Source of the DNA: Catenulispora sp. EB89
Lineage (GTDB): Bacteria > Actinomycetota > Actinomycetes > Streptomycetales > Catenulisporaceae
DNA length: 64,000 bases
Direction of reading: 5' to 3'
Assembly (NCBI RefSeq): GCF_041261445.1
Contig: NZ_JBGCCU010000011.1
Coordinates: 124,001-188,000, forward strand
Shown: piece by piece, positions 1 to 64,000 of the stretch
Numbering within the stretch: the stretch's first letter is position 1
Layout: every line of letters begins with the position of its first letter
The notes under the pieces: generated by a model
Database searches by the model: none
What the model was told of the DNA's origin: nothing
The model's input: the letters and a program-made list of their open reading frames with translations, nothing else
Made by a program: the position numbers and the translations under genes

Positions 1-1532
1 CCAGCGCCAGGCCCGGGCCGCCGAGCCACAGCTCTCCGGGCGTGCCGGGGGCCACCGGGGTGCCGTTGTCGTCGACGATGCGGTGGTACAGGTGCGGCAC
101 GACGCGGCCGATCGGCGGCGTCCGGTCACCCGGCTCGACCCACGCCGCCGCCGACACCATCGTGCACTCGGTCGGCCCGTACAGGCCCAGGACCCGGAAC
201 GGCAGCCCCGCCGGGATCGGGGCCGGCCGCTCGCCGGCGGATGCCAGGATCCGCAGGTCGGTGCCGGTGGGCCAGGTCATGCCGGTCAGCAGCTCGGCGA
301 TCGGCGCCGGGGCGAACGCCACCTCGACGGTGCGGGACAGCAGCCAGCCGACGAACGCTGCCGGCTCCGCACGGACCCGCTCCGGGGCGACCTTCAGCCG
401 CGCGCCGGCGAACAGCGCCGGCCACACCTCCCACACCGCGGCGTCCGCGCCGACCGCCGCGCCCTGGCTGACGATGGTGCCGCGAGCCAGGCCCAGCTCG
501 GCGGCGGCCCACGTCGCCAGGTGCGCCAGCGCGCCGCGCGACACCTGCACGCCCCTGGGCGTGCCGCCGGTCTCGCCGGTGAACATCACGCACGCGACGT
601 CCTCCGGCGACGGCGCGCGCCGGGGTTCGGCGCCGTCGGCGCCGGTGGCCGCGGGCAGATCGTTGAGATGCTTCCAGGAGACGACGCGCGCCACGGCTTT
701 CAGCCCGGTCGCGAGCGGGGATCGGGCGGAGCGGGGCAGGTCGGCCTCGGCGGTGGTGTCGACGATCAGGGTGCAGCCGGCGGTTCGTGCCATGGACTGC
801 AGCCGGTGGGCCGGCTGGTGCGCGTCCAGGGGCACGTAGGTCAGGCCGGCGTCGTAGAGCGCGAACACCGTGGCCCAGAACCGTGCGTCGGCCGAGCCCA
901 GGACACCGACGACGCCGCCGACGCTGCCGATGCCGCCCGGCACCGAGGTCGGGGTCTGGCCCAGGCCCGGCGCGCCGGGTGCGCCCAGTTTGCCGAGCGT
1001 GCCGAGTGCGGCGGCGGTGTCGGCCAGGCGTGCCAGGTCGCGGTAGGTGAACCGGTCGTGGTCGTCTTCGACGGCGACCGCGTCCGGGGACCGGACCGCC
1101 AGCATTCGGGCCAGCGCGGTGAGGTCGGAGCGCGGGGCCTGCAGGAACGTGACGAACCGGTTCCACAGCCGCCACTGCCGGTCGGCGGGGATCCGTGCCG
1201 ACAGCGGCGTGAGCTCCACCCGGAAGGTGTGGCGCACCGGGTCCTCGGCGACCCGGATCAGGATGTCGCCGCTGTCGCTGGTGTAGCGCTGCGGGTGCGA
1301 GGTGCCGAACCCGGCGTGGGAAAGGAACGTTTCGGCGTCGCGGACCAGCCGGCCCTTGTCCAGCGGCCTGCGGCCCTCCAGTCCGGTCTCCTGACCCGCG
1401 TACATGCTGGCGGCCAGCAGGACCGCGCGCAGCGAGACGCCGTGGACGCGGGCCAGTTCCCGGGCCGCGGTGTGCGCGTGCGCCGGAAGCGGCAGGGCCA
1501 GGGCTGCGGGTGAGGAGCTGTCGGTGACCACG
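1..1532 (-). CDS. NRPS condensation-tail/adenylation protein (C-terminus beyond window)
   Basis: Non-ribosomal peptide synthetase fragment; adenylation domains activate an amino acid as aminoacyl-AMP. The GTG at 1532 follows a good ribosome site (GAGAAAGGA). Residues 1 to about 150 resemble the end of a condensation domain (GVSLRAVLLAA segment). An adenylation domain follows: A2-like AGLTYVPLDAHQP, A3-like FTGETGGTPRGV (about residue 316, a variant of the usual TSGSTGxPKG), A5 LYGPTE (about 449) and A6 GELWLGGPG (about 497). The reading frame runs off base 1, so the carrier protein and later domains are not visible. It is last in a minus-strand operon with two small genes. Substrate not predicted. 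The A3 loop has lost its usual serines, so activity should not be assumed. Confidence 0.8.
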
Positions 1533-1560
1533 ATCGTCCTTTCTCGTCTCGGTGCGGGGC

Positions 1561-1842
1561 TCACCAGGTGGCGGCGGCCATTTCGAAGCCGGCGGTCCAG
1601 CCCGCGAGCCACGGCGTGCCGGCGATGGCGCGGCGGCACACGGCCAGCGCGCCGTCGGGGTCGGCGTCGCGGGCGAGGAAGAACAGGGCGTCCGCGCCGT
1701 GGCGGCGGGTCGCGACGTGGATGTGTTCGACGCCGTCGCGCCCGAGGACGGACAGCCACAGCGTGTCGACGATCGCGGTGGCCGCCGGCCCGGTGGCGGC
1801 GCCGGTGCCGGGGGCGTCGAGGCTGACGATGGCGGTGCGCAT
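1561..1842 (-). CDS. 93-aa protein of unknown function in NRPS operon
   Basis: Not recognised. Soluble, alanine-rich protein with no signal peptide. ATG at 1842 is preceded by GGGAG, and the start lies two bases after the stop of the upstream small secreted-peptide gene; the NRPS gene begins 28 bases after its stop. This tight packing implies translational coupling within one operon. Possibly an accessory factor of the synthetase (inference from position only). Confidence 0.6.
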   Translation of the reverse strand: MRTAIVSLDAPGTGAATGPAATAIVDTLWLSVLGRDGVEHIHVATRRHGADALFFLARDADPDGALAVCRRAIAGTPWLAGWTAGFEMAAATW

Positions 1843-1844
1843 GG

Positions 1845-2060
1845 CTACTCCCAGCAGGCGCCGCACGCCGCGATGGGCGAGCTCGCCGGCAGAGGCGTGG
1901 GCGCGGTCGCGGCGGAGGTGGCCGAACCGGCGGACGTCGTCGCGGCCGAGCGGGTCGTGGCCGTGACCGGCGCCGCTGCGGCGCCCGCCGGGGCGGCCAC
2001 CGTTCCCACGGCGGCGGTCACGACGGCGGCGACGGCGGCGAATTTGGCGAGAGGCGACAT
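1845..2060 (-). CDS. Small secreted peptide, 71 aa, Cys-containing C-terminus
   Basis: Starts MSPLAKFAAVAAVV. It has a hydrophobic alanine-rich export signal (about residues 4-28, likely cleavage after AGAAAA). A Ser/Thr/Ala-rich low-complexity stretch follows, and the peptide ends in AACGACWE with two cysteines. A GGAG ribosome site lies 10 bases upstream of the ATG. It is first of a three-gene operon with the 93-aa protein and the NRPS fragment, so export or signalling linked to the NRPS locus is possible. No precursor-peptide family recognised. Low-complexity composition makes a chance ORF possible, but the 2-base junction with the next gene argues for a real gene. Confidence 0.5.
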   Translation of the reverse strand: MSPLAKFAAVAAVVTAAVGTVAAPAGAAAAPVTATTRSAATTSAGSATSAATAPTPLPASSPIAACGACWE

Positions 2061-2359
2061 GCTGATGGGGCTCCTGGTGTGTGACTGTGACGGTGCGGAT
2101 ACGCACCCGTGCGGGGCGTCCCGGCCCGGCCGACCCCGTGTCAACCGCGGCATGCCATGAGCATTTCAGCAGGTCGGGGCAATGGAAAGAGGTTGTGACT
2201 GGCACCATCTGGCCCTGGCCACGGAATGCCAGTGATCATCCGGGCACCGTCCGTGATATTTGCTGATAGTTGCTACCGGTATGTCCTATTGACGTATTCT
2301 CCGAGGTAGAGCGTTCGGCACGGGACGGCGCTCGCCAGGTCGTGGGGAAGTAGGACGTC

Positions 2360-3349
2360 GTGCTTGAGGTTCTGGGACTGGAAGCGGTCAGCGAGCTCAT
2401 CTACCGCGAGATGCTTCAGCATCCCGAGTGGGGCGTGACCGAGCTCGTCGCCGGGACCGGCCTGTCCGAAACCGAGGTCCGCGACGCCCTGGACCAGCTC
2501 GCCGCGCTCACGCTGCTGCGCGCCTCCCGCGAAGCCCCCGGGACGCTGCGGCCGGTGAACCCCGAGATCGGGCTGGCCGTCCTGGTCAGCCGGCAGGAAG
2601 CCGAACTGGCCCGGCGCCGCCAGGAGATAGCCGCCGGCCAGGCCGCCGTGGCGGCGCTGCTCGCCGACGTCACCGCCGCACCCGGCCCCGCCGCCTACCC
2701 CGACGCCGAGCGCCTGGTCGGCCTCGACGCTATCCAGTCCCGGCTGGAGGCCCTGGCGGTCGGGGCGAAAACCGAGCTGCTGTCGGTGGTGCCCGGCGCC
2801 GGACAGCGCCGCGAGACCCTGGAAGCCTCCCGCGACCTGGACGGCGACCTGCTGCGGCGGGGCGTGCGGATGCGGACGCTGGCCCAGGACTCGATGCGCA
2901 CCAGCCCGCACACCGTCGCCTACTCGCGCTGGATGATCGAAGGCGGCGCGCAGATCCGCACCTCCCCGGTGCTGCCGCCGCGCATGGTCATCGTCGACCG
3001 CACCTGCGCGATGGTGCCGCTGGACCCCGCCGACACCAGCAAAGGCGCGGTGCAGGTCGCCGAACCCGGCGTGGTCACCGCGCTGGTGGCGCTGTTCGAG
3101 CACGCGTGGGACCGCGCCGTCCCGCTGTACGCGCCGACCGCCGACCCGCAGCCGCAGGACGGCCCCACCGACGCCGACCACGAACTGCTCAAACTCATGG
3201 CCGCCGGCGTCACCGACGAGGCCGCCGCCAACCGGCTCGGCGTGTCGCTGCGCACGGTGCGGCGGCGGATCGCCGACCTGATGGAGCGGCTGGGGGCGAC
3301 CAGCCGGTTCGACGCCGGACTCAAGGCCGGACGGCGCGGGTGGTTGTAG
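2360..3349 (+). CDS. LuxR-type transcriptional regulator with TrmB-like N-terminus
   Basis: 329-aa DNA-binding regulator. The N-terminal 70 residues form a winged-HTH/TrmB-like segment (IYREMLQHPEWGVTELVAGT). A central alpha/beta region (about 110-240) resembles the TrmB-associated sensor domain. The C-terminal 60 residues are a LuxR/GerE HTH (AANRLGVSLRTVRRRIADLM). The GTG start has AGGA five bases upstream. It is divergent from the small-peptide/NRPS operon across a 299-base spacer, a layout that suggests it controls that operon. Regulators of this architecture are common next to actinobacterial peptide biosynthetic genes. Ligand unknown. Confidence 0.85.
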   Translation: MLEVLGLEAVSELIYREMLQHPEWGVTELVAGTGLSETEVRDALDQLAALTLLRASREAPGTLRPVNPEIGLAVLVSRQEAELARRRQEIAAGQAAVAALLADVTAAPGPAAYPDAERLVGLDAIQSRLEALAVGAKTELLSVVPGAGQRRETLEASRDLDGDLLRRGVRMRTLAQDSMRTSPHTVAYSRWMIEGGAQIRTSPVLPPRMVIVDRTCAMVPLDPADTSKGAVQVAEPGVVTALVALFEHAWDRAVPLYAPTADPQPQDGPTDADHELLKLMAAGVTDEAAANRLGVSLRTVRRRIADLMERLGATSRFDAGLKAGRRGWL

Positions 3350-3373
3350 GGCCTTGTCGCGGCGGCCGTTCGC

Positions 3374-3393
3374 AGCGGCCGTTAGCGGCCGCT
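3374..3393. terminator. Hairpin between convergent luxR-type and ABC-F genes
   Basis: Perfect 8-bp arms AGCGGCCG/CGGCCGCT around a TTAG loop, in the 49-base gap between two convergent stop codons. No T-run. Likely a bidirectional terminator. Confidence 0.5.
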
Positions 3394-3398
3394 GCCGG

Positions 3399-5078
3399 TC
3401 AGGCCGGGGGCCGGGGCGTCTCGGTGATCGAGCCGCCGCTGACCTCCCAGGTGCGGGTGAACCCGACCCGGTCGGCGAAGTACGCGTCGTGCGTGACCAT
3501 CACCAGCGTCCCGGCGAACTCCCGCAACGCCTCCTCGATCACGTCCAGCGAGTCGAAGTCCAGGTAGTTCGTCGGCTCGTCGAGCATCAACACCCGCGCC
3601 GAGCCGTTGACGATCACCGCCAGCAGCAGTCGCCGCAGCTCCCCGGCGCTGAGATCCGCCAGCCGCGCCGACCACTCGTCCGGACCGAACAGGTAGGCGG
3701 TGAGCAGCTGCTCGGCGTCCTCCGGGTAGAGCGGCACCTGGGAGCGGAAGTACTCCATCACCGTCACCGTCTGGTCGGTGCGCAGCAGGTCATGGGACTG
3801 CGGCAGGACCGCGACGTCCTGCTCGGTCAGCACTGAGCCGTCGTCGGGTTCCAGCGTCCCGGACAGCACACGCAGCAGCGTCGTCTTGCCGGCGCCGTTG
3901 TCCCCGGTCACCAGGATCCGGTCGCCGCCGCGCACGTCGACGTCCACGTCGCCCAGCAGCGTCCGGCCGCCGAAACCGACGCTCACCGCCTTCGCCGACA
4001 GCACACTCTCACCCGCCGCGGCCTCGCCGCCGAAGTCCAGGCACAGCGCCGGACGGGTCTGCGGCTCCGCGATCCACGTCAGCGCCTGCATCTGCCGCTC
4101 CAGCCGCCGCTGCCGGGCCTTCGCCTTCTTGGCGACCTTCTTCGCGATCCGGCGCCAGTGGTCGTTGCGGGTCGCCAACTCCGTGCTCAGCGACTGCTCC
4201 TTCGTGGCGTCGATATCGGCCTGCAGACGGCGCCGTTGCTTCTCCTGCGCCTCGTAGTCCAGCAGCAGATTCGACCAGCGGTGCGTCTTCTCCCGGCGGT
4301 AGTCGGTGTAGCCGCCCTCGTACGTGGCCAGCTCCGGGGTCAGGCCGTCGAGTTCGAAGACGCGGGTCGCGGTGCGGTCCAGGAACGCCCGGTCGTGCGT
4401 CACCATCAACACCCCGCCGGGGAAGTCCGCCAGGTAGGCGGCGAGCCAGGCGGCGCCGCCGGCGTCCAGGTGGTTGGTCGGCTCGTCCAGGATCAGGATG
4501 TCCGGCGCTCGCAGCAGCAGCCGGCCCAGCATCAGCCGCGCCTGCTCGCCGCCGCTGACCTGCGCCAGCGGGGCCTGCTCGGCCAGGTGCGCGATGTTCA
4601 GGCGCTGGCGTACCTCCTCCAGGCGGGCTTGGGCGAGCCAGCCTTGCAGCGTGGTCCAGCGGTCCTGGACGTCGCCGTACTCGGCCAGGGCCTCGGCGTC
4701 GCCTTCGGTGGCTGCGGTTTCGGCGGCGTCTGCGGTCGCTGCGGTTGCTGCGATGCGGTCAGCCAGCGCGTGCAGGCGCAGGTTCAGGTCGTGGACCTCG
4801 CCGAGGCCCTGTGCCAGGAAGTCGCCGACCAGCGCCGCGGGGTCGGGGACCTGCTGGGCGAAGAAACCGAGCGCGGTGTCCGGGGCCAGGTCGATGCGGC
4901 CTGACGTCGGCTGCACTTCGCCGGTGATGCAGCGCAGCAGCGTGGACTTTCCGACACCGTTCGGCCCGACCAGGCCGATCCGGTCGCCGGGGCCGACGGT
5001 GAAGTCGATGTTGTGGAACAGCAGATCCGAGTCGTAGGACTTGGACAGCGAGACAACTTTGAGGAAGGGGGCAGTCAC
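3399..5078 (-). CDS. ABC-F family ATP-binding protein
   Basis: 559-aa cytoplasmic protein with two ABC ATPase domains and no membrane segments, the layout of ABC-F translation factors that act at the ribosome and often confer antibiotic resistance. Domain 1: Walker A GPNGVGKST (about 38-46), signature VSGGEQ, Walker B LILDEPTNHLD. A charged linker with a coiled-coil arm follows (about 250-340, rich in K/R/Q). Domain 2: Walker A GDNGAGKTT, signature LSAGE, Walker B LMLDEPTNYLD. The GTG start has GAAGGAG seven bases upstream. Whether it is a resistance factor or a housekeeping paralogue cannot be told from sequence alone. Confidence 0.92.
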   Translation of the reverse strand: MTAPFLKVVSLSKSYDSDLLFHNIDFTVGPGDRIGLVGPNGVGKSTLLRCITGEVQPTSGRIDLAPDTALGFFAQQVPDPAALVGDFLAQGLGEVHDLNLRLHALADRIAATAATADAAETAATEGDAEALAEYGDVQDRWTTLQGWLAQARLEEVRQRLNIAHLAEQAPLAQVSGGEQARLMLGRLLLRAPDILILDEPTNHLDAGGAAWLAAYLADFPGGVLMVTHDRAFLDRTATRVFELDGLTPELATYEGGYTDYRREKTHRWSNLLLDYEAQEKQRRRLQADIDATKEQSLSTELATRNDHWRRIAKKVAKKAKARQRRLERQMQALTWIAEPQTRPALCLDFGGEAAAGESVLSAKAVSVGFGGRTLLGDVDVDVRGGDRILVTGDNGAGKTTLLRVLSGTLEPDDGSVLTEQDVAVLPQSHDLLRTDQTVTVMEYFRSQVPLYPEDAEQLLTAYLFGPDEWSARLADLSAGELRRLLLAVIVNGSARVLMLDEPTNYLDFDSLDVIEEALREFAGTLVMVTHDAYFADRVGFTRTWEVSGGSITETPRPPA

Positions 5079-5257
5079 GGGAGGGACTCCTTCGCGTGCG
5101 CAGATGAGAACTGGCGATGAGCAGCGAAGTGCGTCGAGGAGGAAGAGGTCCTGGCTCGACTGTCCCTAAATCAGCATCCAACCCGCCTTTGCCCGGGCCG
5201 CTGAGCGGGCCCTCGTGGCACCGATCGTGGCTGAGGCGGGTGGACGGCGCAACTGGA

Positions 5258-6886
5258 TTAATCCGCGATGAGGTCGAATTCCTCCCAGGCACCGATCGCG
5301 GTGCGGTTGGCGACCAGCGGCTGCGCCCCGGCGTTCTCCGCAGTGACATAGTCGCCATTGGCGTCGGCTTTGAGGCTGACGCTGCCGTCGGGATTGTGGA
5401 TGAGCTGGAAGGTTTCCCAGGCGCCGACGGCGGTGCGGTTGGCGATCAGGGGTTGGGCGCCGGCGTTCTCGGCAGTGACGATCAGGCCGTTGGCGTGGGC
5501 GCGCAGGGCGATGGCGCCGTTGCCCTGGTCGATCTCGTCGAACTCCTCCCAGAAACCGATCGCGGTGCGGTTGGCGATCAGCGGCGAGGCTCCGCCGTTG
5601 TCGGCGGTGACGTAGTCGCCGTTCGCGTGCGCGCGCAGGCTGATGACCGGCACGTTGGGCGGGGTGAACAGGCCCAGGTCGACGGCGTTGCCGATGGCCT
5701 GGTAGCCGGCGTTGCTCGGGTGCAGGTGGTCGCCGCTGTCGTAGGCGGGCAGGTACCAGGTCGGGTTCGACGGGTCGTGGGTGGCGGTGTCCTGGTCGAT
5801 GACGCCGTCGCAGCCGCTGCCGGAACTGCCGGAGCTCCGGATGTAGCTGTCGACGGCCTCGCGTGCGGATTCCCCGGAGGCGTTCCAGTAGCCGGCGCCC
5901 TGGTACGGGGTGAGGGTCGAGCAGATGAACTTGATGCCGTTCTGGTGCGCCACGGCGATCAGCTGCTGGAGACCGGAGATGAGCTGGGCGGCCGTGGGCT
6001 GCGGGCTGGTCGAGCCGAGGTCGTTGATCGGGTCGTCGGAGAACACGACCCAGCGCACGCCGGGCTGCGCGAGGACGTCGCGCGCGAAGCGGTTCAGGGC
6101 GCTCTGGCCCGCGCCGTCGACTAGGAGCCGGTTCCCGCTGATGCCCTCGTTGAGGACACCGATGGTTTTGCCGGCGGCATTCAGGCGCGAGGCCAGGACG
6201 TCGGGCCAGCGGTTGTTCGCGTCGATGCTGGAGGCGTAGCCGTCGGTGATGGAGGCGCCGAGCGTGACGACCGCGCCGGCCGAGTTCGGGTTCTGCACGT
6301 CCAGGCTCGACAGGAAGTAGTAGTTGTTCTGCGTCTGCGCGCCGGGCAGGCTGCCGGCGCCGCTGACGTCGCCTCCGGCCACGTAGCTGGTAGACATCGA
6401 GAACTGGTGGAACGTGGAGGGGCCGGTGTTGCCCGGCAGGTAGAAGCTGATCGCGAGGTTCGTCGCGGCCGGGACGGCGTCGGCGATGGTGTCGCTGATG
6501 CCGGTGCCGCCGGCGGGGATGGTGACTGACGCGGAGCCGCCGAAGGTGACCGTGTGGTCGGTGCCGCCGACGATCGCCGAACCTGATCCGGCCTGCGCGA
6601 TGTGCACGTCGCTGATGGTCAGGGGCGCACTGCCGAACGCGTTGGACAGCTGCAGGCGCGCGCTGGTGCCGCTGATGCTGGTGTGGACGACCTGCCGGAT
6701 CGTCTGGCCGCTGAAGCTGTCGCCGCCGGCTTGGGGCGCGGTGGCCCAGGTGCCGGTCCAGTAGCCGCTGGTGGGGTTGGCGGCTGCGGCGTGGGCTGGG
6801 GTGGTGGGGGCGGTGGTGAGTGCGAGCGCCGGGGCCGCGAGGACAGCGGTGGCGGCGGCTAGGCGGCGGAGGAGATGGTGGGGCAT
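5258..6886 (-). CDS. Secreted SGNH/GDSL hydrolase with fascin-like beta-trefoil repeats
   Basis: 542-aa secreted esterase/lipase. The signal peptide covers residues 1 to about 34 (MPHHLLRRLAAATAVLAAPA, cleavage near AHA-AA). SGNH blocks: block I GASITDGYASS with the catalytic Ser, block III-like INDLG, block V DHLHPSNAGY carrying the Asp/His pair. The final 130 residues hold three fascin-like units, each with a LRAHANGxYVTAxNxGA segment and a LIANRTAIGxWEEF segment; these usually bind carbohydrate or protein. The ATG at 6886 was chosen over an upstream GTG because AGGAGT lies 5 bases before it and the signal peptide starts there. A shared promoter-like 12-mer lies 64 bases upstream. Confidence 0.88.
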   Translation of the reverse strand: MPHHLLRRLAAATAVLAAPALALTTAPTTPAHAAAANPTSGYWTGTWATAPQAGGDSFSGQTIRQVVHTSISGTSARLQLSNAFGSAPLTISDVHIAQAGSGSAIVGGTDHTVTFGGSASVTIPAGGTGISDTIADAVPAATNLAISFYLPGNTGPSTFHQFSMSTSYVAGGDVSGAGSLPGAQTQNNYYFLSSLDVQNPNSAGAVVTLGASITDGYASSIDANNRWPDVLASRLNAAGKTIGVLNEGISGNRLLVDGAGQSALNRFARDVLAQPGVRWVVFSDDPINDLGSTSPQPTAAQLISGLQQLIAVAHQNGIKFICSTLTPYQGAGYWNASGESAREAVDSYIRSSGSSGSGCDGVIDQDTATHDPSNPTWYLPAYDSGDHLHPSNAGYQAIGNAVDLGLFTPPNVPVISLRAHANGDYVTADNGGASPLIANRTAIGFWEEFDEIDQGNGAIALRAHANGLIVTAENAGAQPLIANRTAVGAWETFQLIHNPDGSVSLKADANGDYVTAENAGAQPLVANRTAIGAWEEFDLIAD

Positions 6887-6950
6887 CTTTGACTCCTGGT
6901 GCCGGGTGGGGGACCGATTGTTGCAAATAAGAGTCTTGATTAACGCAAAG

Positions 6951-6962
6951 AATACACTGCGG
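6951..6962 (-). promoter_or_regulatory. Promoter-like 12-mer shared with the alpha-galactosidase gene
   Basis: Minus-strand CCGCAGTGTATT, identical to 32007-32018 upstream of the secreted alpha-galactosidase. The TGTATT part fits a -10 hexamer, and a GTGACA sequence lies further upstream. Confidence 0.4.
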
Positions 6963-7110
6963 TAGGGAATTGTCACGGAGTGGTGGTGGGGTGATGGTGG
7001 TGGGTGGCGGTGCGGGGCTCTGCCAGGTTCTGCGGTGGCGCTGGTGATGCGGCGCGCGCCGGCGGCTGCGATACGGCTAACCGGCAGTTCACCGGCCGCT
7101 CACCGGCCGG

Positions 7111-7917
7111 TCAGCACCAGCGGACCGGGTTGCCCGTCTCGATCCCCGCGCGCAGCACCGCGGTGAGCGCGTCGAGGATCCAGCCGAACTCGGCTTCCAC
7201 CTCGCTCGGGCTCGTGGAGACGGCCAGGCGCGTGGCCGGTGCCTGTCCCTCCGACCAGGACTTGATCGGGCTGTCGAGGATGAGCCTTTGGCGCTCGTCG
7301 GTGAGTTCGGCCCGGCCGTCGTCAAGGACGCGCTGCGTGAACCGCATCGCTCGGAACGTCTCGGCCGGCGGGTCGGCGGTGACGTCGAGGACGAAGAAGC
7401 CCCGCGGATCCACCCCGGCGCGGTACGCCGGCGACCAGATCGTGGTGCCCTCGTAGGCGTCGACATGGACCATCAGCGTCTCGCCGGTGTCCTCATCGCT
7501 CAGGATCGTCTTGTCGACCGGCGGCGCGATCGCGGCGAACAGCGTCAGCTCCGCCAACGCGGCCTCGGCGTCCGGCGCGGGCAGCAGCCCGCCGTTCGCC
7601 TGCGGCAGGTGCGCGCGTAGCGTCGGGAAGTGCTGCCAGCCCTGCTCGCCGAGGGCGTGCTGGAAGCGGCGGTAGCCGGCCCAGTTCGATATGTGCACGC
7701 TGGTGTGCTTCATCCGCCGGTGCGAGCACGCCTGGTCGAGGTGCCAGAGCGTGAAGGCGTTGTACAGGGCACTGTTGGCGGCGTCGTCGGGGACGGTGAG
7801 ATCCAGGTAGCCGTCTTCGTCTTCGACGATCAGGTCCTGCGGCACCGGCGGCGCCGTGGTCAGGCCGTCGCGCCAGCACGGGCACCCTACAGACGCGTCC
7901 AGACCCATGCCGGACAT
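7111..7917 (-). CDS. Hypothetical protein, 268 aa
   Basis: Not recognised. Soluble, acidic protein without signal peptide or membrane segments. It begins MSGMGLDASVGCPCWRDG, with two N-terminal cysteines (CPC) of possible metal-binding use. A conserved-looking aromatic segment FTLWHLDQACSH follows at about residue 55. Codon use matches its neighbours. Flanked upstream by the phosphotransferase gene in the same direction (63-base gap), so co-transcription is possible. Confidence 0.65.
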   Translation of the reverse strand: MSGMGLDASVGCPCWRDGLTTAPPVPQDLIVEDEDGYLDLTVPDDAANSALYNAFTLWHLDQACSHRRMKHTSVHISNWAGYRRFQHALGEQGWQHFPTLRAHLPQANGGLLPAPDAEAALAELTLFAAIAPPVDKTILSDEDTGETLMVHVDAYEGTTIWSPAYRAGVDPRGFFVLDVTADPPAETFRAMRFTQRVLDDGRAELTDERQRLILDSPIKSWSEGQAPATRLAVSTSPSEVEAEFGWILDALTAVLRAGIETGNPVRWC

Positions 7918-7980
7918 CCTGCACTGGTCGGTGATCGCGGGGGAAATGAATTGGGGTCGCGGGGGTACGGGTGCGGCTGC

Positions 7981-8979
7981 TCAGGCTTCGTAGGCGAGCG
8001 CCTGCCGCAGATGGAAGTCCGCGATCTCGAGCATCCACTTCCGGTCCGGGAAGTCGCCCTCGGCGATGCGCAGCGGCCCGCCGACCAGGTCCAGGTGCAT
8101 GACGTACTGGTAGTACCGCATGCGGCGCGGGTCGAGGTCCGGGTTGCGGAGCGCGTCGTAGTGCGGGCCGAAGCGCATGCGCATCCAGCAGTGTTCGACC
8201 TCGATGTCGGTGTACATCAGGCCTTCGATGTCGATGAGCACGGGTTCGCCGTCCGGGCCGACGAGTGTGTGTTCCGCGCAGAGCTCGCCATGGACGACGC
8301 CAAACTCCGCGCGCGGCTCGAGCTCGGCATACAGGGTGCGGAGTTTCTCCTCCAGCATCGCCTCGCCCTCGGCCGCGCGGACGTCACGCGGGACGGCGGT
8401 GGCGATGTTCACCAGGCTGCGCTCCAGGTAGGCCTGCTCGCAGGTCATGTCCCGCGCCGCGCCGCCGCCGTCGATCCACGCCACGCGCCCGAACGCCGGC
8501 CCGCGGTGCGCGTGCATGCGCCCGACCATGTCCGCGAGCTGCGCGAGCGTGCGCCGGCCGGCCTCCGGATCGCGCTCCAGCAGCGCCTCCAGCGTCCCGC
8601 CGCGGATGTCCTCGGCCACGGCGACGTCGGCCGGGTAGAGCTTCTGGCTGCGGTCGGCGAGGAGAAGCTTTGGCGAGCGGGCCCCGACGGCTTCCAGGCG
8701 GCGAGTGGCGCCTTCGAAGAAGTCGATGCCGGAGGCGTGGGCGAAGGGATCGGACGGGTCGTCGTGCCCGTCCGGGAGCAGCCCGGCCCAGTAGTCCTCG
8801 TCGGCGTTCCAGACGTAGACGATCGCACTGGCGGCGTCATCCAGCGTGACCCGGTAGACGCCCTTCTTCGTCCCGTTGAGCAGGCGGTCGACGGCGGCGA
8901 CGCGGCGGTCGCTGCCGAAGACCTCCCGGATCACCGGGGCCAGGCTCTCGGCGTCGGCGAATTTTCGCTCGGTGGTCAC
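7981..8979 (-). CDS. APH-like phosphotransferase family protein
   Basis: 332-aa protein with the aminoglycoside-phosphotransferase/choline-kinase fold. It has an N-lobe nucleotide-binding region (VYRVTLDD, VAVAEDIRGG) and the catalytic loop GVVHGELCAEHTLV (Brenner-like HGxxxxxH; the usual D after HG is E here). A metal-binding segment PVLIDIEGLMYTDIE corresponds to the IDWE/D motif. GTG 8979 was chosen because GGGGGA lies just upstream; the longer frame to 9132 has no ribosome site and a basic leader. The substrate may be a small molecule or protein; antibiotic resistance cannot be inferred. Confidence 0.8.
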   Translation of the reverse strand: MTTERKFADAESLAPVIREVFGSDRRVAAVDRLLNGTKKGVYRVTLDDAASAIVYVWNADEDYWAGLLPDGHDDPSDPFAHASGIDFFEGATRRLEAVGARSPKLLLADRSQKLYPADVAVAEDIRGGTLEALLERDPEAGRRTLAQLADMVGRMHAHRGPAFGRVAWIDGGGAARDMTCEQAYLERSLVNIATAVPRDVRAAEGEAMLEEKLRTLYAELEPRAEFGVVHGELCAEHTLVGPDGEPVLIDIEGLMYTDIEVEHCWMRMRFGPHYDALRNPDLDPRRMRYYQYVMHLDLVGGPLRIAEGDFPDRKWMLEIADFHLRQALAYEA

Positions 8980-9131
8980 GGGTCCCCCTGTGGAGCGTTG
9001 GAGTCGAGCGCCCGTGGCGGAGGTTGTCAGGCTCCGTAGGCGCAGACGCACCAGCCTAGGCGCCGGCCTGACAACAATCACCTCGATATTTCGGGTCAGG
9101 CAGTCGGCCCGTCGAGCCGTCCGGCAATGCA

Positions 9132-9164
9132 TCAGGCCCGCGACCGAGTCGGTCGCGGGCCTGA
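9132..9164 (-). terminator. Strong intrinsic terminator downstream of the LamG/FG-GAP gene
   Basis: Perfect 14-bp arms TCAGGCCCGCGACC / GGTCGCGGGCCTGA with a GAGTC loop, 34 bases beyond the stop codon at 9198. Confidence 0.75.
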
Positions 9165-9197
9165 CGGTGATTCCTCGGGCTCAGTCGGAGCCCGCGG

Positions 9198-11579
9198 CTA
9201 GAACCCTCCGCGCATCGTTCCCCATCCGGTACCGATCAGGGTCGCGCTGCCGAAGGTGCCGGTCCCGCTGCCTCCCGTGTTCGGGTACACGTACATGTTC
9301 CCGTTGCTGTACACGGTCAGCAGGTCGACGCGGCCGCTTCCGCTGACGTTGCCGAGGTTCATCAGCGACATGCCCACCCACCCTGTGCCGAGCAGCACCG
9401 GGCTGCCGAAGGTGTTGGTGCCGCTGCCGCCGGTGTTCGGGTACAGATACATGCTTCCGGCGCTGTTCACGGCGACGATGTCAGGCTTGCCGTCACCATT
9501 GACGTCCCCGAGCATCAGATGCGTCCACGAGCTGTCGTACCCGGTACCCAGCAGAACCGACGCCCCGAAGGTGTTGGTGCCGCTGCCGCCGGTGTTCGGG
9601 TACAGATACATGTTCCCGGCGCTGTTCACGGCGACGATGTCAGGCTTGCCGTCACCATTGACATCGCCGAGCATCAGATGCGTCCAGGAACTGTCGAACC
9701 CGGTACCCAGCAACACCGACTGACCGAACGTACTGGTACCGGTGCCGCCGGTGCCGGGGAACAACCACAGCTGACCCGAGGCGTTCACGGCCAGCAGGTC
9801 CGGGAAACCGTCGCCGTTGACGTCCCCGACCATCAGCCGGTTCCAGCTGGAGAAGCCCGTGCCCAGCAGCACCGAGCTGCCGAAGGTGTTGGTGCCGCTG
9901 CCGCCGGTACCCGGGTAGAGCATCAGGTTGCCGTTCGGATCCACCACGGCCAGGTCGACGTGGCCGTCGTGGTTGAAGTCGGCCATCGTCCCGCTGACCG
10001 CACTGACGGCGATGGTGGCCGTGGACGTGGCCGTCTTGCCGTTGGCGTCGGTGACCGTGACGGTCGCCGTGTAGGTGCCGGCCGCCGCGTAGATGTGGGT
10101 CGCCGACGCGGCCGTCTGCGAACCGGTCTTGGCCGTGCCGGAACCGTCACCGAAGTCGAAGGAGTAGCTCGTGATCGGTGCGGTGCCGGCCACGGACTTC
10201 GCGGCGCTCGCGGTGATGGTGCTCCCGGTGATCGCCGTCTGCGGCGCGGTCAGCGCGGCGGTCGGCGACTGAACGAACCCGGTGTTCCCGTACAGCCACC
10301 CGACCTGGGTGGCGCTGAGCGCCTGGCTGTACACGCGCACGTCGGCGATGCTGCCGGGGAACAAGTCGGTCTGGGCACCGTTCCACAGGGCGCGCCCGAT
10401 GGTCAGCGGACCGCCGGCCGGGAAGGACGAGTTGTCGGTCGCAGTGCCCTGCACCGCCCCGTTGACGTACAGGGTCATCGTGCCGGACGGCTGGTCGAAG
10501 GTGCCGACCAGATGCGTCCAGGCGTTGAGTGTCGGTGCCGCGCTGGACAGCGCGCGGTAGCTGCTCGGTGTGTTGGTGACATCGCTGTCGGCGCGGGCGA
10601 AGTTCCACTTGTTGTCCTGGGCGTCGTACTGCAGCTGGAACCCGGAGTTCTGGGTCCCGTCCTGCCCCACCGCGGTCGCCGCCGACGTGGCGGAGGCCAG
10701 GTTCACCCAGGCGGACACCGAGAAGGACTTGGTGGTGTCGACCGCGGGCCCGCTCGTGGCGATGCTGCCGCCGGCCCCGTCGAAGGTGCCGAAGCCGCCG
10801 CTGTTCCAGGTCACACCGGTGGCGCTGAGGGTGCCGGTGTCGCCGCCGGGGATGCCGGTGTCGGCGGCGGTGGTGCCGCTGCCGTCGGCGAGCGTCCAGT
10901 GCCCGACAGGGCTCGGCACGGTCTGGGTGGGTGCGTAGAAGCGGCAGGTGGGAGTGGCCGCCGAGACGGTGGTGCCGTCGTCGGTGGTCACGTACCAGGC
11001 GTAGCGGTCGCCGGCGGCCAGGGTCGGCATCGCGAAGACGGCCTTGCCGTTGACGGCGGGCTTGGCCTTGTACGTGGTGGCCGCGCCCTTGGCGGTCTCG
11101 TCCCAGTAGGTGAAGTCCGCGGTCACCGGGGTGTAGGCGTCGGATTCCGCGGCGTAGGCCACCAGCTGAGGGGCCGACGACGTGGCGGTGCCGAACGGCC
11201 CGGCCGCCAGACAGCCCGGCACCTTGACCGCGCCGATGATCGGCAGCGGGTTGACGGCGGCGGTGGCCGGCGGGACCGGTGCGATCTTCTGGGCGTTGAA
11301 CAGGTTCAGCGCTTCGCCTGCGCCCAGGGCGCGGTTGAAGACCTGAACGTCGTCCAGGGCCCCGTTGAACTGGCCGGTGCCGGAGTTTCCGGCGCCGACG
11401 AGCAGGTTGCCGCCTGTGTCGGTCCAGGCGGTGGTGATGGTGGCGCCGGCCCCGGCGGTGCTGGCCAGCGCGCCGTTGACGTACAGGGCCAGGGTCCCGC
11501 TGGTGGCGCTGGTCGCGGTGTACGTCGCGACCAGGTGCGTCCAGGTGCCGGTCTTCACCGCCGACGCGGGCGCGGTGGC
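9198..11579 (-). pseudogene. C-terminal continuation of LamG/PKD/FG-GAP protein after in-frame TAG
   Basis: This is the same reading frame as the gene starting at 15317, open from the TAG at 11580-11582 to a stop at 9198. The first codons complete the LamG jelly-roll cut by the stop (GTWTHLVATYT, LALYVNGALAS, FNGALDDVQVFNRAL). A second LamG domain follows (HWTLADGSGTTAAD to IADVRVYSQAL), then a PKD domain (SYSFDFGDGSG, TYTATVTVTDANGKT). Five tandem FG-GAP/VCBS units end the protein (GDVNGDGxPDLxAVN, LYPGTGGSGTNTFG). No good start codon or ribosome site lies near its beginning; the GTG at 11558 is mid-domain. It is therefore made only by read-through, or is a dead segment, or the stop is a sequence error. 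Intact, the protein would be about 2039 aa. Confidence 0.75.
9230..9960 (-). repeat. Five tandem FG-GAP coding repeats
   Basis: About 150-bp units recur near 9256, 9400, 9580, 9730 and 9880. They share segments such as GGTGTTGGTGCCGCTGCC and the coding motif DVNGDGxPDxxAVN. The units at about 9400 and 9580 are near-identical, suggesting recent duplication or homogenisation. Confidence 0.7.
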
Positions 11580-14500
11580 CTACGGGTAGCTGTTGGCCGA
11601 GGCGGCGTTGTTGCTCGGCATCTCGAAGGCCCAGGAGCCCACGTTGTGGTCGAAGCCGAGGAAGGCACTGGCCGTGTTGCTGCCGGTCTTCGTGGCCACG
11701 GCATAGGTGTTGTTGGTGTCGGTCAGGTCGGCCCAGCCGGAGATCGTGAAGCTCTGCGTGGTGTCGATGATCGGCTTGCCGGCGGTCAGGTAGCCGGCGC
11801 CCCCGAAGCTGGCCGACGCGCCGTCGTGCGGGCTCATGCCGCTGGTACCGGTGACGGTGCCGGAGGCGGTGCCGTCGTTGCCGTTGCCGGAGACGTCTGT
11901 GGTGCTGGTGATCGGCTGACCCGCGGGATTGCCGGTGAAGGTCCAGTTGAGCAACGGGCCGCTGCTCTTGGTGGTGTCGGCGGCCGGCACGGGGGCTCCG
12001 AACCCGGCCCCGGTTCCGGACCACAGGCTGACCTGCTTGGTGCCGGCGTTGACGCCCCACAGGTCGGGCTGCCCTTCGCCGGTGACGTCGCCGGAGGAGG
12101 TGATCAGCGACCAGCTGCTGAGCGGGACACCGGACATGATCGCGGTGGTGTTGTAGCCGGCGCCGCCGAGGGACGCCCAGTTCACGGTGCCGTCGGCGTT
12201 GAGCGCGGAGCTTATCTGGTAGACGTTGCCGCCGGCACTGTCCCAGCCCCACAGGTCGGGCAGGCCGTCGCCGTTGGCGTCACCGGGGGAGAACAGCGTC
12301 AGGGTGTTGAACGGGTTACCGGAGTTGGTGGTGTAGCCGCTGATCTGGACCGGCGTCTTGAACTGGCCGAACGACTGGTAGGGCAGCAGCCAGGCCTGGC
12401 TGACCCCGTTGCCGTCGGGTGCGACGACGAGCAGGTCGACCGGGTTCCGGGACGGGGCCAGCGGCGTGTAGTCCGGAGCCGCGGCTCCGGCGTCGGCGTC
12501 GCCCATGGCCACGATCTGGGTGACCTTCGTGAAGTCGATGCCGGCCGGCATGGTGAGCAGCTGGCCCTGGCCGGCCAGGAAGTGCCCGGCGCCGTCGTTC
12601 TTGTACAGGAAGACGTTCGCCTCGCCCGGCTTGTGGGCGATCAGGTCGTCGACGTACTTGCCGCTCATGGACCCGCGGTGCGTGACCTGGAACCCGGCCC
12701 AGCTGCCGGCGTTCTCCGGAGCCGCCGACGCCGGAGAGACGATCGAGCCGCCGAGAGTCGGGTCGGTGCCGGCCGTGAGCACCACGAGGTTGCCGGCGGA
12801 GTCCGTGGTCAGCAGCTGCGGCACGCCGGCGCCGGTGATGTCACCCGGGGTGGGCTTGGCGTTCGGGTTGTCCGGTACGTAGAACTGGTAGTTGACCGGC
12901 TGCGAGGTGTTGCCGGCGTAGTCGACCGCGACCACGCTCAGCGTGTGGGTCCCCCAGGTCGGCGGGGTCCAGGAGACCGGGGCGCTGGCGCTGCTGGCGG
13001 CGCCGACGGCGGAGGCCATCACGGTGCCGCTGTTCGTGGACCGCGACGCCGCGCAGGTGTTGGTGGCCGACGGCACCGAGATCGAGCCGTCGAACGCGTA
13101 CTGGAAGCACCACAGGCCCGACTGCGCGCCCGCGGCCGGCGCCGGGTCGGTGGCGGAGAAGGTGAACGATCCAGGCCGGCCGGAGTGCAGCGCGGAGTTG
13201 CCCGCACCGGTCGCGGGGTAGTCGCTGGAGACGACCGTCGGGGACGTGGGCGGCTGGAAGTCGGTGGTGAACGTGCAGTGCGGTGAGGAGGCACCTTCGA
13301 AGGAGCCGTCGTAGCCGTCCGTCCACCACTCGTACTTGTGGCCGTCGGACAGGTTGGTCAACGGGCCGTAGCTGATGGTCGCCGGGTTGGCACCGGCCGC
13401 GCTCGGGCCCTTGTTGACGTTCCAGCCGCCGGCGGTGTCGTCCTGCATCCAGAAGTTGCCGCCGACCGTGTCACCCGGCGTGGCGTCGTGGAAGTACGCC
13501 GACAGCGACACCTGGTTGCCGTCGCTCTGGCCGAGCCAGCCGTTGTTCACACACGACCAGGAGGTGTCCCCGTTGTGCGGCAGCGGGTTGGAGGCCAGCC
13601 TGGTCGGCTGGTCCGGCGGGAAGTCGTACTGGATGCTGAAGGACACATTGGTCTGGTCGACGCGGAAGAAGTTGTACGCGTTGGACTCGTCCCCGCGCAG
13701 TTCCACCGACCAGTCCGGCAGCTTCATGGTCGCCACCAGCTGCATCGACGCCTGCACGTTGAAATTGAACGACTGGCCCGGGTAGTGGTTGTTGGCGGGT
13801 GTGGAGAAGCTGCTGGTCGCGATGAGCCCCGAGCCGTTCGGGGTCGCCGGGCCCCACAAACCCGGCGGGTTGTTCCAGGTCTGGCCCGACCCCAGCTTCC
13901 CGACCGAGTACAACGAGATGGGTGTGGTGTGCGCGGCGCCGTCGGACTCGAAACGGGCGCCGGCCTGGAAGTAGGTCTGGGGCAGGATCTGGGCGCCCCA
14001 GATCGCCGACGGGATGGTGATGTCCAGGTCGGTGCGGTCCAGGCCGCACGGGCACTGGTCGCCCGAGGCGTTCGAGCCGCCGCCGGACGAGCCGCCGTAG
14101 TAGCCGTCCTGGTAGCCCACGCCCTCGCCGGAGGGCTGCGCCCGGTCGTACGTGGCGATGTTGCTCGGGTCGGCCTGCGTCAGCTGGTTGAAGTGCTGCG
14201 CGGTCGTCGGGCTGGACACCACCGCCGGGTCGATGAACACCGGGTAGGTGACGCCGGGTCCGGTCAGCACCGAGGTGTCCGGGACGATGTCGGCGCCGGT
14301 CGCGGTGAGAGTGCTCGCGATCTTGGCGACGTGGGCCCCGGCGCCGGGGCCGTCAGAGCTGGAGGGTGTACTCGGGGCGGCGGGGGTGGTGGGCGCAGCA
14401 GGGGCGGCAGGAGCCGCCGGCGCCGCCGGAACCGTGGCCGACCGGAGCGACGCCGTGCCGGCGGCCGGGGTCGAGTCCCACATCTTCGCGTCGCCGGAGG

Positions 14501-15317
14501 TGAACGCGACCGTCCCGTCGGCGGTCTTGGCGACCGTGCCACCGGCCTTGTCCGCGGAGAAGGTGGCACCAGACGCTGAGACGGCCAGGTGGATGTCCTT
14601 CAGGGCCGGGTTCGCCGCAGCCGCGGCGTTGTGCACGACCAGCGTCTCCTCGGCGCCGCCGTCGCGGTCGGCGATGACGAGCAGGTCGACGCCCGGGTAG
14701 ACGCCGGCGTAGGTCGCCGAGGATCCGGACAGCACCGGCGTCGGGAGCGTGGCCGGCCAGCTGAACGCCAGCGACGCCGGGCCGTTGGTCATCGCGGCCA
14801 GCGCGCCGGTGCCGCCGCCGGACAGCTTCAACCCGTGCAGCGTCGCCTTCGGCGACACCGTGCCGTCGGGGTTCGCCACCAGCGTGGTGTCGATCGGCGT
14901 CCAGGACTTGTTCTGCTTGACGCGCTGGACGTCGACGAAGCGCTGGAGCGTGAAGCTGCCGTCGGGGTTGGCCGTCGTCGTGGAGTACTCGTCGGTCAAC
15001 GCGTCGACGACGACCGGCTTGCCGGTCGATGCGGCGGTGGCCATGGCGGTCCGCCGGGGGTCGTCGGCGGCCAGGCCCGTGGTCGGCGCCGTGGTCGACG
15101 TCGAGCTCGGTGTCGAGGACGGTGTCGAGGACGGTGAAGAACCAGCGGCGCTCGCCGTCGGCTTGCCCGCGGCGAGCGCCGACGCCGGTGCCGCGGTCGG
15201 CGTGGCGGCGACGGCCGATCCCGCGCCCAGAGCGGCCGCGGCGGTGACCCCGACGACGGCGGTCGCGAAGCGGCGGAGTCGCCTACCGCGAGTGAGACCT
15301 CTTGTACCGGACCCCAT
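11580..15317 (-). CDS. Giant secreted LamG/FG-GAP protein, N-terminal part (ends at in-frame TAG)
   Basis: 1245 aa before the stop. The signal peptide is at residues 1-38 (basic MGSGTRGLTRGRRLRRF, then a hydrophobic core, cleavage near AVA-AT). A low-complexity Ser/Pro linker leads to an RHS-associated N-terminal beta region (YPGVDLLVIADRDGGAEE) and a DNRLRE-like domain (DITIPSAIWGAQILPQ). Beta-sandwich modules, FG-GAP repeats (GDANGDGLPDLWGWD) and the first half of a LamG domain follow (from about residue 1123, FTISGWADLTDTNNT). The frame hits TAG in mid-domain after ANSYP. ATG 15317 has GGAGGGG upstream. Divergent from the RHS toxin gene; such large beta-rich partners commonly sit beside actinobacterial RHS genes. 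Likely cell-surface or extracellular; the role is inference. Confidence 0.85.
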   Translation of the reverse strand: MGSGTRGLTRGRRLRRFATAVVGVTAAAALGAGSAVAATPTAAPASALAAGKPTASAAGSSPSSTPSSTPSSTSTTAPTTGLAADDPRRTAMATAASTGKPVVVDALTDEYSTTTANPDGSFTLQRFVDVQRVKQNKSWTPIDTTLVANPDGTVSPKATLHGLKLSGGGTGALAAMTNGPASLAFSWPATLPTPVLSGSSATYAGVYPGVDLLVIADRDGGAEETLVVHNAAAAANPALKDIHLAVSASGATFSADKAGGTVAKTADGTVAFTSGDAKMWDSTPAAGTASLRSATVPAAPAAPAAPAAPTTPAAPSTPSSSDGPGAGAHVAKIASTLTATGADIVPDTSVLTGPGVTYPVFIDPAVVSSPTTAQHFNQLTQADPSNIATYDRAQPSGEGVGYQDGYYGGSSGGGSNASGDQCPCGLDRTDLDITIPSAIWGAQILPQTYFQAGARFESDGAAHTTPISLYSVGKLGSGQTWNNPPGLWGPATPNGSGLIATSSFSTPANNHYPGQSFNFNVQASMQLVATMKLPDWSVELRGDESNAYNFFRVDQTNVSFSIQYDFPPDQPTRLASNPLPHNGDTSWSCVNNGWLGQSDGNQVSLSAYFHDATPGDTVGGNFWMQDDTAGGWNVNKGPSAAGANPATISYGPLTNLSDGHKYEWWTDGYDGSFEGASSPHCTFTTDFQPPTSPTVVSSDYPATGAGNSALHSGRPGSFTFSATDPAPAAGAQSGLWCFQYAFDGSISVPSATNTCAASRSTNSGTVMASAVGAASSASAPVSWTPPTWGTHTLSVVAVDYAGNTSQPVNYQFYVPDNPNAKPTPGDITGAGVPQLLTTDSAGNLVVLTAGTDPTLGGSIVSPASAAPENAGSWAGFQVTHRGSMSGKYVDDLIAHKPGEANVFLYKNDGAGHFLAGQGQLLTMPAGIDFTKVTQIVAMGDADAGAAAPDYTPLAPSRNPVDLLVVAPDGNGVSQAWLLPYQSFGQFKTPVQISGYTTNSGNPFNTLTLFSPGDANGDGLPDLWGWDSAGGNVYQISSALNADGTVNWASLGGAGYNTTAIMSGVPLSSWSLITSSGDVTGEGQPDLWGVNAGTKQVSLWSGTGAGFGAPVPAADTTKSSGPLLNWTFTGNPAGQPITSTTDVSGNGNDGTASGTVTGTSGMSPHDGASASFGGAGYLTAGKPIIDTTQSFTISGWADLTDTNNTYAVATKTGSNTASAFLGFDHNVGSWAFEMPSNNAASANSYP

Positions 15318-15762
15318 GATGGGCCCCCCTCCCACGAAGCCGGGGCGCCGACGTGGATCCAGCCTCTCCGGCGGATCGCCGCCACACCCCCGCAAGCACC
15401 AACAGCTTGTTGAAATCTGAGCAGATCAAGATGCATAGATGAACACGGCGCGGGCATTACAGCAAGTTCGCTCCGGCCGTGAAAATGGACATTTGATCCT
15501 ATAGCGCAGGCGCATCATCAATATCTTGACGAGATCGTGATGCGGGGTTGTCGTCGACCGCAGGGCGCGCCCCGTCCGTCGCGCTTCGGAGCTAACGATG
15601 GGATCACGCCGCACGGCCTTTGCGCGCTACGTCCGATTCGATCGTTGCCCGCTGTTGATCATGTGTGCTGTCCTTGCTCGCCCCGGTTCCACCGGGTCTT
15701 GAAAACTTATTGATGCATACGACACTGCTCGTGTGCTGTTACAGGGGTGGGGGGTTGACCGC
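15318..15762. promoter_or_regulatory. Divergent intergenic region between the two giant secreted-protein genes
   Basis: 445 bases, clearly lower in GC than the flanking genes. It must hold both promoters. A TTGACG lies near 15526, and a 6-bp inverted repeat CCCGGT-TCC-ACCGGG lies at 15682-15696, about 65 bases before the RHS start. No promoter pair with convincing -10 and -35 boxes was found, and no gene. Confidence 0.45.
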
Positions 15763-18700
15763 ATGAGCCGGTCTCCTTGGGCGTCTGCCGTGCCGCACGC
15801 GGCGGCGGTTCGGGCCGCGGGGCTCCGTAGGTGGACGTCACTGGTCCTCGGTGTGGCCGTCGCGACCGGCGTCGTCGTCGGGCCGGCCGTCGCGTCGGTG
15901 ACCGGGCACAAGTCCAGCTCCCACCAGCTGTGGTCGCCGCCTCAGACGCAGTTGTCGAAGACTGCATCGGTGCCCGGCGTCAACGCGGCCGCCGTCGCCA
16001 AGGCGCCGCAGACCATGACCATGGCGGCGCCGACGGTGCGGCCTCGGGCGATGTCCCTGATGGCCACCGGCGCCGCGGGACCGGCGTCGGCCGGCACCGG
16101 GTCGGCGTCCGGCAGCACCGGCAACTACACCGCGACCGACCTGCGCGGCTCGGACGCCTGGAGCTCGGGGACCGGGGGTGGCACGTTCACCTACAACTAT
16201 CCGGTCCAGCTGCCCTCCACCCTCGGCGGCGACGTGCCGAAGGTCGCTTTGACCTACGACTCGGGCACCGTCGACGGGGAGACCTCCGCGGCCAACGCCC
16301 AGGCGTCATGGATCGGCGACGGCTGGTCGTACAGCCCCGGGTTCATCGAACGCTCCTACAAGCCGTGCAACAAGGACGGCATCACCAACTCCGCCGACAA
16401 CTGCTGGGCGGGGAACAACACTCTGACGATCGACGCACCGGGGCTGTCCGGCACCATCGTCCACGACGACGCCACCGGCGCGTGGCACCTGGCGAACGAC
16501 TCCGGCGCGAAGGTGGCGCAGCTGACCGGAGCGGCCAACGGCACCTCCAACGGCGAGTACTTCACCGTCACCACCACCTCCGGGGCGACCTACTACTTCG
16601 GCCTGGGGCACCTGCCCGGCGGAACCCACGCGGATCCGTCGACCAACTCCGCCTTCACGCAGCCGGTGTACTCGCCGAATGTCGGCGACCCCTGCTACAG
16701 CGCGTCGACCGGCACCGGCTCGTTCTGCACCATGGGCTGGCGGTTCAACCTGGACTTCGTCACCGACCCGCACGGCAACCTGCAGCGCTTCGACTACTCC
16801 CCGGAGACCAACTACTACGAGCGCGGAGCCGGCCAGAACAGCGGCAACGGGACGCTCACCCAGTACGTCCGCGGCGGCACCCTGTCGCAGATCTCCTACG
16901 GCTACCGGCTGTCCGAGGCCGTGGCCGGCGCCAAGCCCGCCGCCGAAGTCCAGTTCGGCACCACCGAGCGCTGCACCGGCTCGGTGTCGGTGTGCCAGAC
17001 CGGCAACCTGCAGGGCACCACCGGCGCCGCGGCCTTCACCAATCCCGGCTTCGAGTCCGGCAGCTGCACGGGCTGGACCTGCGCGGGCGGTGCCGCGGTG
17101 GTCAACACCCAGCACAACACCGGCAGCGACTCGCTGCAGCTGCCCGCCGGCGGCTCGGCCGCCCAGACCGTCACCGGGCTGAGCCCTTCCACCACCTACA
17201 CCGCGTCCGCGTTCGCGGCCGGCACCGGTGGCTGTGTGACGTTGGCCGCGTCGGCGTTCGACACCTCCGGAACTACCGCTTCCAACTGCATCGGCTCGGC
17301 CGCCGGCTGGTCGCCCGGCACGGTGACGTTCACGACGGGCCCGACCTCCACCAGCGCGACGATCACCTTGTCCGCGGCGGCTTCCAACTCCGCTCCGATG
17401 TGGGTCGACGACGTGTCCACGCGTATCAGCCCGAGCTACTGGCCGGACGTGCCCGCGGACCAGAACTGCAACGCCACCGGCCAGTGCCTGAACCCCAGCC
17501 CGACCTTCTGGTCCACGCGGATGCTGTCCACGATCACCACCCAGGTGCTGGTCGGTTCCAGCTACCAGAGCGTCGACTCCTACGCGCTGGCGCACTCCTT
17601 CCCGGCCACCGGCGACGGCACCACCCCGCAGCTGTGGCTGAACTCGATCACCCGCACCGCCACCGACGGCCGGGCCGCGATCACCCTGCCGACCGTCAGC
17701 TTCACCGGCGTGCAGCTGGCCAACCGGGTTCCGGGCCAGACCGTCGGCGGGCAGGGCCTGCCGGCGCTGTACCACTACCGGCTGCAGACGATCACCGACG
17801 AGCTCGGCGCGGTCACCGCGGTGACCTACGCTGACAGCACTCCGACGATCGCCGCCTGCTCGCAGTCCAATCCGAACAACCTGCCCAAGCAGGACGCCAA
17901 CGGGACGCTGTGCTTCCCGCAGTACTGGACGCCGCCGAACCAGAGCACGCCGATCCAGGACTGGTTCACCAAGTACGTCGTCACCCAGGTCACCACCACC
18001 GACGACGCCGCCGCGACCCCGGCCCGCAGCACCGCCTACAGCTACACCGGCGCCGGCGCCTGGCACTCGAACGACAACGAGCTGGCCGACCCCACGCAGC
18101 GCGTCTGGGACCAGTGGCGCGGCTTCGGCCAGGTCACCACCACCACCGGTACCGCACCCGACCCCCTGACCCAGACGGTCAGCACGTACCTGCGCGGCAT
18201 GAACGGCGACATCAACGCTGCCGGCATCGCCCAGACGGTCTCCGTCACCGACTCCCAGGGCGCCGCCCACAGCGACGACAACGTCCTGGCCGGGTTCGGC
18301 CTGGAGACCCAGACGTACACCGCGGCCGGCGGCGCGGTCGTCAAGGACGTGATCAGCACCCCGCAGATCCTGGCCACGACCGCCACCCACACCCGTACGT
18401 CACCGCTGCCCAAGCAGTACGCCCAGATCACCGGGACGGCCAAGACCGTCACCCGTGATCTGCTGGCCGCCGGCACCTGGCGCACCCACGAAGTCGACTA
18501 CGGCTTCGACACCGCCGCCAACGCCGGGCGCCTGCTGACCACCGACGACAAGGGCGACGGCACCGCGTCCTCCCCGGAGCAGTGCACGTCCCTGTCCTAC
18601 GCCGGCTCGGCGGTCAACCCGCAGCTGCTGGACTTCGTCGCCCGCAAGCTCACGGTCACCGGGCCCTGCGGCACCACCCCCACTGCCGCGAACACGGTGT

Positions 18701-21700
18701 CCGACAAGGTCTCGCTGTACGACGGCAACACCGCCGTCGGGGCGGCCAACGGCCTGGACAACAACGGCGCCGCCGTCGGCGATGCGACCTCGGAGCTGAC
18801 GCTCGACCACTACGACACCGCCACGCCGCCGAACCCGCAGTACGTCACCACCTCGGTCAGCGGCTACGACGCCTACGGACGCGTCGTGTCGGCCACCGAC
18901 CCGAACGCGACCGACGCCAACCACCCCGGTGGCGCGGTCACCACGACGGCGTACACCCCGGCCACCGGGGCGCTCCCCACCCGGACGGTGGTCACCAACC
19001 CGATGGGCTGGACCACGACAACCACCCTCGACCCGGGCCGCGACCAGCCGATGGAGACCGTCGACGCCAACGGCAACACGACCGACGCCGCCTACGACGC
19101 GCTCGGCCGGGTGTCCGGGGTCTGGCAGCCGACCCACACCAAGGCGGCGAACCCGACCAGCCCCAGCGAGAAGTTCGTGTACACGGTCAACGGAACGGCG
19201 TCGCCGTCGTGGACCGAGACCGAGACGCTGCGCGACGACGGCCAGTACATGGTGTCGTACGAGATCGTGAACGGGTTCGGCGACGTCCGGCAGACGCAGG
19301 CGGACGCCCCCGACGTCTCGAACGGTCGCGACATCACCGACACGTACTACGACAGCCACGGCTGGAAGGTGAAGACCGCCTCGGCGTACTTCAACGCCTC
19401 GGCACCGTCCTCGACGATCCTGGCGGTCGCCGACAACGCGACGCCGGGCCAGACCGTCACCACCTACGACGGCCTGGGCCGCCCGACGGTCTCCACGTTC
19501 TACTCGTACGCCAACGCGCAGTGGCACAGCACCACGGCCTACCCCGGCGCGGACGAGACCGACGTGACCCCGCCGACCGGGACCGCGCCCAGCAGCACCA
19601 TCACCGACGTGCGCGGACACACCACCGCCAGCTGGCGCTACCGCACCGCGACCGCGACCGGGCACGCCTCGGACGCCGACGTCACCAGCTACGCGTACGA
19701 CTTCGCCGGACGGCCCAGCAGCCTGACCGACCCGACCGGCAAGAACACCTGGACCTACAGCTACGACGTGCGCGGCCGGAAGACCAGCAGCACCGACCCG
19801 GACACCGGCCTCACCACGATCGGCTACACCGCCGACTCGCAGGTCGCCACCACCACCGACGCCCGCGGTCAGGCGCTGTCCTACACCTATGACCTGCTGG
19901 GCCGGCAGACCTCGGAGTACTCGGGCACCTCCACGACCGACTCGACCAAGCTGCTGACCAGCACGCTGTACGACACCCAGGCCAAGGGCCTGCAGACGTC
20001 GGCGACCCGGTACACCGCGGGCAGCACCGGACCGGCGTATGTGACCGCGGTCAGCGGCTACACCCCGGACTACAAGCCGACCGGCACCACCGTCACGATT
20101 CCGTCGGTGGAGGGCTCGCTGGCCGGTGCGTACACGACCACTGAGACCTACACGCCGAACCTGCGCCTGGTCTCGCACACCGGCATGCCCGGGATCGGCG
20201 ACCTGTCGTCGGAGACCCTCGCCTACGGCTACAACTTCGACGGCCTGCTCGAGACCGTCGGCGGCAACAACGACTACCTGGCCGGGACCACCTACAACGG
20301 CCTGGGCCAGGTGCTGCGCTCCACGTACGGCGACATGCCGAACCAGGCGGTGCAGACCATCGGTTACGACACCGCCACCGGCCGGGTGCTCAGCGACACC
20401 GTCGACAAGGAGACCGGCACCACCACCTCCGTGGACGTCACCAACTACACGTACAACGCCGCCGGCCAGATCACCTCGGCGCAGGACAAGCAGGACAGCA
20501 GCAACACCGACCTGCAGTGCTACGGCTACGACTACGCCGGCCACCTGACGACGGCCTGGAGCGACACCGGCGCGACCACCACCGCGGCCAGCCCGACCGT
20601 GCCCGGCATCGGCGGCTGCGCCAACGCCGCGCCTACGGCGGCGACGGCGTCCAAGCAGGTCGGCGGGCCGGCTCCGTACTGGCAGACCTACAGCTTCGAC
20701 ATCGCCGGCAACCGCACCGGCGAGACCGACCACAACACCGCGGGCACCACCGCCGGCGACGTCACGCACACCTACAACTACCCGGCTGCCGGCGCCAACC
20801 AGCCGAACACCTCGACCTCCACCACCATCTCCGGCGGCACCACCGGCACCGACACGTTCGTCTACGACGCCGCCGGCAACACCACCACCCGCAAGCTCGC
20901 CACCGGCGCCAACCAGACCCTGACCTGGGACGCCGAAGGCCGCCTGGCCTCGGTCGCCGACGCGGCGAGCGGCAAGAGCGCGTCCTACATCTACGACGCG
21001 TCCGGCGGCCTGCTGCTGCAGAAGCAGGCCGGCGAGACGATCCTGTACCTGGACGGGCAGGAGCTGCACCTGAACACCGCCGGCAACAGCCTCACCGGGC
21101 TGCGCGACATCCCCGGCAGCGGCGGCGTCACCGTGGTGCTGTCCGGATCCACGTTCGCCTACGACTTCGCGAACCTGCAGGGCACCGGCACCGTCTCCAT
21201 CGACGCACTGACCCTGACCACCACCCGCCGCTACTACGACCCCTACGGCAACACCCGCGGCACCCCGGCCACATCCTGGCCCGACGAGCGCGCCTACCTG
21301 AACAAGCCCGCCGACACCACCACCGGCCTGGACCTGATAGGCGCCCGCAACTACGACCCCGCAGCCGGCCGCTTCATCTCCGTCGACCCCCTCTTCGAAG
21401 CCGGCGACCCGAACCAGATGGGCGGCTACGTCTACTCCGGCGGCGACCCGGTCAACACCAGCGACCCCACCGGCCTGTGCAAGCTCTCCGACGGCGACCT
21501 GTGCCTGGACACCACGGGTACGGCGAAGGACAAGGCGGCCGCGGCCAACGGCGGCAGCCACGACGTCAACAAGAGCGACAACGACTATATGGTCGACGCG
21601 ATCAACGCCGCCGAGAACGACGCGCGGAGCCCGTCGCAGATGAACCACTACATCCGGCAGACGAGCACCAGTGACGGGGTGCAGCAGATCGTCAATCGGT

Positions 21701-22317
21701 ATGTGTACGACGTGACGGTCACGCACTACGCGCAGGCGCAGTGGATGGCCGACCACGAGAAGAAGAAGCGGAGCCAGGGGGGTGCGAGCGGGTTCCTGCA
21801 CGGAGTCACTCATATCGCCAGCGCGGCTGCTCACGGCGTCGGATCGGCGTGGCACAACACGCTTGGTGAACACTGGCGTGGTGCGCTGCAGGTCGGTGGA
21901 TTCGCTGCCTGTGCAGTGGCGACGGCCGGGTACTGCCTGGCTGCAGGCGCTTTCGTCGCTGTAGCAACGTATGGCTTCAGCGGCGTCGGGGGTGCGGGAT
22001 GGACTGGCGACAACCTGCACGGCCTCTTGGTCAATGGCCTCTGGTCGGTTGCCGGCTTCGGCGCCGGCAAGGCCCTCGGCGAGATGCTTCCTGAATCCGG
22101 CGCGTTCGACGGGCTCGGCAGGATCGCTGCCGATGGCACAATGGTCATGGGTTCAGGGATCTCCGACCTGGGCCGGGCCGCAGGACAGCTGACGGTGAGA
22201 CTCGCTCAGGGAGCGACGACGTTCGTCAATACAAAGATCTTCGAATATTCGTCGAACATCCTGAACGGGATATACACGTGCAGTGATCCGAAATCGCAGC
22301 CAGGGTATTGCGGATGA
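15763..22317 (+). CDS. RHS-repeat polymorphic toxin
   Basis: 2184 aa. N-terminal signal (basic residues, then LVLGVAVATGVVVGPAVAS) and an SpvB/RHS shell entry region (LPSTLGGDVPKVALTYDSG). A carbohydrate-binding-like module sits near 17040-17420. Many YD repeats follow (YDALGRV, YDGLGRP, YDFAGRP, YDVRGRK, YDLLGRQ). The RHS core GLDLIGARNYDPAAGRF ends in DPTGL at 21463-21477. In known RHS toxins the shell encapsulates a variable C-terminal toxin beyond this point. Here the tail is 279 aa, lower in GC, with KKKR, then Gly/Ala-rich hydrophobic helices (21880-22060), resembling a membrane-active or translocation region. No catalytic motif recognised. The stop overlaps the next ATG (ATGA), coupling the toxin to its likely immunity gene. 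ATG 15763 is preceded by GGGGGTTG. Confidence 0.88.
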   Translation: MSRSPWASAVPHAAAVRAAGLRRWTSLVLGVAVATGVVVGPAVASVTGHKSSSHQLWSPPQTQLSKTASVPGVNAAAVAKAPQTMTMAAPTVRPRAMSLMATGAAGPASAGTGSASGSTGNYTATDLRGSDAWSSGTGGGTFTYNYPVQLPSTLGGDVPKVALTYDSGTVDGETSAANAQASWIGDGWSYSPGFIERSYKPCNKDGITNSADNCWAGNNTLTIDAPGLSGTIVHDDATGAWHLANDSGAKVAQLTGAANGTSNGEYFTVTTTSGATYYFGLGHLPGGTHADPSTNSAFTQPVYSPNVGDPCYSASTGTGSFCTMGWRFNLDFVTDPHGNLQRFDYSPETNYYERGAGQNSGNGTLTQYVRGGTLSQISYGYRLSEAVAGAKPAAEVQFGTTERCTGSVSVCQTGNLQGTTGAAAFTNPGFESGSCTGWTCAGGAAVVNTQHNTGSDSLQLPAGGSAAQTVTGLSPSTTYTASAFAAGTGGCVTLAASAFDTSGTTASNCIGSAAGWSPGTVTFTTGPTSTSATITLSAAASNSAPMWVDDVSTRISPSYWPDVPADQNCNATGQCLNPSPTFWSTRMLSTITTQVLVGSSYQSVDSYALAHSFPATGDGTTPQLWLNSITRTATDGRAAITLPTVSFTGVQLANRVPGQTVGGQGLPALYHYRLQTITDELGAVTAVTYADSTPTIAACSQSNPNNLPKQDANGTLCFPQYWTPPNQSTPIQDWFTKYVVTQVTTTDDAAATPARSTAYSYTGAGAWHSNDNELADPTQRVWDQWRGFGQVTTTTGTAPDPLTQTVSTYLRGMNGDINAAGIAQTVSVTDSQGAAHSDDNVLAGFGLETQTYTAAGGAVVKDVISTPQILATTATHTRTSPLPKQYAQITGTAKTVTRDLLAAGTWRTHEVDYGFDTAANAGRLLTTDDKGDGTASSPEQCTSLSYAGSAVNPQLLDFVARKLTVTGPCGTTPTAANTVSDKVSLYDGNTAVGAANGLDNNGAAVGDATSELTLDHYDTATPPNPQYVTTSVSGYDAYGRVVSATDPNATDANHPGGAVTTTAYTPATGALPTRTVVTNPMGWTTTTTLDPGRDQPMETVDANGNTTDAAYDALGRVSGVWQPTHTKAANPTSPSEKFVYTVNGTASPSWTETETLRDDGQYMVSYEIVNGFGDVRQTQADAPDVSNGRDITDTYYDSHGWKVKTASAYFNASAPSSTILAVADNATPGQTVTTYDGLGRPTVSTFYSYANAQWHSTTAYPGADETDVTPPTGTAPSSTITDVRGHTTASWRYRTATATGHASDADVTSYAYDFAGRPSSLTDPTGKNTWTYSYDVRGRKTSSTDPDTGLTTIGYTADSQVATTTDARGQALSYTYDLLGRQTSEYSGTSTTDSTKLLTSTLYDTQAKGLQTSATRYTAGSTGPAYVTAVSGYTPDYKPTGTTVTIPSVEGSLAGAYTTTETYTPNLRLVSHTGMPGIGDLSSETLAYGYNFDGLLETVGGNNDYLAGTTYNGLGQVLRSTYGDMPNQAVQTIGYDTATGRVLSDTVDKETGTTTSVDVTNYTYNAAGQITSAQDKQDSSNTDLQCYGYDYAGHLTTAWSDTGATTTAASPTVPGIGGCANAAPTAATASKQVGGPAPYWQTYSFDIAGNRTGETDHNTAGTTAGDVTHTYNYPAAGANQPNTSTSTTISGGTTGTDTFVYDAAGNTTTRKLATGANQTLTWDAEGRLASVADAASGKSASYIYDASGGLLLQKQAGETILYLDGQELHLNTAGNSLTGLRDIPGSGGVTVVLSGSTFAYDFANLQGTGTVSIDALTLTTTRRYYDPYGNTRGTPATSWPDERAYLNKPADTTTGLDLIGARNYDPAAGRFISVDPLFEAGDPNQMGGYVYSGGDPVNTSDPTGLCKLSDGDLCLDTTGTAKDKAAAANGGSHDVNKSDNDYMVDAINAAENDARSPSQMNHYIRQTSTSDGVQQIVNRYVYDVTVTHYAQAQWMADHEKKKRSQGGASGFLHGVTHIASAAAHGVGSAWHNTLGEHWRGALQVGGFAACAVATAGYCLAAGAFVAVATYGFSGVGGAGWTGDNLHGLLVNGLWSVAGFGAGKALGEMLPESGAFDGLGRIAADGTMVMGSGISDLGRAAGQLTVRLAQGATTFVNTKIFEYSSNILNGIYTCSDPKSQPGYCG

Positions 22318-22937
22318 GTAGCGCCACAAGAGAGACAGAAATGCCACCTGCCACGGTTACGCGGGCTTCTTTCACCGTAGATTCGAACAAGGAAGTCACG
22401 GTTCGGAACAGGACCAGGGCGTTGGGAGCGATTGCTCTTGGTTCGGTGGGCGCCGGCTCGCTTCTGATCGCCGCTTTCGTCGGGGTCGCCAAGGGGAACA
22501 CCATCGGCGTCTTCTTGGTGCCGGCGATCGGCGGGTTCCTCTTTTACCTCTGCTGGGTCATCGGATGGCGGTCGACGATCCGGCTGCGGCCTGAGGGGAT
22601 CGTCGTCGAAAACTGCGTCATCCGGTACATGGTGCCGTGGCGTCTGGGGCGGCAGTTCGTTGTGTCTCAGGGCATCAAGCTGCGGCTGCTCGACGGGCGG
22701 ATGATCTCCACGTGGGCTTTCCAGGGCTCCCTGGGGGCTCAGCTCAATGGCTACTCCGCATTCCCGCCGATCCGGGACCGCCTCCAAGAGGAGAGCGACA
22801 AGATTGTCCTTTCCTCGCCGGTCGGTGACCCGTCAGCCGAGTACCACTGGCGACTTCAACTGCCCGACTGGTGGATCCTGTTTGCCGTGATCGGCGCGGG
22901 CGAGGCCCTCGCGGCCCTGGCGTACTTCCTCAGCTGA
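22314..22937 (+). CDS. PH-like membrane protein, likely immunity protein of the RHS toxin
   Basis: 207 aa. Hydrophobic segments at about 37-62 and 68-88 are followed by a bacterial PH-like domain (STIRLRPEGIVVENCVIR, VPWRLGRQFVV). A C-terminal membrane helix is present (WWILFAVIGAGEALAALAYF). The start overlaps the RHS stop by four bases (ATGA), the classic position of an immunity gene. A membrane immunity protein would suit the hydrophobic toxin tail (inference). A truncated near-copy lies at 23446-23941 and shares a 155-bp almost identical tract with it. Confidence 0.7.
   Translation: MSSATRETEMPPATVTRASFTVDSNKEVTVRNRTRALGAIALGSVGAGSLLIAAFVGVAKGNTIGVFLVPAIGGFLFYLCWVIGWRSTIRLRPEGIVVENCVIRYMVPWRLGRQFVVSQGIKLRLLDGRMISTWAFQGSLGAQLNGYSAFPPIRDRLQEESDKIVLSSPVGDPSAEYHWRLQLPDWWILFAVIGAGEALAALAYFLS
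22551..22705 (+). repeat. 155-bp near-identical tract, copy 1
   Basis: Matches 23683-23837 with about two mismatches, whereas flanking parts of the two paralogues are clearly diverged. It encodes the core of the PH-like domain. Confidence 0.85.
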
Positions 22938-22960
22938 GCATTTCACCGTGTCCAACACGA

Positions 22961-22987
22961 CGAGCCCGATGGCAGGCATCGGGCTCG
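22961..22987 (+). terminator. Hairpin after first immunity-type gene
   Basis: Perfect 11-bp arms CGAGCCCGATG / CATCGGGCTCG with loop GCAGG, 23 bases after the stop at 22937. No T-run. Could end or attenuate the toxin-immunity transcript. Confidence 0.6.
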
Positions 22988-23027
22988 CGATGGGCCCGTC
23001 CACAATCCTGAAAGACCCGATGTACGG

Positions 23028-23426
23028 ATGAGCACCTCCATATCCAGCTGGTGGTATGTGGCCGTCGCGATCCTGTCCGCGGCAGGCTTCTACGTCCGGT
23101 TCGGCCGGCTCGTGGCCACTGCCGGCCAGCGACGGTCCATCGCCATCGGCGTAGGCGTCGGCTTCCTGGTCACCGCCGGCCAGGCCGCGATCAAGCACCA
23201 GAGCGCACCGATCTTGTTGATGCTCTTCACCGACGTCATGCTCGGGGTGCTGGCGTTGTCCGTGGGCCTCGGTGACCACATCAGCCGCTCGGCTGTGTCG
23301 CAAATCCAGGGCGAGGAGGCCCCGCAGCTCACGGGCAGCCTGCGAGGCCGTGCGCTGTTTCAGTTCGCTGTCGTTGTCGGAGCGTTGGTCGCGGTGCAGT
23401 TCGTCTTCCTCGTCCACTCCAGCTGA
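23028..23426 (+). CDS. Small four-helix membrane protein, unknown
   Basis: 132 aa with hydrophobic helices at about 7-25, 38-55, 60-80 and 112-130; no soluble domain. The ATG lies 40 bases after the terminator-like hairpin. It sits between the PH-like protein and its truncated copy, so it is probably another member of the RHS accessory/immunity array. No family recognised. Confidence 0.6.
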   Translation: MSTSISSWWYVAVAILSAAGFYVRFGRLVATAGQRRSIAIGVGVGFLVTAGQAAIKHQSAPILLMLFTDVMLGVLALSVGLGDHISRSAVSQIQGEEAPQLTGSLRGRALFQFAVVVGALVAVQFVFLVHSS

Positions 23427-23445
23427 CGGCACGGTGCCCAGACTG

Positions 23446-23941
23446 ATGAGCAGCGTCGTAAGAGAGACAGAAATGCCAGCTACCACCATCACGCGGGCCT
23501 CGTTCACCCTGGGGTCGAACGAGGAGGTCGTGGTCCGGAACAGGACAAGGGCGATTGGATTGATCGCCTTTAGTGCCGTGACCGCCGGTGCGATTCTGAT
23601 CGGCGCCATTGTCGCGATCGCCAAAGGGAATAGCTCGGCTGCTTTCGTGGGGACGCCGATCGAGGGAGTCGTCTTCTATGTCTGCTGGGTCATCGGATGG
23701 CGGTCGACGATTCGGCTGCGGCCTGAGGGGATCGTCGTCGAAAACTGCGTCATCCGGTACATGGTGCCGTGGCGTCTGGGGCGGCAGTTCGTTGTGTCGC
23801 AGGGCATCAAGCTGCGGCTGCTCGACGGGCGGATGATAGCCACGCTGGCGGCTGCAGCTACCTGACCTGTGGATCCTGTTGGCTGTCATCGGGGCGGGCG
23901 CGTGCTTGGAGACCCTGGCTTATCTCGTCAGCCGAATATGA
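23446..23941 (+). pseudogene. Truncated, frameshifted copy of the PH-like immunity protein
   Basis: Begins MSSVVRETEMPATTITRAS, parallel to MSSATRETEMPPATVTRAS of the gene at 22314, and stays in frame to about 23840. Relative to the paralogue about 150 bp are then missing, and the frame shifts, giving a stop at 23863-23865 (139 aa). The lost C-terminal helix is still readable in another frame (RLQLPDLWILLAVIGAGA) to a TGA at 23939-23941, which overlaps the next gene's ATG. The short product keeps the N-terminal helices and half of the PH-like domain but lacks the last membrane helix. Probably a decaying orphan immunity gene. Confidence 0.75.
23683..23837 (+). repeat. 155-bp near-identical tract, copy 2
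   Basis: Partner of 22551-22705. The match breaks at the deletion junction of the pseudogene. Confidence 0.85.
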
Positions 23942-24339
23942 AGCGGACCGCGGCACGCAGAATCAGACGGGACTTTTTGGCAGTGGATCCGGATCCGGAT
24001 TATGAAGCGCGGCAGCGATGGGCCCAGCTTCCCAAGGAGGTCCGAAAGGAGGTCATCAAGCGTGCTCGCAAGAACGAGCCGATTCCAGATCCCCGGCTGG
24101 CAAAGATCGCGCTGGGGTGGGCCTGGGCGATCCAAGGGCCGCCTGGTGCGCGGAAACAAGTCGGCGCATTCACACTGATCGTTGATTTGATCGGAAACCT
24201 GATGCTGCCCGAGGGGAAGGGCACCTTCAAGCGCGTGGATATCTTCGACGGCGCGCGCCATCACGATTTGAACCTTGTCGTGAGGCGCACTGCTCGCCAG
24301 GTGGAGCGTGCGAACTATTCAGGACCACCACCCGCCTGA
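23938..24339 (+). CDS. Hypothetical protein, 133 aa, RHS accessory region
   Basis: Not recognised. Basic protein with no signal peptide or membrane helix; the N-terminus is MKRTAARRIRRDFLAVDPD. The ATG overlaps the TGA of the decayed paralogue's other-frame remnant (ATGA), suggesting that this gene once followed an intact copy in an operon. GC is lower than the window average, as for its neighbours. Could be a cytoplasmic immunity or adaptor protein (inference from location). Confidence 0.55.
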   Translation: MKRTAARRIRRDFLAVDPDPDYEARQRWAQLPKEVRKEVIKRARKNEPIPDPRLAKIALGWAWAIQGPPGARKQVGAFTLIVDLIGNLMLPEGKGTFKRVDIFDGARHHDLNLVVRRTARQVERANYSGPPPA

Positions 24340-24419
24340 GACGGCCGTCTGCTTCCCAGCCGCGGTGATGCGCTCGAAACCAGTTCGCCGTCGCCTCTCA
24401 CCGCTGCCACCATAGGGCG

Positions 24420-24986
24420 GTGAACGCCCCGCCGCCGCTGACCGCCGAGCGCTATGAGCGACTGGTCGCCGGCCTCCGGGGACGAGCGATTGTCGCCGTC
24501 GACTACTGCGTGCTGATGGGTGGCGAAGAGGGAACCGATCCCGACGAGTGGGACAGCGGCGCCTGGCACGAGCCCACGATGGGCGTCGAGCTGGCCATGG
24601 ACGACGGCAACATCTACACGGCGACCTGGGGCCACACGTTCGACTACTACGGGCTTGAGCTCTACCCGGCTCCGATGAGCGACTTCCTGTCCTCGATCGG
24701 CCAGCCGGGCGGGTCGGCGCGCATCACAGCTTCGGGCCATCGGCTGTGGGCCGGGATCGTCGGCACCCCCATCGAGTCGTGCCGGATTCACTGGTGCGGC
24801 GAAGAGGACGGCGCTCCGACGCCGGTGCCAGACGCCATTCACGTACAGACGGCCACGGGTCAGGTCTGGATCGCGGCCGGCCGTCCGGCCGCCTACCCGC
24901 CCGACGGCCGGTTCCACCTGGGGACCGACGACGTGCTTGTCGTCTTCGACGATGCGACCGCGGCTCAGGTGGGGCTCGGGACTTGA
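24420..24986 (+). CDS. Hypothetical protein, 188 aa, coupled to barstar-domain gene
   Basis: Soluble acidic protein with aromatic-rich central beta strands (IYTATWGHTFDYYGLELY). No known family recognised. GTG start at 24420. The stop TGA overlaps the TTG start of the next gene, so the two are translationally coupled. Its position in the RHS tail and its composition resemble immunity-type proteins. Confidence 0.6.
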   Translation: MNAPPPLTAERYERLVAGLRGRAIVAVDYCVLMGGEEGTDPDEWDSGAWHEPTMGVELAMDDGNIYTATWGHTFDYYGLELYPAPMSDFLSSIGQPGGSARITASGHRLWAGIVGTPIESCRIHWCGEEDGAPTPVPDAIHVQTATGQVWIAAGRPAAYPPDGRFHLGTDDVLVVFDDATAAQVGLGT

Positions 24987-25963
24987 TCGCGAGGTTCGAT
25001 CCGCAGTGGACGGTCTGGGAGCGGGATCTTCCGCTGCGGTACCTCGTCGCCTGGGAGAATGAGGACGGCGAGCCGGAGCTGTGGGCGAAGGCGGTGGGCG
25101 TCGAAGGGCTGTTCGCCGATCCGGTTCCGCTGCGCCGTGAGGTGCTGACGCTGCGGGGCTGCGAGCCGACTGACGCGCTGGACATCGCCGCGGCGGATGC
25201 CGCGCATGAAGCGTTCGGGCTGTTCAGCGAATGGGGCCGTCCGCTTGGCCGGTGCCGGCGCGTCGACGGGTTGTACCGCGCGCGGCCGGGACCCGCGAAG
25301 ACGCCGGTGACGTTGGTCGGCTGCGAACCCGCAGGGCTCTTGCGCACCTTGCGCAGACCGCGGTCGTGGGACACGGCTGTCGCCGAGCTGCTGGTACTCG
25401 ACCGGGCCGGTCGCGCCATGACGCGGCGCCGCGTCAGTCTTGCGATCGACCGGGTCCGGCCCTCAGTGCTAAAGGCAGCGCTCGTCGACGTCACCTTCGC
25501 GGACTGCTTCGATCCACCGCCAACCGCCGCCCGCTCGGTCTGGCAGGCCTGGTATGAGGGCGTTCCCGTCGAGCCGAACCAGTGGGCCCGATTCTCGACG
25601 CCGGGTCGCGACGAGTGGCTCGATCTGACCTTCCCCGCCCGGACGAAGGCGCAGACTGACACCACCGGCGGCACCTACCACCTGGACGGTCGCTTCGTCA
25701 CCGACATGCCCGGCCTGCACTGCGCCATGGCCGAAGCGCTGGTCGGGCCCGGCGGCTACTTCGGCCGCGAGTGGATGGCGTTCAAGGACTGCCTCGCGGG
25801 CAGCTTCGGCGTCGCGCCGCCGTTCACCCTTGTCTGGCAGGACGCCGACGTCGCCCGACACGCCCTGGCCGATGCGTACGGCGACCCCGGCGAGCGCCAC
25901 AACTACTTCGACGAGATCGTCGCACTGCTGCGTGGCTACGGCGCCACGGTCGTCTTGCAGTAA
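24983..25963 (+). CDS. Barstar-domain protein (ribonuclease-inhibitor family)
   Basis: 326 aa. The last 90 residues match barstar: a YHLDGRFVTDMPGLHCAMAE strand-helix, YFGREWMAFKDCLAG (the YFGxNxDALxDCL signature) and FTLVWQDAD. Barstar binds and blocks barnase-type RNases. The N-terminal 220 residues are an unassigned soluble region. TTG start at 24983 overlaps the upstream TGA (TTGA). The RHS tail shows no obvious barnase fold, so this may be an orphan immunity gene guarding against kin toxins. Confidence 0.75.
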   Translation: MIARFDPQWTVWERDLPLRYLVAWENEDGEPELWAKAVGVEGLFADPVPLRREVLTLRGCEPTDALDIAAADAAHEAFGLFSEWGRPLGRCRRVDGLYRARPGPAKTPVTLVGCEPAGLLRTLRRPRSWDTAVAELLVLDRAGRAMTRRRVSLAIDRVRPSVLKAALVDVTFADCFDPPPTAARSVWQAWYEGVPVEPNQWARFSTPGRDEWLDLTFPARTKAQTDTTGGTYHLDGRFVTDMPGLHCAMAEALVGPGGYFGREWMAFKDCLAGSFGVAPPFTLVWQDADVARHALADAYGDPGERHNYFDEIVALLRGYGATVVLQ

Positions 25964-26003
25964 TGCCGTTCGTATGAGCCTCCGGCCTTGATAGGAAGGC
26001 GGC

Positions 26004-27018
26004 ATGGACTTCGAGCGCCTCGATGCGCAGTCGGCTGCCGATCACGACCTGGAGGAGGTCGCCGAGCTGCTCGGGGCGATCGATCTCTTCGACCGGCCCG
26101 ACGGGCCGCATTTGAGCCGGCTGCTCCTTGCCGAACTCCGCGATCCTGTCGCGGAGCCGGAGGTCGTGCGGCGGCTGTGGCTGGCGCGGGAGGCCGGGGA
26201 GCTGGTCGCTGCCGCTTGGCTGCACATGCCGCGGGACAAGGAGCAGCTGGTCGTGGTTCAGGTACGAGTTCGGCCGGATCTGCGCCGGCGCGGGATGGGG
26301 CGCCGCTTCGCTGATGCTCTGATACCCGAGTCGCGGACTATCGGCCGATCGCAGGTGCTAGGGACGGTGCCGTCCGACAAGCGGCTTCGAGGCGTGGTGC
26401 GTCGCTATGGGGATGAAGCCCGTCACACGCTTCGTCAACCAGCGGCTGCGGCTTGCCGAGACGGAAGCCGGCGGCTGGGACGTGCCGGATCCCCTGGGCT
26501 ACCGCATGGTGACCTGGATCGGAGCCGCACCGGAGGAGATCCTGGCGTCCTACGCGATGGCCCGCCGCGCGATCAACGACCAGGTGATGGGCGGGCTGGA
26601 TACCCGTGAACCGGACTGGACCCCCAAACTCGTCCGCGCCATGGAGGCGGAGGCCGCCGAGTCCGGCACCGAGATCTGGGCCGTCGCCGCCATCCACGAC
26701 GACAGCGGCGAGGTGGCGGGCATGACAGATCTCTACATTTCCAGCGCGCAGCCAGAGCTCGGACTCCAGCGCTACACCGCCGTGGTGCGCCGCCATCGAG
26801 GCCACGGCCTGGGCCTGGCGATGAAGGCGGCGCAACTGCGACGACTGGCCGCCGAACGCCCCGGCCTCCTCCAGGTGACGACCCAGACCGGCGACCTGGA
26901 GCACATGGCCGCGATCAGCCGCGAGCTCGGCTTCCAAGACCTGGGGACCAGCGTTCACCTGGTGGTCGAGCTTGCGGAGCTGGCATCGGATCGGTTGGGC
27001 GGGCCGCCGGCGCCGTAG
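26004..27018 (+). pseudogene. Double-GNAT acetyltransferase broken by a frameshift
   Basis: Two GNAT domains that normally form one protein of about 338 aa. Domain 1 is in the frame starting ATG 26004 (VRVRPDLRRRGMGRRFADAL, with the acetyl-CoA loop RRRGMG). Domain 2 is in the next frame, ending at 27018 (VRRHRGHGLGLAMKAAQL, loop RGHGLG). The junction reads GTVPSD in frame 1 and SGFEAWCVAMGMKP in frame 2, so a one-base indel near 26372-26385 would restore a normal linker. As read, frame 1 runs on into unrelated sequence to 26609. A local start at 26407 could give the second domain alone. Genuine mutation or sequencing error cannot be separated here. Confidence 0.75.
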
Positions 27019-27066
27019 CCCATATCTGTTGATCATCCATTGGTCGCGCTGTGCCACGAGGCACAG

Positions 27067-27128
27067 CAGCGTCCAACGACAGCACGCGCCTTAAGGCTGA
27101 CACCCGGGACGGGGTTGCTCCACGCCGG
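27067..27128. repeat. 62-bp direct repeat, copy A
   Basis: Starts CAGCGTCCAACGACAGCAC. Matches 28518-28579 with about nine mismatches, same orientation. Lies between two convergent genes. Confidence 0.8.
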
Positions 27129-27172
27129 GTAACGCGGCGAATTCAACTGTGGCAGGTTGGAGGGTCAACACT

Positions 27173-27748
27173 TCAGGCCATGGACTCGCCGTAGATGCGC
27201 CGCTCCTCGGAGGGCATCGAGTCCCATTCGGTGTTCGCACCGTCACGTGTCACCATGAACAACGGGCGCGATCGGAGGACCTGCCCGACACGCTGTCCGC
27301 GCAGGACGACCCCGGGATCGTCCGGTCCCGCATAGCCCTCGGGCGTGTAGCAAAAGTGCACGTCGTTTGTCTCGGCGTACGCGATCTCGGCTCTCTCCAA
27401 GTCCATCAGGTCTCTTCCGACCAGAGGGATTCCGTTGTGGGTGACCTGGGGACCGTGCACGGCGTCGGCAGCGATGCAGAACAGTCCTGCAGCTTGGCTT
27501 ATATACGCCGTGACGGCAGGCGGGGACTGCTTGGCCGCGGGATGCGAGACTTCGACCTTCCGAGTCGGCGAGAAGATTGTGTGATCCCGTGGACAATCAC
27601 TGACCTTTGTGTGGCCGAGCATCGCAGCGGCCTCGACCACTTCGTCGACGGTCATACCGAACCGCAGCGGCCCGACTGCGATAGCTGGCGAATAGGACCA
27701 CTCGTCCCGTTCGCCAACGCCGAACTCGGCTTCGGCGTTGAACGTCAT
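27173..27748 (-). CDS. Hypothetical protein, 191 aa
   Basis: Not recognised. Starts MTFNAEAEFGVGERDEW at ATG 27748, with AAGGAG eight bases upstream. The segment VGPLRFGMTVDEVVEAA recurs in many uncharacterised actinobacterial proteins thought to be immunity-type (family knowledge, not proof). No membrane helix. It lies inside the segment bounded by the two 62-bp direct repeats, together with the SUKH remnant. The 296 bases upstream (27749-28044) show no recognisable gene. Confidence 0.65.
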   Translation of the reverse strand: MTFNAEAEFGVGERDEWSYSPAIAVGPLRFGMTVDEVVEAAAMLGHTKVSDCPRDHTIFSPTRKVEVSHPAAKQSPPAVTAYISQAAGLFCIAADAVHGPQVTHNGIPLVGRDLMDLERAEIAYAETNDVHFCYTPEGYAGPDDPGVVLRGQRVGQVLRSRPLFMVTRDGANTEWDSMPSEERRIYGESMA

Positions 27749-28044
27749 GATCGCTCCTTGGAGACGCTGAGAACTTGCCGCCATCATGCCAATCGCCGAC
27801 CAGCGGCTTGCGAGCTGCAGGCCTGCGAGCCGGAAGTCGAGGCGCCAGCCCAAGTCTCCGCCCCGAACGCCGACGGGTCGTCGACGACCAGCCATCCCGG
27901 GGAAGTTCGACTGACCCTTCTAGACCGGGAAGTCACGTTCGGTGCGACATCCGTACAGCAATGGCCAGCTTCGGTGAGAACCCTCTTTGCGCACGGAGGC
28001 GTCCTGGCCAATTGGCCGCCCCAGCAAGATCTCTTCGTATGGGT

Positions 28045-28416
28045 TCAGCCGTTGCGGCCGCGCCGCAGAGCTTGAACGCCGGGCGAGGTGAGTTCAAGGG
28101 CGCGGTTGTCCTTGCCGGCCGCCATGTGATCGAGCCAGCGCTCATACCAGGCGAGGAAGTCGGTCGCTGAGGAGACGTTCGGGCCCCAGAAGCCGTCGCT
28201 GTTGCCGGTGAGGACGCGTCCTGTCAGCGGCCCTGAGATTCCGAGAAGGACCACGTCGGAGCACCCTGCCTCGATGATGTCGAGGAACAGGTCAGCGTTG
28301 GGGTGTAGGGGGTCGGCTTCGGTGAATCCCCGCGGTGCGTCCGGCTCTCCCAACAGGTTCATCGTGTAGAAGGTGCAGCGCTCCAGGGGCAGCAGGCGGT
28401 AGAAGGGTGCCGCAAC
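28045..28416 (-). pseudogene. SUKH/SMI1-type immunity protein remnant
   Basis: The C-terminal part resembles SMI1/KNR4 (SUKH) proteins: LLPLERCTFYTMNLLGEP, LFLDIIEAGCSDVVLLGI, ATDFLAWYERWLDHM. SUKH proteins are typical immunity proteins of polymorphic toxins. Coding similarity extends upstream of the only ATG (28362) to an in-frame TAG at 28417-28419, with no start codon. The gene therefore lacks its N-terminus and is probably a fragment left by recombination. An internal ATG product of 105 aa is possible. Confidence 0.6.
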
Positions 28417-28517
28417 CTATCGCTGGCCTGCGTCGCCGGGCGACTGCCTTTCAGCGCGAAAGCAGCCAACTCGGCCGGACAAGCCGTCTCCCGCGACCAA
28501 ACTCCGCCGAGACGGGA

Positions 28518-28579
28518 CAGCGTCCAACGACAGCACCCGCATTAAAGCTGACACCCGAGACGGGGTCTCTCCACGCTGC
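28518..28579. repeat. 62-bp direct repeat, copy B
   Basis: Partner of 27067-27128. Lies just upstream of the palindrome/iteron region of the KfrA-like gene. Confidence 0.8.
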
Positions 28580-28582
28580 GAG

Positions 28583-28606
28583 TCCGCATAACGTGCATTA
28601 TGCGGA
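28583..28606. promoter_or_regulatory. 24-bp palindrome upstream of KfrA-like gene
   Basis: Nine-bp arms TCCGCATAA / TTATGCGGA around CGTGCA. An AT-rich island in a GC-rich genome, about 130 bases before the predicted start. Candidate operator. Confidence 0.55.
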
Positions 28607-28614
28607 GGCTATTT

Positions 28615-28650
28615 CCTTGCATTGCATTACAGGGTTGCCTTGCATTGCAT
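28615..28650. repeat. Iteron-like 13-mer repeats upstream of KfrA-like gene
   Basis: CCTTGCATTGCAT occurs at 28615-28627 and 28638-28650, spaced 23 bases start to start (about two helical turns). Inverted relatives GCAATG and ATTGCG follow at 28655-28680. Likely binding sites for a DNA-binding protein, perhaps the adjacent KfrA-like product. Confidence 0.55.
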
Positions 28651-28737
28651 GTATCGCAACGCAATGAAACTGTATTGCGCACAGTGTCGCGGAGTGGCGG
28701 GGTGGGAGTGGGGTGGGAGGTCCGGGAAGATGGAGGT

Positions 28738-30087
28738 GTGAGCGATGAGTTGAGTGCCGGGGCGCGGCCGTTGTGCAAGTTCGAGCGGTTGGGGCGGTGT
28801 TCGCGGCCTGTGAAGGAGACGTTGCCGGGGAGTCGGGGGCGGCGGCACGAGTACTGCGATGACCCTGGGCACAATGCTGTGACGTTCAATCGGGCGCGGA
28901 AGGCTGCGGCTCGGGCGGAGGCTGCTGCGGCTTCGGGGGCGGTCGGCGGCGGTGTTGGCGGGGTCAGGGCCGGTGGTGTTGGGGGTGGCGGCTCGGTGGT
29001 TGGGGGCGTTGGCCTTGGTGGCGGTGCCGGTGCGTTCGGTGGCGCCGGGGCCGGGGGTGCGCAGGGCGGGGGGATGCCGGTGACGGCGGCGCGCGCCGGG
29101 TTCGAGGCGTCCGGGGTGTCGGTGGCGGCGACGTTGCGGCAGTTGGGGGCGCAGGTCGATCTGTGGTTGGAGCGGGCTGAGGCGATCACCGATCCGGAGA
29201 ATGTTGAGCGGCAGGTGCGCTCGGTGGAGCTTGATGCTGCGGCGCGGGTGACGGCGGCGGAGCAGGTGGCTGCGGCTGAGGCTGCGCGGCGGGCGGAGGC
29301 GGAAGTCGCGGGGCAGGCCGCCGGTGCGCGCGCGGAGCAGGCTGGGGCTGATGCCGAGGTGGCGCGGGAGGCTCTGGACGCTGCGGTGGTCGCGCATGCT
29401 GAGCAGGAGCGGGCCCTGCGTGATGAGGCCGGGCAGGAGCTCGCGCGGGTCCGGGAACAGGGTGAGGCTGCGGTCGTGGCGATGCGAGAGCAGGCGCGGC
29501 GGGAGGTGGAGGCGGCACGGCGCGACGCCGCCGAAGCCGCTGAGCTTGCCGATCGGACCCGTGCGGAGGCGGCGTTGCAGTTGCAGGCGGCGCGTGAGCA
29601 GGCCGATTTGATGAGGCAGGCCGCTGACGCGCAGATCGCCGCGGCGGAAGGCAAGGCTGCGGCCTCGGCTGCGGAGGCGCAGGCGGTGGCGCAGCGGGCG
29701 GCGGCGGAGTTGGAGGCGCTGCGGGCCGGGCTGAGCGCGCAGGTGCAGGCGGCCAAGGCCGATGCGGAGTCCGCGCACGCCGGGCGGGTCGCCGAGGGCG
29801 AGCGTGCCGATCGGGAGGCCGCGGCCCGGCAGGCTGAGGCCGAGCGGGCGGCGCGCGCCGAGGCCGCGGTGGAGGCGGCTGCTGTGCAGGTGGAGCAGGT
29901 GACGGCCCGTTGGCAGCAGGACGCGGCGGCGCTGGCGACGGAGCGGGAGGCGCGGCGGGAGGCGGAGTTGGCGGCCGCGTCGCTGCGTGGGGAGTTGGCG
30001 GCGGCTGCTCGGGAGCGGCACGGTGCTGCGGGGACGCGGGTGCCGGGTGGGCGCAGGGAAGAGGCGGATGTCTCAGAGAAGAGCTGA
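28738..30087 (+). CDS. KfrA-like long coiled-coil DNA-binding protein
   Basis: About 449 aa. The N-terminus carries a small Cys/His-rich segment (CKFERLGRCSRP, then HEYCDDPGHN) resembling a zinc-binding or HTH-like start. A Gly-rich hinge follows, then a MPVTAARAGFEASGVSVAATLRQLGAQ segment. About 270 residues of uninterrupted Ala/Glu/Arg-rich coiled coil complete it. KfrA proteins are plasmid or chromosome-organising, autoregulated DNA-binding coiled coils; a similar layout is common in actinobacteria. GTG 28738 was chosen because similarity to a folded protein begins there, but the ribosome site (GGAGG) is very close and the start is uncertain. AT-rich iterons and a palindrome precede it, fitting autoregulation. 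Confidence 0.65.
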   Translation: MSDELSAGARPLCKFERLGRCSRPVKETLPGSRGRRHEYCDDPGHNAVTFNRARKAAARAEAAAASGAVGGGVGGVRAGGVGGGGSVVGGVGLGGGAGAFGGAGAGGAQGGGMPVTAARAGFEASGVSVAATLRQLGAQVDLWLERAEAITDPENVERQVRSVELDAAARVTAAEQVAAAEAARRAEAEVAGQAAGARAEQAGADAEVAREALDAAVVAHAEQERALRDEAGQELARVREQGEAAVVAMREQARREVEAARRDAAEAAELADRTRAEAALQLQAAREQADLMRQAADAQIAAAEGKAAASAAEAQAVAQRAAAELEALRAGLSAQVQAAKADAESAHAGRVAEGERADREAAARQAEAERAARAEAAVEAAAVQVEQVTARWQQDAAALATEREARREAELAAASLRGELAAAARERHGAAGTRVPGGRREEADVSEKS

Positions 30088-30179
30088 TCGCTAGCTGGTA
30101 AGGCTGGTAGGTAGCGCTGGTAAAGCTGATGGCGCTGCAATGGATTGCGGTCTGGGGTGGGATATAGGAGCGCGCTGAA

Positions 30180-30212
30180 GGGCGCGGCGGGGAAAGGTCC
30201 CCCGCCGCGCCC
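30180..30212. terminator. Bidirectional terminator between KfrA-like and alpha-galactosidase genes
   Basis: Arms GGGCGCGGCGGGG / CCCCGCCGCGCCC (13 bp) with a 7-base loop. Located between convergent genes. Confidence 0.75.
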
Positions 30213-30239
30213 TCGTGCGTCAAGCCGGGCCGGCGCGCG

Positions 30240-31955
30240 TCAGCTGGGCAAAGCCCAGGTCTGGTTGGCCTGGTGGCTGCCGCACGTCCAGGTGTCCAAC
30301 TTCGTGCCGTCCGCGCTGCCGCCACCGTAGACGTCCAGGCACAGGCCCGAGGCGTTGTTGGTGACCGTCCCGTCGGCCTGCGCCGTCCACTGCTGCGACG
30401 TGCTGCCGTTGCAGGTGGAGATCACCGCCGCGCTGCCGGCGGTGGTGCCGTTGGCGGTCAGGCACTTGCCGAGCGTCCGCACGCTCCCGTCCCCCAGCCG
30501 CGTCCAGGACTGGTTGGCGTTGCCTGTGCACGTGTACAGGATCGTCGGTGTGCCGTCGGCGGTGTTGCTGCCGGTCAGGTCCACGCACTTGGCGCCGTTG
30601 CCGGCGATCTCGCCGGTCGGAACCGCCGCGGCGCAGGAAGCCGAGGGCGTCAGGCGCCAGATGGCGGTGCCGTGGGCGGGGATCGTCGCCGTCAGGGTGC
30701 TGCCGGTGGTGGTGGCGCCGGTCCACAGGTTCTTCGCGGAGGCGGTGCAGCCGGGCAGGCCGACGGAGGCCAGCGTCGTCGACACCGTCTGCGCCGACGA
30801 GCCGCGGTTCAGGACGGCGACCGCCCGGTCCCCGTTGGCCAGCGGCTTGGCCAGGACGTCGGTGCTCCCGTTGGTCGACACCACGCCTGCCTGGTGGCCC
30901 GCCGGGTCCTGGTCCAGGGCGATCAGGTCGGTGTTGCCGAGGGCGGCCAGGCCGTCGGTGCTGAGGTGGGCGACGTCGGAGGACAGGATCATGGGGGCGT
31001 TCATCATCGCCCACAGTGCGACCTGGCTGCGGGATTCGTCGGCGGTCAGGCCGGGGTCGCCGGCGATGAGGAAGTCGGGGTCGTTCCAGTTGCCGGGCTT
31101 GGCGTAGCGGGAGATCCAGCGGTTGTAGCCGTAGTTGGACAGGACCGAGGACCAGCGGCTCGCCGAGGGGTTGGAGCTGTTGTAGGTGGCGATGTCGTAG
31201 CCTTCGCGCCACAGCTGGCCGAGCTGGCCCACCCAGCCCAGGACGTCGAACCAGGTCGGGTTGCCCCACTCGCCGCTCTGGAAGTACGCGGGGGCGGACT
31301 CGGAGAACACGATGGGACGGCCGGCACTGGCCAGCGCGTTCGACTCGGCGGTGTACGCGTTGTGGTACGCCTGCTCGGTGCTTTCACCGCTCGGGATGTA
31401 GACGTTGCAGCCGTCGAGCTTCAGGTAGTCCACGCCCCAGGAGGCGAACGTCGCCGCGTCCTGCGCGAAGTGGTCGGCGCCGCCGCCCTGCGGCTGGCCG
31501 CTGCCGGGGTAGCCGCCGCAAGTGGAGGAGCCGGCGTCCTCGTAGATGCCGAAGTTCAGGCCCTTGCTGTGCAGGTAGCTGCCGAGCCAGGCCATGCCGT
31601 GCGGGAACTTGGTGGAGTCGGCGACGAGGTTGCCGGCCGAGTCACGGGACGAGGCCATCCAGCAGTCGTCGACGGTGACGGTCTTGTAGCCCTTCGCGGC
31701 CAGACCGCTGCTGACCAGGGCGTCGGCGTTGGCCACGACCACGGACTCGTCGACCGAGCACTGGTAGTGGGCCCAGTCGTTCCAGCCCATCGGGGGCGTG
31801 GCGGCCAGGGTGGCGGACGTGGCGGAGGTAGTGCCGGTGGTGCTCGCCGTGCGTGGCGTCGCGTGAGCGGTGCCGGATGTCAGGGGCAGTACTGCCAGGG
31901 CGCAGGACAGGGCGGCTGTTGCGATACGCCGTGGGACGGAACGGGGTGACGACAT
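30240..31955 (-). CDS. Secreted GH27 alpha-galactosidase with ricin-B lectin domain
   Basis: 571 aa; removes terminal alpha-galactose from oligo- or polysaccharides outside the cell. Signal peptide at residues 1-33 (MSSPRSVPRRIATAALSC, cleavage near AHA). The GH27 catalytic barrel starts at PPMGWNDW. The nucleophile Asp lies in YLKLDGCN and the acid/base Asp in WNDPDFL. A C-terminal beta-sandwich leads to a ricin-type trefoil (CBM13): QSWTRLGDG, SQQWTAQADG and NQTWALPS mark its repeats, with GLCLDVYGGGSADGT. The ATG has AAGGAGG seven bases upstream. A well-formed promoter lies 50-80 bases upstream. Confidence 0.93.
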   Translation of the reverse strand: MSSPRSVPRRIATAALSCALAVLPLTSGTAHATPRTASTTGTTSATSATLAATPPMGWNDWAHYQCSVDESVVVANADALVSSGLAAKGYKTVTVDDCWMASSRDSAGNLVADSTKFPHGMAWLGSYLHSKGLNFGIYEDAGSSTCGGYPGSGQPQGGGADHFAQDAATFASWGVDYLKLDGCNVYIPSGESTEQAYHNAYTAESNALASAGRPIVFSESAPAYFQSGEWGNPTWFDVLGWVGQLGQLWREGYDIATYNSSNPSASRWSSVLSNYGYNRWISRYAKPGNWNDPDFLIAGDPGLTADESRSQVALWAMMNAPMILSSDVAHLSTDGLAALGNTDLIALDQDPAGHQAGVVSTNGSTDVLAKPLANGDRAVAVLNRGSSAQTVSTTLASVGLPGCTASAKNLWTGATTTGSTLTATIPAHGTAIWRLTPSASCAAAVPTGEIAGNGAKCVDLTGSNTADGTPTILYTCTGNANQSWTRLGDGSVRTLGKCLTANGTTAGSAAVISTCNGSTSQQWTAQADGTVTNNASGLCLDVYGGGSADGTKLDTWTCGSHQANQTWALPS

Positions 31956-32006
31956 GGTGCCTCCTTGCTGAATCTTGAAAGATCTGCGGGGCGCACGCCG
32001 TGCATA

Positions 32007-32035
32007 AATACACTGCGGATGCTCGAAACTGTCAA
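32007..32035 (-). promoter_or_regulatory. Promoter of the alpha-galactosidase gene
   Basis: Minus strand TTGACA (32030-32035), 17-base spacer, TGTATT (32007-32012), about 52 bases before the ATG. The -10 region lies in the 12-mer CCGCAGTGTATT also found upstream of the GDSL lipase gene. Confidence 0.55.
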
Positions 32036-32159
32036 GGTTTCGTGACTTCCGAGCAGATCCTGCCATCGGCATCCAGCTGTTGATTCGAGGTCGTGGCGCC
32101 GCCCCGCACGGCACTAGGGTTGGGCACCGACGTATCGGACGAGCAGGGGAGTGGAGCAG

Positions 32160-33752
32160 GTGTCGTCGACGTCGGCGGTGGCGGTGCTGGCGCAGGGACT
32201 GCGGGAGCTACGCGACTTCGCGGAGGGGCCCGACGGTGAGGAGCTGCGGGAACGCACGGGACTCACGACCACACAGATCGAGGCGGCGCTCGGCGGCGAA
32301 CGGCTGCCGACGCGCGAGGTGACGCTGGCGCTGGTCGAGGCGTGGGAGGGGGATGTCGAGGCCTGGCGGGAGTACTGGGGGCAGATCTCGGAGCTCGCGC
32401 AGGAGGACGAGGGCCGGAACACCGGTGGAGCGGCGACGCCTACGCCGCCGGAGCCTTCGATCATCACGCCGAGGGAAGACGACCCGGCAGCGGATTCGGA
32501 GGCGGACCCGGACGGGGGCGACGAGGGTAAGGCTGAGCGGAAGGCCGCCGGTTCTGAGGCTGAGGTAGAAGTAGAAGCAGAGGCCGGCGATGAGGTAGAC
32601 GCCCAGGCGGAGGCGGCGCGCGCCAGGTCGGCGGCTCGGGCGCAGCTTGAGGCGAACGCTCAGGCGGCGAAGGCGCATTCGGAGGCGATGGCCGCGGCGG
32701 CCGAGGCATCGGTGCGCGGCGAGAACGCGGACATCGCGCAGGCAGCACATGCTGACGCATCGGCCGCGGCGGAGACGGAGACGGCGCCTGCGGACGAGAA
32801 GGCATCGGCCCAGTCAGAGTCGGACCAGCAGGCGCCAGCGCAGCCGAAGCCAGATGACGATGCTGAGGCGCGCGCCGATGGCGTGGACCCGATGGAGTCC
32901 AAGGCCGCGGCGGGCGGCCGCGACGCTGCGGCTTCGGCCGAGTCGAAGGCTGCGGCGGAGCCTGTTCAGGGCGCCGGCGAGGCCTCGGCGCGCGCCACGT
33001 CGGGTCGTACCACGACCGTGCTCCAGCCGACCGCCGTGGTCCCCGGCAGCGGCAGCCCCCGCCCGCCGACGAAGAAGAGCCCGCTGGCGCGCATAGGCAT
33101 CCCGATCCTGCTGTTCGCGATAGGCGTGGGCGTGGGCGCGTTCGGCGACCATGCCCTGAACTCCAAGCAGGACTCGAAGAACACCTCCGCCTCCGTCCTG
33201 CCGCTGTCGGGGACGTCGAAGCCGTCGCGGCCCACCGGGTCGGCGTCGTTGAGCGCGCCGACGACGCCCTCCATCCCCAGCTATACGGCGAGTGGTTCCA
33301 GCAGCAATCCCACGGCGTCCGCGACGCCGACGAACGGCTCCAGCTCGGCCACGTCGACCGTCGTGCCGGGCACCGTTGTGGGGACGTACGTCGGGATCCA
33401 GTTGGCGTCCGGCTACAGCGTCAACTTCCTGTCGGATCCGTACCATCCGGCCGCGGGGACGGCCAACGGTCCGGACACGATGGGCTTCTTCGCCGGCAGC
33501 TTCGTCGACGGCCGGTTCTACGCCGACCGCGTGGCGGTGCTGGACCAGACCGACACCGGCTCGTTCACCTCGTGCCTGAACGACACCCGCTACCAGCACG
33601 ACGTGCTGCTCTCGCAGCTGTCGACGAGCAGCAGCTTCTGCATCACGACCGGCACCGGGCACCTGGTGCTGGTGACGGTGCGCCGGTTGCCCTCCAGCAC
33701 GGACGCCAATCCGTACGCGGTGCTGGACGTGACCGTCTGGCAGGAGAACTAG
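32160..33752 (+). CDS. HTH-type single-pass membrane protein with disordered linker
   Basis: About 530 aa. Residues 1-70 form an XRE-like HTH region (LRERTGLTTTQIEAALGG). Residues 75-300 are a disordered Ala/Glu/Asp-rich linker. A membrane helix follows (IGIPILLFAIGVGVGAFG, about 315-332). A Ser/Thr-rich stalk and a C-terminal extracytoplasmic domain of about 110 residues complete it (YVGIQLASGYSVNFLSD, SFTSCLNDTRY). This is a common actinobacterial design for a membrane-tethered DNA-binding protein. GTG 32160 was preferred to the in-frame GTG 32151 because AGGGGAG is seven bases upstream. Function unknown. Confidence 0.75.
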   Translation: MSSTSAVAVLAQGLRELRDFAEGPDGEELRERTGLTTTQIEAALGGERLPTREVTLALVEAWEGDVEAWREYWGQISELAQEDEGRNTGGAATPTPPEPSIITPREDDPAADSEADPDGGDEGKAERKAAGSEAEVEVEAEAGDEVDAQAEAARARSAARAQLEANAQAAKAHSEAMAAAAEASVRGENADIAQAAHADASAAAETETAPADEKASAQSESDQQAPAQPKPDDDAEARADGVDPMESKAAAGGRDAAASAESKAAAEPVQGAGEASARATSGRTTTVLQPTAVVPGSGSPRPPTKKSPLARIGIPILLFAIGVGVGAFGDHALNSKQDSKNTSASVLPLSGTSKPSRPTGSASLSAPTTPSIPSYTASGSSSNPTASATPTNGSSSATSTVVPGTVVGTYVGIQLASGYSVNFLSDPYHPAAGTANGPDTMGFFAGSFVDGRFYADRVAVLDQTDTGSFTSCLNDTRYQHDVLLSQLSTSSSFCITTGTGHLVLVTVRRLPSSTDANPYAVLDVTVWQEN

Positions 33753-33789
33753 CGACCCACCCCCGCCGCCTGAGCGGCGGAAACAGCCC

Positions 33790-33827
33790 ACAGCGCCGGA
33801 TGTGACCCAGGTCACATCCGGCGCTGT
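33790..33827 (+). terminator. Perfect 18-bp-stem terminator
   Basis: ACAGCGCCGGATGTGACC / GGTCACATCCGGCGCTGT with a two-base loop, 37 bases after the stop at 33752. Confidence 0.75.
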
Positions 33828-33932
33828 CACATTCCCCGGTGCCCGGGAGTCAGAGATGCGTAGGACCAAGGCGGCCGACAAGGGCCAACCATAGTGAAGC
33901 AGCATCTTTCGACTCATACAGGAGTAACCGAA

Positions 33933-34385
33933 GTGGAAGCTCGTATCCAGAACCCCGCCGTGATCCTCGACGCCAGCGGCGCAGTCCAGCAGCTCTACAA
34001 GGCCGTGAACAGCGGCGGCGTGGAGCCGGCGATCCTGGAGCTGGTGCACCTGCGGGCCAGCCAGATCAACGGCTGCGCGCCGTGCGTGTACTCCGGGATG
34101 GGCAACATGCGGCGCATGAAGGAGTCCGAGGAGCGCATCGGCCTGGTGGCGGCGTGGCACGACGCGCCGTTCTACACCGACGAGGAGAAGGCGGCGCTGG
34201 CGCTCGCCGAGGCGGCGACGCGGCTGGCCGACAACCCCGAGGGCGTCAGCGACGCGGTGTGGGAGGGCGCGGCGCAGTTCTTCGACGAGAAGCAGCTGGC
34301 CGCGATCGTGATGATGGTCGCGCTGACGAACCTGTTCAACCGGCTCAACCACGTCACGCGGCAGGTCGCCGGGCAGGCCTGGTAG
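33933..34385 (+). CDS. AhpD-like/carboxymuconolactone decarboxylase family protein
   Basis: 150-aa alkylhydroperoxidase-like protein. It has the redox motif LRASQINGCAPCVYSG with CxxC (Cys-Ala-Pro-Cys), the active site of AhpD-type peroxidases, and a helical C-terminus VALTNLFNRLN. GTG 33933 has GGAG at a normal distance and gives the usual family length; the upstream GTG at 33894 would add 13 unlikely residues. Likely a cytoplasmic peroxide-handling enzyme. No linked redox partner nearby. Confidence 0.88.
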   Translation: MEARIQNPAVILDASGAVQQLYKAVNSGGVEPAILELVHLRASQINGCAPCVYSGMGNMRRMKESEERIGLVAAWHDAPFYTDEEKAALALAEAATRLADNPEGVSDAVWEGAAQFFDEKQLAAIVMMVALTNLFNRLNHVTRQVAGQAW

Positions 34386-34429
34386 CCGCGGTAGGCCCGC
34401 TGAGCCTGGTCAGGGCTCTGACGGAGCGG

Positions 34430-34472
34430 CGCGCCGGGCCCCGTGTGATCCAAGCGCACGGGGCCCGGCGCG
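34430..34472 (+). terminator. Terminator after the AhpD-like gene
   Basis: 16-bp arms CGCGCCGGGCCCCGTG / CACGGGGCCCGGCGCG with an 11-base loop, then TTCGTTCG. Confidence 0.7.
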
Positions 34473-34533
34473 TTCGTTCGTCCGGTGCGGTAGCGTGCGG
34501 CGTCGACTCATACCTTGCCTCCAGGAGCGTCGC

Positions 34534-34941
34534 ATGCCCGAGTTGTCCGGCTGGTCGCACGTGTCGTTCTCGGTCCGGGACCGGGACGCCAGCGTCGCCT
34601 TCTACACCGACGTGCTGGGCTTCAAGACCCTGGCCGTCACCGACCGGACCGACTGGCGGCAGACGATCATGCTGCACTCGAACGGGATGTGCGTGGCGTT
34701 CCAGCAGCACACCGGCAACTCCGGCGAGGCGTTCGACTACACCGCCACCGGCCTGGACCACTTCGGGTTCGGGGTGGGGACGCCGCAGGAGCTGCAGGAG
34801 TGGATCGCGCGGTTCGACGAGCTGGGAGTGGCGCACTCGCCGGTGCGGGACACCGACCTCGGGCAGTTCGTGTCCTTCGAGGACCCCGACGGGATCCAGC
34901 TGGAGCTGTTCTACAGCCCGTTCGCCGCCAAGCAGGCGTAA
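34534..34941 (+). CDS. VOC/glyoxalase family protein
   Basis: 135 aa, the usual single-domain vicinal-oxygen-chelate size, with paired beta-alpha-beta-beta units: HVSFSVRDRDASVAFYTDVL in the first and HFGFGVGTPQELQEW plus FVSFEDPDGIQLELFY in the second. Candidate metal ligands are His9, His in LDHFG and Glu in QLELF. The ATG is chosen because AGGAG precedes it by about eight bases. Substrate unknown; such proteins include glyoxalases, dioxygenases and antibiotic-binding proteins. Confidence 0.85.
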   Translation: MPELSGWSHVSFSVRDRDASVAFYTDVLGFKTLAVTDRTDWRQTIMLHSNGMCVAFQQHTGNSGEAFDYTATGLDHFGFGVGTPQELQEWIARFDELGVAHSPVRDTDLGQFVSFEDPDGIQLELFYSPFAAKQA

Positions 34942-34960
34942 CCAGGGGCAGCGCCAGACC

Positions 34961-35524
34961 TCAGACGTCGGCAGGCTGCGGCGCGGGCGTCTTCGGCTTC
35001 TTCGGCACCTTGGGCGGACGCCCCTTGCGCCGGAAGGCGATCACCAGCGCCACGAAGATCAGCGCCGCGATCAGCGCGCCCACGGCGGTGGCGCCGCGGA
35101 ACCCCGGCGCCTGCACGTCCATGGTGCGCTGGCCGGCGTGCGAGCCGCCGCCGGTGCCGACCGCCACGCCGAGCGTCATCAGGTTCGGCGCGGCCAGGAT
35201 CACCGCCAGCACCAGCCACATCACCCGGGTCTTCCAGCGCATCGACCGGCGCATCGTGAACCACAGCAGGCCCAGCGGCAGGACCGTGAACACGATGCCG
35301 AAGCAGATGCCCAGCAGCACCCCGGTGGAGAACGCGCCGTTCGACGCGCCGCCGATCCGGTGCGACCACCAGCGCGGGATGTACGCCGCGGCCGCGAAGT
35401 AGCCGCCGACCAGGGCCACGAGCACCAGCACGATCGCGATCACGCGCCGTTTGACGTCGCGGCGGCCGCCCTCGGCGACAGGGGTGCCGGCCTGGGTGCC
35501 CTCGGATGCGTGGCGTGCCCTCAT
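34961..35524 (-). CDS. Four-helix membrane protein, unknown
   Basis: 187 aa. Helices are seen at VIAIVLVLVALVGGYFAA, LLGICFGIVFTVLPLGLLWF, VMWLVLAVILAAPNLMTLG and AVGALIAALIFVALVIAF. A basic proline/lysine-rich cytoplasmic tail follows (PPKVPKKPKTP). The start ATG 35524 has only a weak ribosome site. No family assigned. Convergent with the VOC gene. Confidence 0.65.
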   Translation of the reverse strand: MRARHASEGTQAGTPVAEGGRRDVKRRVIAIVLVLVALVGGYFAAAAYIPRWWSHRIGGASNGAFSTGVLLGICFGIVFTVLPLGLLWFTMRRSMRWKTRVMWLVLAVILAAPNLMTLGVAVGTGGGSHAGQRTMDVQAPGFRGATAVGALIAALIFVALVIAFRRKGRPPKVPKKPKTPAPQPADV

Positions 35525-35724
35525 GAGTCCGATGCTGACACCGGGGACGGCGGGGCGCCTGCCGAGTAGGCCGGTCGTGGCCGCGGTGGCGGGCCGAGGA
35601 CCGGCGCGCGCCACCACGAACGGAACACGCGTTCGATTGCGATGGCGCGCGCCGCCGGAACAGCGGTCGGAGCAGCCGTCGGAACGGCCGTCAGCACGCG
35701 GTCAAGCAGGCAGTCAGCCCGCAG

Positions 35725-36897
35725 TCAGTACGCCATCCCCATCGCCTCCCGCACCTGCGTCAACGTCGCCTCGGCCTCGACGGTCGCCCGCTCGGCCCCG
35801 CGCCGCAGGATCGCCGACAGGTACCCGTGCTCGCCCGCCAGCTGTTCGCGCCGGGCCCGGATCGGCCGCAGGTGCTCGTTCACCGCCTCGGTCGCGACGC
35901 GCTTGAGCGCCGAGGCGCCGCCGGAGCCGATCTGCTCGGCCACCGCCTGCGGCTCCTCGCCGCGGCACAGAGCGGTGATCAGCAGCAGGTTCGACACCTC
36001 GGGGCGGCCCGCGGGGTCGAAGGTGATCAGCCGGTCGGCGTCGGTCTTGAAGCCCTTGATGATGGCGGCGGTCTCGTCGGCGGTGGCCTGCAGCGGGATG
36101 GTGTTGCCGTGGCTCTTGCTCATCTTGTGCCCGTCGCTGCCCAGCACGGAGGGGGCGTCGGAGATCAGGGCCCTGGGTTCGGTGAACACCGGGGTGTAGC
36201 GGGTGTTGAAGCGGCGCGCGACGGTGCGGGTCACCTCCAGGTGTGGCAGCTGGTCCTTGCCGACCGGGACCAGGTCGGCGCGGCAGAACAGGATGTCGGC
36301 GGCCTGGTGCACCGGGTAGGTGAGCATCAGCGCGGACAGCGCGGGGCGGCCGGAGGCGGCGGCCTCGGCCTTGGTGGTGGGGTTGCGCTCCAGTTCCGGC
36401 ACGGAGATCAGGGACATCAGCGGCAGCAGCAGCTGGTTCAGGGCCGGGACGGCGGAGTGCGCGAACACGGTGCTGCGGGCCGGGTCCAGGCCGACGGCCA
36501 GGTAGTCGGCGACCAGGCCGAGGGCGAAGTCGGCGATCCGGGCCGAGGCGTCGCGGTCGGTGATCACCTGGTAGTCGGCGACCAGGACGAACAGCTCGGC
36601 GCCGGCGTCCTGCAGCCGGACCCGGTTGCGCAGCGAGCCCAGGTAGTGGCCCAGGTGCAGCGGGCCGGTGGGGCGGTCGCCGGTCAGGACCCTGATCTGC
36701 CGGGCGTCGCCGACCAGGTGCGCGGCCAGCTGGGCCTCGGTCAGGTACGCCGCGGGATCGGCCTGCGTGCCGTACGCGCCGTTTGTGTCGGCGGCGTTTC
36801 GGTCCCCTGACGCGGAAGGTGTGTCGTCGCTGTCACCAGAGGGAAAAACACGCGGCTGGTCGGAGGGATTGGTGGGTACGTCAAATGTGATGGTCAT
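35725..36897 (-). CDS. trpS: Tryptophanyl-tRNA synthetase
   Basis: 390-aa class I aminoacyl-tRNA synthetase that charges tRNA-Trp. The HIGH-like motif is PLHLGHY and the KMSKS motif is intact (GHKMSKSHGN). The Trp/adenylate-site segment GDRPTGPLHLGHY and LVPVGKDQLPHLEV are typical. The N-terminal 45 residues are an acidic, low-complexity extension not needed for catalysis. ATG 36897 follows GAGGAG. Expression appears controlled by an attenuator in the 185-base leader (36898-37082). In Streptomyces coelicolor an auxiliary indolmycin-resistant TrpRS is controlled by ribosome-mediated attenuation, so this may be the equivalent (inference). A second trpS may exist outside the window. Confidence 0.93.
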   Translation of the reverse strand: MTITFDVPTNPSDQPRVFPSGDSDDTPSASGDRNAADTNGAYGTQADPAAYLTEAQLAAHLVGDARQIRVLTGDRPTGPLHLGHYLGSLRNRVRLQDAGAELFVLVADYQVITDRDASARIADFALGLVADYLAVGLDPARSTVFAHSAVPALNQLLLPLMSLISVPELERNPTTKAEAAASGRPALSALMLTYPVHQAADILFCRADLVPVGKDQLPHLEVTRTVARRFNTRYTPVFTEPRALISDAPSVLGSDGHKMSKSHGNTIPLQATADETAAIIKGFKTDADRLITFDPAGRPEVSNLLLITALCRGEEPQAVAEQIGSGGASALKRVATEAVNEHLRPIRARREQLAGEHGYLSAILRRGAERATVEAEATLTQVREAMGMAY

Positions 36898-36978
36898 CGT
36901 CGTTCTCCTCGCGGGAATCTCACAGGGTCGGGGGTCCGCCGTCGTCGGCGTCCGGACCGCCCGGCCCCGTGTGCGGGG

Positions 36979-37016
36979 CGAGAACAACGAAGGCCGTCCG
37001 GATCGTCGGACGGCCT
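36979..37016 (-). terminator. Attenuator terminator in trpS leader
   Basis: Minus strand: perfect 10-bp arms AGGCCGTCCG / CGGACGGCCT with a 6-base loop, followed by the T-rich TCGTTGTTCT. It lies between the leader peptide and the trpS start. Its upstream arm can instead pair with 37039-37044. Confidence 0.75.
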
Positions 37017-37043
37017 GTCGGCGTGGGTGGCTGGGGAACCGTC

Positions 37044-37082
37044 CTAGGACGGACGCCAGCTGGCACACGGGAAGCTCTTCAC
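37044..37082 (-). CDS. trpS leader peptide with one Trp codon
   Basis: 12-codon ORF VKSFPCASWRPS, starting GTG at 37082, too short for ordinary gene calling. The Trp codon (37056-37058) lies just before the first pairing segment (ggacgg, 37047-37052). That segment can pair with 37039-37044 across the palindrome CCGTCCTAGGACGG, which contains the leader stop codon. There is no ribosome site, but a -10 box ends six bases before the GTG, so translation is likely leaderless. A ribosome stalled at Trp would cover segment 1 and let segment 2 pair with the terminator's first arm. Confidence 0.6.
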   Translation of the reverse strand: MKSFPCASWRPS

Positions 37083-37088
37083 GGGGTC

Positions 37089-37118
37089 AGGATATCAGGG
37101 CAGGCATGCCGGACTCAA
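37089..37118 (-). promoter_or_regulatory. Promoter of trpS leader transcript
   Basis: Minus strand TTGAGT (37113-37118), 18-base spacer, TATCCT (37089-37094), then six bases to the leader GTG. The -35 box overlaps the end of the upstream GNAT gene. Confidence 0.5.
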
Positions 37119-37618
37119 TCAAGCACCAGCCGGAACGTCAGCAGGCCCTTGCCGGGGGCGTACTCCCAGTCGCGTTCGGGGGTGCGCTGGAAACCCAGGC
37201 GCGCGTAGAGGCGCTGCGCGGCGGTCATCTCCGGCTTGGTCGACAGCACCAGCGCCGACCGTCCGGCCTCGCGGGTGCGGCGCACGCAGTCCTGGACCAG
37301 GGCCTGTCCGACGCCCTGGCCGCGGGCGAAGCCGGCGGTGGCGAGCATCCGGATCTCCGCCTCGTCGCCGGCGGCGATGTCGGCGAACTCGCTGCCGGCG
37401 ACGGTGTACACCGCGGCGCCGAGGATGCGGCCGGAGGCGTCCACGGCTATCAGCTGCCAGGCGCCGGGTGCGGCGTGCCGGGCGGCGGCGTCGGCCAGCC
37501 GCGGCAGGTAGGTCGGCTCGGCCAGGGATTCGTCGCGGTAGACGGCGGCGGTCAGCTCCCCGGTGGCGGCCAACTCGGCCGGAAGGGCTTCGCGAATGGT
37601 GATCTGCGTGATCTGCAC
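37115..37618 (-). CDS. GNAT family N-acetyltransferase
   Basis: 167-aa single-domain acetyltransferase. Motif A is IRMLATAGFARGQGVGQALV (acetyl-CoA loop RGQGVG), followed by a LYARLGFQRTPE motif B. A Trp-containing strand GAWQLIAVDASGRILGAAVY precedes motif A. Length is normal for the family. Substrate unknown. Same direction as trpS, but the trpS promoter lies at its end, so it is probably a separate unit. Confidence 0.85.
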   Translation of the reverse strand: MQITQITIREALPAELAATGELTAAVYRDESLAEPTYLPRLADAAARHAAPGAWQLIAVDASGRILGAAVYTVAGSEFADIAAGDEAEIRMLATAGFARGQGVGQALVQDCVRRTREAGRSALVLSTKPEMTAAQRLYARLGFQRTPERDWEYAPGKGLLTFRLVLD

Positions 37619-37919
37619 AGCGTTTGATTCTGCCCGAGGCCCGCCGCCGGTGGCCCGGCACGTGCCCGGTGCGGATTCGGCGCGGACGGGGCGGCGGTGT
37701 GGCGCCGCCGGGGCGCGCCGATGGCGCGGTGCGGGCGTGAAGTGTGCGGTGGGAGTGTGACAGTACGGCCACGATCAGGTGATCCGGGAGTGTGTGCGCC
37801 GTCACAGCGCCCCCGGATGGTCCTATGATCGCGCTCGGTAGTCGTTCGGAAGCCGTGCAGGCGGCGGCGGTGCGGATCAGGCCAACCAGACGTCCTGGTC
37901 CGCGATGGAGGTGGTCGCG
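37619..37919. other. Intergenic region without recognised gene
   Basis: 301 bases between the divergent GNAT and GGDEF-EAL genes. It must carry both promoters. No convincing -35/-10 pair, repeat or structured RNA was found. Confidence 0.4.
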
Positions 37920-39551
37920 GTGTCCGGTCAGAATTCGTCCACGGCGCACGCCGAGACGGCCGCGTCCCGGTCGTCGGCGTCGGCGCCGTGGTCCGACGAG
38001 CTCACGGGGCTGCCGAACCGGGCGATGCTGGGCCGGTGGCTGGAGGCCCGCACCGGCCCGCGGGCGCGCCCGGGGCAGCGGATCGGTTTGTGCAGCCTGG
38101 ACCTGGACGGGTTCCGGCAGATCAACGCGCTGCTCGGGTTCGGCGCCGGGGACCGGTTCCTGGCGGCGGTGGCGGCCCGGCTGCGGGCGGTGCTGGAGCC
38201 CGGCGGGCATCTGCTGGCGCGCACCGGCGGGGACGAGTTCGCGGTGCTCGTGGACTACAAGGACTTCCAGGATCACCAGGACCCCGCGGATCTCCAGGAC
38301 TTCCAGGACCACGGCGACGGGCCGGTCCCCGGATCCGGTCCCGGGGCCTCGTCGGGCGTGCCGGGTGTGCCGGGTGCGGAGTCGTCCGTGCTGCCGCCCG
38401 GCGCCGAGGGCCCGGCGCGACGCGGCCCCTCGTCCTCGGGACCCTCGGGGCCGTCGGGACTCTCGGCGCGGCCGATGGTCGACCGGGTCGCCGAGCGGGT
38501 GCTGGCGGCGCTGCGGGACCCGCTGCGGGTCGAGGGCCGGGACCTGACGGTCACCGCGTCGATCGGCGCGGTCGAGGCGCTGGCCGCGGCCTCGGCGCCG
38601 GAGGACCTGCTGCGCGCGGCCGACCTGGCGCTGTACTGGGCCAAGGGCGAGGGCCGGGACCGCTGGACCCTGTTCGACGCCGAGCGCGCCGGGGCCGACG
38701 TGGCCCGGTACCGGCTGGCCGCGGACCTGCCGGCGGCCGTGGAGTCCGGGCAGTTCTACTGCGAGTACCAGCCGATCGTGTCCCTCGCCGACGGCGCCGT
38801 CACCGGCGTGGAGGCGCTGGTGCGCTGGCGGCACCCGCGGTTCGGGATCGTGCCGCCGGACCGGTTCATCTCGCTGGCCGAGGACTCCGGGCTGATCGTG
38901 GAGCTGGGCCGGCGGATCCTGGCCGAGGCCTGCCAGGCGGCGGCGACGTGGCCGGACACCCCGGGACAGCCGGCGCCGCCGGTGTCGGTGAACGTCGCGG
39001 TGCGGCAATGCCGCGACCCGCGGCTGATGGGACACGTGCTGTCCGCGCTGGCCGACTCCGGGCTCGCACCGCAGCGGCTGCGGCTGGAGATCACCGAGTC
39101 GGCGCTGCTGCCCGGCGACGACGCCGCGCAGGCGACGCTGCGGGCCCTGGCCGACCGGGGCGTGGCGATCGCGGTCGACGACTTCGGGACCGGCTACTCG
39201 AACCTGTCGCATCTGCGGCGGCTGCCGGTGCACATCCTGAAGATCGACGGGACGTTCGTCGCCGGGCTGACGTCGGCGAACGGCGTGGGCAACGGCGCCG
39301 GCGCGGCCGCGGGGGCGGCGGCCGGAGCCACCGGGCCCTGCGGCGCCGACGAACAGATCATCGCCACGGTCACCGCGCTCGGACACGCGCTCGGGCTGAC
39401 GGTGACCGCCGAAGGCGTGGAGACCGCCGGGCAGCTGGAGGCGGTGCGGCGGCTCGGCGTCGACACCGGACAGGGCTGGCTGTTCTCCCGGGCGCTGCCC
39501 GCCGCCGGGATCAGGGACCTGTTGGCCCGCGGCGCACCGCTGGCGGCCTGA
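37920..39551 (+). CDS. Bifunctional GGDEF-EAL cyclic-di-GMP enzyme
   Basis: 543-aa cytoplasmic protein without membrane helices or sensor domain. GGDEF domain: entry DELTGLPNRAMLGRWL and intact RTGGDEFAVL (about residues 101-110). No RxxD inhibitory site is seen before it. A Gly/Pro/Asp-rich insert of about 72 residues (112-183) separates this motif from the rest of the domain (LTVTASIGAVEAL). EAL domain: GVEALVRWRHPRFGIVPPDR, LRLEITES, DDFGTGYSNL, ILKIDGTFV, all catalytic positions present, plus an Ala/Gly-rich insert before the last helices. Such proteins make or break c-di-GMP, which governs actinomycete development. GTG 37920 was preferred to ATG 37905 because GGAGGTGG lies in front of it. 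Confidence 0.88.
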   Translation: MSGQNSSTAHAETAASRSSASAPWSDELTGLPNRAMLGRWLEARTGPRARPGQRIGLCSLDLDGFRQINALLGFGAGDRFLAAVAARLRAVLEPGGHLLARTGGDEFAVLVDYKDFQDHQDPADLQDFQDHGDGPVPGSGPGASSGVPGVPGAESSVLPPGAEGPARRGPSSSGPSGPSGLSARPMVDRVAERVLAALRDPLRVEGRDLTVTASIGAVEALAAASAPEDLLRAADLALYWAKGEGRDRWTLFDAERAGADVARYRLAADLPAAVESGQFYCEYQPIVSLADGAVTGVEALVRWRHPRFGIVPPDRFISLAEDSGLIVELGRRILAEACQAAATWPDTPGQPAPPVSVNVAVRQCRDPRLMGHVLSALADSGLAPQRLRLEITESALLPGDDAAQATLRALADRGVAIAVDDFGTGYSNLSHLRRLPVHILKIDGTFVAGLTSANGVGNGAGAAAGAAAGATGPCGADEQIIATVTALGHALGLTVTAEGVETAGQLEAVRRLGVDTGQGWLFSRALPAAGIRDLLARGAPLAA

Positions 39552-39668
39552 GGAGCGGACTTCGGGCTGGCACGCGGCGGAACTGGAGAGGACTTCCTTG
39601 CACCCCGAAGGCTGATCCTTCCGGTACCCACTGGCACCAGGGGCCCTCGGCGCGGTCTGATGTGTGTG

Positions 39669-39685
39669 CCGGCTCACCGAGCCGG
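39669..39685 (+). terminator. Small hairpin downstream of GGDEF-EAL gene
   Basis: CCGGCTC-ACC-GAGCCGG, 117 bases after the stop. No T-run. Confidence 0.35.
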
Positions 39686-39722
39686 ACCGTGTTGGACAAG
39701 CTCCCCCAGCGACACCGACACT

Positions 39723-39772
39723 CGGGCGGGCCGCGACCTTCGGACCAGGGTCACGGCCCGTCCGGCTTTTCT
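39723..39772. terminator. Terminator between GGDEF-EAL and DUF6186 genes
   Basis: Imperfect long stem GGGCGGGCCGCGACC / GGTCACGGCCCGTCC followed by GGCTTTTCTCC. Serves the plus-strand gene and may also stop the minus-strand operon that ends at 39782. Confidence 0.6.
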
Positions 39773-39781
39773 CCTCCGGGT

Positions 39782-39985
39782 TCAGGAGCGGGACAGGAAG
39801 TGGAACCCCAGCCACCACCACACCAGCAGCATCCCCACCCGGCCCCACCGCTCGTGCATCACGTGCTGCACCAGCTGCCCGAACGTCGGCACCCGGCTGC
39901 CGGGGCGGCGCGCGACGATCTCCACGGCCAGGGCGGCCAGGCCGATCAGGGCGTATCCGATGGCGGTGATCACGCGCGGGCTCAT
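39782..39985 (-). CDS. DUF6186-like small membrane protein
   Basis: 67 aa with two hydrophobic helices (VITAIGYALIGLAALAVEIV and VGMLLVWWWLGFHFL) around a basic loop RRPGSRVPTFGQLVQHVM. The pattern matches short actinobacterial proteins named DUF6186. The ATG overlaps the TGA of the upstream membrane-protein gene (ATGA), so the two are coupled. Function unknown. Confidence 0.75.
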   Translation of the reverse strand: MSPRVITAIGYALIGLAALAVEIVARRPGSRVPTFGQLVQHVMHERWGRVGMLLVWWWLGFHFLSRS

Positions 39986-40455
39986 CGGCGCACCATCCAC
40001 ACCCCGGTCAGCAGCCACACGACGTACCCGGCGGCGCGCGCCGGCGGCGGGTCGATCAGCGGCCGCATGAGGATCGACAGGGTCGGGTGGGCGTGGGTGG
40101 AGCCGCGGGCGGCGGCGTACAGCTCCCAGACCCCGAAGGCGACGCCGACCGCGGCCCAGGCCATGGTGGTGCGGCGGGTGAGGGGCGCGGGGGGCGGGAA
40201 GTGCGCGGTGGTGGGGCGCAGCGCGTACCAGACCATGGCGGCGCCGGGGAGCAGGGTGGCGATCTCGGCGGGGACGGTGAGGCGGGCGAAGCTGCCGGCG
40301 ATGAGGGAGTAGCCCAGGCCGACCGCGCCCCATGTGATCATCGTAGAAGTGGGGTGGGTGGCCTTCAGCGGGATCGGTGCCGTCCGGGCCCCTGCGGCAG
40401 CCGGTTCGGCGGCGGCCTCGGCCCGACGGCCCATGGGCACGGATTCCTGCGTCAT
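39982..40455 (-). CDS. Membrane protein, 157 aa, unknown
   Basis: Ala-rich cytoplasmic N-terminus of about 40 residues, then four hydrophobic helices (ITWGAVGLGYSLIAGSFARL, IATLLPGAAMVWYAL, MAWAAVGVAFGVWELYAA, AGYVVWLLTGVWMV). ATG 40455 follows a GAGGAAGCGGGAG stretch. Forms a two-gene operon with the DUF6186-like gene (four-base overlap), suggesting that the two act in one membrane complex (inference). Confidence 0.7.
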   Translation of the reverse strand: MTQESVPMGRRAEAAAEPAAAGARTAPIPLKATHPTSTMITWGAVGLGYSLIAGSFARLTVPAEIATLLPGAAMVWYALRPTTAHFPPPAPLTRRTTMAWAAVGVAFGVWELYAAARGSTHAHPTLSILMRPLIDPPPARAAGYVVWLLTGVWMVRR

Positions 40456-40683
40456 CGCGGCTCCCGCTTCCTCTTTCACCCCGCTGGTCCGGCGCGTGTT
40501 CACCGGGCGTTCGCGGACGTTCTTGTGCAGCGCCGATACCCGCTCTGGCGTGCGGCTACACACCGTTCGGACGGTGGTGGCGGAGCGTGATCGACAGTGG
40601 TTGCACCTTGATCGCCGTGTCGGATACAGATCCATCATGCCCCCGCGTTAGACCGGGGTGGCGCAGGCTGCTGTGATGAAGGG

Positions 40684-41448
40684 GTGTGTACAGCGATCGT
40701 GAGTGTCGACCCCGCCTCGGAGTACCCGGTGCTGCTGGCCGGTGTGCGTGACGAGTTCCACGACCGGCCGTGGATCCCGCCGGGCCGGCACTGGCCGGAG
40801 CATCCGGAGCTGATCGGCGGCCAGGACCTGCTGGCGTCCGGGACGTGGCTGGCGGTGGACCCGGCCGTGCCGCGGGCGGCGTGCGTGCTGAACGGCCGCG
40901 GGCCGCTGGCGCCGGAGTCGGGCCGGCTCTCGCGCGGCGAGCTGCCGCTGCGCTTCGCCGCGACCGGGACCGTGGACGCACTGGAGTTCGCACGCTACGA
41001 CCCGTTCCACCTGATCTGCGCGACGCTGGAGGCGGTGTTCCTGCTGAGCTGGAACGGCGAGGAGCACCAGCGGCAGGAGCTGGGTGCGGGGCTGCACGTG
41101 GTGGTGAACAGCGGGCTGGAGGGTTCGGACCCGACGGAGGGCCCGGGTACCGAGGCGATGCAGGCGCGGCTGGACTTCTTCCGGCCCCGGCTGCTGGCCG
41201 CGCCGCGTCCGGAGCCGGCGCCCAAGGTCCCGACCGAGCAGGCGTGGGGGCCGTGGCTGCCGCTGGTGGACGGCGACGGGCTCGATCCGGCCGACGACCG
41301 GGCGCTGCTGGTGCGGCGGGAGTTCGGGGAGCGGACGTGGGGCACGACGTCGGTGACGCTGGTCGGGTTGCGGGCCGGCGGGGTCCGGTACGACTTCAGC
41401 GGGCAGCCGGGGGACGCTGCGGCTTGGGTGGGGGTCGTCGAGGACTGA
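40684..41448 (+). CDS. NRDE/TANGO2-family protein
   Basis: 254 aa. Begins (M)CTAIVSVDP with Cys2, as in NRDE-motif proteins with an Ntn-hydrolase-like fold, then VLLAGVRDEFHDRPW, the NRDE-equivalent segment (here VRDE). GTWLAVDP and HVVVNSGLEG are conserved family strands. Role in bacteria unsettled; eukaryotic TANGO2 is linked to lipid or heme handling. GTG start has GAAGG just upstream. Single gene between divergent and parallel neighbours. Confidence 0.82.
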   Translation: MCTAIVSVDPASEYPVLLAGVRDEFHDRPWIPPGRHWPEHPELIGGQDLLASGTWLAVDPAVPRAACVLNGRGPLAPESGRLSRGELPLRFAATGTVDALEFARYDPFHLICATLEAVFLLSWNGEEHQRQELGAGLHVVVNSGLEGSDPTEGPGTEAMQARLDFFRPRLLAAPRPEPAPKVPTEQAWGPWLPLVDGDGLDPADDRALLVRREFGERTWGTTSVTLVGLRAGGVRYDFSGQPGDAAAWVGVVED

Positions 41449-41560
41449 GGCGGCGCGCGCCTGGCCGAGCCCGGTACGGCAACGTTTGCCGAAGGCTGTG
41501 AGCGGCGCGATAGCCGTGTCATATCGACGCGCGGTTCCGGGCGTGCCACGCTGATCGTTC

Positions 41561-42760
41561 ATGACCGCCGCGCACCCTGACGCCGACCTGCCTGCCGACC
41601 TGCCTGCCGATCTTTCCGCCGACGACCCGTCCCGGACCGGGCCGCTGGCCGGGCTGCTGGTCGTCGACCTGACGCGGGTGCTGGCCGGACCGTTCGCCAC
41701 GATGATCATGGCCGATCTCGGGGCCCGGGTGATCAAGGTGGAGCATCCGGCGACCGGGGACGACTCGCGGCGCTACGGGCCCTTCGCCGCCGACGGCCGC
41801 TCGATGTACTTCGCGCGTGTCAACCGCGGCAAGCAGTCGGTGGCCGTGGACCTGAAGAAGCATCCGGAGCAGGTGGCGGCGCTGGCCGAGCGGGCCGACG
41901 TGCTGGTGGAGAACTTCCGGCCCGGGGTGATGGACCGGCTCGGCCTGGGCGCCGCGGCGCTGCGGGAGCGCAATCCGCGGCTGGTGTACGCCTCGGTGTC
42001 CGGGTACGGCGCGACCGGGCCGCGCTCCGGGGAGCCCGCGTACGACGCCGTCATCCAGGCCCGCAGCGGCCTGATGTCGGTGACCGGGGAGCCGGACGGG
42101 CCGCCGGTGAAGTCCGGGGCGTCGGTGTCGGACCTGTCGGCCGGCGTCTACACGTTCGGGGCGGTGATGGCGGCGCTGGTGGGCCGCGGCATCCACGGCC
42201 GGGGCACGCACGTGGACATCGCCATGTTCGACGCGACGGTGTCGTTCCTGGAGGGCAACGCTCTGGCCTGGCTCGCCGACCGGACCGTGCCGCACCGCAT
42301 CGGCTCGCACCATCCGAACATCGCGCCGTTCGGGGCGTTCGCCGCCGCCGACGGGCAGATCGTGGTGTGCGTCGGCAACGACGCGCTGTTCGTCGCGTTC
42401 GCCGCCGCGCTCGGCGCGCCGGAGCTGGCCCGGAATCCGCAGTTCGCGCAGAACGCGCAGCGTTCGGCGAACCGGCTGGTGCTGACCGCGGTCATCGAGG
42501 AACTGCTGGCCGCCGACACCTGCGCGAACTGGCTGGCGCGGCTGGAGGCGGCGAAGGTGCCGTGCGCGCCGGTGAACGACATCGGGCAGGCGATGACGGA
42601 CGCGCAGACCGAGGCACGGCGGATGCGGATCACCGCCGGCGGGCTGGAGCTGCCGGGGCAGGTGGTGAAGATGGCCGGGTATCCGGATCCGGTGGTGCGG
42701 CCGGCGGCGCCGGAGCTGGACGAGCACGGGGACGCGATCCGGGCCGAGTTCGGGTTCTGA
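41561..42760 (+). CDS. CaiB/BaiF family III CoA-transferase
   Basis: 399 aa, normal family length. Transfers CoA between carboxylic acids. Family signature: LVVDLTRVLAGPFATMIMAD at the start, GARVIKVEHPATGDDSR, VNRGKQSVAVDL, then the catalytic Asp in PAYDAVIQARSGLM. HHPNIAPFGAFAAADGQ and CAPVNDIGQAMTDAQ follow near the C-terminus. The first 25 residues are a repeated Asp/Pro/Ala tail (DLPADLPADLSADD). The acyl substrate is unknown; no linked acyl-CoA genes adjoin it. Confidence 0.9.
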   Translation: MTAAHPDADLPADLPADLSADDPSRTGPLAGLLVVDLTRVLAGPFATMIMADLGARVIKVEHPATGDDSRRYGPFAADGRSMYFARVNRGKQSVAVDLKKHPEQVAALAERADVLVENFRPGVMDRLGLGAAALRERNPRLVYASVSGYGATGPRSGEPAYDAVIQARSGLMSVTGEPDGPPVKSGASVSDLSAGVYTFGAVMAALVGRGIHGRGTHVDIAMFDATVSFLEGNALAWLADRTVPHRIGSHHPNIAPFGAFAAADGQIVVCVGNDALFVAFAAALGAPELARNPQFAQNAQRSANRLVLTAVIEELLAADTCANWLARLEAAKVPCAPVNDIGQAMTDAQTEARRMRITAGGLELPGQVVKMAGYPDPVVRPAAPELDEHGDAIRAEFGF

Positions 42761-42857
42761 GGCGGGCTCGGGCCGGGGTTTGCTTCGAGACTTGCTTCGA
42801 GGTCTGCGGCCGGAAAACGCGTTGCGGCCGGGTTCGGGTCCCGGCACGATCTCGCGC

Positions 42858-43484
42858 GTGACTTCCGAGCAGAATCCTGAGCAGACACTGGACGCGCTGA
42901 GAGCCCCGGAAGCGCTGGGAGCGGTGGGAGCGCTGGACGCGCCGCGGACGACGCCGTGTCTGATCGTGAACGGCATGCCCGGCGCCGGCAAGTCCACGGT
43001 GACCAGGCTCGCCGGCGCGATGCTGCCGCGCGCGGCCCGCCTCGACGGCGACGTGGTGACCCGGCTGGTGGTCAGCGGCCGGGTGTGGGCGCTGGGCGAG
43101 CCGAAGGACGAGGCGGCGCGGCAGGTCGACCTGACCAACCGCAACCTGTGCGCGCTGGCCGCGAACTTCGCCGACGCCGGGTTCCTGCCGCTGATCGACT
43201 CGATCGTCCCCGACCGGCGGCAGCTGGACTTCTACCTGGAGCTGCTGGCGCCGCGGCCGGTGCTGTTCGTGGTGCTCGCGCCGGGGATCGCGGCGTGCAA
43301 GCACCGCAACGAGATCCGGGACCCGCAGGAGCAGTTCTTCTTCGACGGCTACGAGCACCTGGAGGCGACGATGCGGCGGGAGATGGGCGACGTCGGCTGG
43401 TGGTTCGACACCTCGGCGCTGAGCCCGCAGGAGACGGCGCGGCGGGTGCTGGCCGAGGCCGGCGAGCGCGCGCTGGTGACGTGA
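42858..43484 (+). CDS. P-loop kinase/phosphotransferase-like protein
   Basis: 208 aa. Walker A NGMPGAGKST at about residue 45 after a low-complexity N-terminus. LDGDVVTRLVVSGRVW and LPLIDSIVPDRRQ follow, then a lid-like basic segment CKHRNEIRDPQEQFFFDGYE. This resembles the chloramphenicol-phosphotransferase/gluconate-kinase group of small-molecule kinases. GTG 42858 has a weak ribosome site; a longer frame to 42780 is possible. Substrate unknown. It lies 97 bases after the CoA-transferase gene. Confidence 0.75.
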   Translation: MTSEQNPEQTLDALRAPEALGAVGALDAPRTTPCLIVNGMPGAGKSTVTRLAGAMLPRAARLDGDVVTRLVVSGRVWALGEPKDEAARQVDLTNRNLCALAANFADAGFLPLIDSIVPDRRQLDFYLELLAPRPVLFVVLAPGIAACKHRNEIRDPQEQFFFDGYEHLEATMRREMGDVGWWFDTSALSPQETARRVLAEAGERALVT

Positions 43485-43650
43485 GCGGCCGGTAGGCGCG
43501 GGCTGCGGCTACGGCGGCGGCGGCGGCGACCTGGACGGCTTCCCGGCGCGGCCGGCTGATGCCACGCGAGTGCCACAGCCGTCGCACGGTTCTGCCACGC
43601 GCCTGCGGCATCGTCACGCGGGACAGCGTCCTCCCGAAGGGAACAGAACG

Positions 43651-44067
43651 ATGGCATTTCGCTCCCTCACCCAGCCGCTCCGCCGCCGCGTCACCGCGGC
43701 CGTCGTCGGCGTCCTGGCCGTCGGCGGCGCCGCGATGGTCACCGCCGTGCCGGCGCACGCCGAGGACATCGGCGGCTTCTGCACGTACACGAACAGCCAG
43801 CCGCAGCTGTACGTCGGCAGCCAGGGCGACGCGGTGCGGCAGGCGCAGTGCGAGCTCAACTTCGCGTACGCCTACGGCCACTCCACCAACTACGGCAACG
43901 GGTCGTACAACGGCCTGACCGTGGACGGCGATTTCGGCCAGAACACCGAGGCCGCGGTGAAGAACTTCCAGATCCACTGCATGGGTGCCACCAACCCCAA
44001 CGGCATCATCGGCCCGAACACCTGGAACGCGCTCAACAACCAGGTGCTCACCGGCTCGTTCTGCTGA
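43651..44067 (+). CDS. Secreted peptidoglycan-binding-domain protein
   Basis: 138 aa. Signal peptide at residues 1-38 (MAFRSLTQPLRRRVTAAVVG, cleavage AHA-ED). A single PG_binding_1-type domain follows: LYVGSQGDAVRQAQCELN, LTVDGDFGQNTEAAVKNFQ and GIIGPNTWNAL. Four cysteines could form two disulfides. No catalytic domain, so it probably binds cell wall only. ATG follows GAAGGGAA at a normal distance. Confidence 0.88.
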   Translation: MAFRSLTQPLRRRVTAAVVGVLAVGGAAMVTAVPAHAEDIGGFCTYTNSQPQLYVGSQGDAVRQAQCELNFAYAYGHSTNYGNGSYNGLTVDGDFGQNTEAAVKNFQIHCMGATNPNGIIGPNTWNALNNQVLTGSFC

Positions 44068-44076
44068 ACCCGATCT

Positions 44077-44118
44077 GCCGGTGGCGCCCCCGACTGGCGT
44101 TCAGGGGGCGCCACCGGC
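44077..44118. terminator. Terminator between peptidoglycan-binding gene and phosphatase remnant
   Basis: 15-bp arms GCCGGTGGCGCCCCC / GGGGGCGCCACCGGC with a 12-base loop, between convergent reading directions. Confidence 0.7.
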
Positions 44119-44138
44119 CGCCGACCGCTCGGTGTCGC

Positions 44139-44422
44139 CTAGGGGTTGAGGTGGCGCATGTCACCCAGGCCGACGATCCGGCGGTTGTGGTAAAAGTCGT
44201 CCTCGCGCAGGGTGGTGATGCTGCCCGACGGGGTGAGGAAGCCGACCGAGCCCAGCGCCTCTCCACGGCCGCGCCGGCCGGGATCTGGTTCCGCAGCGTT
44301 CGGGCGATCCGGACGGCTGCTGCCTGGCCGGCCGGGGTCAGCTGTGAGTCGTGCCAGCCGCCGACGACCTTCTCGATGTGGTGGGTGGCTTCCGGGTGGG
44401 CGATGACGTAGACGGCGCGCAC
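44139..44422 (-). pseudogene. Histidine phosphatase family gene, internally deleted
   Basis: The N-terminus is a normal phosphoglycerate-mutase/histidine-phosphatase start (VRAVYVIAHPEATHHIEKVV, then WHDSQLTPAGQAAAVRIA; the usual RHG is AHP). After about 55 residues (PAGAAVE) the sequence jumps to what looks like the family's C-terminal end in another frame (LTPSGSITTLREDDFYHNRR, then LGDMRHLNP) with TAG at 44139-44141. Roughly 100 central residues with the second catalytic His are missing. In the original frame a junk tail runs to 44048. Confidence 0.7.
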
Positions 44423-44450
44423 TGGTGCTCTTCTCTCGACCCTCAGGTGC

Positions 44451-46001
44451 TCAGGTGCCCGCGGGGCCCGGCGGCTGGATCGTCGGCGTCGTTGGGGAGT
44501 CCAGCCAGGCGTTGATGTACGCCGAGAAGTCCCGGCCGGTCTGGGCGTTGACGAACGCCACGAACGCGGCGCGGTCCTGGTTCGTGCCGGCGTGCTGGTG
44601 CGCCCAAGCGTTCAGGAGCTGGTAGAACGCCGGGTCGCCGACGGCGTGGCGGATGCCGTTCAGCATCAGGGCCGGGCTGTAGTAGACGTTCGGTGAGGCG
44701 AAGTGCGTCGGCAGGGGGTGTCCGGGCGGCCCGTCGCGGCCGCGCAGGGACTGGTCCACCGGTGCCGCTGTGGCCTGTAGGACTGCGTCGACCGTGGTCT
44801 GCGGGCCGCCGGGCTTGGGGTGCGCGGCCTGCCACAGGAATTGCGCGTACATGGCGAAGCCCTCGTTCAGCCACAGCCCCGACCAGGTCGTCGGGGTCAC
44901 GGCGTCGCCGAACCACTGGTGCGCGAACTCGTGGAGCAGGTCCGCCGGCGCCCCGCCCGGACCGAAGGTGATCATGGTCTGGGTTTCCATGCCGACATTG
45001 TCCGGGGGGAACAGCACCCCGGCGGTCGGGAACGGGTAGGGCCCGAACCGCTGCTCCAGAAACGAGATCATCGCCGGTATCTGCGCGGTCAGCTTGTGTA
45101 CCGCGTCGGCGTCGGCCGGCAGGTACCAGAACGTCATGGGGATGCCGTGCGGGCCGGTCGCGGTGTCTTCCCGGTACCGGTCGACGGAGAACGCCACCAG
45201 ATACGTCGCCACCGGGTTCGGCTGGTGCCAGCGGTAGACGCCGTGGCCGCCGGATTCGGTACGGCCGCCGAACGCGCCGCCGCTGACCCCGGCCCAGCCG
45301 TCCGGGACGGTGATCGTCACGTCGTACAGCGCCTTGTCCGACGGCTGGTCGTTGCACGGGTACCAGGTGAACGCCCCATAGGGCTCCTGCTGCGCCCACA
45401 CCCCGCCGTCGGGGCCGACCTGCGCGCCGAGCCCGGATATGTCAGGGCGCGTCACCGGCGCCGGCACCAGATGCGGGGTGCCGTGGTAGGTGACGACCAC
45501 GGTCACGGTGCTGTCGGCGGCGAGCTGCCGGCCGGCCGGGACGGTGAGATGGTCGCCGTCGTGCGTGTTGGCGACCGGCGCGCCGTCCACGCTCACATGG
45601 TCGGCGCTCATGTCGGCGGCCAAGTCGAGGATGAAGCGGTTAGTGGGCTGGGCGGCCCGCACTGTCAGCGTCGCGGTGCCGGTCAGCACGGTCGCGGTCG
45701 GGTCCCATTTCAGGTCCAGGCCGTAGTGCAGGACGTCGGTCGCGGGGTCGCCGTACTGCGGGTACATGTCGTCGGCCACCGGATGGGAACGGCCTGCTGA
45801 CCACTGGCTGCCGGCAGCGGAGGCGCTCGCCGACCCCGACCCCGACGCCGACGTGGCCGGTGGCGTGGAGGTCGCGGCACGGGTTGTGCCGCTGGGCCCG
45901 GCGGTGGTGTGCGGGCTGGAACCGGTGCACCCCGCAGCAGACATCGCCAGCGCCGCGGACGCCGCCACCGCAGCTAGAAACGCACGTTTCCCCCGCACCA
46001 T
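44451..46001 (-). CDS. M1-family metallopeptidase lipoprotein
   Basis: 516-aa zinc aminopeptidase anchored outside the membrane. Lipoprotein signal: MVRGKRAFLAAVAASAALAM with lipobox SAAGC at about residue 25, then a Ser/Thr/Ala-rich linker. An N-terminal beta domain (YGLDLKWDPTATVLTGTATL) precedes the thermolysin-like domain: substrate motif VGMETQTM (replaces GAMEN), zinc site LLHEFAHQWFGD and NEGFAMY (third ligand). The C-terminal helical domain is short, as in actinobacterial secreted M1 enzymes. ATG 46001 chosen at the lipoprotein signal. Follows the NodB-type gene in the same direction. Confidence 0.9.
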   Translation of the reverse strand: MVRGKRAFLAAVAASAALAMSAAGCTGSSPHTTAGPSGTTRAATSTPPATSASGSGSASASAAGSQWSAGRSHPVADDMYPQYGDPATDVLHYGLDLKWDPTATVLTGTATLTVRAAQPTNRFILDLAADMSADHVSVDGAPVANTHDGDHLTVPAGRQLAADSTVTVVVTYHGTPHLVPAPVTRPDISGLGAQVGPDGGVWAQQEPYGAFTWYPCNDQPSDKALYDVTITVPDGWAGVSGGAFGGRTESGGHGVYRWHQPNPVATYLVAFSVDRYREDTATGPHGIPMTFWYLPADADAVHKLTAQIPAMISFLEQRFGPYPFPTAGVLFPPDNVGMETQTMITFGPGGAPADLLHEFAHQWFGDAVTPTTWSGLWLNEGFAMYAQFLWQAAHPKPGGPQTTVDAVLQATAAPVDQSLRGRDGPPGHPLPTHFASPNVYYSPALMLNGIRHAVGDPAFYQLLNAWAHQHAGTNQDRAAFVAFVNAQTGRDFSAYINAWLDSPTTPTIQPPGPAGT

Positions 46002-46160
46002 CCCCACCCCGGAACCCTCCCCGTCAACCAAGTACCGGCCCTACGATCTCAACCACCGCCCGGATCCGCCAGCCCGCCGCGGAACGCTGGCGCCGGAGAA
46101 GGTGCTGCCGTCGGTGCCGGGCGACGCGACGCCTAACCCAAGTTGGCCGGCCGGCGCGGC

Positions 46161-47078
46161 TTACGGCTGGACGAAGTGGTAGCCGGCTTCGAGCAGCTTC
46201 GGCAGGAACTGCTGCAGCGCGGCGACTGTCTGGGAGCGGTCCCCGCCGCCGTCGTGTTCCAGGATGATCGAGCCGGTCTTGGTGTGGCCCATGACGGTCT
46301 GCACGATGTGGTCGGTGCCGGGACGGGACCAGTCGCGGGGGTCCACGGACCAGTCCAGGGGCCGCAGACCCAGCTGCGTGCAGACCTGGAACACCGTCGG
46401 GGACCAGTTGCCGCCGGGTGCGCGGAACAGCACCGGCTGCTTCGCACCGCCTTTGGTGATCGCGTCGTTGGTCTTCTCGATCTCCGCGGTGACCTGTGCG
46501 GCGGTCATCTTCGACAGGTTCGGGTGGGTCCAGGTGTGGTTGGCGACCAAGTGCCCGGCGGCGCTGACTTCAGCGACCAGGGAGGCATGCTTGTCGGCGT
46601 TCTGGCCGATCATGCAGAACGTCGCGGGGATCTTGTACTGCGCCAGCAGCGCCAGCACCTGCGGGGTGTATTTGGAGCTGGGGCCGTCGTCGATGGTCAG
46701 GGCTATCGCCTTGTCACCCTCGTGCACGTAGAACTGCGGGGTGCCGGCCGGAGGGGGCGGGTCCTGTCCGGTCGCTCCGGCCGGCGGGATGTTGTCCGGT
46801 GGCGCGGAGGTGTTGGTGTGCGAGTCGCCCTGGGCGCTGGAGGGGTCGCCGCTGGGGTTCTGGCCGGGGAACGGCGCGCCGCCGGTGGGCTTCGAGCGGG
46901 GGTCGGGGGTGCCGGAGGAGGTCGCACCGACTGTAGCCGACTTGTCACTGTTCGAAGAGCAGGCACTCAGCAACATGATTCCGCCGGCGCTCAACATCAG
47001 CCGTCGGGATAGGCCGCGGTCGAGCCGAAGGTCGGTGCCGCGGAGGAGGTTTTGAGGATCAGGACCCGAAACGTTCAC
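46161..47078 (-). CDS. NodB-type polysaccharide deacetylase lipoprotein
   Basis: 305 aa. Lipobox LLSAC at about residue 36-40 after a basic start, then a Pro/Gly/Ser-rich linker of about 75 residues. NodB domain: ALTIDDGPSSKYTP (metal Asp pair), HTWTHPNLSK (metal His pair), LFRAPGGNWSP, DWSVDPRDW and IILEHDGGGD (catalytic His). Expected to remove acetyl groups from peptidoglycan or another cell-surface glycan. Shares direction with the M1 peptidase gene (159-base gap). Confidence 0.9.
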   Translation of the reverse strand: MNVSGPDPQNLLRGTDLRLDRGLSRRLMLSAGGIMLLSACSSNSDKSATVGATSSGTPDPRSKPTGGAPFPGQNPSGDPSSAQGDSHTNTSAPPDNIPPAGATGQDPPPPAGTPQFYVHEGDKAIALTIDDGPSSKYTPQVLALLAQYKIPATFCMIGQNADKHASLVAEVSAAGHLVANHTWTHPNLSKMTAAQVTAEIEKTNDAITKGGAKQPVLFRAPGGNWSPTVFQVCTQLGLRPLDWSVDPRDWSRPGTDHIVQTVMGHTKTGSIILEHDGGGDRSQTVAALQQFLPKLLEAGYHFVQP

Positions 47079-47389
47079 GCCCAGGGGACGCCTCAGCCCG
47101 CTGCGGGGTTGAGTTCTCTGAAGACTTTCTGAAGAAAATTATTCGTTTGTTGACGGCGCGCGCCGGATCCGTCGGGGTCGGGTGCGGCATATTTTGGTGC
47201 TGTCAACAGGGGGAAGGCCTCCCCTGGGCGGGGCCTGCCCCGGGGCGCGGGCAGGTAAGTGTCCAGGCGGGGATCTACGCCTGACCTACGTATGGCGCGG
47301 CTCACGCTTGTGGCTCGCGTATGGCTCGCGTGTGCGGCATGGCTCACGCGTTGCCAAGCTCGTGTCTAGCGCTGTGTCTCGGCCTGTGT
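47079..47389. other. Intergenic region with short direct repeats
   Basis: 311 bases between the TetR and NodB genes. Contains the small stem CCTGCCC / GGGCAGG (47234-47255), which could end the TetR transcript, and irregular repeats of TATGGCTCGCG near 47290-47350. No gene seen. Confidence 0.4.
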
Positions 47390-47391
47390 CT
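47362..47391. repeat. Twelve-base-period repeat at the TetR gene end
   Basis: GTGTCT recurs at 47362, 47374 and 47386, exactly 12 bases apart, running into the TetR stop codon. Confidence 0.5.
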
Positions 47392-47998
47392 AGGCGTGGG
47401 CGTAGGCGCCGTCGATGAGGTCGGCCAGGTGCCGTGTGAGGTCTTCGCGACCGAACGGTTGCTCGTCGAGCCACCAGTCGCTGGCGGCCTGGACCATGCC
47501 GACGATGCCGTGGGCCCAGGCTTGTGCGCGCGGCCACTGGTCCTCGGGCAGCCCGAGTTCGGCGGCGATGCCTATGGCCAGGGCATCCCCGAGGCGGCGT
47601 TGGAACATCGCGACGCGGTCGCGGACCTCCGGTTCCTCGGCCTGGCCGCGGTGGACCAGGAACCGGTAGAGCGCCGGGTTGCCCTCGACCAGGCGCAGCC
47701 AGGCGTCGATCGCGGCTTCGGTGCGTTCGCGCCGGGTCGTCGGCCGGGTGAGGGCTTCGCGCAGCAGCGCCAGCAGGGTCTCGATGTGCCGGTCGGCCAG
47801 GGCGACGTACAGGCCGGCTTTGTCGCCGAAGTGCCGGTACAGGATCGGCTTGGAGATGCCGGCCTCGGCCGCGATCGCGTTCATCGACGCCGACGGGCCC
47901 TCGCGCAGCACCACGCGCTCGGCCGCGTCCAGGAGGTACTCCCTGGTGCGGCGGGGTCCTCGGCGCGATGCCCGTGCCTCGTCTGCGTCGGTCGCCAT
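47390..47998 (-). CDS. TetR family transcriptional regulator
   Basis: 202 aa. N-terminal HTH: TREYLLDAAERVVLREGPSA, AIAAEAGISKPILYRHFGDK. The C-terminal ligand domain is helical and contains WLDEQPFGREDL. Divergent from an acyl-CoA dehydrogenase gene; the 121-base spacer holds two GTTACC...GGTA(A/G)C elements, so it probably represses both genes and responds to an acyl-CoA or fatty-acid-like ligand (inference from the neighbour). Confidence 0.88.
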   Translation of the reverse strand: MATDADEARASRRGPRRTREYLLDAAERVVLREGPSASMNAIAAEAGISKPILYRHFGDKAGLYVALADRHIETLLALLREALTRPTTRRERTEAAIDAWLRLVEGNPALYRFLVHRGQAEEPEVRDRVAMFQRRLGDALAIGIAAELGLPEDQWPRAQAWAHGIVGMVQAASDWWLDEQPFGREDLTRHLADLIDGAYAHA

Positions 47999-48037
47999 CG
48001 GGTCCCTTCCTGGGGTGTGGTCGTCATCTTGACAGAA

Positions 48038-48052
48038 GTTACCGCCGGTAAC
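48038..48052. promoter_or_regulatory. Candidate TetR operator 1
   Basis: Perfect palindrome GTTACC-GCC-GGTAAC. It overlaps the spacer after a TTGACA box at 48029-48034, so binding would block the dehydrogenase promoter. Confidence 0.55.
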
Positions 48053-48070
48053 ACACTAGCGGCGACCGAG

Positions 48071-48086
48071 GTTACCCATCGGTAGC
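48071..48086. promoter_or_regulatory. Candidate TetR operator 2
   Basis: GTTACCCATCGGTAGC, an imperfect version of operator 1, 33 bases downstream. Confidence 0.4.
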
Positions 48087-48119
48087 GCCCTCCAGACCCG
48101 AAGGACAGTGAACGAGACG

Positions 48120-49334
48120 ATGACCGGGTTCTCCCTGGAACTGACCGAGGACCAGATCGAGCTGCGGGACTGGATCCACGGATTCGCCGCCGACGTCATC
48201 CGGCCCGCCGCCGCCGAATGGGACGAGCGGGAGGAGACGCCCTGGCCGATCCTGCAAGAGGCCGCCAAGGCCGGCCTGTACTCGCTCGACTTCTACGCCA
48301 ACCAGTGGTTCGACGAGTCCGGCCTCGGCATCCCGATCGCCATGGAGGAGATGTTCTGGGGCGACGCCGGCATCGGCCTGGCGCTGTCCGGCACCGGCCT
48401 GGCGGCGGTGTCGGTGGTCTCCAACGGCACCCCCGACCAGGTCGGCGAGTGGGTCCCGCAGATGTTCGGCACGCCCGACGACGTCAAACTCGGCGCGTTC
48501 TGCTCCTCCGAGCCCGACGCCGGCTCCGACGTCGGCGCCATGCGCACCCGCGCCGTCTACGACCAGGCCAAGGACGAGTGGGTGCTCAACGGCACCAAGA
48601 CCTGGGCCACCAACGGCGGCATCGCCAACGTGCACGTCGTCGTCGCCACCGTCGACCCGGCGCTGGGCACCCGCGGCCACGCCTCGTTCATCATCCCGCC
48701 GAACACCCCCGGCATGGCCCAGGGCCAGAAGTTCAAGAAGCACGGCATCCGCGCCTCGCACACCGCCGAGGTCGTCCTGGACGACGTCCGCATCCCCGGC
48801 TCCTGCCTGCTCGGCGGCAAGGAGAAGCTCGACGCCCGCCTGGCGCGCGCCCGCGAGGGCAAGTCCAGCCGCGGCAACGCCTCCATGGCCACGTTCGAGG
48901 CCTCCCGCCCCGCCGTCGGCGCCATGGCCGTGGGCATCGCCCGCGCCGCGTACGAGTACTCGCTGGACTACGCCAAGACTCGCGTGCAGTTCGGCAAGCC
49001 GATCGTGGAGAACCAGGCCATCGCGTTCAAACTCGCCGACATGAAGACCTCCGTGGACGCCTCCCGCCTGCTGGTGTGGCGCGCGGCGTGGATGGCCCGC
49101 AACGGCAAGACCTTCGAATCGGCCGAAGGGTCCATGTCGAAGCTGTTCGCCTCCGAGACCTGCAAGAAAGTCACCGCCGAGGCCATCCAGATCCTCGGCG
49201 GCAACGGCTTCACCCGCGAGTACCCGGTGGAGCGGATGCACCGCGACTCGGCGATCTACACGATCTTCGAGGGGACGAGCGAGATCCAGCGGCTGGTGAT
49301 CGCCCGGACGATATCGGGCGCGGCGATCCGGTAG
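48120..49334 (+). CDS. Acyl-CoA dehydrogenase
   Basis: 404-aa FAD-dependent enzyme that introduces the alpha-beta double bond into acyl-CoA. Features: LGAFCSSEPDAGSDVGAM (FAD/substrate signature), WVLNGTKTWATNGG, RVQFGKPIVENQAIAFKLAD and the C-terminal GGNGFTREYPVERMHRDSAI. The catalytic Glu is in IFEGTSEIQRLVI. ATG 48120 gives the usual family start (MTGFSLELTEDQ); GTG 48108 is in frame but sits too close to GAAGGA. Divergent from its probable TetR regulator. Confidence 0.92.
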   Translation: MTGFSLELTEDQIELRDWIHGFAADVIRPAAAEWDEREETPWPILQEAAKAGLYSLDFYANQWFDESGLGIPIAMEEMFWGDAGIGLALSGTGLAAVSVVSNGTPDQVGEWVPQMFGTPDDVKLGAFCSSEPDAGSDVGAMRTRAVYDQAKDEWVLNGTKTWATNGGIANVHVVVATVDPALGTRGHASFIIPPNTPGMAQGQKFKKHGIRASHTAEVVLDDVRIPGSCLLGGKEKLDARLARAREGKSSRGNASMATFEASRPAVGAMAVGIARAAYEYSLDYAKTRVQFGKPIVENQAIAFKLADMKTSVDASRLLVWRAAWMARNGKTFESAEGSMSKLFASETCKKVTAEAIQILGGNGFTREYPVERMHRDSAIYTIFEGTSEIQRLVIARTISGAAIR

Positions 49335-49423
49335 CCGGACTGGCAGCGGATCCGGTATAGGTCCCGGCAGCGGTCCCGGCAGCCGATCCGCGGCCGGCGA
49401 CCGCACACCGCCCCCATCTGGGC

Positions 49424-50485
49424 TCACTGAGCCAAAGGAGAGCGCTGCAAAGCCTCCGCGGCGGCCGTCGCCGACGGATCCAGATACACCGACGTCGTCC
49501 CGACATCGGAATGCCCCAGGATGTCCGCGACCGTCCCGACGTCGGCGCCGGCCTGCCGCAGCAGCACCGTGGCCGCGGTGTGCCGCAGACCGTGCGGCGT
49601 CACCGCGCGCCGCAGCTCCGCGGGCATCTGCTTCACCCGGCGCTCCACCATCCGCTGCACGTCCCGCGCCGTCATCCGGCGGCCGCGGATCGTCACCACC
49701 AGGGCGCGCGCCGCATCGGCGCGGTCGGCCTCGGGGTCGGAGGCCGGGGGAGCGGGGCGTTCGTGCTGCTGGTACTCCCCGAGCAGCGCCACCAGCGTCT
49801 GCGACAGCGGCACGTCGCGGCTGCGGCCGCCTTTGCCGCTGCGGATCCGCAGCACCGGCATCCCGGTCAGCTCGTGCTGCCGGACGTCGTCCAGGTTCGC
49901 CGCGCACAGCTCCGCCACCCGCGGCCCGGTCTCGGTCAGCAGCCGCAGGATCACCTCGTCGCGGAACGTCAGCCGCTGGTCGGCCCGCAGCTCCTTCGTC
50001 GAGGCCGCCAGCTGCGGCGTCTCCTGCAGCGCCTGCGCCTGCTCCACGGTCAGGCCCAGGCGCGCGCCGACGGCACGGGTGGGGACGCGCACGCGGGAGA
50101 CGTTCGGCATCGGGTCGGCGCGGACGTAGCCCTGCTCGGCGGCCCAGCCGAACAGGCCGCGCACGGCCGCGGTCCAGCGGGCCCGGGCCTGCAGCCCGCG
50201 TCCCGGCGCCGGCTCGCCGCCGGGCCCGGCCTTGCGGCCGCGGGTGTAGCGGCGGTCGGGCGCGTTGGCGATGCGGACCAGGGCGTATTCGATGTCTTCG
50301 GCTTCGACGTCGTCGAGGGTCTTGTCCAGCCCCAGCAGCGTGGCGGCCTCGGTGAGGTCCCGGCAGTAGGCGTCGCGGGTCGCCGGGGACAGCGCCCCGG
50401 TGGCCACGCGCAGGTGCAGGGTGTCGCGGTAGCGGTGGACGGCTTCGGCGACGGAGATCGGGGTGAACGGTTTGGGGGCGGCCAC
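49424..50485 (-). CDS. Tyrosine recombinase (XerC/D-like integrase)
   Basis: 353 aa. N-terminal SAM-like core-binding domain (LSPATRDAYCRDLTEA), then the catalytic domain with all expected residues: Arg in TGPRVAEL, Lys in RSGKGGRS, HxxR in HGLRHTAA, His in LGHSDVGTTS and the Tyr nucleophile in VYLDPS. Inserted linkers are rich in Arg/Pro/Ala. No excisionase, attachment duplication or phage genes flank it, so it may be a chromosomal orphan or a second Xer-type recombinase. Confidence 0.88.
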   Translation of the reverse strand: MAAPKPFTPISVAEAVHRYRDTLHLRVATGALSPATRDAYCRDLTEAATLLGLDKTLDDVEAEDIEYALVRIANAPDRRYTRGRKAGPGGEPAPGRGLQARARWTAAVRGLFGWAAEQGYVRADPMPNVSRVRVPTRAVGARLGLTVEQAQALQETPQLAASTKELRADQRLTFRDEVILRLLTETGPRVAELCAANLDDVRQHELTGMPVLRIRSGKGGRSRDVPLSQTLVALLGEYQQHERPAPPASDPEADRADAARALVVTIRGRRMTARDVQRMVERRVKQMPAELRRAVTPHGLRHTAATVLLRQAGADVGTVADILGHSDVGTTSVYLDPSATAAAEALQRSPLAQ

Positions 50486-50617
50486 TGAGCTATCGAATCA
50501 GATGCCGGGGACAGGAGTCCCGCGGCGGTCTGGAAGTCACCGGGGCGCGGGGATTTCGGCGGCGTATGAGCATGCTGCGATAACCGGATGAGTGTGCGGT
50601 GGGTCGGAGGTGTCCGG

Positions 50618-51223
50618 CTATTGGATCTGCATGCGCTGGGCCAGTTGGTCGGCGAGCTGGTCCAACTCCTCGGTGAACACCCCGGCGGCCCAGGTCACGT
50701 TCATCACGACCAGGCATTCGAACTCGCGCGGCCGGACGATGAACACGGCGTTCTTCAGGATGCCGAAGTCGGGGTCGTCGGCGTCTTTCGGGTCGGCCAG
50801 GACCTGGAACCGCAGCCGCGCGGCCGGGCCCAGCGGCAGCTCGCCGTAGACGACCTCCGGCGGGTCGGTGGCGCCGGCGATCGGGGAGGTGAACCAGTCC
50901 ACGACGTCGGTCAGCTCCGGCAGGTGCGGCATCTGCGGGCCGGGGACGTAGTCGCGGACCTCGATCCGGCCGGACTCGCCGGTGCGCGGGTACGGCGCGA
51001 ACGCGATGGCCACGGTCGCGCCGCGTTCGGCGGAGTCGGCGGTGGCTTGCACGAGGGTGTCGGCGAACGCGGCGATCTCCTCGGGGTAGGCCTCGCCGGC
51101 CATGCGGGAGTGCGCGACCGACTCGGCCCAGGCGCTCAGGTCGCCTTTCTCCCCGACTGGCAGGGCTATGCCGTCGTTGGGCAGCGGCAGGACGACGTGG
51201 CGTCCCGTCACGGTGGCGGTCAT
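50618..51223 (-). CDS. T7SS-operon protein, 201 aa
   Basis: Not recognised. Soluble alpha/beta protein (VAIAFAPYPRTGESGRIEV, ECLVVMNVTWAAGVFTEEL). The ATG overlaps the TGA of the upstream 206-aa gene (ATGA). Last gene of the five-gene WXG100/T7SS operon. Similar in size and style to the preceding protein, so the pair may be diverged relatives acting as chaperone or immunity for the secreted effector (inference). Confidence 0.65.
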   Translation of the reverse strand: MTATVTGRHVVLPLPNDGIALPVGEKGDLSAWAESVAHSRMAGEAYPEEIAAFADTLVQATADSAERGATVAIAFAPYPRTGESGRIEVRDYVPGPQMPHLPELTDVVDWFTSPIAGATDPPEVVYGELPLGPAARLRFQVLADPKDADDPDFGILKNAVFIVRPREFECLVVMNVTWAAGVFTEELDQLADQLAQRMQIQ

Positions 51224-51840
51224 CGCACCCACCTCAGCGTCGAGGCGATGGATTCGAACAGGCCGTCGAGGGCTTCGGCGAGTTCGTACATCGGCGTGGA
51301 GAAGGACAGCAGCAGGTACGCCCCGGATCCGGGGACCTGGAACTGGACGTCCAGGTGCGCGATGGGCCGGTTGTTCCCGGCCTGCTGCGCCGGATCGGGC
51401 TCTTCACGCCATTTCCGCCGCAGGGCGGCGCCGGCGGGGAAGTCCGTCATCCGAACGTCCTCGCCTCCGGCGGCGTACGCGAGCGCGAGTTCGGTCAGCG
51501 GCGGCGGCTCGGTGGCGCCGCGCGGCGGGATGAACGTGACGACCAGGCTGGCCGGCAGCGGCATGTCGGCCAGCCGCATCAGCGACAGGTACAGCTCCAG
51601 GCCGCCGTTGGCCACGGCGCCGGCGGCCTGGGCACGCAGCGACTCACGCATCTGCTCTTTCAGGTGCGGGGCGTTGTCGACGCCGCGGAACGCCTTGTCG
51701 ACGATGCGGCCGATGACCCGGTCCCAGGTGGCGGGGTCCAGGACGATCCGTTCCCAGCCCTCCGGCGTGGCGATGCGGTAGTCGCGTGGCGGCGGCGCCT
51801 CGGCGATCTCCTGCGCGGGTGTGGCGGCGTCCTGGCTCAC
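51220..51840 (-). CDS. T7SS-operon protein, 206 aa
   Basis: Not recognised. Soluble protein with alternating strands and helices; segments LELYLSLMRLADMPLPASLV and SGAYLLLSFSTPMYELAEAL. Stop overlaps the next ATG. Fourth gene of the operon downstream of the WXG100 and T7SS-substrate genes. Position suggests a secretion chaperone or immunity factor. Confidence 0.65.
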   Translation of the reverse strand: MSQDAATPAQEIAEAPPPRDYRIATPEGWERIVLDPATWDRVIGRIVDKAFRGVDNAPHLKEQMRESLRAQAAGAVANGGLELYLSLMRLADMPLPASLVVTFIPPRGATEPPPLTELALAYAAGGEDVRMTDFPAGAALRRKWREEPDPAQQAGNNRPIAHLDVQFQVPGSGAYLLLSFSTPMYELAEALDGLFESIASTLRWVR

Positions 51841-51863
51841 GGGGGTGTCTCTTTTCCTTGTGC

Positions 51864-52262
51864 TCAGGGGAGTTTGCGGTCGCCCTGGTTGCGGCGCTGC
51901 TGGTCGCGGGCGGCTTTCTTCTGCTCCTTGGCCATCTCCGCGAGCTCGGCGAGCTTCTCGCGCTCGCTCTTGGTGGGATGGCTGTAGCGGGGCGCGTCGA
52001 ACGCCGGGGTTTGCGGCCCCGGGACGCCGGGGTGGCGGTGCGCGGCCTGGGCCTTCTCCGGCTCGTCGTCGCGCGGTTCGCGTCCCAGCAGGTCGGTGTG
52101 GCAGGCCAGGACCGCCTCGACCAGGCCGGCACCGTGTTCGGTGCCGGCCAGCCGGTACAGCCCGTCGAATTTGAAGCCGGCCTTCTTCAGAGCCCGCTTC
52201 TGGAAGAACGACATGCCGTCGAGCACGCGCAGGACTTCTTCGGGCTGCAGTGGGGTGTCCAT
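51864..52262 (-). CDS. T7SS-operon protein, 132 aa, charged C-terminus
   Basis: Not recognised. N-terminal helical region (MDTPLQPEEVLRVLDGM, FFQKRALKKAGFKFDGLYRL), then a disordered, highly charged lysine/glutamine-rich tail (SEREKLAELAEMAKEQKK). It lies 16 bases after the effector gene in the same operon. Possibly cytoplasmic; may handle the effector before export. Confidence 0.6.
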   Translation of the reverse strand: MDTPLQPEEVLRVLDGMSFFQKRALKKAGFKFDGLYRLAGTEHGAGLVEAVLACHTDLLGREPRDDEPEKAQAAHRHPGVPGPQTPAFDAPRYSHPTKSEREKLAELAEMAKEQKKAARDQQRRNQGDRKLP

Positions 52263-52278
52263 GGTCCGATCCTAGGAG

Positions 52279-53751
52279 TCAGCCGGCGCTCGCCGGGGTC
52301 TTCGGGGCCAGCGGGGCCCAGTTCCAGCCCTTGTCGGAGTCCAGGATGTTGTTGCTGTGGAACAGGTTGACGCCTATGAAGCCGGGTTCCCAGGGCTTGA
52401 AGTTCTCCGGGATCTGCATGTTGGTGAGTCCCAGGCCCAGGGGGAAGGTGGCGTTGGACCAGCCGGCCAGGCCGAATTTCCAGCCGGCGCCACTGGCCAG
52501 GTTCGGTCCCAGGCCGCTCATGCCGGGGAAGTGCCAGTCCAGGTTGCCGGCTTTGAGGTCCTTGAAGGCGTCGCCGACGTCCTTGAAGGGGCCGGTGCCC
52601 AGGCCTTCGCCGAAGTTCTTCAGGCCGATCTTGAAGATGGAGGTGGCGCCGTTCTTCAGCTGCAGGATGTCCTTGGCGCCCATGTCCAGGCCTTTGATGC
52701 CGTCCAGGGCTTCGGTGATGCCTTTGCCGCCGGCGCGGGCGGCGTTGAACAGCTCCAGACCGCGGGAGGCCTTGGCGGCGTTGCCGATGGCGCGGCCGGC
52801 GCCGCAGGAGAGCAGGCCGACGACGTCGATGGCGACGTCGAACCAGTTGCCTTTGCCGTCCAGGGCGGAGATGGTGTCGCAGACCAGCGCCACCGCCCCG
52901 GCCACCAAGGCGATCGCCCCCAGCACCTCGCCGACGATCGGCACCCACGACAGGCACAGCGCCAGGATCCCGGCGACCCCGGCGATGGCGCCGGCGATGT
53001 GGCCGATGTCGGCGACCAGGCCCGCCCAGTCGATGTCCCACCAGTGGTGGGTGGGGTTCTTCAGACCGTCGGTGTTGATGAAGTCGTTGATGGCGCCGGC
53101 GACGGCGCGGCCTTCGCTGTCGCGGATGTCGATGGCGTGCTGGATGTCGGCGCCGGCCTGGTTCAGCACGGCGTCGGCGGCGGCTTTGTCGTTGTGCGCC
53201 TTCTGCTCCGCCGGCGTCATGCCGTTCGCGCCGGGGGTGTTGACCGGGTCGGGGTTGACGTTGGGGGTCGGGGGAGCACCGGGGGTGGGGGAGGGCAGGG
53301 CGTTGGCCTGGGCGTTGGTGATCTGGCGCTGCGCGGACTGGGAGTCGGCGTCGGCGCTCTTGCCGCGGTTCAGGGCGTCCTGGGCCTTGACCTGCGCCAG
53401 TTCCAGGGTGGAGGCCCATTCGGTACCGGAGCGCCAGGACACCTCGTCGTGCGGGCCGGAGGGGCGCACGTTGCTGCCCAGGGCGTCGGCGGCTTCGTTG
53501 TAGCGGCCGAAGGCCTTCTGCAGCAGGTCGGCGGTCTGACCGACCTGGTCGGCGAAGGCACGGCCGGAGTCGGAGTCCCAGCCCTGGCCGTTGACCAGGT
53601 TGCGCAGGTTCGCAGCCTGCTGGTTGATGGCGTCGGCGGTGGCGCGGAACCGCTTGCCCAGGGCCGCGACCTGGTAGGGGTCACCGGGGACGAGGTCACC
53701 CTGGGTGACGACGGCGCCCTGCCAGTCAAAGCTGGTCCAGTCGCGGGACAT
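52279..53751 (-). CDS. Putative type VII secretion effector with WXG-like head
   Basis: 490 aa. The first 95 residues form a helical hairpin of ESX/WXG type (LVNGQGWDSDSGRAFADQV carries the GW turn). A coiled linker rich in Ala/Gln/Pro follows. A long hydrophobic region of several potential membrane helices comes next (about 240-325: GAIAGVAGILALCLSWV, LGAIALVAGAVALV). A unique C-terminal domain without recognised toxin motif ends the protein. The ATG overlaps the upstream WXG100 stop by one base (TAATG), showing strict coupling. Likely exported with its WXG100 partner; pore-forming or membrane-active toxicity is a guess from the hydrophobic region. Confidence 0.75.
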   Translation of the reverse strand: MSRDWTSFDWQGAVVTQGDLVPGDPYQVAALGKRFRATADAINQQAANLRNLVNGQGWDSDSGRAFADQVGQTADLLQKAFGRYNEAADALGSNVRPSGPHDEVSWRSGTEWASTLELAQVKAQDALNRGKSADADSQSAQRQITNAQANALPSPTPGAPPTPNVNPDPVNTPGANGMTPAEQKAHNDKAAADAVLNQAGADIQHAIDIRDSEGRAVAGAINDFINTDGLKNPTHHWWDIDWAGLVADIGHIAGAIAGVAGILALCLSWVPIVGEVLGAIALVAGAVALVCDTISALDGKGNWFDVAIDVVGLLSCGAGRAIGNAAKASRGLELFNAARAGGKGITEALDGIKGLDMGAKDILQLKNGATSIFKIGLKNFGEGLGTGPFKDVGDAFKDLKAGNLDWHFPGMSGLGPNLASGAGWKFGLAGWSNATFPLGLGLTNMQIPENFKPWEPGFIGVNLFHSNNILDSDKGWNWAPLAPKTPASAG

Positions 53752-54059
53752 TACTTCTTCGCCCCCTTGCCGGCCGCATCGGTGAGGACCTTGGCCAGGT
53801 CGCCGTCCAGTCCGTCCCAGTGCTCAGCGGCCTGCGTGGCGGTGGAGGCGAGCGTGTCCAGGCCCTTGGTGAGCTGGTCGCGCTTGGTGGACCAGTCCGA
53901 GGCGAAGTTGCTCAGGGCGCCGGCGACGTCACCGGATCCCATCTCGCCGGAGGCGGCGTTGGTGATGTCGGTGGAGTGGTTGAACTCGTCGCGCAGCCGG
54001 CCGAGCTGGCCCCCGATGTCGCGGAGTGTTCCGGTATTGATCTTTATGTGATCAGCCAT
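53751..54059 (-). CDS. WXG100-family type VII secretion protein
   Basis: 102 aa, standard size. Two helices around a turn where WST in FASDWSTKRD replaces strict WXG. Starts MADHIKINTGTLRDIGGQL. WXG100 proteins form helical hairpin dimers with partner substrates and carry the export signal for the ESX/T7SS translocon. First gene of the operon; its stop overlaps the start of the effector gene. No secretion apparatus genes (EccC etc.) occur in the window, so the export machinery must be elsewhere. Confidence 0.85.
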   Translation of the reverse strand: MADHIKINTGTLRDIGGQLGRLRDEFNHSTDITNAASGEMGSGDVAGALSNFASDWSTKRDQLTKGLDTLASTATQAAEHWDGLDGDLAKVLTDAAGKGAKK

Positions 54060-54270
54060 GGTTGTGGCGTCCCTCCCGTGAAAAGCCCGTCAACCCGAGC
54101 GGCAGCGTAGCCAACGGGCGGCGGGGACGTCACGCCTTCGGGGGAAGACGGGAGGGCGGTGGGGGGTTTAGGGGCTGGTCGGTGTCTGATTGCTGAAGAT
54201 CTGTGCCCAATTGGCTGGGGACCGGTCCCCGTTGTCTCCCGCCCGAATGCCAGGTGTGCATAGTGTGCTC

Positions 54271-54597
54271 ATGGATCGCTTCGTGGGCCCGGCCCGCCTT
54301 GAGTGGTGGGCGAACGACTCGACGTGCCTCGGCGAGTACGACATCGACATCAGCGTCACGCTCGACGCAGCCGGCACCTGGCGGGCAACGGGTCGGCATG
54401 CCACCGCTCTCGACTCCGGCCAACTCGACGGCTGGGATTTTCTTGTGGGGATGGACCCCCACTTCGCTGTTGCTTTTCCCGGCGAGGATCGCGGCAGCCT
54501 TGTGGTCCGTGTCGACCAGGAGACGGATGGCACTCTGGTTCTCACGGAGGCATCGGGCTGGGACGGCTCTGTGAGCGTGACCTTCGATCTCTCGTAG
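54271..54597 (+). CDS. Hypothetical protein, 108 aa
   Basis: Not recognised. Small beta-rich acidic protein (RLEWWANDSTCLGEYDIDIS, GWDFLVGMDPHFAVAF). ATG 54271 has a weak ribosome site; an in-frame ATG at 54247 is an alternative. No membrane or signal segment. Confidence 0.5.
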   Translation: MDRFVGPARLEWWANDSTCLGEYDIDISVTLDAAGTWRATGRHATALDSGQLDGWDFLVGMDPHFAVAFPGEDRGSLVVRVDQETDGTLVLTEASGWDGSVSVTFDLS

Positions 54598-54660
54598 TGG
54601 CCCGTCTCATCCAATTTTCGGCATGCAATGATGGCCGCGTGAAGTCGACCAGAAAGGGCC

Positions 54661-55092
54661 ATGCCGCGTAGGCGGCCCAGTGTCCTCCGCGCCGAGCGGT
54701 GGCAATCGCCAAGAGGCGTGCCTGTCCGTCGGATCCGCGGTATCAGTGCGCAGACGCGAGTCGCCATCCGGCGTGTCGAGGCCGAGCGGGCGTGGCCCGA
54801 CGCTGTTGCGATGGCGCTTGCTCGATATGAGTCGTGGCTTCGACAACCAGGTCGCTATCTCCGGAATCCTCCTGGGTTAGCGTGCCCGTGCTGTGATCCT
54901 CTTGAAGCTCGCGACGAGTTGGAGTTCGTCCTGTGCCGTCTTCCTCCTGGAGCGCGTGCAGATCTCATGCGGAGGCTGTCTCAAGCGGACCAGCAGTTCG
55001 AACGACGCACTCTGCCGGACCCGACAGTTCGGAGCGCCGAGCCCTGGCATCCTCCGGGAGCCTGGTGGCGCCAAAGGCTTCTTGAGCTGTGA
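54661..55092 (+). CDS. Hypothetical protein, 143 aa, CPCC motif
   Basis: Not recognised. Arg-rich soluble protein, starting MPRRRPSVLRAERWQ, with a central LACPCCDPLEARDELEFVL segment whose paired cysteines could bind metal. AAGGG precedes the ATG. Resembles a family of uncharacterised actinobacterial proteins (impression only). Confidence 0.55.
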   Translation: MPRRRPSVLRAERWQSPRGVPVRRIRGISAQTRVAIRRVEAERAWPDAVAMALARYESWLRQPGRYLRNPPGLACPCCDPLEARDELEFVLCRLPPGARADLMRRLSQADQQFERRTLPDPTVRSAEPWHPPGAWWRQRLLEL

Positions 55093-55515
55093 ATCAGGGA
55101 CCGGTCCCCGCGCCTCGTGGGGCAGTGGCCAGCTTTACATAATGTACATTATCGGGCAATCGCGCGAGGGTGTTGAGAGGGGGTGTTGGAGGCCGTTCTG
55201 AGGTGCGATCTTCTTCACGCACGTTGCTTCCTGGAGAACTGGAGAAAACCGGCGAACTCCAGGAACTCGCTCTCTAGATCATCCGTGCGTCGCCGGGCCG
55301 GGCAATGGATCATCACGTGGATAGGTCGCGCCGTCATCACACGGCCCTGCGGGGTGACGCGGCTGGGTATCGGCTTCCGTCAGAGCCGTTCTGCGCGCGC
55401 CAGAATAGTCGTCGATCACGGCACGCCGCCCAGAACGCCTCCGACAACGCCACGAACCACCCCAAAGCCCTGTCGTGTAATGCTGATTACGCGTCCTGAT
55501 GCACGGATTCGGCAC
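55093..55515. other. Gene-poor region with one AT-rich palindrome
   Basis: 423 bases between convergent genes. Contains the perfect 14-bp palindrome ATAATGTACATTAT at 55139-55152. No coding potential convincing by codon bias, and no remnant recognised. Confidence 0.5.
55139..55152. promoter_or_regulatory. AT-rich perfect palindrome
   Basis: ATAATGTACATTAT in a very GC-rich context, not next to an obvious start codon. Possible binding site or leftover of an ancestral promoter. Confidence 0.35.
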
Positions 55516-56172
55516 CTACCGCTTGTAAATCAGGGAAACGCCGTCGCCGACCGGCAACATGACGACGTCGACGCGTTCGTCGCGGACCACCTTGTCGTTG
55601 AAGTCCTTCATCAGGCGTGTGGACTCCTCCTCCGGGTCGGCGTCGACGACGCGGCCGCTCCACAGGACGTTGTCCACGGCGATCACTCCCCCGCTGCGTA
55701 GCCGCGGCAGGAGTTCGCTGTAGTACGTCCAGTAGGACGGCTTGTCGGCGTCGATGAAGGCGAAGTCGATGTACTCCTCGTTCGGCAGGGTCTTGAGGGT
55801 TTCGGCGGCTGGGGCGATCCGCAGGTCGATGCGGTCCTCGACGCCGGCTTCTTTCCAGGCGGCGCGCCCGATGCTGGTCCACTCCTCGCTGACGTCGCAG
55901 CACAGCAGCCGGCCGCCGGGGGCGAGTCCGCGGGCGATGGCGATGGCGGAGAAGCCGGTGAACGTTCCGACTTCCACGGCGTGCCGGGCGTTGGTGAGCC
56001 GCACCAGGAGCGTGAGCAGTTGCGCTTCCTCGGCGCCGATCTGCATCCCGGACGGGGAGCCGAGCTCGGTGGTCCGGGCGACCAGCGCCTGCTGGACGGC
56101 GTCGAGCGCGGTGCTGTGGTTCACGACGTAGTCCTGGAGTGCGCTGTCCAGGCCGATCGAGCCTCGAGTCAT
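55516..56172 (-). CDS. Class I SAM-dependent O-methyltransferase
   Basis: 218 aa, normal size for the CCoAOMT-like/catechol O-methyltransferase family. Gly-rich SAM loop VEVGTFTGFSAIAIARGL, acidic residue in LLCCDVSEEW, metal Asp in FAFIDADKPSYWTYY and VDNVLWSGRVVD. Methylates hydroxyls of small aromatic substrates in the cytoplasm. ATG 56172 has no good ribosome site, but the homology starts there. Divergent from the HIT gene. Confidence 0.9.
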   Translation of the reverse strand: MTRGSIGLDSALQDYVVNHSTALDAVQQALVARTTELGSPSGMQIGAEEAQLLTLLVRLTNARHAVEVGTFTGFSAIAIARGLAPGGRLLCCDVSEEWTSIGRAAWKEAGVEDRIDLRIAPAAETLKTLPNEEYIDFAFIDADKPSYWTYYSELLPRLRSGGVIAVDNVLWSGRVVDADPEEESTRLMKDFNDKVVRDERVDVVMLPVGDGVSLIYKR

Positions 56173-56284
56173 GAAGGTGACGATACGCCGGTGATCGTCG
56201 CCGGGCGGCGCGGGAGGGCCGGGTGTGGGGCGTTCGGCGGACGGGGGCTGGTGGTGGGGGTACTCCCCCGGCGATGCTCGGTGG

Positions 56285-56698
56285 ATGAGTGATTGCGTGT
56301 TCTGCGAGATCGTGGCCGGGCGCGTCCGGGCGTTCCGGGTGCTGGAGGACGAGTGCGCGGTGGCGTTCCTGGACATCAGGCCTGCGGCACCGGGGCACAC
56401 GCTGGTGGTTCCGCGTGTGCACGCGCGCGATATCTGGGACATCTCGGATGATTCGCACGCCGGTGTCGCCTCCCTGACGCGTCGGGTGGCGCTGCTGTTG
56501 AAGGACGTGTTCGAACCCGACGGGGTGAACGTGCGGCTCAACTCGGGTGCGGCGGCGGGCCAGGACGTCTTCCACTTCCACGCGCACGTGATCCCCCGGC
56601 GGCACGACGACGGTCTGCGCCTGACCTGGAGCTCGCCGCTGGCTCCGGTCGCGGAGTTGGAGCAGGCGATGCGGCGGATCACCGAGCGGCGAGAGTAG
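56285..56698 (+). CDS. HIT-family nucleotide hydrolase/transferase
   Basis: 137 aa. N-terminal CVFCEIVAG zinc-type start, central LVVPRVHARDIWDI, and the histidine triad in HFHAHVIPRRHDDG. These enzymes cleave nucleoside phosphoramidates or dinucleotides. ATG 56285 is the start at which the family begins. Confidence 0.9.
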   Translation: MSDCVFCEIVAGRVRAFRVLEDECAVAFLDIRPAAPGHTLVVPRVHARDIWDISDDSHAGVASLTRRVALLLKDVFEPDGVNVRLNSGAAAGQDVFHFHAHVIPRRHDDGLRLTWSSPLAPVAELEQAMRRITERRE

Positions 56699-56719
56699 GC
56701 GAGGCGGCGCGCGCCGGTG

Positions 56720-57061
56720 CTACCAGTTCCGCGAATGCGTCAGCTGCTCGTGGTCGGCGGCGGCGAAGCCGTAGGCGGCGGCGATGTTGTACACGTCCCC
56801 GCAGATCTCCTCGCGGGCGACGGTCTCGATCTCGCTGCCGGCGGCTTCGAATTCGGGTTCCAGGGCGTTGAACTCCTCCGTCGCGGCCTGGGTCAGCACG
56901 TACAGTGCGTCCAGGTCGGCGGGGCGGTCGGCTTCCAGGCGTTCGCACAGCCGGACCAGGACCGCTTTGCCTTTGTCGACGACGTGGTTCGGGAAGTAGT
57001 CGTCCTCGTAGAGTTCGGCCAGGAACTCGTAGTCGGCCATGGCGGGGTTGGTGATCGGCAT
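56720..57061 (-). CDS. DUF5713-like protein
   Basis: 113-aa helical acidic protein with YEFLAELYEDDYFPNHVVDK, ALYVLTQAATEEFNALE and EIETVAREEICGDVYNIAAA, the order seen in DUF5713 proteins. ATG 57061 chosen over a longer Pro-rich extension. Function unknown; occurs in many bacteria as a single gene. Confidence 0.8.
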   Translation of the reverse strand: MPITNPAMADYEFLAELYEDDYFPNHVVDKGKAVLVRLCERLEADRPADLDALYVLTQAATEEFNALEPEFEAAGSEIETVAREEICGDVYNIAAAYGFAAADHEQLTHSRNW

Positions 57062-57188
57062 CGTGGGCTCCGGTTCAGGGCGCGGCGAGTTGTTGTGAGG
57101 TGGCTGCGCTGATTCTGCATCCGGGCTCTGACAGGTCGGCGGGGGCGTGGGCGGGGGCGCCGCGGCGAGCCAGCCGTGGTCGATCACC

Positions 57189-58541
57189 TCAGACTCCTGC
57201 CGTGGCAGCCGTGGCTGTCGTGACCAGCGGTTCGGGGGCGGCGGCGGGTTCGGGGTGGGCGCGGACGGCGGGGATCGTCAGGACCGCGAGGTTGGCGCCG
57301 CCGACCAGGACGGCGGCGGTGGCCAGGGGCAGGGTCATGCCGGCGGCGGTGGCGATCGGGGCTGCGAGCGCCAGGCCCAGGGGGCGGGCGGCGAAGGAGA
57401 TGAGGGTGTCGAAGGAGCCGACGCGCCCGAGGGCCTGGGGTGGGATGCGCTGCTGGATGGTGGTCTCCCACAGCGGGTCCAGGATGCCCAGGCCGAACAT
57501 GCCGGCGGTGTAGGCGGCGAGCAGCAGCGGCAGGGGGGCGGTGACGGCGAGCGCCGCCAGCGGCAGTGCGTACGCCGACGCGCCGAGGGCGACGCCGATG
57601 AGGGGGCGTTTCAGGTGCAGCCGTCCGGCGGTCCAGACGCCGGCGAGCATGCCGGCGGTGCCCGATTGCAGGGTGATGACCCAGGCGGTGCCGCCGCCGA
57701 GGTGGTGGATGGCGATGACCGGTCCGAGGGTGAGCAGGACGCCGGCGGTCATGTTCCAGATGCCATGGCCCAGGACGTTGGCGATGAACCAGGGGTGGCG
57801 GCGGGTCTCGGTCCAGCCGGCGCGCAGGTCCTGCCAGAACGGCGTGCGCCGGGGGTGTTCGTCGGCGGATATGGAGGGGGGTGCGGTGGCGGTGGCAGCG
57901 CGGCCACGCTGTCGCGGGACGCCGAGCCCGCCAAGCCTGCCAAGGCTGCCGAGTCCGCCGAGCGTCAGCGCGGATCCGATGAACAGCCCCGCGGTCAGCA
58001 GCGAGGACCACCCGGCGCCGATCCCGAGCATCAGCGTCCCTGCGACGCCGGGCCCCGCGAACTGCGCCAACCCCTGCCACACCGACATCCGTGCGTTGAG
58101 CCGCTGCCGCTGCGCTCCGCTGAACGTCGCCGACACCAGTGTCCGCACCGCCGGTGTCCCGAACGCCACCGCGGCGCCGGTGACGGCGGCGAGCGCGGCG
58201 AGCACCGGCACGTCCACTCCCCCGGCCAGCAGTGTCGCGCCGATGCCGGCTTGGGCGGCGGCGCGCGTGAGGTCGGCGGCGAGGATGACGCGGCGGGCCG
58301 GGAAGCGGTCGGCGAACACGCCGGCGGCGGGCAGCAGGAGCAGCATGGGGACGAATTCGGCGGCCAGGATCACCCCGAGGTCGCCGGCGGCGCTGCCGGC
58401 GTGGACGACGGCCAGCGTGAGGGTGGTGGGGATCAGGGAGGTGGCCAGGGCGGCGGCGGTGCGGCCGAGCAGGAGTCTGCGGATGCCGACGGTGCCCGGT
58501 GGTTGGTTGTGAGTGCGGCGGGTTCGGCGAGGGGCGCTCAT
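57189..58541 (-). CDS. MFS transporter (EntS/DHA3-like)
   Basis: 450 aa with about 12 membrane helices. MFS loop 2-3 motif FADRFPARRVILAADLTRA and a central cytoplasmic loop (GVPRQRGRAATATAPPS). C-terminal half has DPLWETTIQQRIPPQALGRVGSF, typical of DHA3-type exporters. Divergent from a MarR regulator with an operator-like palindrome in between, an arrangement typical of inducible drug export. Substrate unknown. Confidence 0.88.
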   Translation of the reverse strand: MSAPRRTRRTHNQPPGTVGIRRLLLGRTAAALATSLIPTTLTLAVVHAGSAAGDLGVILAAEFVPMLLLLPAAGVFADRFPARRVILAADLTRAAAQAGIGATLLAGGVDVPVLAALAAVTGAAVAFGTPAVRTLVSATFSGAQRQRLNARMSVWQGLAQFAGPGVAGTLMLGIGAGWSSLLTAGLFIGSALTLGGLGSLGRLGGLGVPRQRGRAATATAPPSISADEHPRRTPFWQDLRAGWTETRRHPWFIANVLGHGIWNMTAGVLLTLGPVIAIHHLGGGTAWVITLQSGTAGMLAGVWTAGRLHLKRPLIGVALGASAYALPLAALAVTAPLPLLLAAYTAGMFGLGILDPLWETTIQQRIPPQALGRVGSFDTLISFAARPLGLALAAPIATAAGMTLPLATAAVLVGGANLAVLTIPAVRAHPEPAAAPEPLVTTATAATAGV

Positions 58542-58550
58542 GGCCGCCAC

Positions 58551-58587
58551 AGTATTTCGCCACCGAATGATTCGTCAACGAAATACT
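58551..58587. promoter_or_regulatory. MarR-type operator between MFS and MarR genes
   Basis: 9-bp arms AGTATTTCG (58551-58559) and CGAAATACT (58579-58587). Inner half-sites CCGAAT and TTCGTCAACGAA suggest two overlapping palindromes. It adjoins the MFS start codon. Confidence 0.6.
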
Positions 58588-58640
58588 TCCTGCCGAACCT
58601 TCCGCTGGCTCACCGCCGTCGGGCGCCCCATACTGGCGTG

Positions 58641-59234
58641 ATGGAGGACTCCGTCGACCGTCACCTGGCCCGCTGGCGCGGCAAGGCCCCCTACGACGAG
58701 ACGGTCGAGGCGGTCATCACCCGGATCCAGAACCTCACCAAGCACGTCGCCACCAGCAAGCGCCGCATGCACGACGAAGTCGGCCTCCAAGACTTCGAGT
58801 ACCAGACGCTGCACCGCCTCGCGGCCCGCGACGACCGCCGTGCCACCGCCGGGGAGCTGGCCTCCGAGCTGCTCCTGTCCCCCGCCGGCATGACCGGCCG
58901 CCTGGACGCCCTGGAGCAGGCCGGGCTCGTGCGCCGCATCCGCGGCACCGCCGACCGCCGCCGCGTCGACGTCGAGCTGACACCGGCCGGCCACGCCAAG
59001 TGGATGGCCGGGATGCAGCTGCAGGCCGTCGTCGAAAGCGACATCGTCAACGCCCTCGACGCCGACGAACGCGAGCTGGCCAGCGCTCTGCTGAAGAAGA
59101 TGCTGCTGCGCGCCGAGGAGATCGCCGCCGGCCAGACAGCCCCCGGCGCTGGCACCGTCGGCACCGTCGGCACCGTCGGCACCCCCGCCGCTCCCGCAGC
59201 CGTCGCCTCCCCCGCCGCAGACGCGCAAGCATAA
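58641..59234 (+). CDS. MarR family transcriptional regulator
   Basis: 197 aa. Winged HTH: RATAGELASELLLSPAGMTG, LEQAGLVRRIRGTADRRRVD (wing with the DRR motif), VELTPAGHAKW. Dimerisation helices at both ends. The C-terminal tail carries tandem TVG units (TVGTVGTVGT) and an Ala/Pro-rich disordered end. Divergent from the MFS gene; probably represses it and itself, with relief by a phenolic or drug ligand (inference from family). Confidence 0.9.
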   Translation: MEDSVDRHLARWRGKAPYDETVEAVITRIQNLTKHVATSKRRMHDEVGLQDFEYQTLHRLAARDDRRATAGELASELLLSPAGMTGRLDALEQAGLVRRIRGTADRRRVDVELTPAGHAKWMAGMQLQAVVESDIVNALDADERELASALLKKMLLRAEEIAAGQTAPGAGTVGTVGTVGTPAAPAAVASPAADAQA

Positions 59235-59571
59235 ACAGCCGATAACGGGTTAACGGGAAGCAGAACCCCGACCCGCCCGGCGTCACAGGCCCCTGTTTCA
59301 CCCGGCCCGACGGCGCGCGCCGAGGCGCCCTTCGACGCTGCCGCCTGCACCCCGAGGCGTGGCTGAACACCGGCGAAACCGCAGGATCACCGCGGCACGC
59401 GCGTCAGCGTCCCGGGATTTTCACCGAAACCCATCCGTTAGGGCAGATCCGCGCCATCCCCGCGCGCCATCCGCCACGGCGTCGCGGCCTGGTGCGCCGG
59501 CTTTGGTTCGCCTTACTTCAGAAGGGAGCCCTTACGGCACCGGCATGCGCGAGGACAAGGAGGACCCGGCG
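59235..59571. other. Leader region of the encapsulin operon
   Basis: 337 bases with no gene. Contains the tandem AACGGGTTAACGGG near 59243-59256 and a GGCGCGCGCC palindrome near 59311. The encapsulin reading frame stays open here upstream to 59359 but lacks a ribosome site and codes an Arg-rich stretch. No convincing promoter hexamers. Confidence 0.4.
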
Positions 59572-61008
59572 ATGACGATCACCCCGGACCGCACCGCTGA
59601 GGAACAAGCCGACGACGCCCCCACCACAGCGGATGCCCCGCTGTCCCTCAGTACCGCCGCGGCCCGCAATCTGGCCACCACGACCAAGTCGCAGCCGCAG
59701 ATGCGCGGCATCACCTCCCGCTGGCTGCTGCGGCGGCTGCCGTGGGAGGAGGTGTCCGGCGGCACGTACCGGGTGAACCGGCGGCTGAGCCTGTCGGTGG
59801 GGCGCGGCCGGGTGGCGTTCGTGCAGAGCGGCGCCGACGACATCCGCATCGTTCCGGAGACGCTGCGGGAGATCCCGGTGATGCGCGGCTTCGCCGACGA
59901 CGGCCTGCTGGCCGAGCTGGCCGGGCTGTTCACGCCGCGGGACTTCCGCGCCGGCGACGTCATCGCCGAGGCCGGGCATCCCGTCGACGAGGTGTTCATC
60001 CTGGCGCACGGCCGGGTGGAGCGCAGCACCATCGGCGCCTACGGGGAGCAGACGCTGCTGGGTGTCCTCACCGACGGCGCGCACCTGGGAGACGAGGTGC
60101 TGCTGCAGGAGGATCCGCTGTGGAGCGCCACGGTGAAGGCCACGACCGGCGGCACGCTGATGGCGATGCAGCTGGCCGACTTCCGCCGGGTCCGCGACGG
60201 CAACGCCTACCTGCGCGAGCACATCGAGGAGTTCGTGACCCGCACCGGCCGCGCGGTGAACTCCAAGGGCGAGGCCGTCGTGGAGATCACCGCCGGGCAC
60301 GAGGGCGAGGTCGAACTCGCCGGCACCTACGTGGACTACGAGCTGTCCCCGCGGGAGTACCAGCTCTCGCTGACGCAGACGATACTGCGGGTCCACTCCC
60401 GCGTCGCCGACCTCTACAACGACCCGATGGACCAGGTGAAGGAACAGCTGCGGCTGACCATCGAGGAGATCCGGGAGCGGCAGGAGTGGGAACTGCTGAA
60501 CAACCGCGAGTTCGGGCTCCTGCACAACGCCGAGTACGACCAGCGGATCAGCACCTGGTCCGGGCCTCCGACGCCGGACGACATGGACGACCTGCTGGCG
60601 ATGCGCCGCAGCACCAACATGTTCCTGGCACACCCCAAGGCGATCGCGGCGTTTGGCCGCGAATGCACCAAGCGGGGCCTGTACCCGGACCCGGTGATGG
60701 TCGACGGGCACGCGGTGCCGGCCTGGCGCGGCGTACCGATCTTCCCCTGCGGCAAGATCGGCGTGGAGAACGGGCACACGTCCTCGATCGTGGCGATGCG
60801 CCTGGGCGAGGCCCAGCAGGGCGTGGTGGGGCTGCGGCAGACCGGCATCCCGGACGAGTACGAGCCGGGACTGAACGTGCGGTTCATGGGGATCACCGAC
60901 ATGGCGATCATCCGGTACCTGGTCACGGCGTACTACTCGGTGGCGGTGCTGGTGCCGGACGCCATCGGGATCCTGGAGAACGTCGACGTCGCGACGCCGC
61001 GGAGCTGA
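59572..61008 (+). CDS. Family 2B encapsulin nanocompartment shell protein
   Basis: 478 aa, usual length. HK97-fold shell protein that self-assembles into a protein cage. N-terminal arm with [19 protein letters not shown] and [22 protein letters not shown] cyclic-nucleotide-binding-like domain (about 101-222: [33 protein letters not shown]) is inserted. The HK97 P- and A-domain regions follow ([77 protein letters not shown]-like end). In the binding cassette the Arg that normally holds the cyclic phosphate is Trp184 (LWSATV). ATG 59572 follows AAGGAGGA. The next gene starts 17 bases after its stop. Older annotations call such proteins EshA or cyclic-nucleotide-binding. It leads the MIB operon. 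Confidence 0.93.
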
Positions 61009-61024
61009 AGGGGTGACGGGGACG

Positions 61025-62110
61025 ATGGCAAGGATCGGCCTGGTGCCGGCCTCCGGGCTGGGCATGGCGGCGGCGCGGCTGTCGCAGACGGGGCGGCCGG
61101 CCCGGGTGACCGAGGCGCTGTACTGCCCGCCGGCGGTGCGCGACGACCCGGCCCTGGCCGCGACGGTGCAGCAGCACCTGGACGAGTGGGCCGCCGGGGT
61201 GGGACTGGCCCCGGGGCCGGCGGCCGGGCTCGGGCGGCTGGTGGTGCTGGCGCACCCGGACACGAACGACGTGGGTCGGCTGGCGGTGGCCGGGCGGCTG
61301 CTGGCGGTCGGGAGACTGCTGGCCGGCGGGGCGCTCGGGGGCCGGGATGAGGATCTGCTGCGGCGCGCGCCGACGGGAGCGGAGGACTCAGACTCCCCTT
61401 CGGGCTCCCCCGCTGCGGCGGCTGACGCTATGGCACAGGTCGTCACCGAGGTTTCGGCGGCTGCACTGGCCCAGGCCCTGGACGACGCCATCGCCGAGGT
61501 CTACGACGGCTGCGACATGCCGGATGCGGCACTGCCGTCCCGTCCCGATCCGGCGCGCGCCGGCGTCGCGGATCCGGCGTTGGTTTCGGCGCTGGCCGGG
61601 CTCAGCGCCCTGCCGTCCTCGCCGTACCAGGTGGACCGGGTCCGCAGCGAGTGCGAATCGTTGTCCGCCGCCTCCCCCGCCGCCGCCGCCTCCCCCGCCG
61701 CCGGCGGTGCGCCGCGGCCGCCGTGGGAGTACCTGTCGCTGGGCCACGTCAACGCCTACAGCCCGGCGCTGGCGGCGCTGGACGCGGTCGACGGGTTCGA
61801 GGTGTCGCCGGCGGCGGCCGCCGATCCGGAGCTGCGGCGCGCGCAGCGGCTGGCGGCGTTGGCGGCGGCGCTGCTGCACGACATCGCCGAGCCGTCGCCG
61901 ACGGGCCTGACAGCCGCGATCGCCGACACCGACGGTCTGGGCCCGGGGGCGGCGAGCCGTCGTGCGGCCGAGGTCCACGACGAGGCGATGCGGGCGTTCA
62001 TGCACCACGCCTCGCAGCTGGCCGCCGGCGCCGATCCTGCGACGCGCCGGTACCTGTCCGCGTTGTGGACGTGGCTCGGCGGGCACCGTACCTGGCACGC
62101 CGTGACCTGA
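61025..62110 (+). CDS. Terpene-synthase-like pseudoenzyme in encapsulin operon
   Basis: 361 aa. Alignable along its length with the MIB synthase at 63204: LYCPPAVRDDPALAATVQQH, GRLVVLAHPDTND, PPWEYLSLGHVNAYSPALAA, AAEVHDEAMRAF and LSALWTWLGGHRTWHAVT. However, the region of the DDxxD-type motif reads LLAGGALGGRDED, with no DDYYAD (61317-61355). The NSE triad NDxxSxxxE reads HDIAEPSPT (61877-61903). Both Mg2+ sites are thus lost, so cyclase activity is unlikely. Two Ala/Pro-rich inserts occur (about 61370-61440 and 61665-61710). ATG 61025 was chosen because GGGG precedes it at a good distance; GTG 61013 is too close to its AAGGG. A structural, cargo or regulatory role in the shell is inference. 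Confidence 0.85.
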   Translation: MARIGLVPASGLGMAAARLSQTGRPARVTEALYCPPAVRDDPALAATVQQHLDEWAAGVGLAPGPAAGLGRLVVLAHPDTNDVGRLAVAGRLLAVGRLLAGGALGGRDEDLLRRAPTGAEDSDSPSGSPAAAADAMAQVVTEVSAAALAQALDDAIAEVYDGCDMPDAALPSRPDPARAGVADPALVSALAGLSALPSSPYQVDRVRSECESLSAASPAAAASPAAGGAPRPPWEYLSLGHVNAYSPALAALDAVDGFEVSPAAAADPELRRAQRLAALAAALLHDIAEPSPTGLTAAIADTDGLGPGAASRRAAEVHDEAMRAFMHHASQLAAGADPATRRYLSALWTWLGGHRTWHAVT

Positions 62111-62247
62111 CGTCCTCACCCGGCCCCCGGGCCGTTCGTGGCTGCGTCGGCGCGCGCCGAGGCAGCAGCCGGCAGTCGGCCGATGCGGGCCGGTGCGGGG
62201 GCGATTCTTGAGCTTTCTGTCTGCTGTAGCTGTATCCGTCCCTGTCC

Positions 62248-62258
62248 CTACGACGTAG
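62248..62258. promoter_or_regulatory. Small palindrome in spacer before the methyltransferase gene
   Basis: CTACG-A-CGTAG, with TAGCTG repeated nearby, 38 bases before the methyltransferase ATG. The 185-base spacer 62111-62295 is the only sizeable gap in the operon and could hold a second promoter. Confidence 0.3.
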
Positions 62259-62295
62259 CTGACCTCGCAGTGCCTCTACGAAGGGTGGTTTCGCC

Positions 62296-63144
62296 ATGGG
62301 TTCGCAGTCCGCTGTCACCAGCCGCTATCAGGAGTCTGTCGCCGACTATTGGGACCGGGAGAAGAACCCGGTGAACATCCGCTTAGGCGAGGTGGACGGC
62401 ATCTACCACCACCACTACGGTATCGGGGATGTCGACTGGTCGGTGCTGCAGGCCCCGGCCGACGACCGCGAGGGGCGCATCATCGCCGAGATGCACCGGC
62501 TGGAGACGGCGCAGGCCGAGTTCCTGCTGGACCAGCTGGGGCCGGTCAGCGCCGAGCAGCGGCTGCTGGACGCCGGGTCGGGCCGGGGCGGGACGTCGCT
62601 GATGGCGTCGCTGCGGTTCGGGTGCCGGGTGGACGGGTTGTCGATCTCCGGCAAGCAGGTGGACTTCGCGAACAACCGCGCGGAGCAGATGGGCCTGGCC
62701 GGGAAGGTGAACTACCACCTGCGGAACATGCTGGACAACGGGTTCGACGACGGCACGTTCCAGGGGATCTGGAACAACGAGTCCACGATGTACGTCGATC
62801 TGGACACGCTGTTCGCCGAGCATGCGCGGTCGCTGGCGCCGGGCGGCCGGTACGTCACCATCACCGGCTGCTTCAACGACGCCTACGGGGCGCTGCCGTC
62901 GCGGTCGGTGAGCCAGATCAACGCGCACTACATCTGCGACATCCACCCGCGCTCGGGGTACTTCGCGGCGATGGTCGCCAACGGGCTGGTGCCGATCAGC
63001 GTGGTGGATCTGACGGCGGCGACGATCCCGTACTGGGAGCTGCGGCAGCAGTCGAACGTGACCACCGGGATCGAGGAGGCGTTCCTGACCGCGTACAAGG
63101 AGGGCAGCTTCCACTACCTGATGATCGCCGCCGACAAGGTCTGA
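62296..63144 (+). CDS. Geranyl diphosphate 2-C-methyltransferase
   Basis: 282 aa. Methylates GPP at C2 with SAM, giving 2-methyl-GPP, the precursor of 2-methylisoborneol. Begins VTSRYQESVADYWDREKNPV and YHHHYGIGDVDWSVL, typical of the family. SAM loop LLDAGSGRGGTSLMASLRFG. IWNNESTMYVDLDTLFAEHA carries active-site Asn/Glu/Tyr residues. C-terminal YWELRQQSNVTTGIEEAFL. ATG 62296 follows GAAGGG. It lies immediately upstream of MIB synthase (59-base gap), the known gene pair. Confidence 0.95.
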   Translation: MGSQSAVTSRYQESVADYWDREKNPVNIRLGEVDGIYHHHYGIGDVDWSVLQAPADDREGRIIAEMHRLETAQAEFLLDQLGPVSAEQRLLDAGSGRGGTSLMASLRFGCRVDGLSISGKQVDFANNRAEQMGLAGKVNYHLRNMLDNGFDDGTFQGIWNNESTMYVDLDTLFAEHARSLAPGGRYVTITGCFNDAYGALPSRSVSQINAHYICDIHPRSGYFAAMVANGLVPISVVDLTAATIPYWELRQQSNVTTGIEEAFLTAYKEGSFHYLMIAADKV

Positions 63145-63203
63145 TCCCGTCTGATCCCGACTGGTCTGATCCGCCGATCCTCGAGCACGCGGGGAGTTAC
63201 GCC

Positions 63204-64000
63204 ATGACCCTGATCGCCGACACCGGGTTGGTTTCCGGCGGTGTGCTGCCGGGCCTGGCCGCGCTGGCCGGGCCGCCTCCGGCGCGGCCGCCGTGGGAGG
63301 CCGGGCTGCCCGGCGCCGGCGGTGTGCCCGGCGCCGAGGGCGTCTCGGAGCACTGGCACCGGGACGACGTGGACCCGGGGCCGGAGAGCCTGCTGCGTCC
63401 GCCGCAGCATCCCGAGCGGCTGGCGCCCGCGCCGATTCCGCTGCGGCCCTGGGGCGACGGCTCGCACTCCCCGCTGTACTGCCCGGCGACGGCCCGCATC
63501 GACGAGGCCCTGGCCACCGACGTCAACAACCGTCTGGTGGCCTGGGCCGAGCGGATCGGGCTGCACGCCGGGCACCTGGAGGAGTTCGCCAAGACCGGCT
63601 TCGGCCGGCTGATCACCCTGGCGCACCCGGAGTGCGACGACCCGGACCTGCTGCTGGTCTCCGCGCAGATGAACGCCGCCTGGTGGGCCTCCGACGACTA
63701 CTACGCCGACGAGACCGACCTCGGCGCGGTGGCCGAAGCACTGCCGGGGCGCCTGGCACTGGTGTCCTCGGCCCTGGACCCGCCGCCGCCGGCCGGGGAG
63801 TTCAGCGCCCCGCTGCGCGAGGCGGTGGTGTCCGACCCGGTGCTGGTGTCGCTGCGCTCGGCGCTGGCACACGTCACCCGCCACGCCTCGGCGGCGCAGG
63901 TGATGCGGGTCCGGCACACCACGCACCAGATGTACGTGTCCTGGAACGCCTACAACGCCTGGCGGCACGCAGGCCTCACGCCGGAGGCGTGGCGGTACCT
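63204..64000 (+). CDS. 2-Methylisoborneol synthase (3' end beyond window)
   Basis: Class I terpene cyclase converting 2-methyl-GPP to 2-methylisoborneol. Open to the window end (265 codons seen). Residues 1 to about 72 form a Gly/Pro-rich disordered extension, the part reported to load MIB synthase into family 2B encapsulins. The catalytic domain starts at LRPWGDGSHSPLYCP; GRLITLAHPECDDPDLLLVS and the metal motif SDDYYADE (Asp164, Asp165, Asp169) are intact. YVSWNAYNAWRHAGLTPEAW lies near the edge. The NSE triad is outside the window. ATG follows GGGGAG. Contrast with the metal-motif-less paralogue at 61025. Confidence 0.93.
   Translation, partial: MTLIADTGLVSGGVLPGLAALAGPPPARPPWEAGLPGAGGVPGAEGVSEHWHRDDVDPGPESLLRPPQHPERLAPAPIPLRPWGDGSHSPLYCPATARIDEALATDVNNRLVAWAERIGLHAGHLEEFAKTGFGRLITLAHPECDDPDLLLVSAQMNAAWWASDDYYADETDLGAVAEALPGRLALVSSALDPPPPAGEFSAPLREAVVSDPVLVSLRSALAHVTRHASAAQVMRVRHTTHQMYVSWNAYNAWRHAGLTPEAWRY

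Follow-up and report, generated by a model that had tools for sequence, protein, structure and literature searches.

How is the auxiliary tryptophanyl-tRNA synthetase (TrpRS) gene, trpS, of Catenulispora controlled? The locus lies in a 64-kb stretch of DNA (the window, analysed here at full length) within an 11.9-Mb genome. An original prediction, made from the letters of the DNA, had placed a complete tryptophan attenuator with a leaderless leader peptide just upstream of the gene. Judged from sequence comparisons, this leader very probably acts as a ribosome-mediated transcription attenuator, sensing charged tRNA-Trp and thereby controlling the auxiliary TrpRS.

Anatomy of the trpS leader

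The features of the locus are collected in Table 1. What had been proposed for the site held to the base: TTGAGT, a spacer of 18 nt and TATCCT, followed by six bases and a GTG start; a Trp codon just before the CCGTCC and GGACGG segments; a perfect 10-bp terminator hairpin with a T-rich tail, here seen to enclose a 6-nt loop; and an alternative pairing in which 37044-37039 fits either 37052-37047 or 37013-37008. The leader frame (37082-37044) reads GTG AAG AGC TTC CCG TGT GCC AGC TGG CGT CCG TCC TAG, with Trp as codon 9 of 12. The arms of the terminator are AGGCCGTCCG (37016-37007) and CGGACGGCCT (37000-36991). When G-U pairs are included, the pairing of segment 2 with segment 3 reaches 8 bp (GGACGGTT/GGCCGTCC), and segment 2 ends 10 nt past the first base of the stop codon. 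From the spacing of the -10 hexamer, the 5′ end of the leader RNA would lie at the GTG.

Table 1. Features of the trpS leader and of the neighbouring genes, in window positions
Feature	Position	Strand	Remarks
GGDEF-EAL protein gene, divergent	37905-39551	plus	domain reading
GNAT acetyltransferase gene, upstream of leader	37115-37618	minus	stop overlaps leader -35
-35-like hexamer TTGAGT, overlaps stop of upstream GNAT gene	37113-37118	minus	sequence reading
-10 hexamer TATCCT	37089-37094	minus	GACCCC (6 nt) separates hexamer from leader GTG
Leader peptide ORF, VKSFPCASWRPS; GTG start 37082-37080, stop TAG 37046-37044	37044-37082	minus	in 8/8 Catenulispora loci with this trpS
Outer stem 5′ strand CGTG, includes part of Cys codon TGT	37066-37069	minus	alternative register 37068-37064
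Single regulatory Trp codon TGG	37056-37058	minus	first base 14 nt before segment 2
Segment 1, CCGTCC, end of leader ORF	37047-37052	minus	pairing analysis
Segment 2, GGACGGTT (core GGACGG 37044-37039)	37037-37044	minus	partner of segment 1 or segment 3
Outer stem 3′ strand CACG	37022-37025	minus	alternative register 37025-37021
Predicted intrinsic terminator hairpin, 10 bp, 6-nt loop; segment 4 = 37000-36991	36991-37016	minus	fold and sequence
Segment 3, GGCCGTCC, inside terminator 5′ arm	37008-37015	minus	partner of segment 2
T-rich tail, TCGTTGTTCT	36981-36990	minus	sequence reading
Shine-Dalgarno-like GAGGAG of trpS	36905-36910	minus	sequence reading
Auxiliary (second) tryptophanyl-tRNA synthetase gene trpS	35725-36897	minus	390 aa, ATG start, TIGR00233 240.5 bits vs cut-off 176.75

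This anatomy was found at one site only when both strands of the 64-kb window were scanned. A covariance model of the leader likewise gave a single match in the host genome at E up to 0.1, which is this site. Weak matches of the model in Catenulispora (L148-L151) were not accepted as real; L149 was inspected and nothing Trp-related was recognised there.

Conservation of the leader and its promoter spacing

Related loci were drawn from the TrpRS clade of the window as the best 30 from a genome search and the best 80 from a related-locus search; eight of these 110 were left out as upstream duplicates, leaving 102 with distinct upstream sequence. One scan looked for a terminator preceded by a short ORF in which Trp comes late, the promoter being no criterion. 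Among the matches listed, it recovered the two features seen in the window, a short ORF that ends soon after the cognate codon and a predicted intrinsic terminator before the structural gene, in 65 of the 102 non-redundant loci. A second scan, which demanded a promoter and required no terminator, found a leader in 76/102, again among the matches listed and with all 65 of the first scan included. Leader-bearing members of the clade occur in Catenulispora, Streptomyces, Kitasatospora, Actinomadura, Nonomuraea and others. The leader ORF is conserved across actinobacteria together with its promoter spacing, the competing pairings and the terminator, in line with the attenuator reading of the original prediction; a conserved leader ORF and conserved hairpins, whose lack had been named as grounds for abandoning that reading, were both found.

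The start codon of each leader was chosen by peptide length. A TANNNT hexamer ends exactly 6 or 7 nt before it in 63 of the 65 leaders, and only two other matches to this motif occur over offsets 0 to 40. The two leaders lacking a hexamer at this distance have one at an alternative candidate start, as read by eye. Start codons are ATG (52), GTG (12) and TTG (1), and an SD-like motif precedes the leader start in just 1/65. The hexamer spacing and the near absence of SD-like motifs indicate that a leaderless arrangement is the rule in this trpS family. In S. lividans, the -10 element is given as TAnnnT and leaderless transcripts as 17% (PMC8079986, accessible part), and for leaderless initiation in mycobacteria a 5′-terminal ATG or GTG is described as necessary and sufficient (PMC4633059, accessible part). 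A leaderless start together with a single Trp codon had been seen as a minimal version of such a switch; the single Trp codon is present, and the predicted leaderless start, with the same spacing in 63/65, would not be special to this copy.

The breadth of this conservation bears on a second reading of the site, in which the hairpin is the terminator of the upstream GNAT gene, the peptide ORF a G+C-rich by-product, and trpS is served by a constitutive promoter of its own. The GNAT gene does run to 37115, some 100 bases short of the hairpin, and the -35 overlaps its stop, and a GNAT relative precedes the leader in 7/8 trpS loci of Catenulispora. However, dozens of other actinobacteria retain the leader with its promoter spacing and competing pairings, and no GNAT match was found in the three non-Catenulispora loci tested (L015, L021 and L053). 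The locus L012 keeps the leader with no GNAT match in the sequence examined, and no TANNNT is present between the terminator and the trpS ATG in the window. We consider the GNAT-terminator reading very unlikely.

L012 also shares with the window an 81-bp stretch: positions 37831-37751, upstream of the window's GNAT gene, are identical to the sequence just before the L012 leader, against TrpRS proteins only about 78% identical. The shared stretch may be a conserved element, may stem from a recent deletion combined with transfer, or may mark a chimeric draft contig.

The spacing between leader and gene also speaks to whether trpS might be translated from the GTG at 37068 as a 447-aa protein, with the leader region as an N-terminal extension. 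No stop interrupts this frame between 37068 and trpS, hairpin included, and in each of the eight Catenulispora loci the match is covered by an open frame of 439-456 aa. The distance from leader start to trpS ATG in these loci is 185, 185, 188, 187, 185, 185, 188 and 191 nt, and the single one out of frame among the eight is moderate evidence against such an extension. The SD-like motif and start of trpS moreover stand at the same place in the Catenulispora relatives, and the additional residues bring in no Pfam domain; the chance that the leader encodes part of the synthetase appears very small.

Competing RNA pairings in the leader

Three mutually exclusive pairings (1:2, 2:3 and 3:4), as characterise trp-type attenuators, can be drawn in the leader. 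The full leader RNA folds at -48.3 kcal/mol with a z-score of -4.35, a value equalled by 1 of 200 dinucleotide shuffles. The window sequence was also folded with parts removed as if covered by a ribosome, the cut points being assumed values for ribosome footprints. When the nucleotides under a ribosome at Trp were removed and segment 4 was not yet made, 2:3 folded at -13.6 kcal/mol, and removal of the stop-codon footprint let the terminator form. Once all segments are transcribed, the 3:4 hairpin is thermodynamically favoured even when the Trp footprint is cut out; like classical attenuators, the switch must therefore work kinetically, its outcome set by timing.

Helix scores for 1:2 and 2:3 were computed across 72 loci. 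A 1:2 helix of at least 5 bp was found in 69 and a 2:3 helix of at least 6 bp in 68, and the two pairings draw on common bases of segment 2 in 70. The exceptions for 2:3 are L046, L048, L095 and L114; in L048 the ORF continues beyond segment 2, so the scoring script examined the wrong place. Mean helix scores with native and shuffled segment 2 were 21.5 vs 11.1 for 1:2 and 20.6 vs 11.2 for 2:3.

Two main versions of segments 1 and 2 occur, CCGTCC/GGACGG and CGCTCC/GGAGCG, and lineages alter both segments together; L050 has CCGCC/GGCGG, with segment 3 changed to match. Segment 1 scored 17.7 with its own segment 2 vs 11.1 with that of the other version in one direction and 23.8 vs 17.8 in the other, although the GGAGCG segment 2 pairs equally with either segment 1 (17.8 and 17.7), so that the swap test is not clean. 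Covariation of the pairing segments across related leaders had been put forward as a check of the attenuator, and its outcome is favourable: segments 1 and 2 change jointly between lineages, and the competing pairings are conserved.

Segment 2 ends 10-12 nt past the first base of the stop codon in the 17 loci listed. Although the surrounding sequence varies, the loci preserve the Trp codon, its spacing from segment 2 and the position of the stop. This constancy argues against a different RNA sensor (a T-box, a riboswitch or a Trp-binding protein) working the terminator with the peptide as an incidental reading frame. A search of 36800-37200 against Rfam returned only two sub-threshold, unrelated matches at E up to 5, and thus no relevant T-box or riboswitch family. 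Control by such a sensor is in our judgement extremely unlikely.

An outer stem that includes the Cys codon

Alignment of 41 leaders with RNAalifold returned the terminator, part of the 1:2 helix and a further stem, which joins the codons before Trp to the spacer before the terminator. This conserved outer stem was absent from the earlier scheme of three pairing segments and a terminator. The 41 were picked by eye from 73 leader sequences, omitting near-duplicates and doubtful ends, and the structure was predicted from the same sequences that were then scored, which favours it. On this basis, 95.9% of cells in the outer stem are paired and both sides are changed in 35 cells vs 12.8 in shuffled data, each figure exceeding all 500 shuffles. 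The covariation score, likewise above all 500 shuffles, was 0.533 vs 0.291 shuffled, and at most 0.113 when the stem was slid by one to three columns. Two further measures in the 41 leaders, the number of pairs with two-sided change (4 vs 3.3 shuffled) and the number of pair types (9 vs 9.3), did not rise above the shuffles. The window's own outer stem is weak, with 4 or 5 bp formed and two of the six consensus pairs unformed.

A Cys stands three residues before Trp in 48 of the 65 leaders, and the best outer helix takes in its codon in 43 of the 46 tested loci that have it. The per-locus helix test covered 63 of 72 loci, the nine skipped being outside the terminator-based set, and only 23/63 beat at least 95% of their own shuffles. 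In this test a preference for the own helix partner was seen only in the two Streptomyces-type groups and was absent from the Kitasatospora, Catenulispora and Actinomadura groups. An RNA stem would explain conservation of leader codons beyond that for Trp.

Two accounts based on the peptide were set aside. A nascent-peptide signal involving Cys was dropped in favour of the outer stem, which is the simpler account of a Cys codon lying within the helix in 43/46 loci. Selection on the peptide was considered from synonymous and nonsynonymous single-base differences before Trp, which stood at 147:564 in 24 leaders and 432:485 in 30; counted with no neutral expectation, these ratios suggest a constraint on the leader peptide that is at most partial.

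The number of Trp codons

Two Trp codons are present in 53 of the 65 leaders and one in 12, namely in all eight Catenulispora leaders, in L056 and L097 of Actinomadura, in L081 of Kitasatospora and in L105 of Micropruina. Eleven of these 12 read WRPS where their relatives read WWPS, with Arg in place of the second Trp. The Arg codon is CGG in eight of the 11, preserving the GG of TGG in segment 1, and CGT in L004, L006 and L011. Comparison of the peptides suggests that the single Trp codon is probably a derived W-to-R change.

Theory links high sensitivity to many regulatory codons (PMC1183508, accessible part), and on that view the one Trp codon of the window's leader is a point against the attenuator reading. 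Similar frames with one or two Trp codons offer a direct test of the codon-number theory of sensitivity as laid out in the accessible part of that source. We also entertain, as a rather doubtful possibility, that the clade represents a distinct type of leaderless attenuator. Its long bipartite stem, composed of 1:2 and the covarying outer stem from upstream leader codons including the conserved Cys, might together with direct loading of ribosomes on the 5′ end replace the SD start and the synchronising pause, and one exactly placed Trp codon might then suffice. If this were true, the natural W-to-R series (eight Catenulispora, two Actinomadura and one Kitasatospora) would test codon number against gain.

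The TrpRS clade and the second synthetase

The host genome encodes a second TrpRS elsewhere, 35% identical to that of the window, and the same scan found no Trp leader before it. The window's trpS type is present in 77/391 genomes of the order, counted as genomes with a best E below 1e-100, and in 8/10 Catenulispora genomes searched. Of the two Catenulispora genomes that lack it, one is 99% complete; the gene is therefore dispensable. Among the matches listed, the nearest named relative of the window's TrpRS is that of the Catenulispora MAG L035, with 78% protein identity.

The indolmycin-contact position was placed on the aligned D-x-H-x-x-T motif, the His of which we take to be Bacillus His43. 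Gln occupies this position in 101/101 distinct clade proteins and His in 20/20 other TrpRS compared, the partial sequences L119, L124 and L132 having been omitted. His43 is implicated in sensitivity to indolmycin, and its change to Asn gives resistance (PMC4899734, accessible part). From this residue we infer that the window's TrpRS would be indolmycin-resistant. The nearest solved structures by sequence are 2a4m_A ('Tryptophanyl-tRNA synthetase II') and 1yi8_B.

Presence of the leader goes with presence of another synthetase. Across 72 genomes searched, with L085 set aside (29 nt of upstream sequence), a leader was found in 40/41 genomes with a second TrpRS match vs 6/30 without (Fisher p 2.5e-12). 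On the tree the same comparison yields four independent pairs, of which two agree, none opposes and two do not differ (p 0.5), and the association may thus reflect shared descent alone. The tree wrongly labels the gene of L035 as having no leader; the leader is present, its upstream sequence having been dropped as a duplicate of L011, and the six changes on the tree are about one too many.

The leader was not recognised in 26/102 loci. Twenty-five of these lie in genomes in which no second TrpRS was found, L057 being the exception, so trpS must be expressed there with no such switch. L057, a Streptomyces locus, has no leader and an SD-like AGGAG before its GTG, and two further TrpRS matches are present in the genome. 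Six other loci (L072, L088, L105, L106, L046 and L095) have a Trp leader although their genomes gave no TrpRS match besides the clade member; the switch is therefore not confined to spare synthetases.

A model for attenuation of trpS

We infer the start site, termination, ribosome positions and Trp response of the proposed attenuator from the observed anatomy, conservation and covariation, with ribosome footprint lengths used for the stall and stop positions. Transcription would start at or within about 1 base of the leader GTG, and a ribosome would load directly on the 5′ end. When Trp-tRNA is ample, the ribosome would reach the stop codon and cover segment 2, leaving 3:4 to pair and transcription to terminate. 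Under a shortage of Trp-tRNA or inhibition of TrpRS, the ribosome would stall with its A site at the single Trp codon. Segment 2, 14 nt downstream, would then lie just outside the footprint and could pair with segment 3 ahead of the synthesis of segment 4; with 2:3 paired, RNA polymerase would read on into trpS. If no translation takes place, 1:2 and the outer stem would form and termination would follow by default. The window distances in this model, 14 nt from Trp to segment 2 and 10 nt from the stop to the end of segment 2, would fit the footprint lengths assumed.

Comparison with known attenuators

Vecchione and Sello reportedly placed trpRS1 of S. coelicolor under ribosome-mediated attenuation in 2010; its counterpart in S. 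lividans is presumably SLIV_21110. Leaderless polycysteine attenuators of mycobacteria are said to have been described by Canestrari in 2020. These also use a leaderless short ORF as an amino-acid sensor, but with Cys codons and before other genes.

In S. lividans, TrpL2 (MMTRTCTQLWRAA) lies upstream of the trpS gene SLIV_21110 and is a leaderless peptide of 13 aa with one Trp codon and competing hairpins (PMC8079986, accessible part). TrpL2 and the window's leader are alike in having a single Trp codon, competing hairpins and trpS downstream, and the leaderless start of TrpL2 is predicted for the window's leader too; the accessible part of the same report mentions no U-rich stretch for TrpL2, whereas the window's leader has one. 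With TrpL2 on record in that source, a leaderless leader with a single Trp codon upstream of trpS is not new. The attenuated auxiliary TrpRS of S. coelicolor, which the original prediction had named as the known case, exemplifies the same kind of switch; the enzyme here belongs to a clade other than that of the TrpL2-type proteins compared, to which it is 36-40% identical.

TrpL2-type leaders occur in 4/391 genomes of the order, with the segment order TGGCGGGCCGCC / GGCGGCC / GGCCGCC. In a comparison made with relatives of the TrpL2-bearing gene rather than with the S. lividans and S. coelicolor proteins themselves, the TrpRS of the TrpL2-type loci L136 and L138 (full proteins) are 36% identical to the window's and fall in the other clade, and other proteins of the TrpL2 clade are 38-40% identical. 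The indolmycin-contact residue is His in the TrpL2-type TrpRS and Gln in the window's clade. The same scan found a leaderless-type Trp leader in 7/21 further TrpRS loci outside the window's clade, and these seven with L136 and L138 account for all nine TrpL2-clade rows in the tree. Model R1, built from window-clade leaders only, also finds the TrpL2-clade leaders L160 and L161, at E 1.9e-6 and 4.7e-6 per genome. The leaders of the two clades may be alike through homology or through convergence.

The trp operon attenuators of Corynebacterium and Streptomyces have Trp codons, a terminator with an antiterminator, and conserved complementary triples, and an attenuator is predicted for S. avermitilis trpS2 (PMC1262725, accessible part). 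As described there, the trp-operon leaders carry double or triple Trp codons, whereas the window's leader has one. A script search saw no Trp leader upstream of the one trpE match in the host genome. Near position 1500 of L163 (minus strand), a leaderless-type ORF (MTSSNQNWWPAS) with a hairpin after it stands upstream of an ORF that by eye resembles an anthranilate synthase.

The window's TrpRS clade, with a leader reading MTSVPCRNWWRSS, is also carried by S. microflavus (L113), which we take to belong to the S. griseus group. SGR_3809 of S. griseus is an auxiliary TrpRS resistant to indolmycin (PMC6804068, accessible part). By way of S. microflavus, SGR_3809 is possibly a member of the same clade.

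A literature search, with subscription literature mostly outside its range, found no published account of this clade's leader and no paper combining 'Catenulispora' and 'attenuator'. The switch proposed here is known in kind; it would extend Trp attenuation to a second, distant TrpRS clade, and the refinements are the leaderless start as the probable rule there, the outer stem, the Trp-to-Arg series and the Gln at the indolmycin-contact position.
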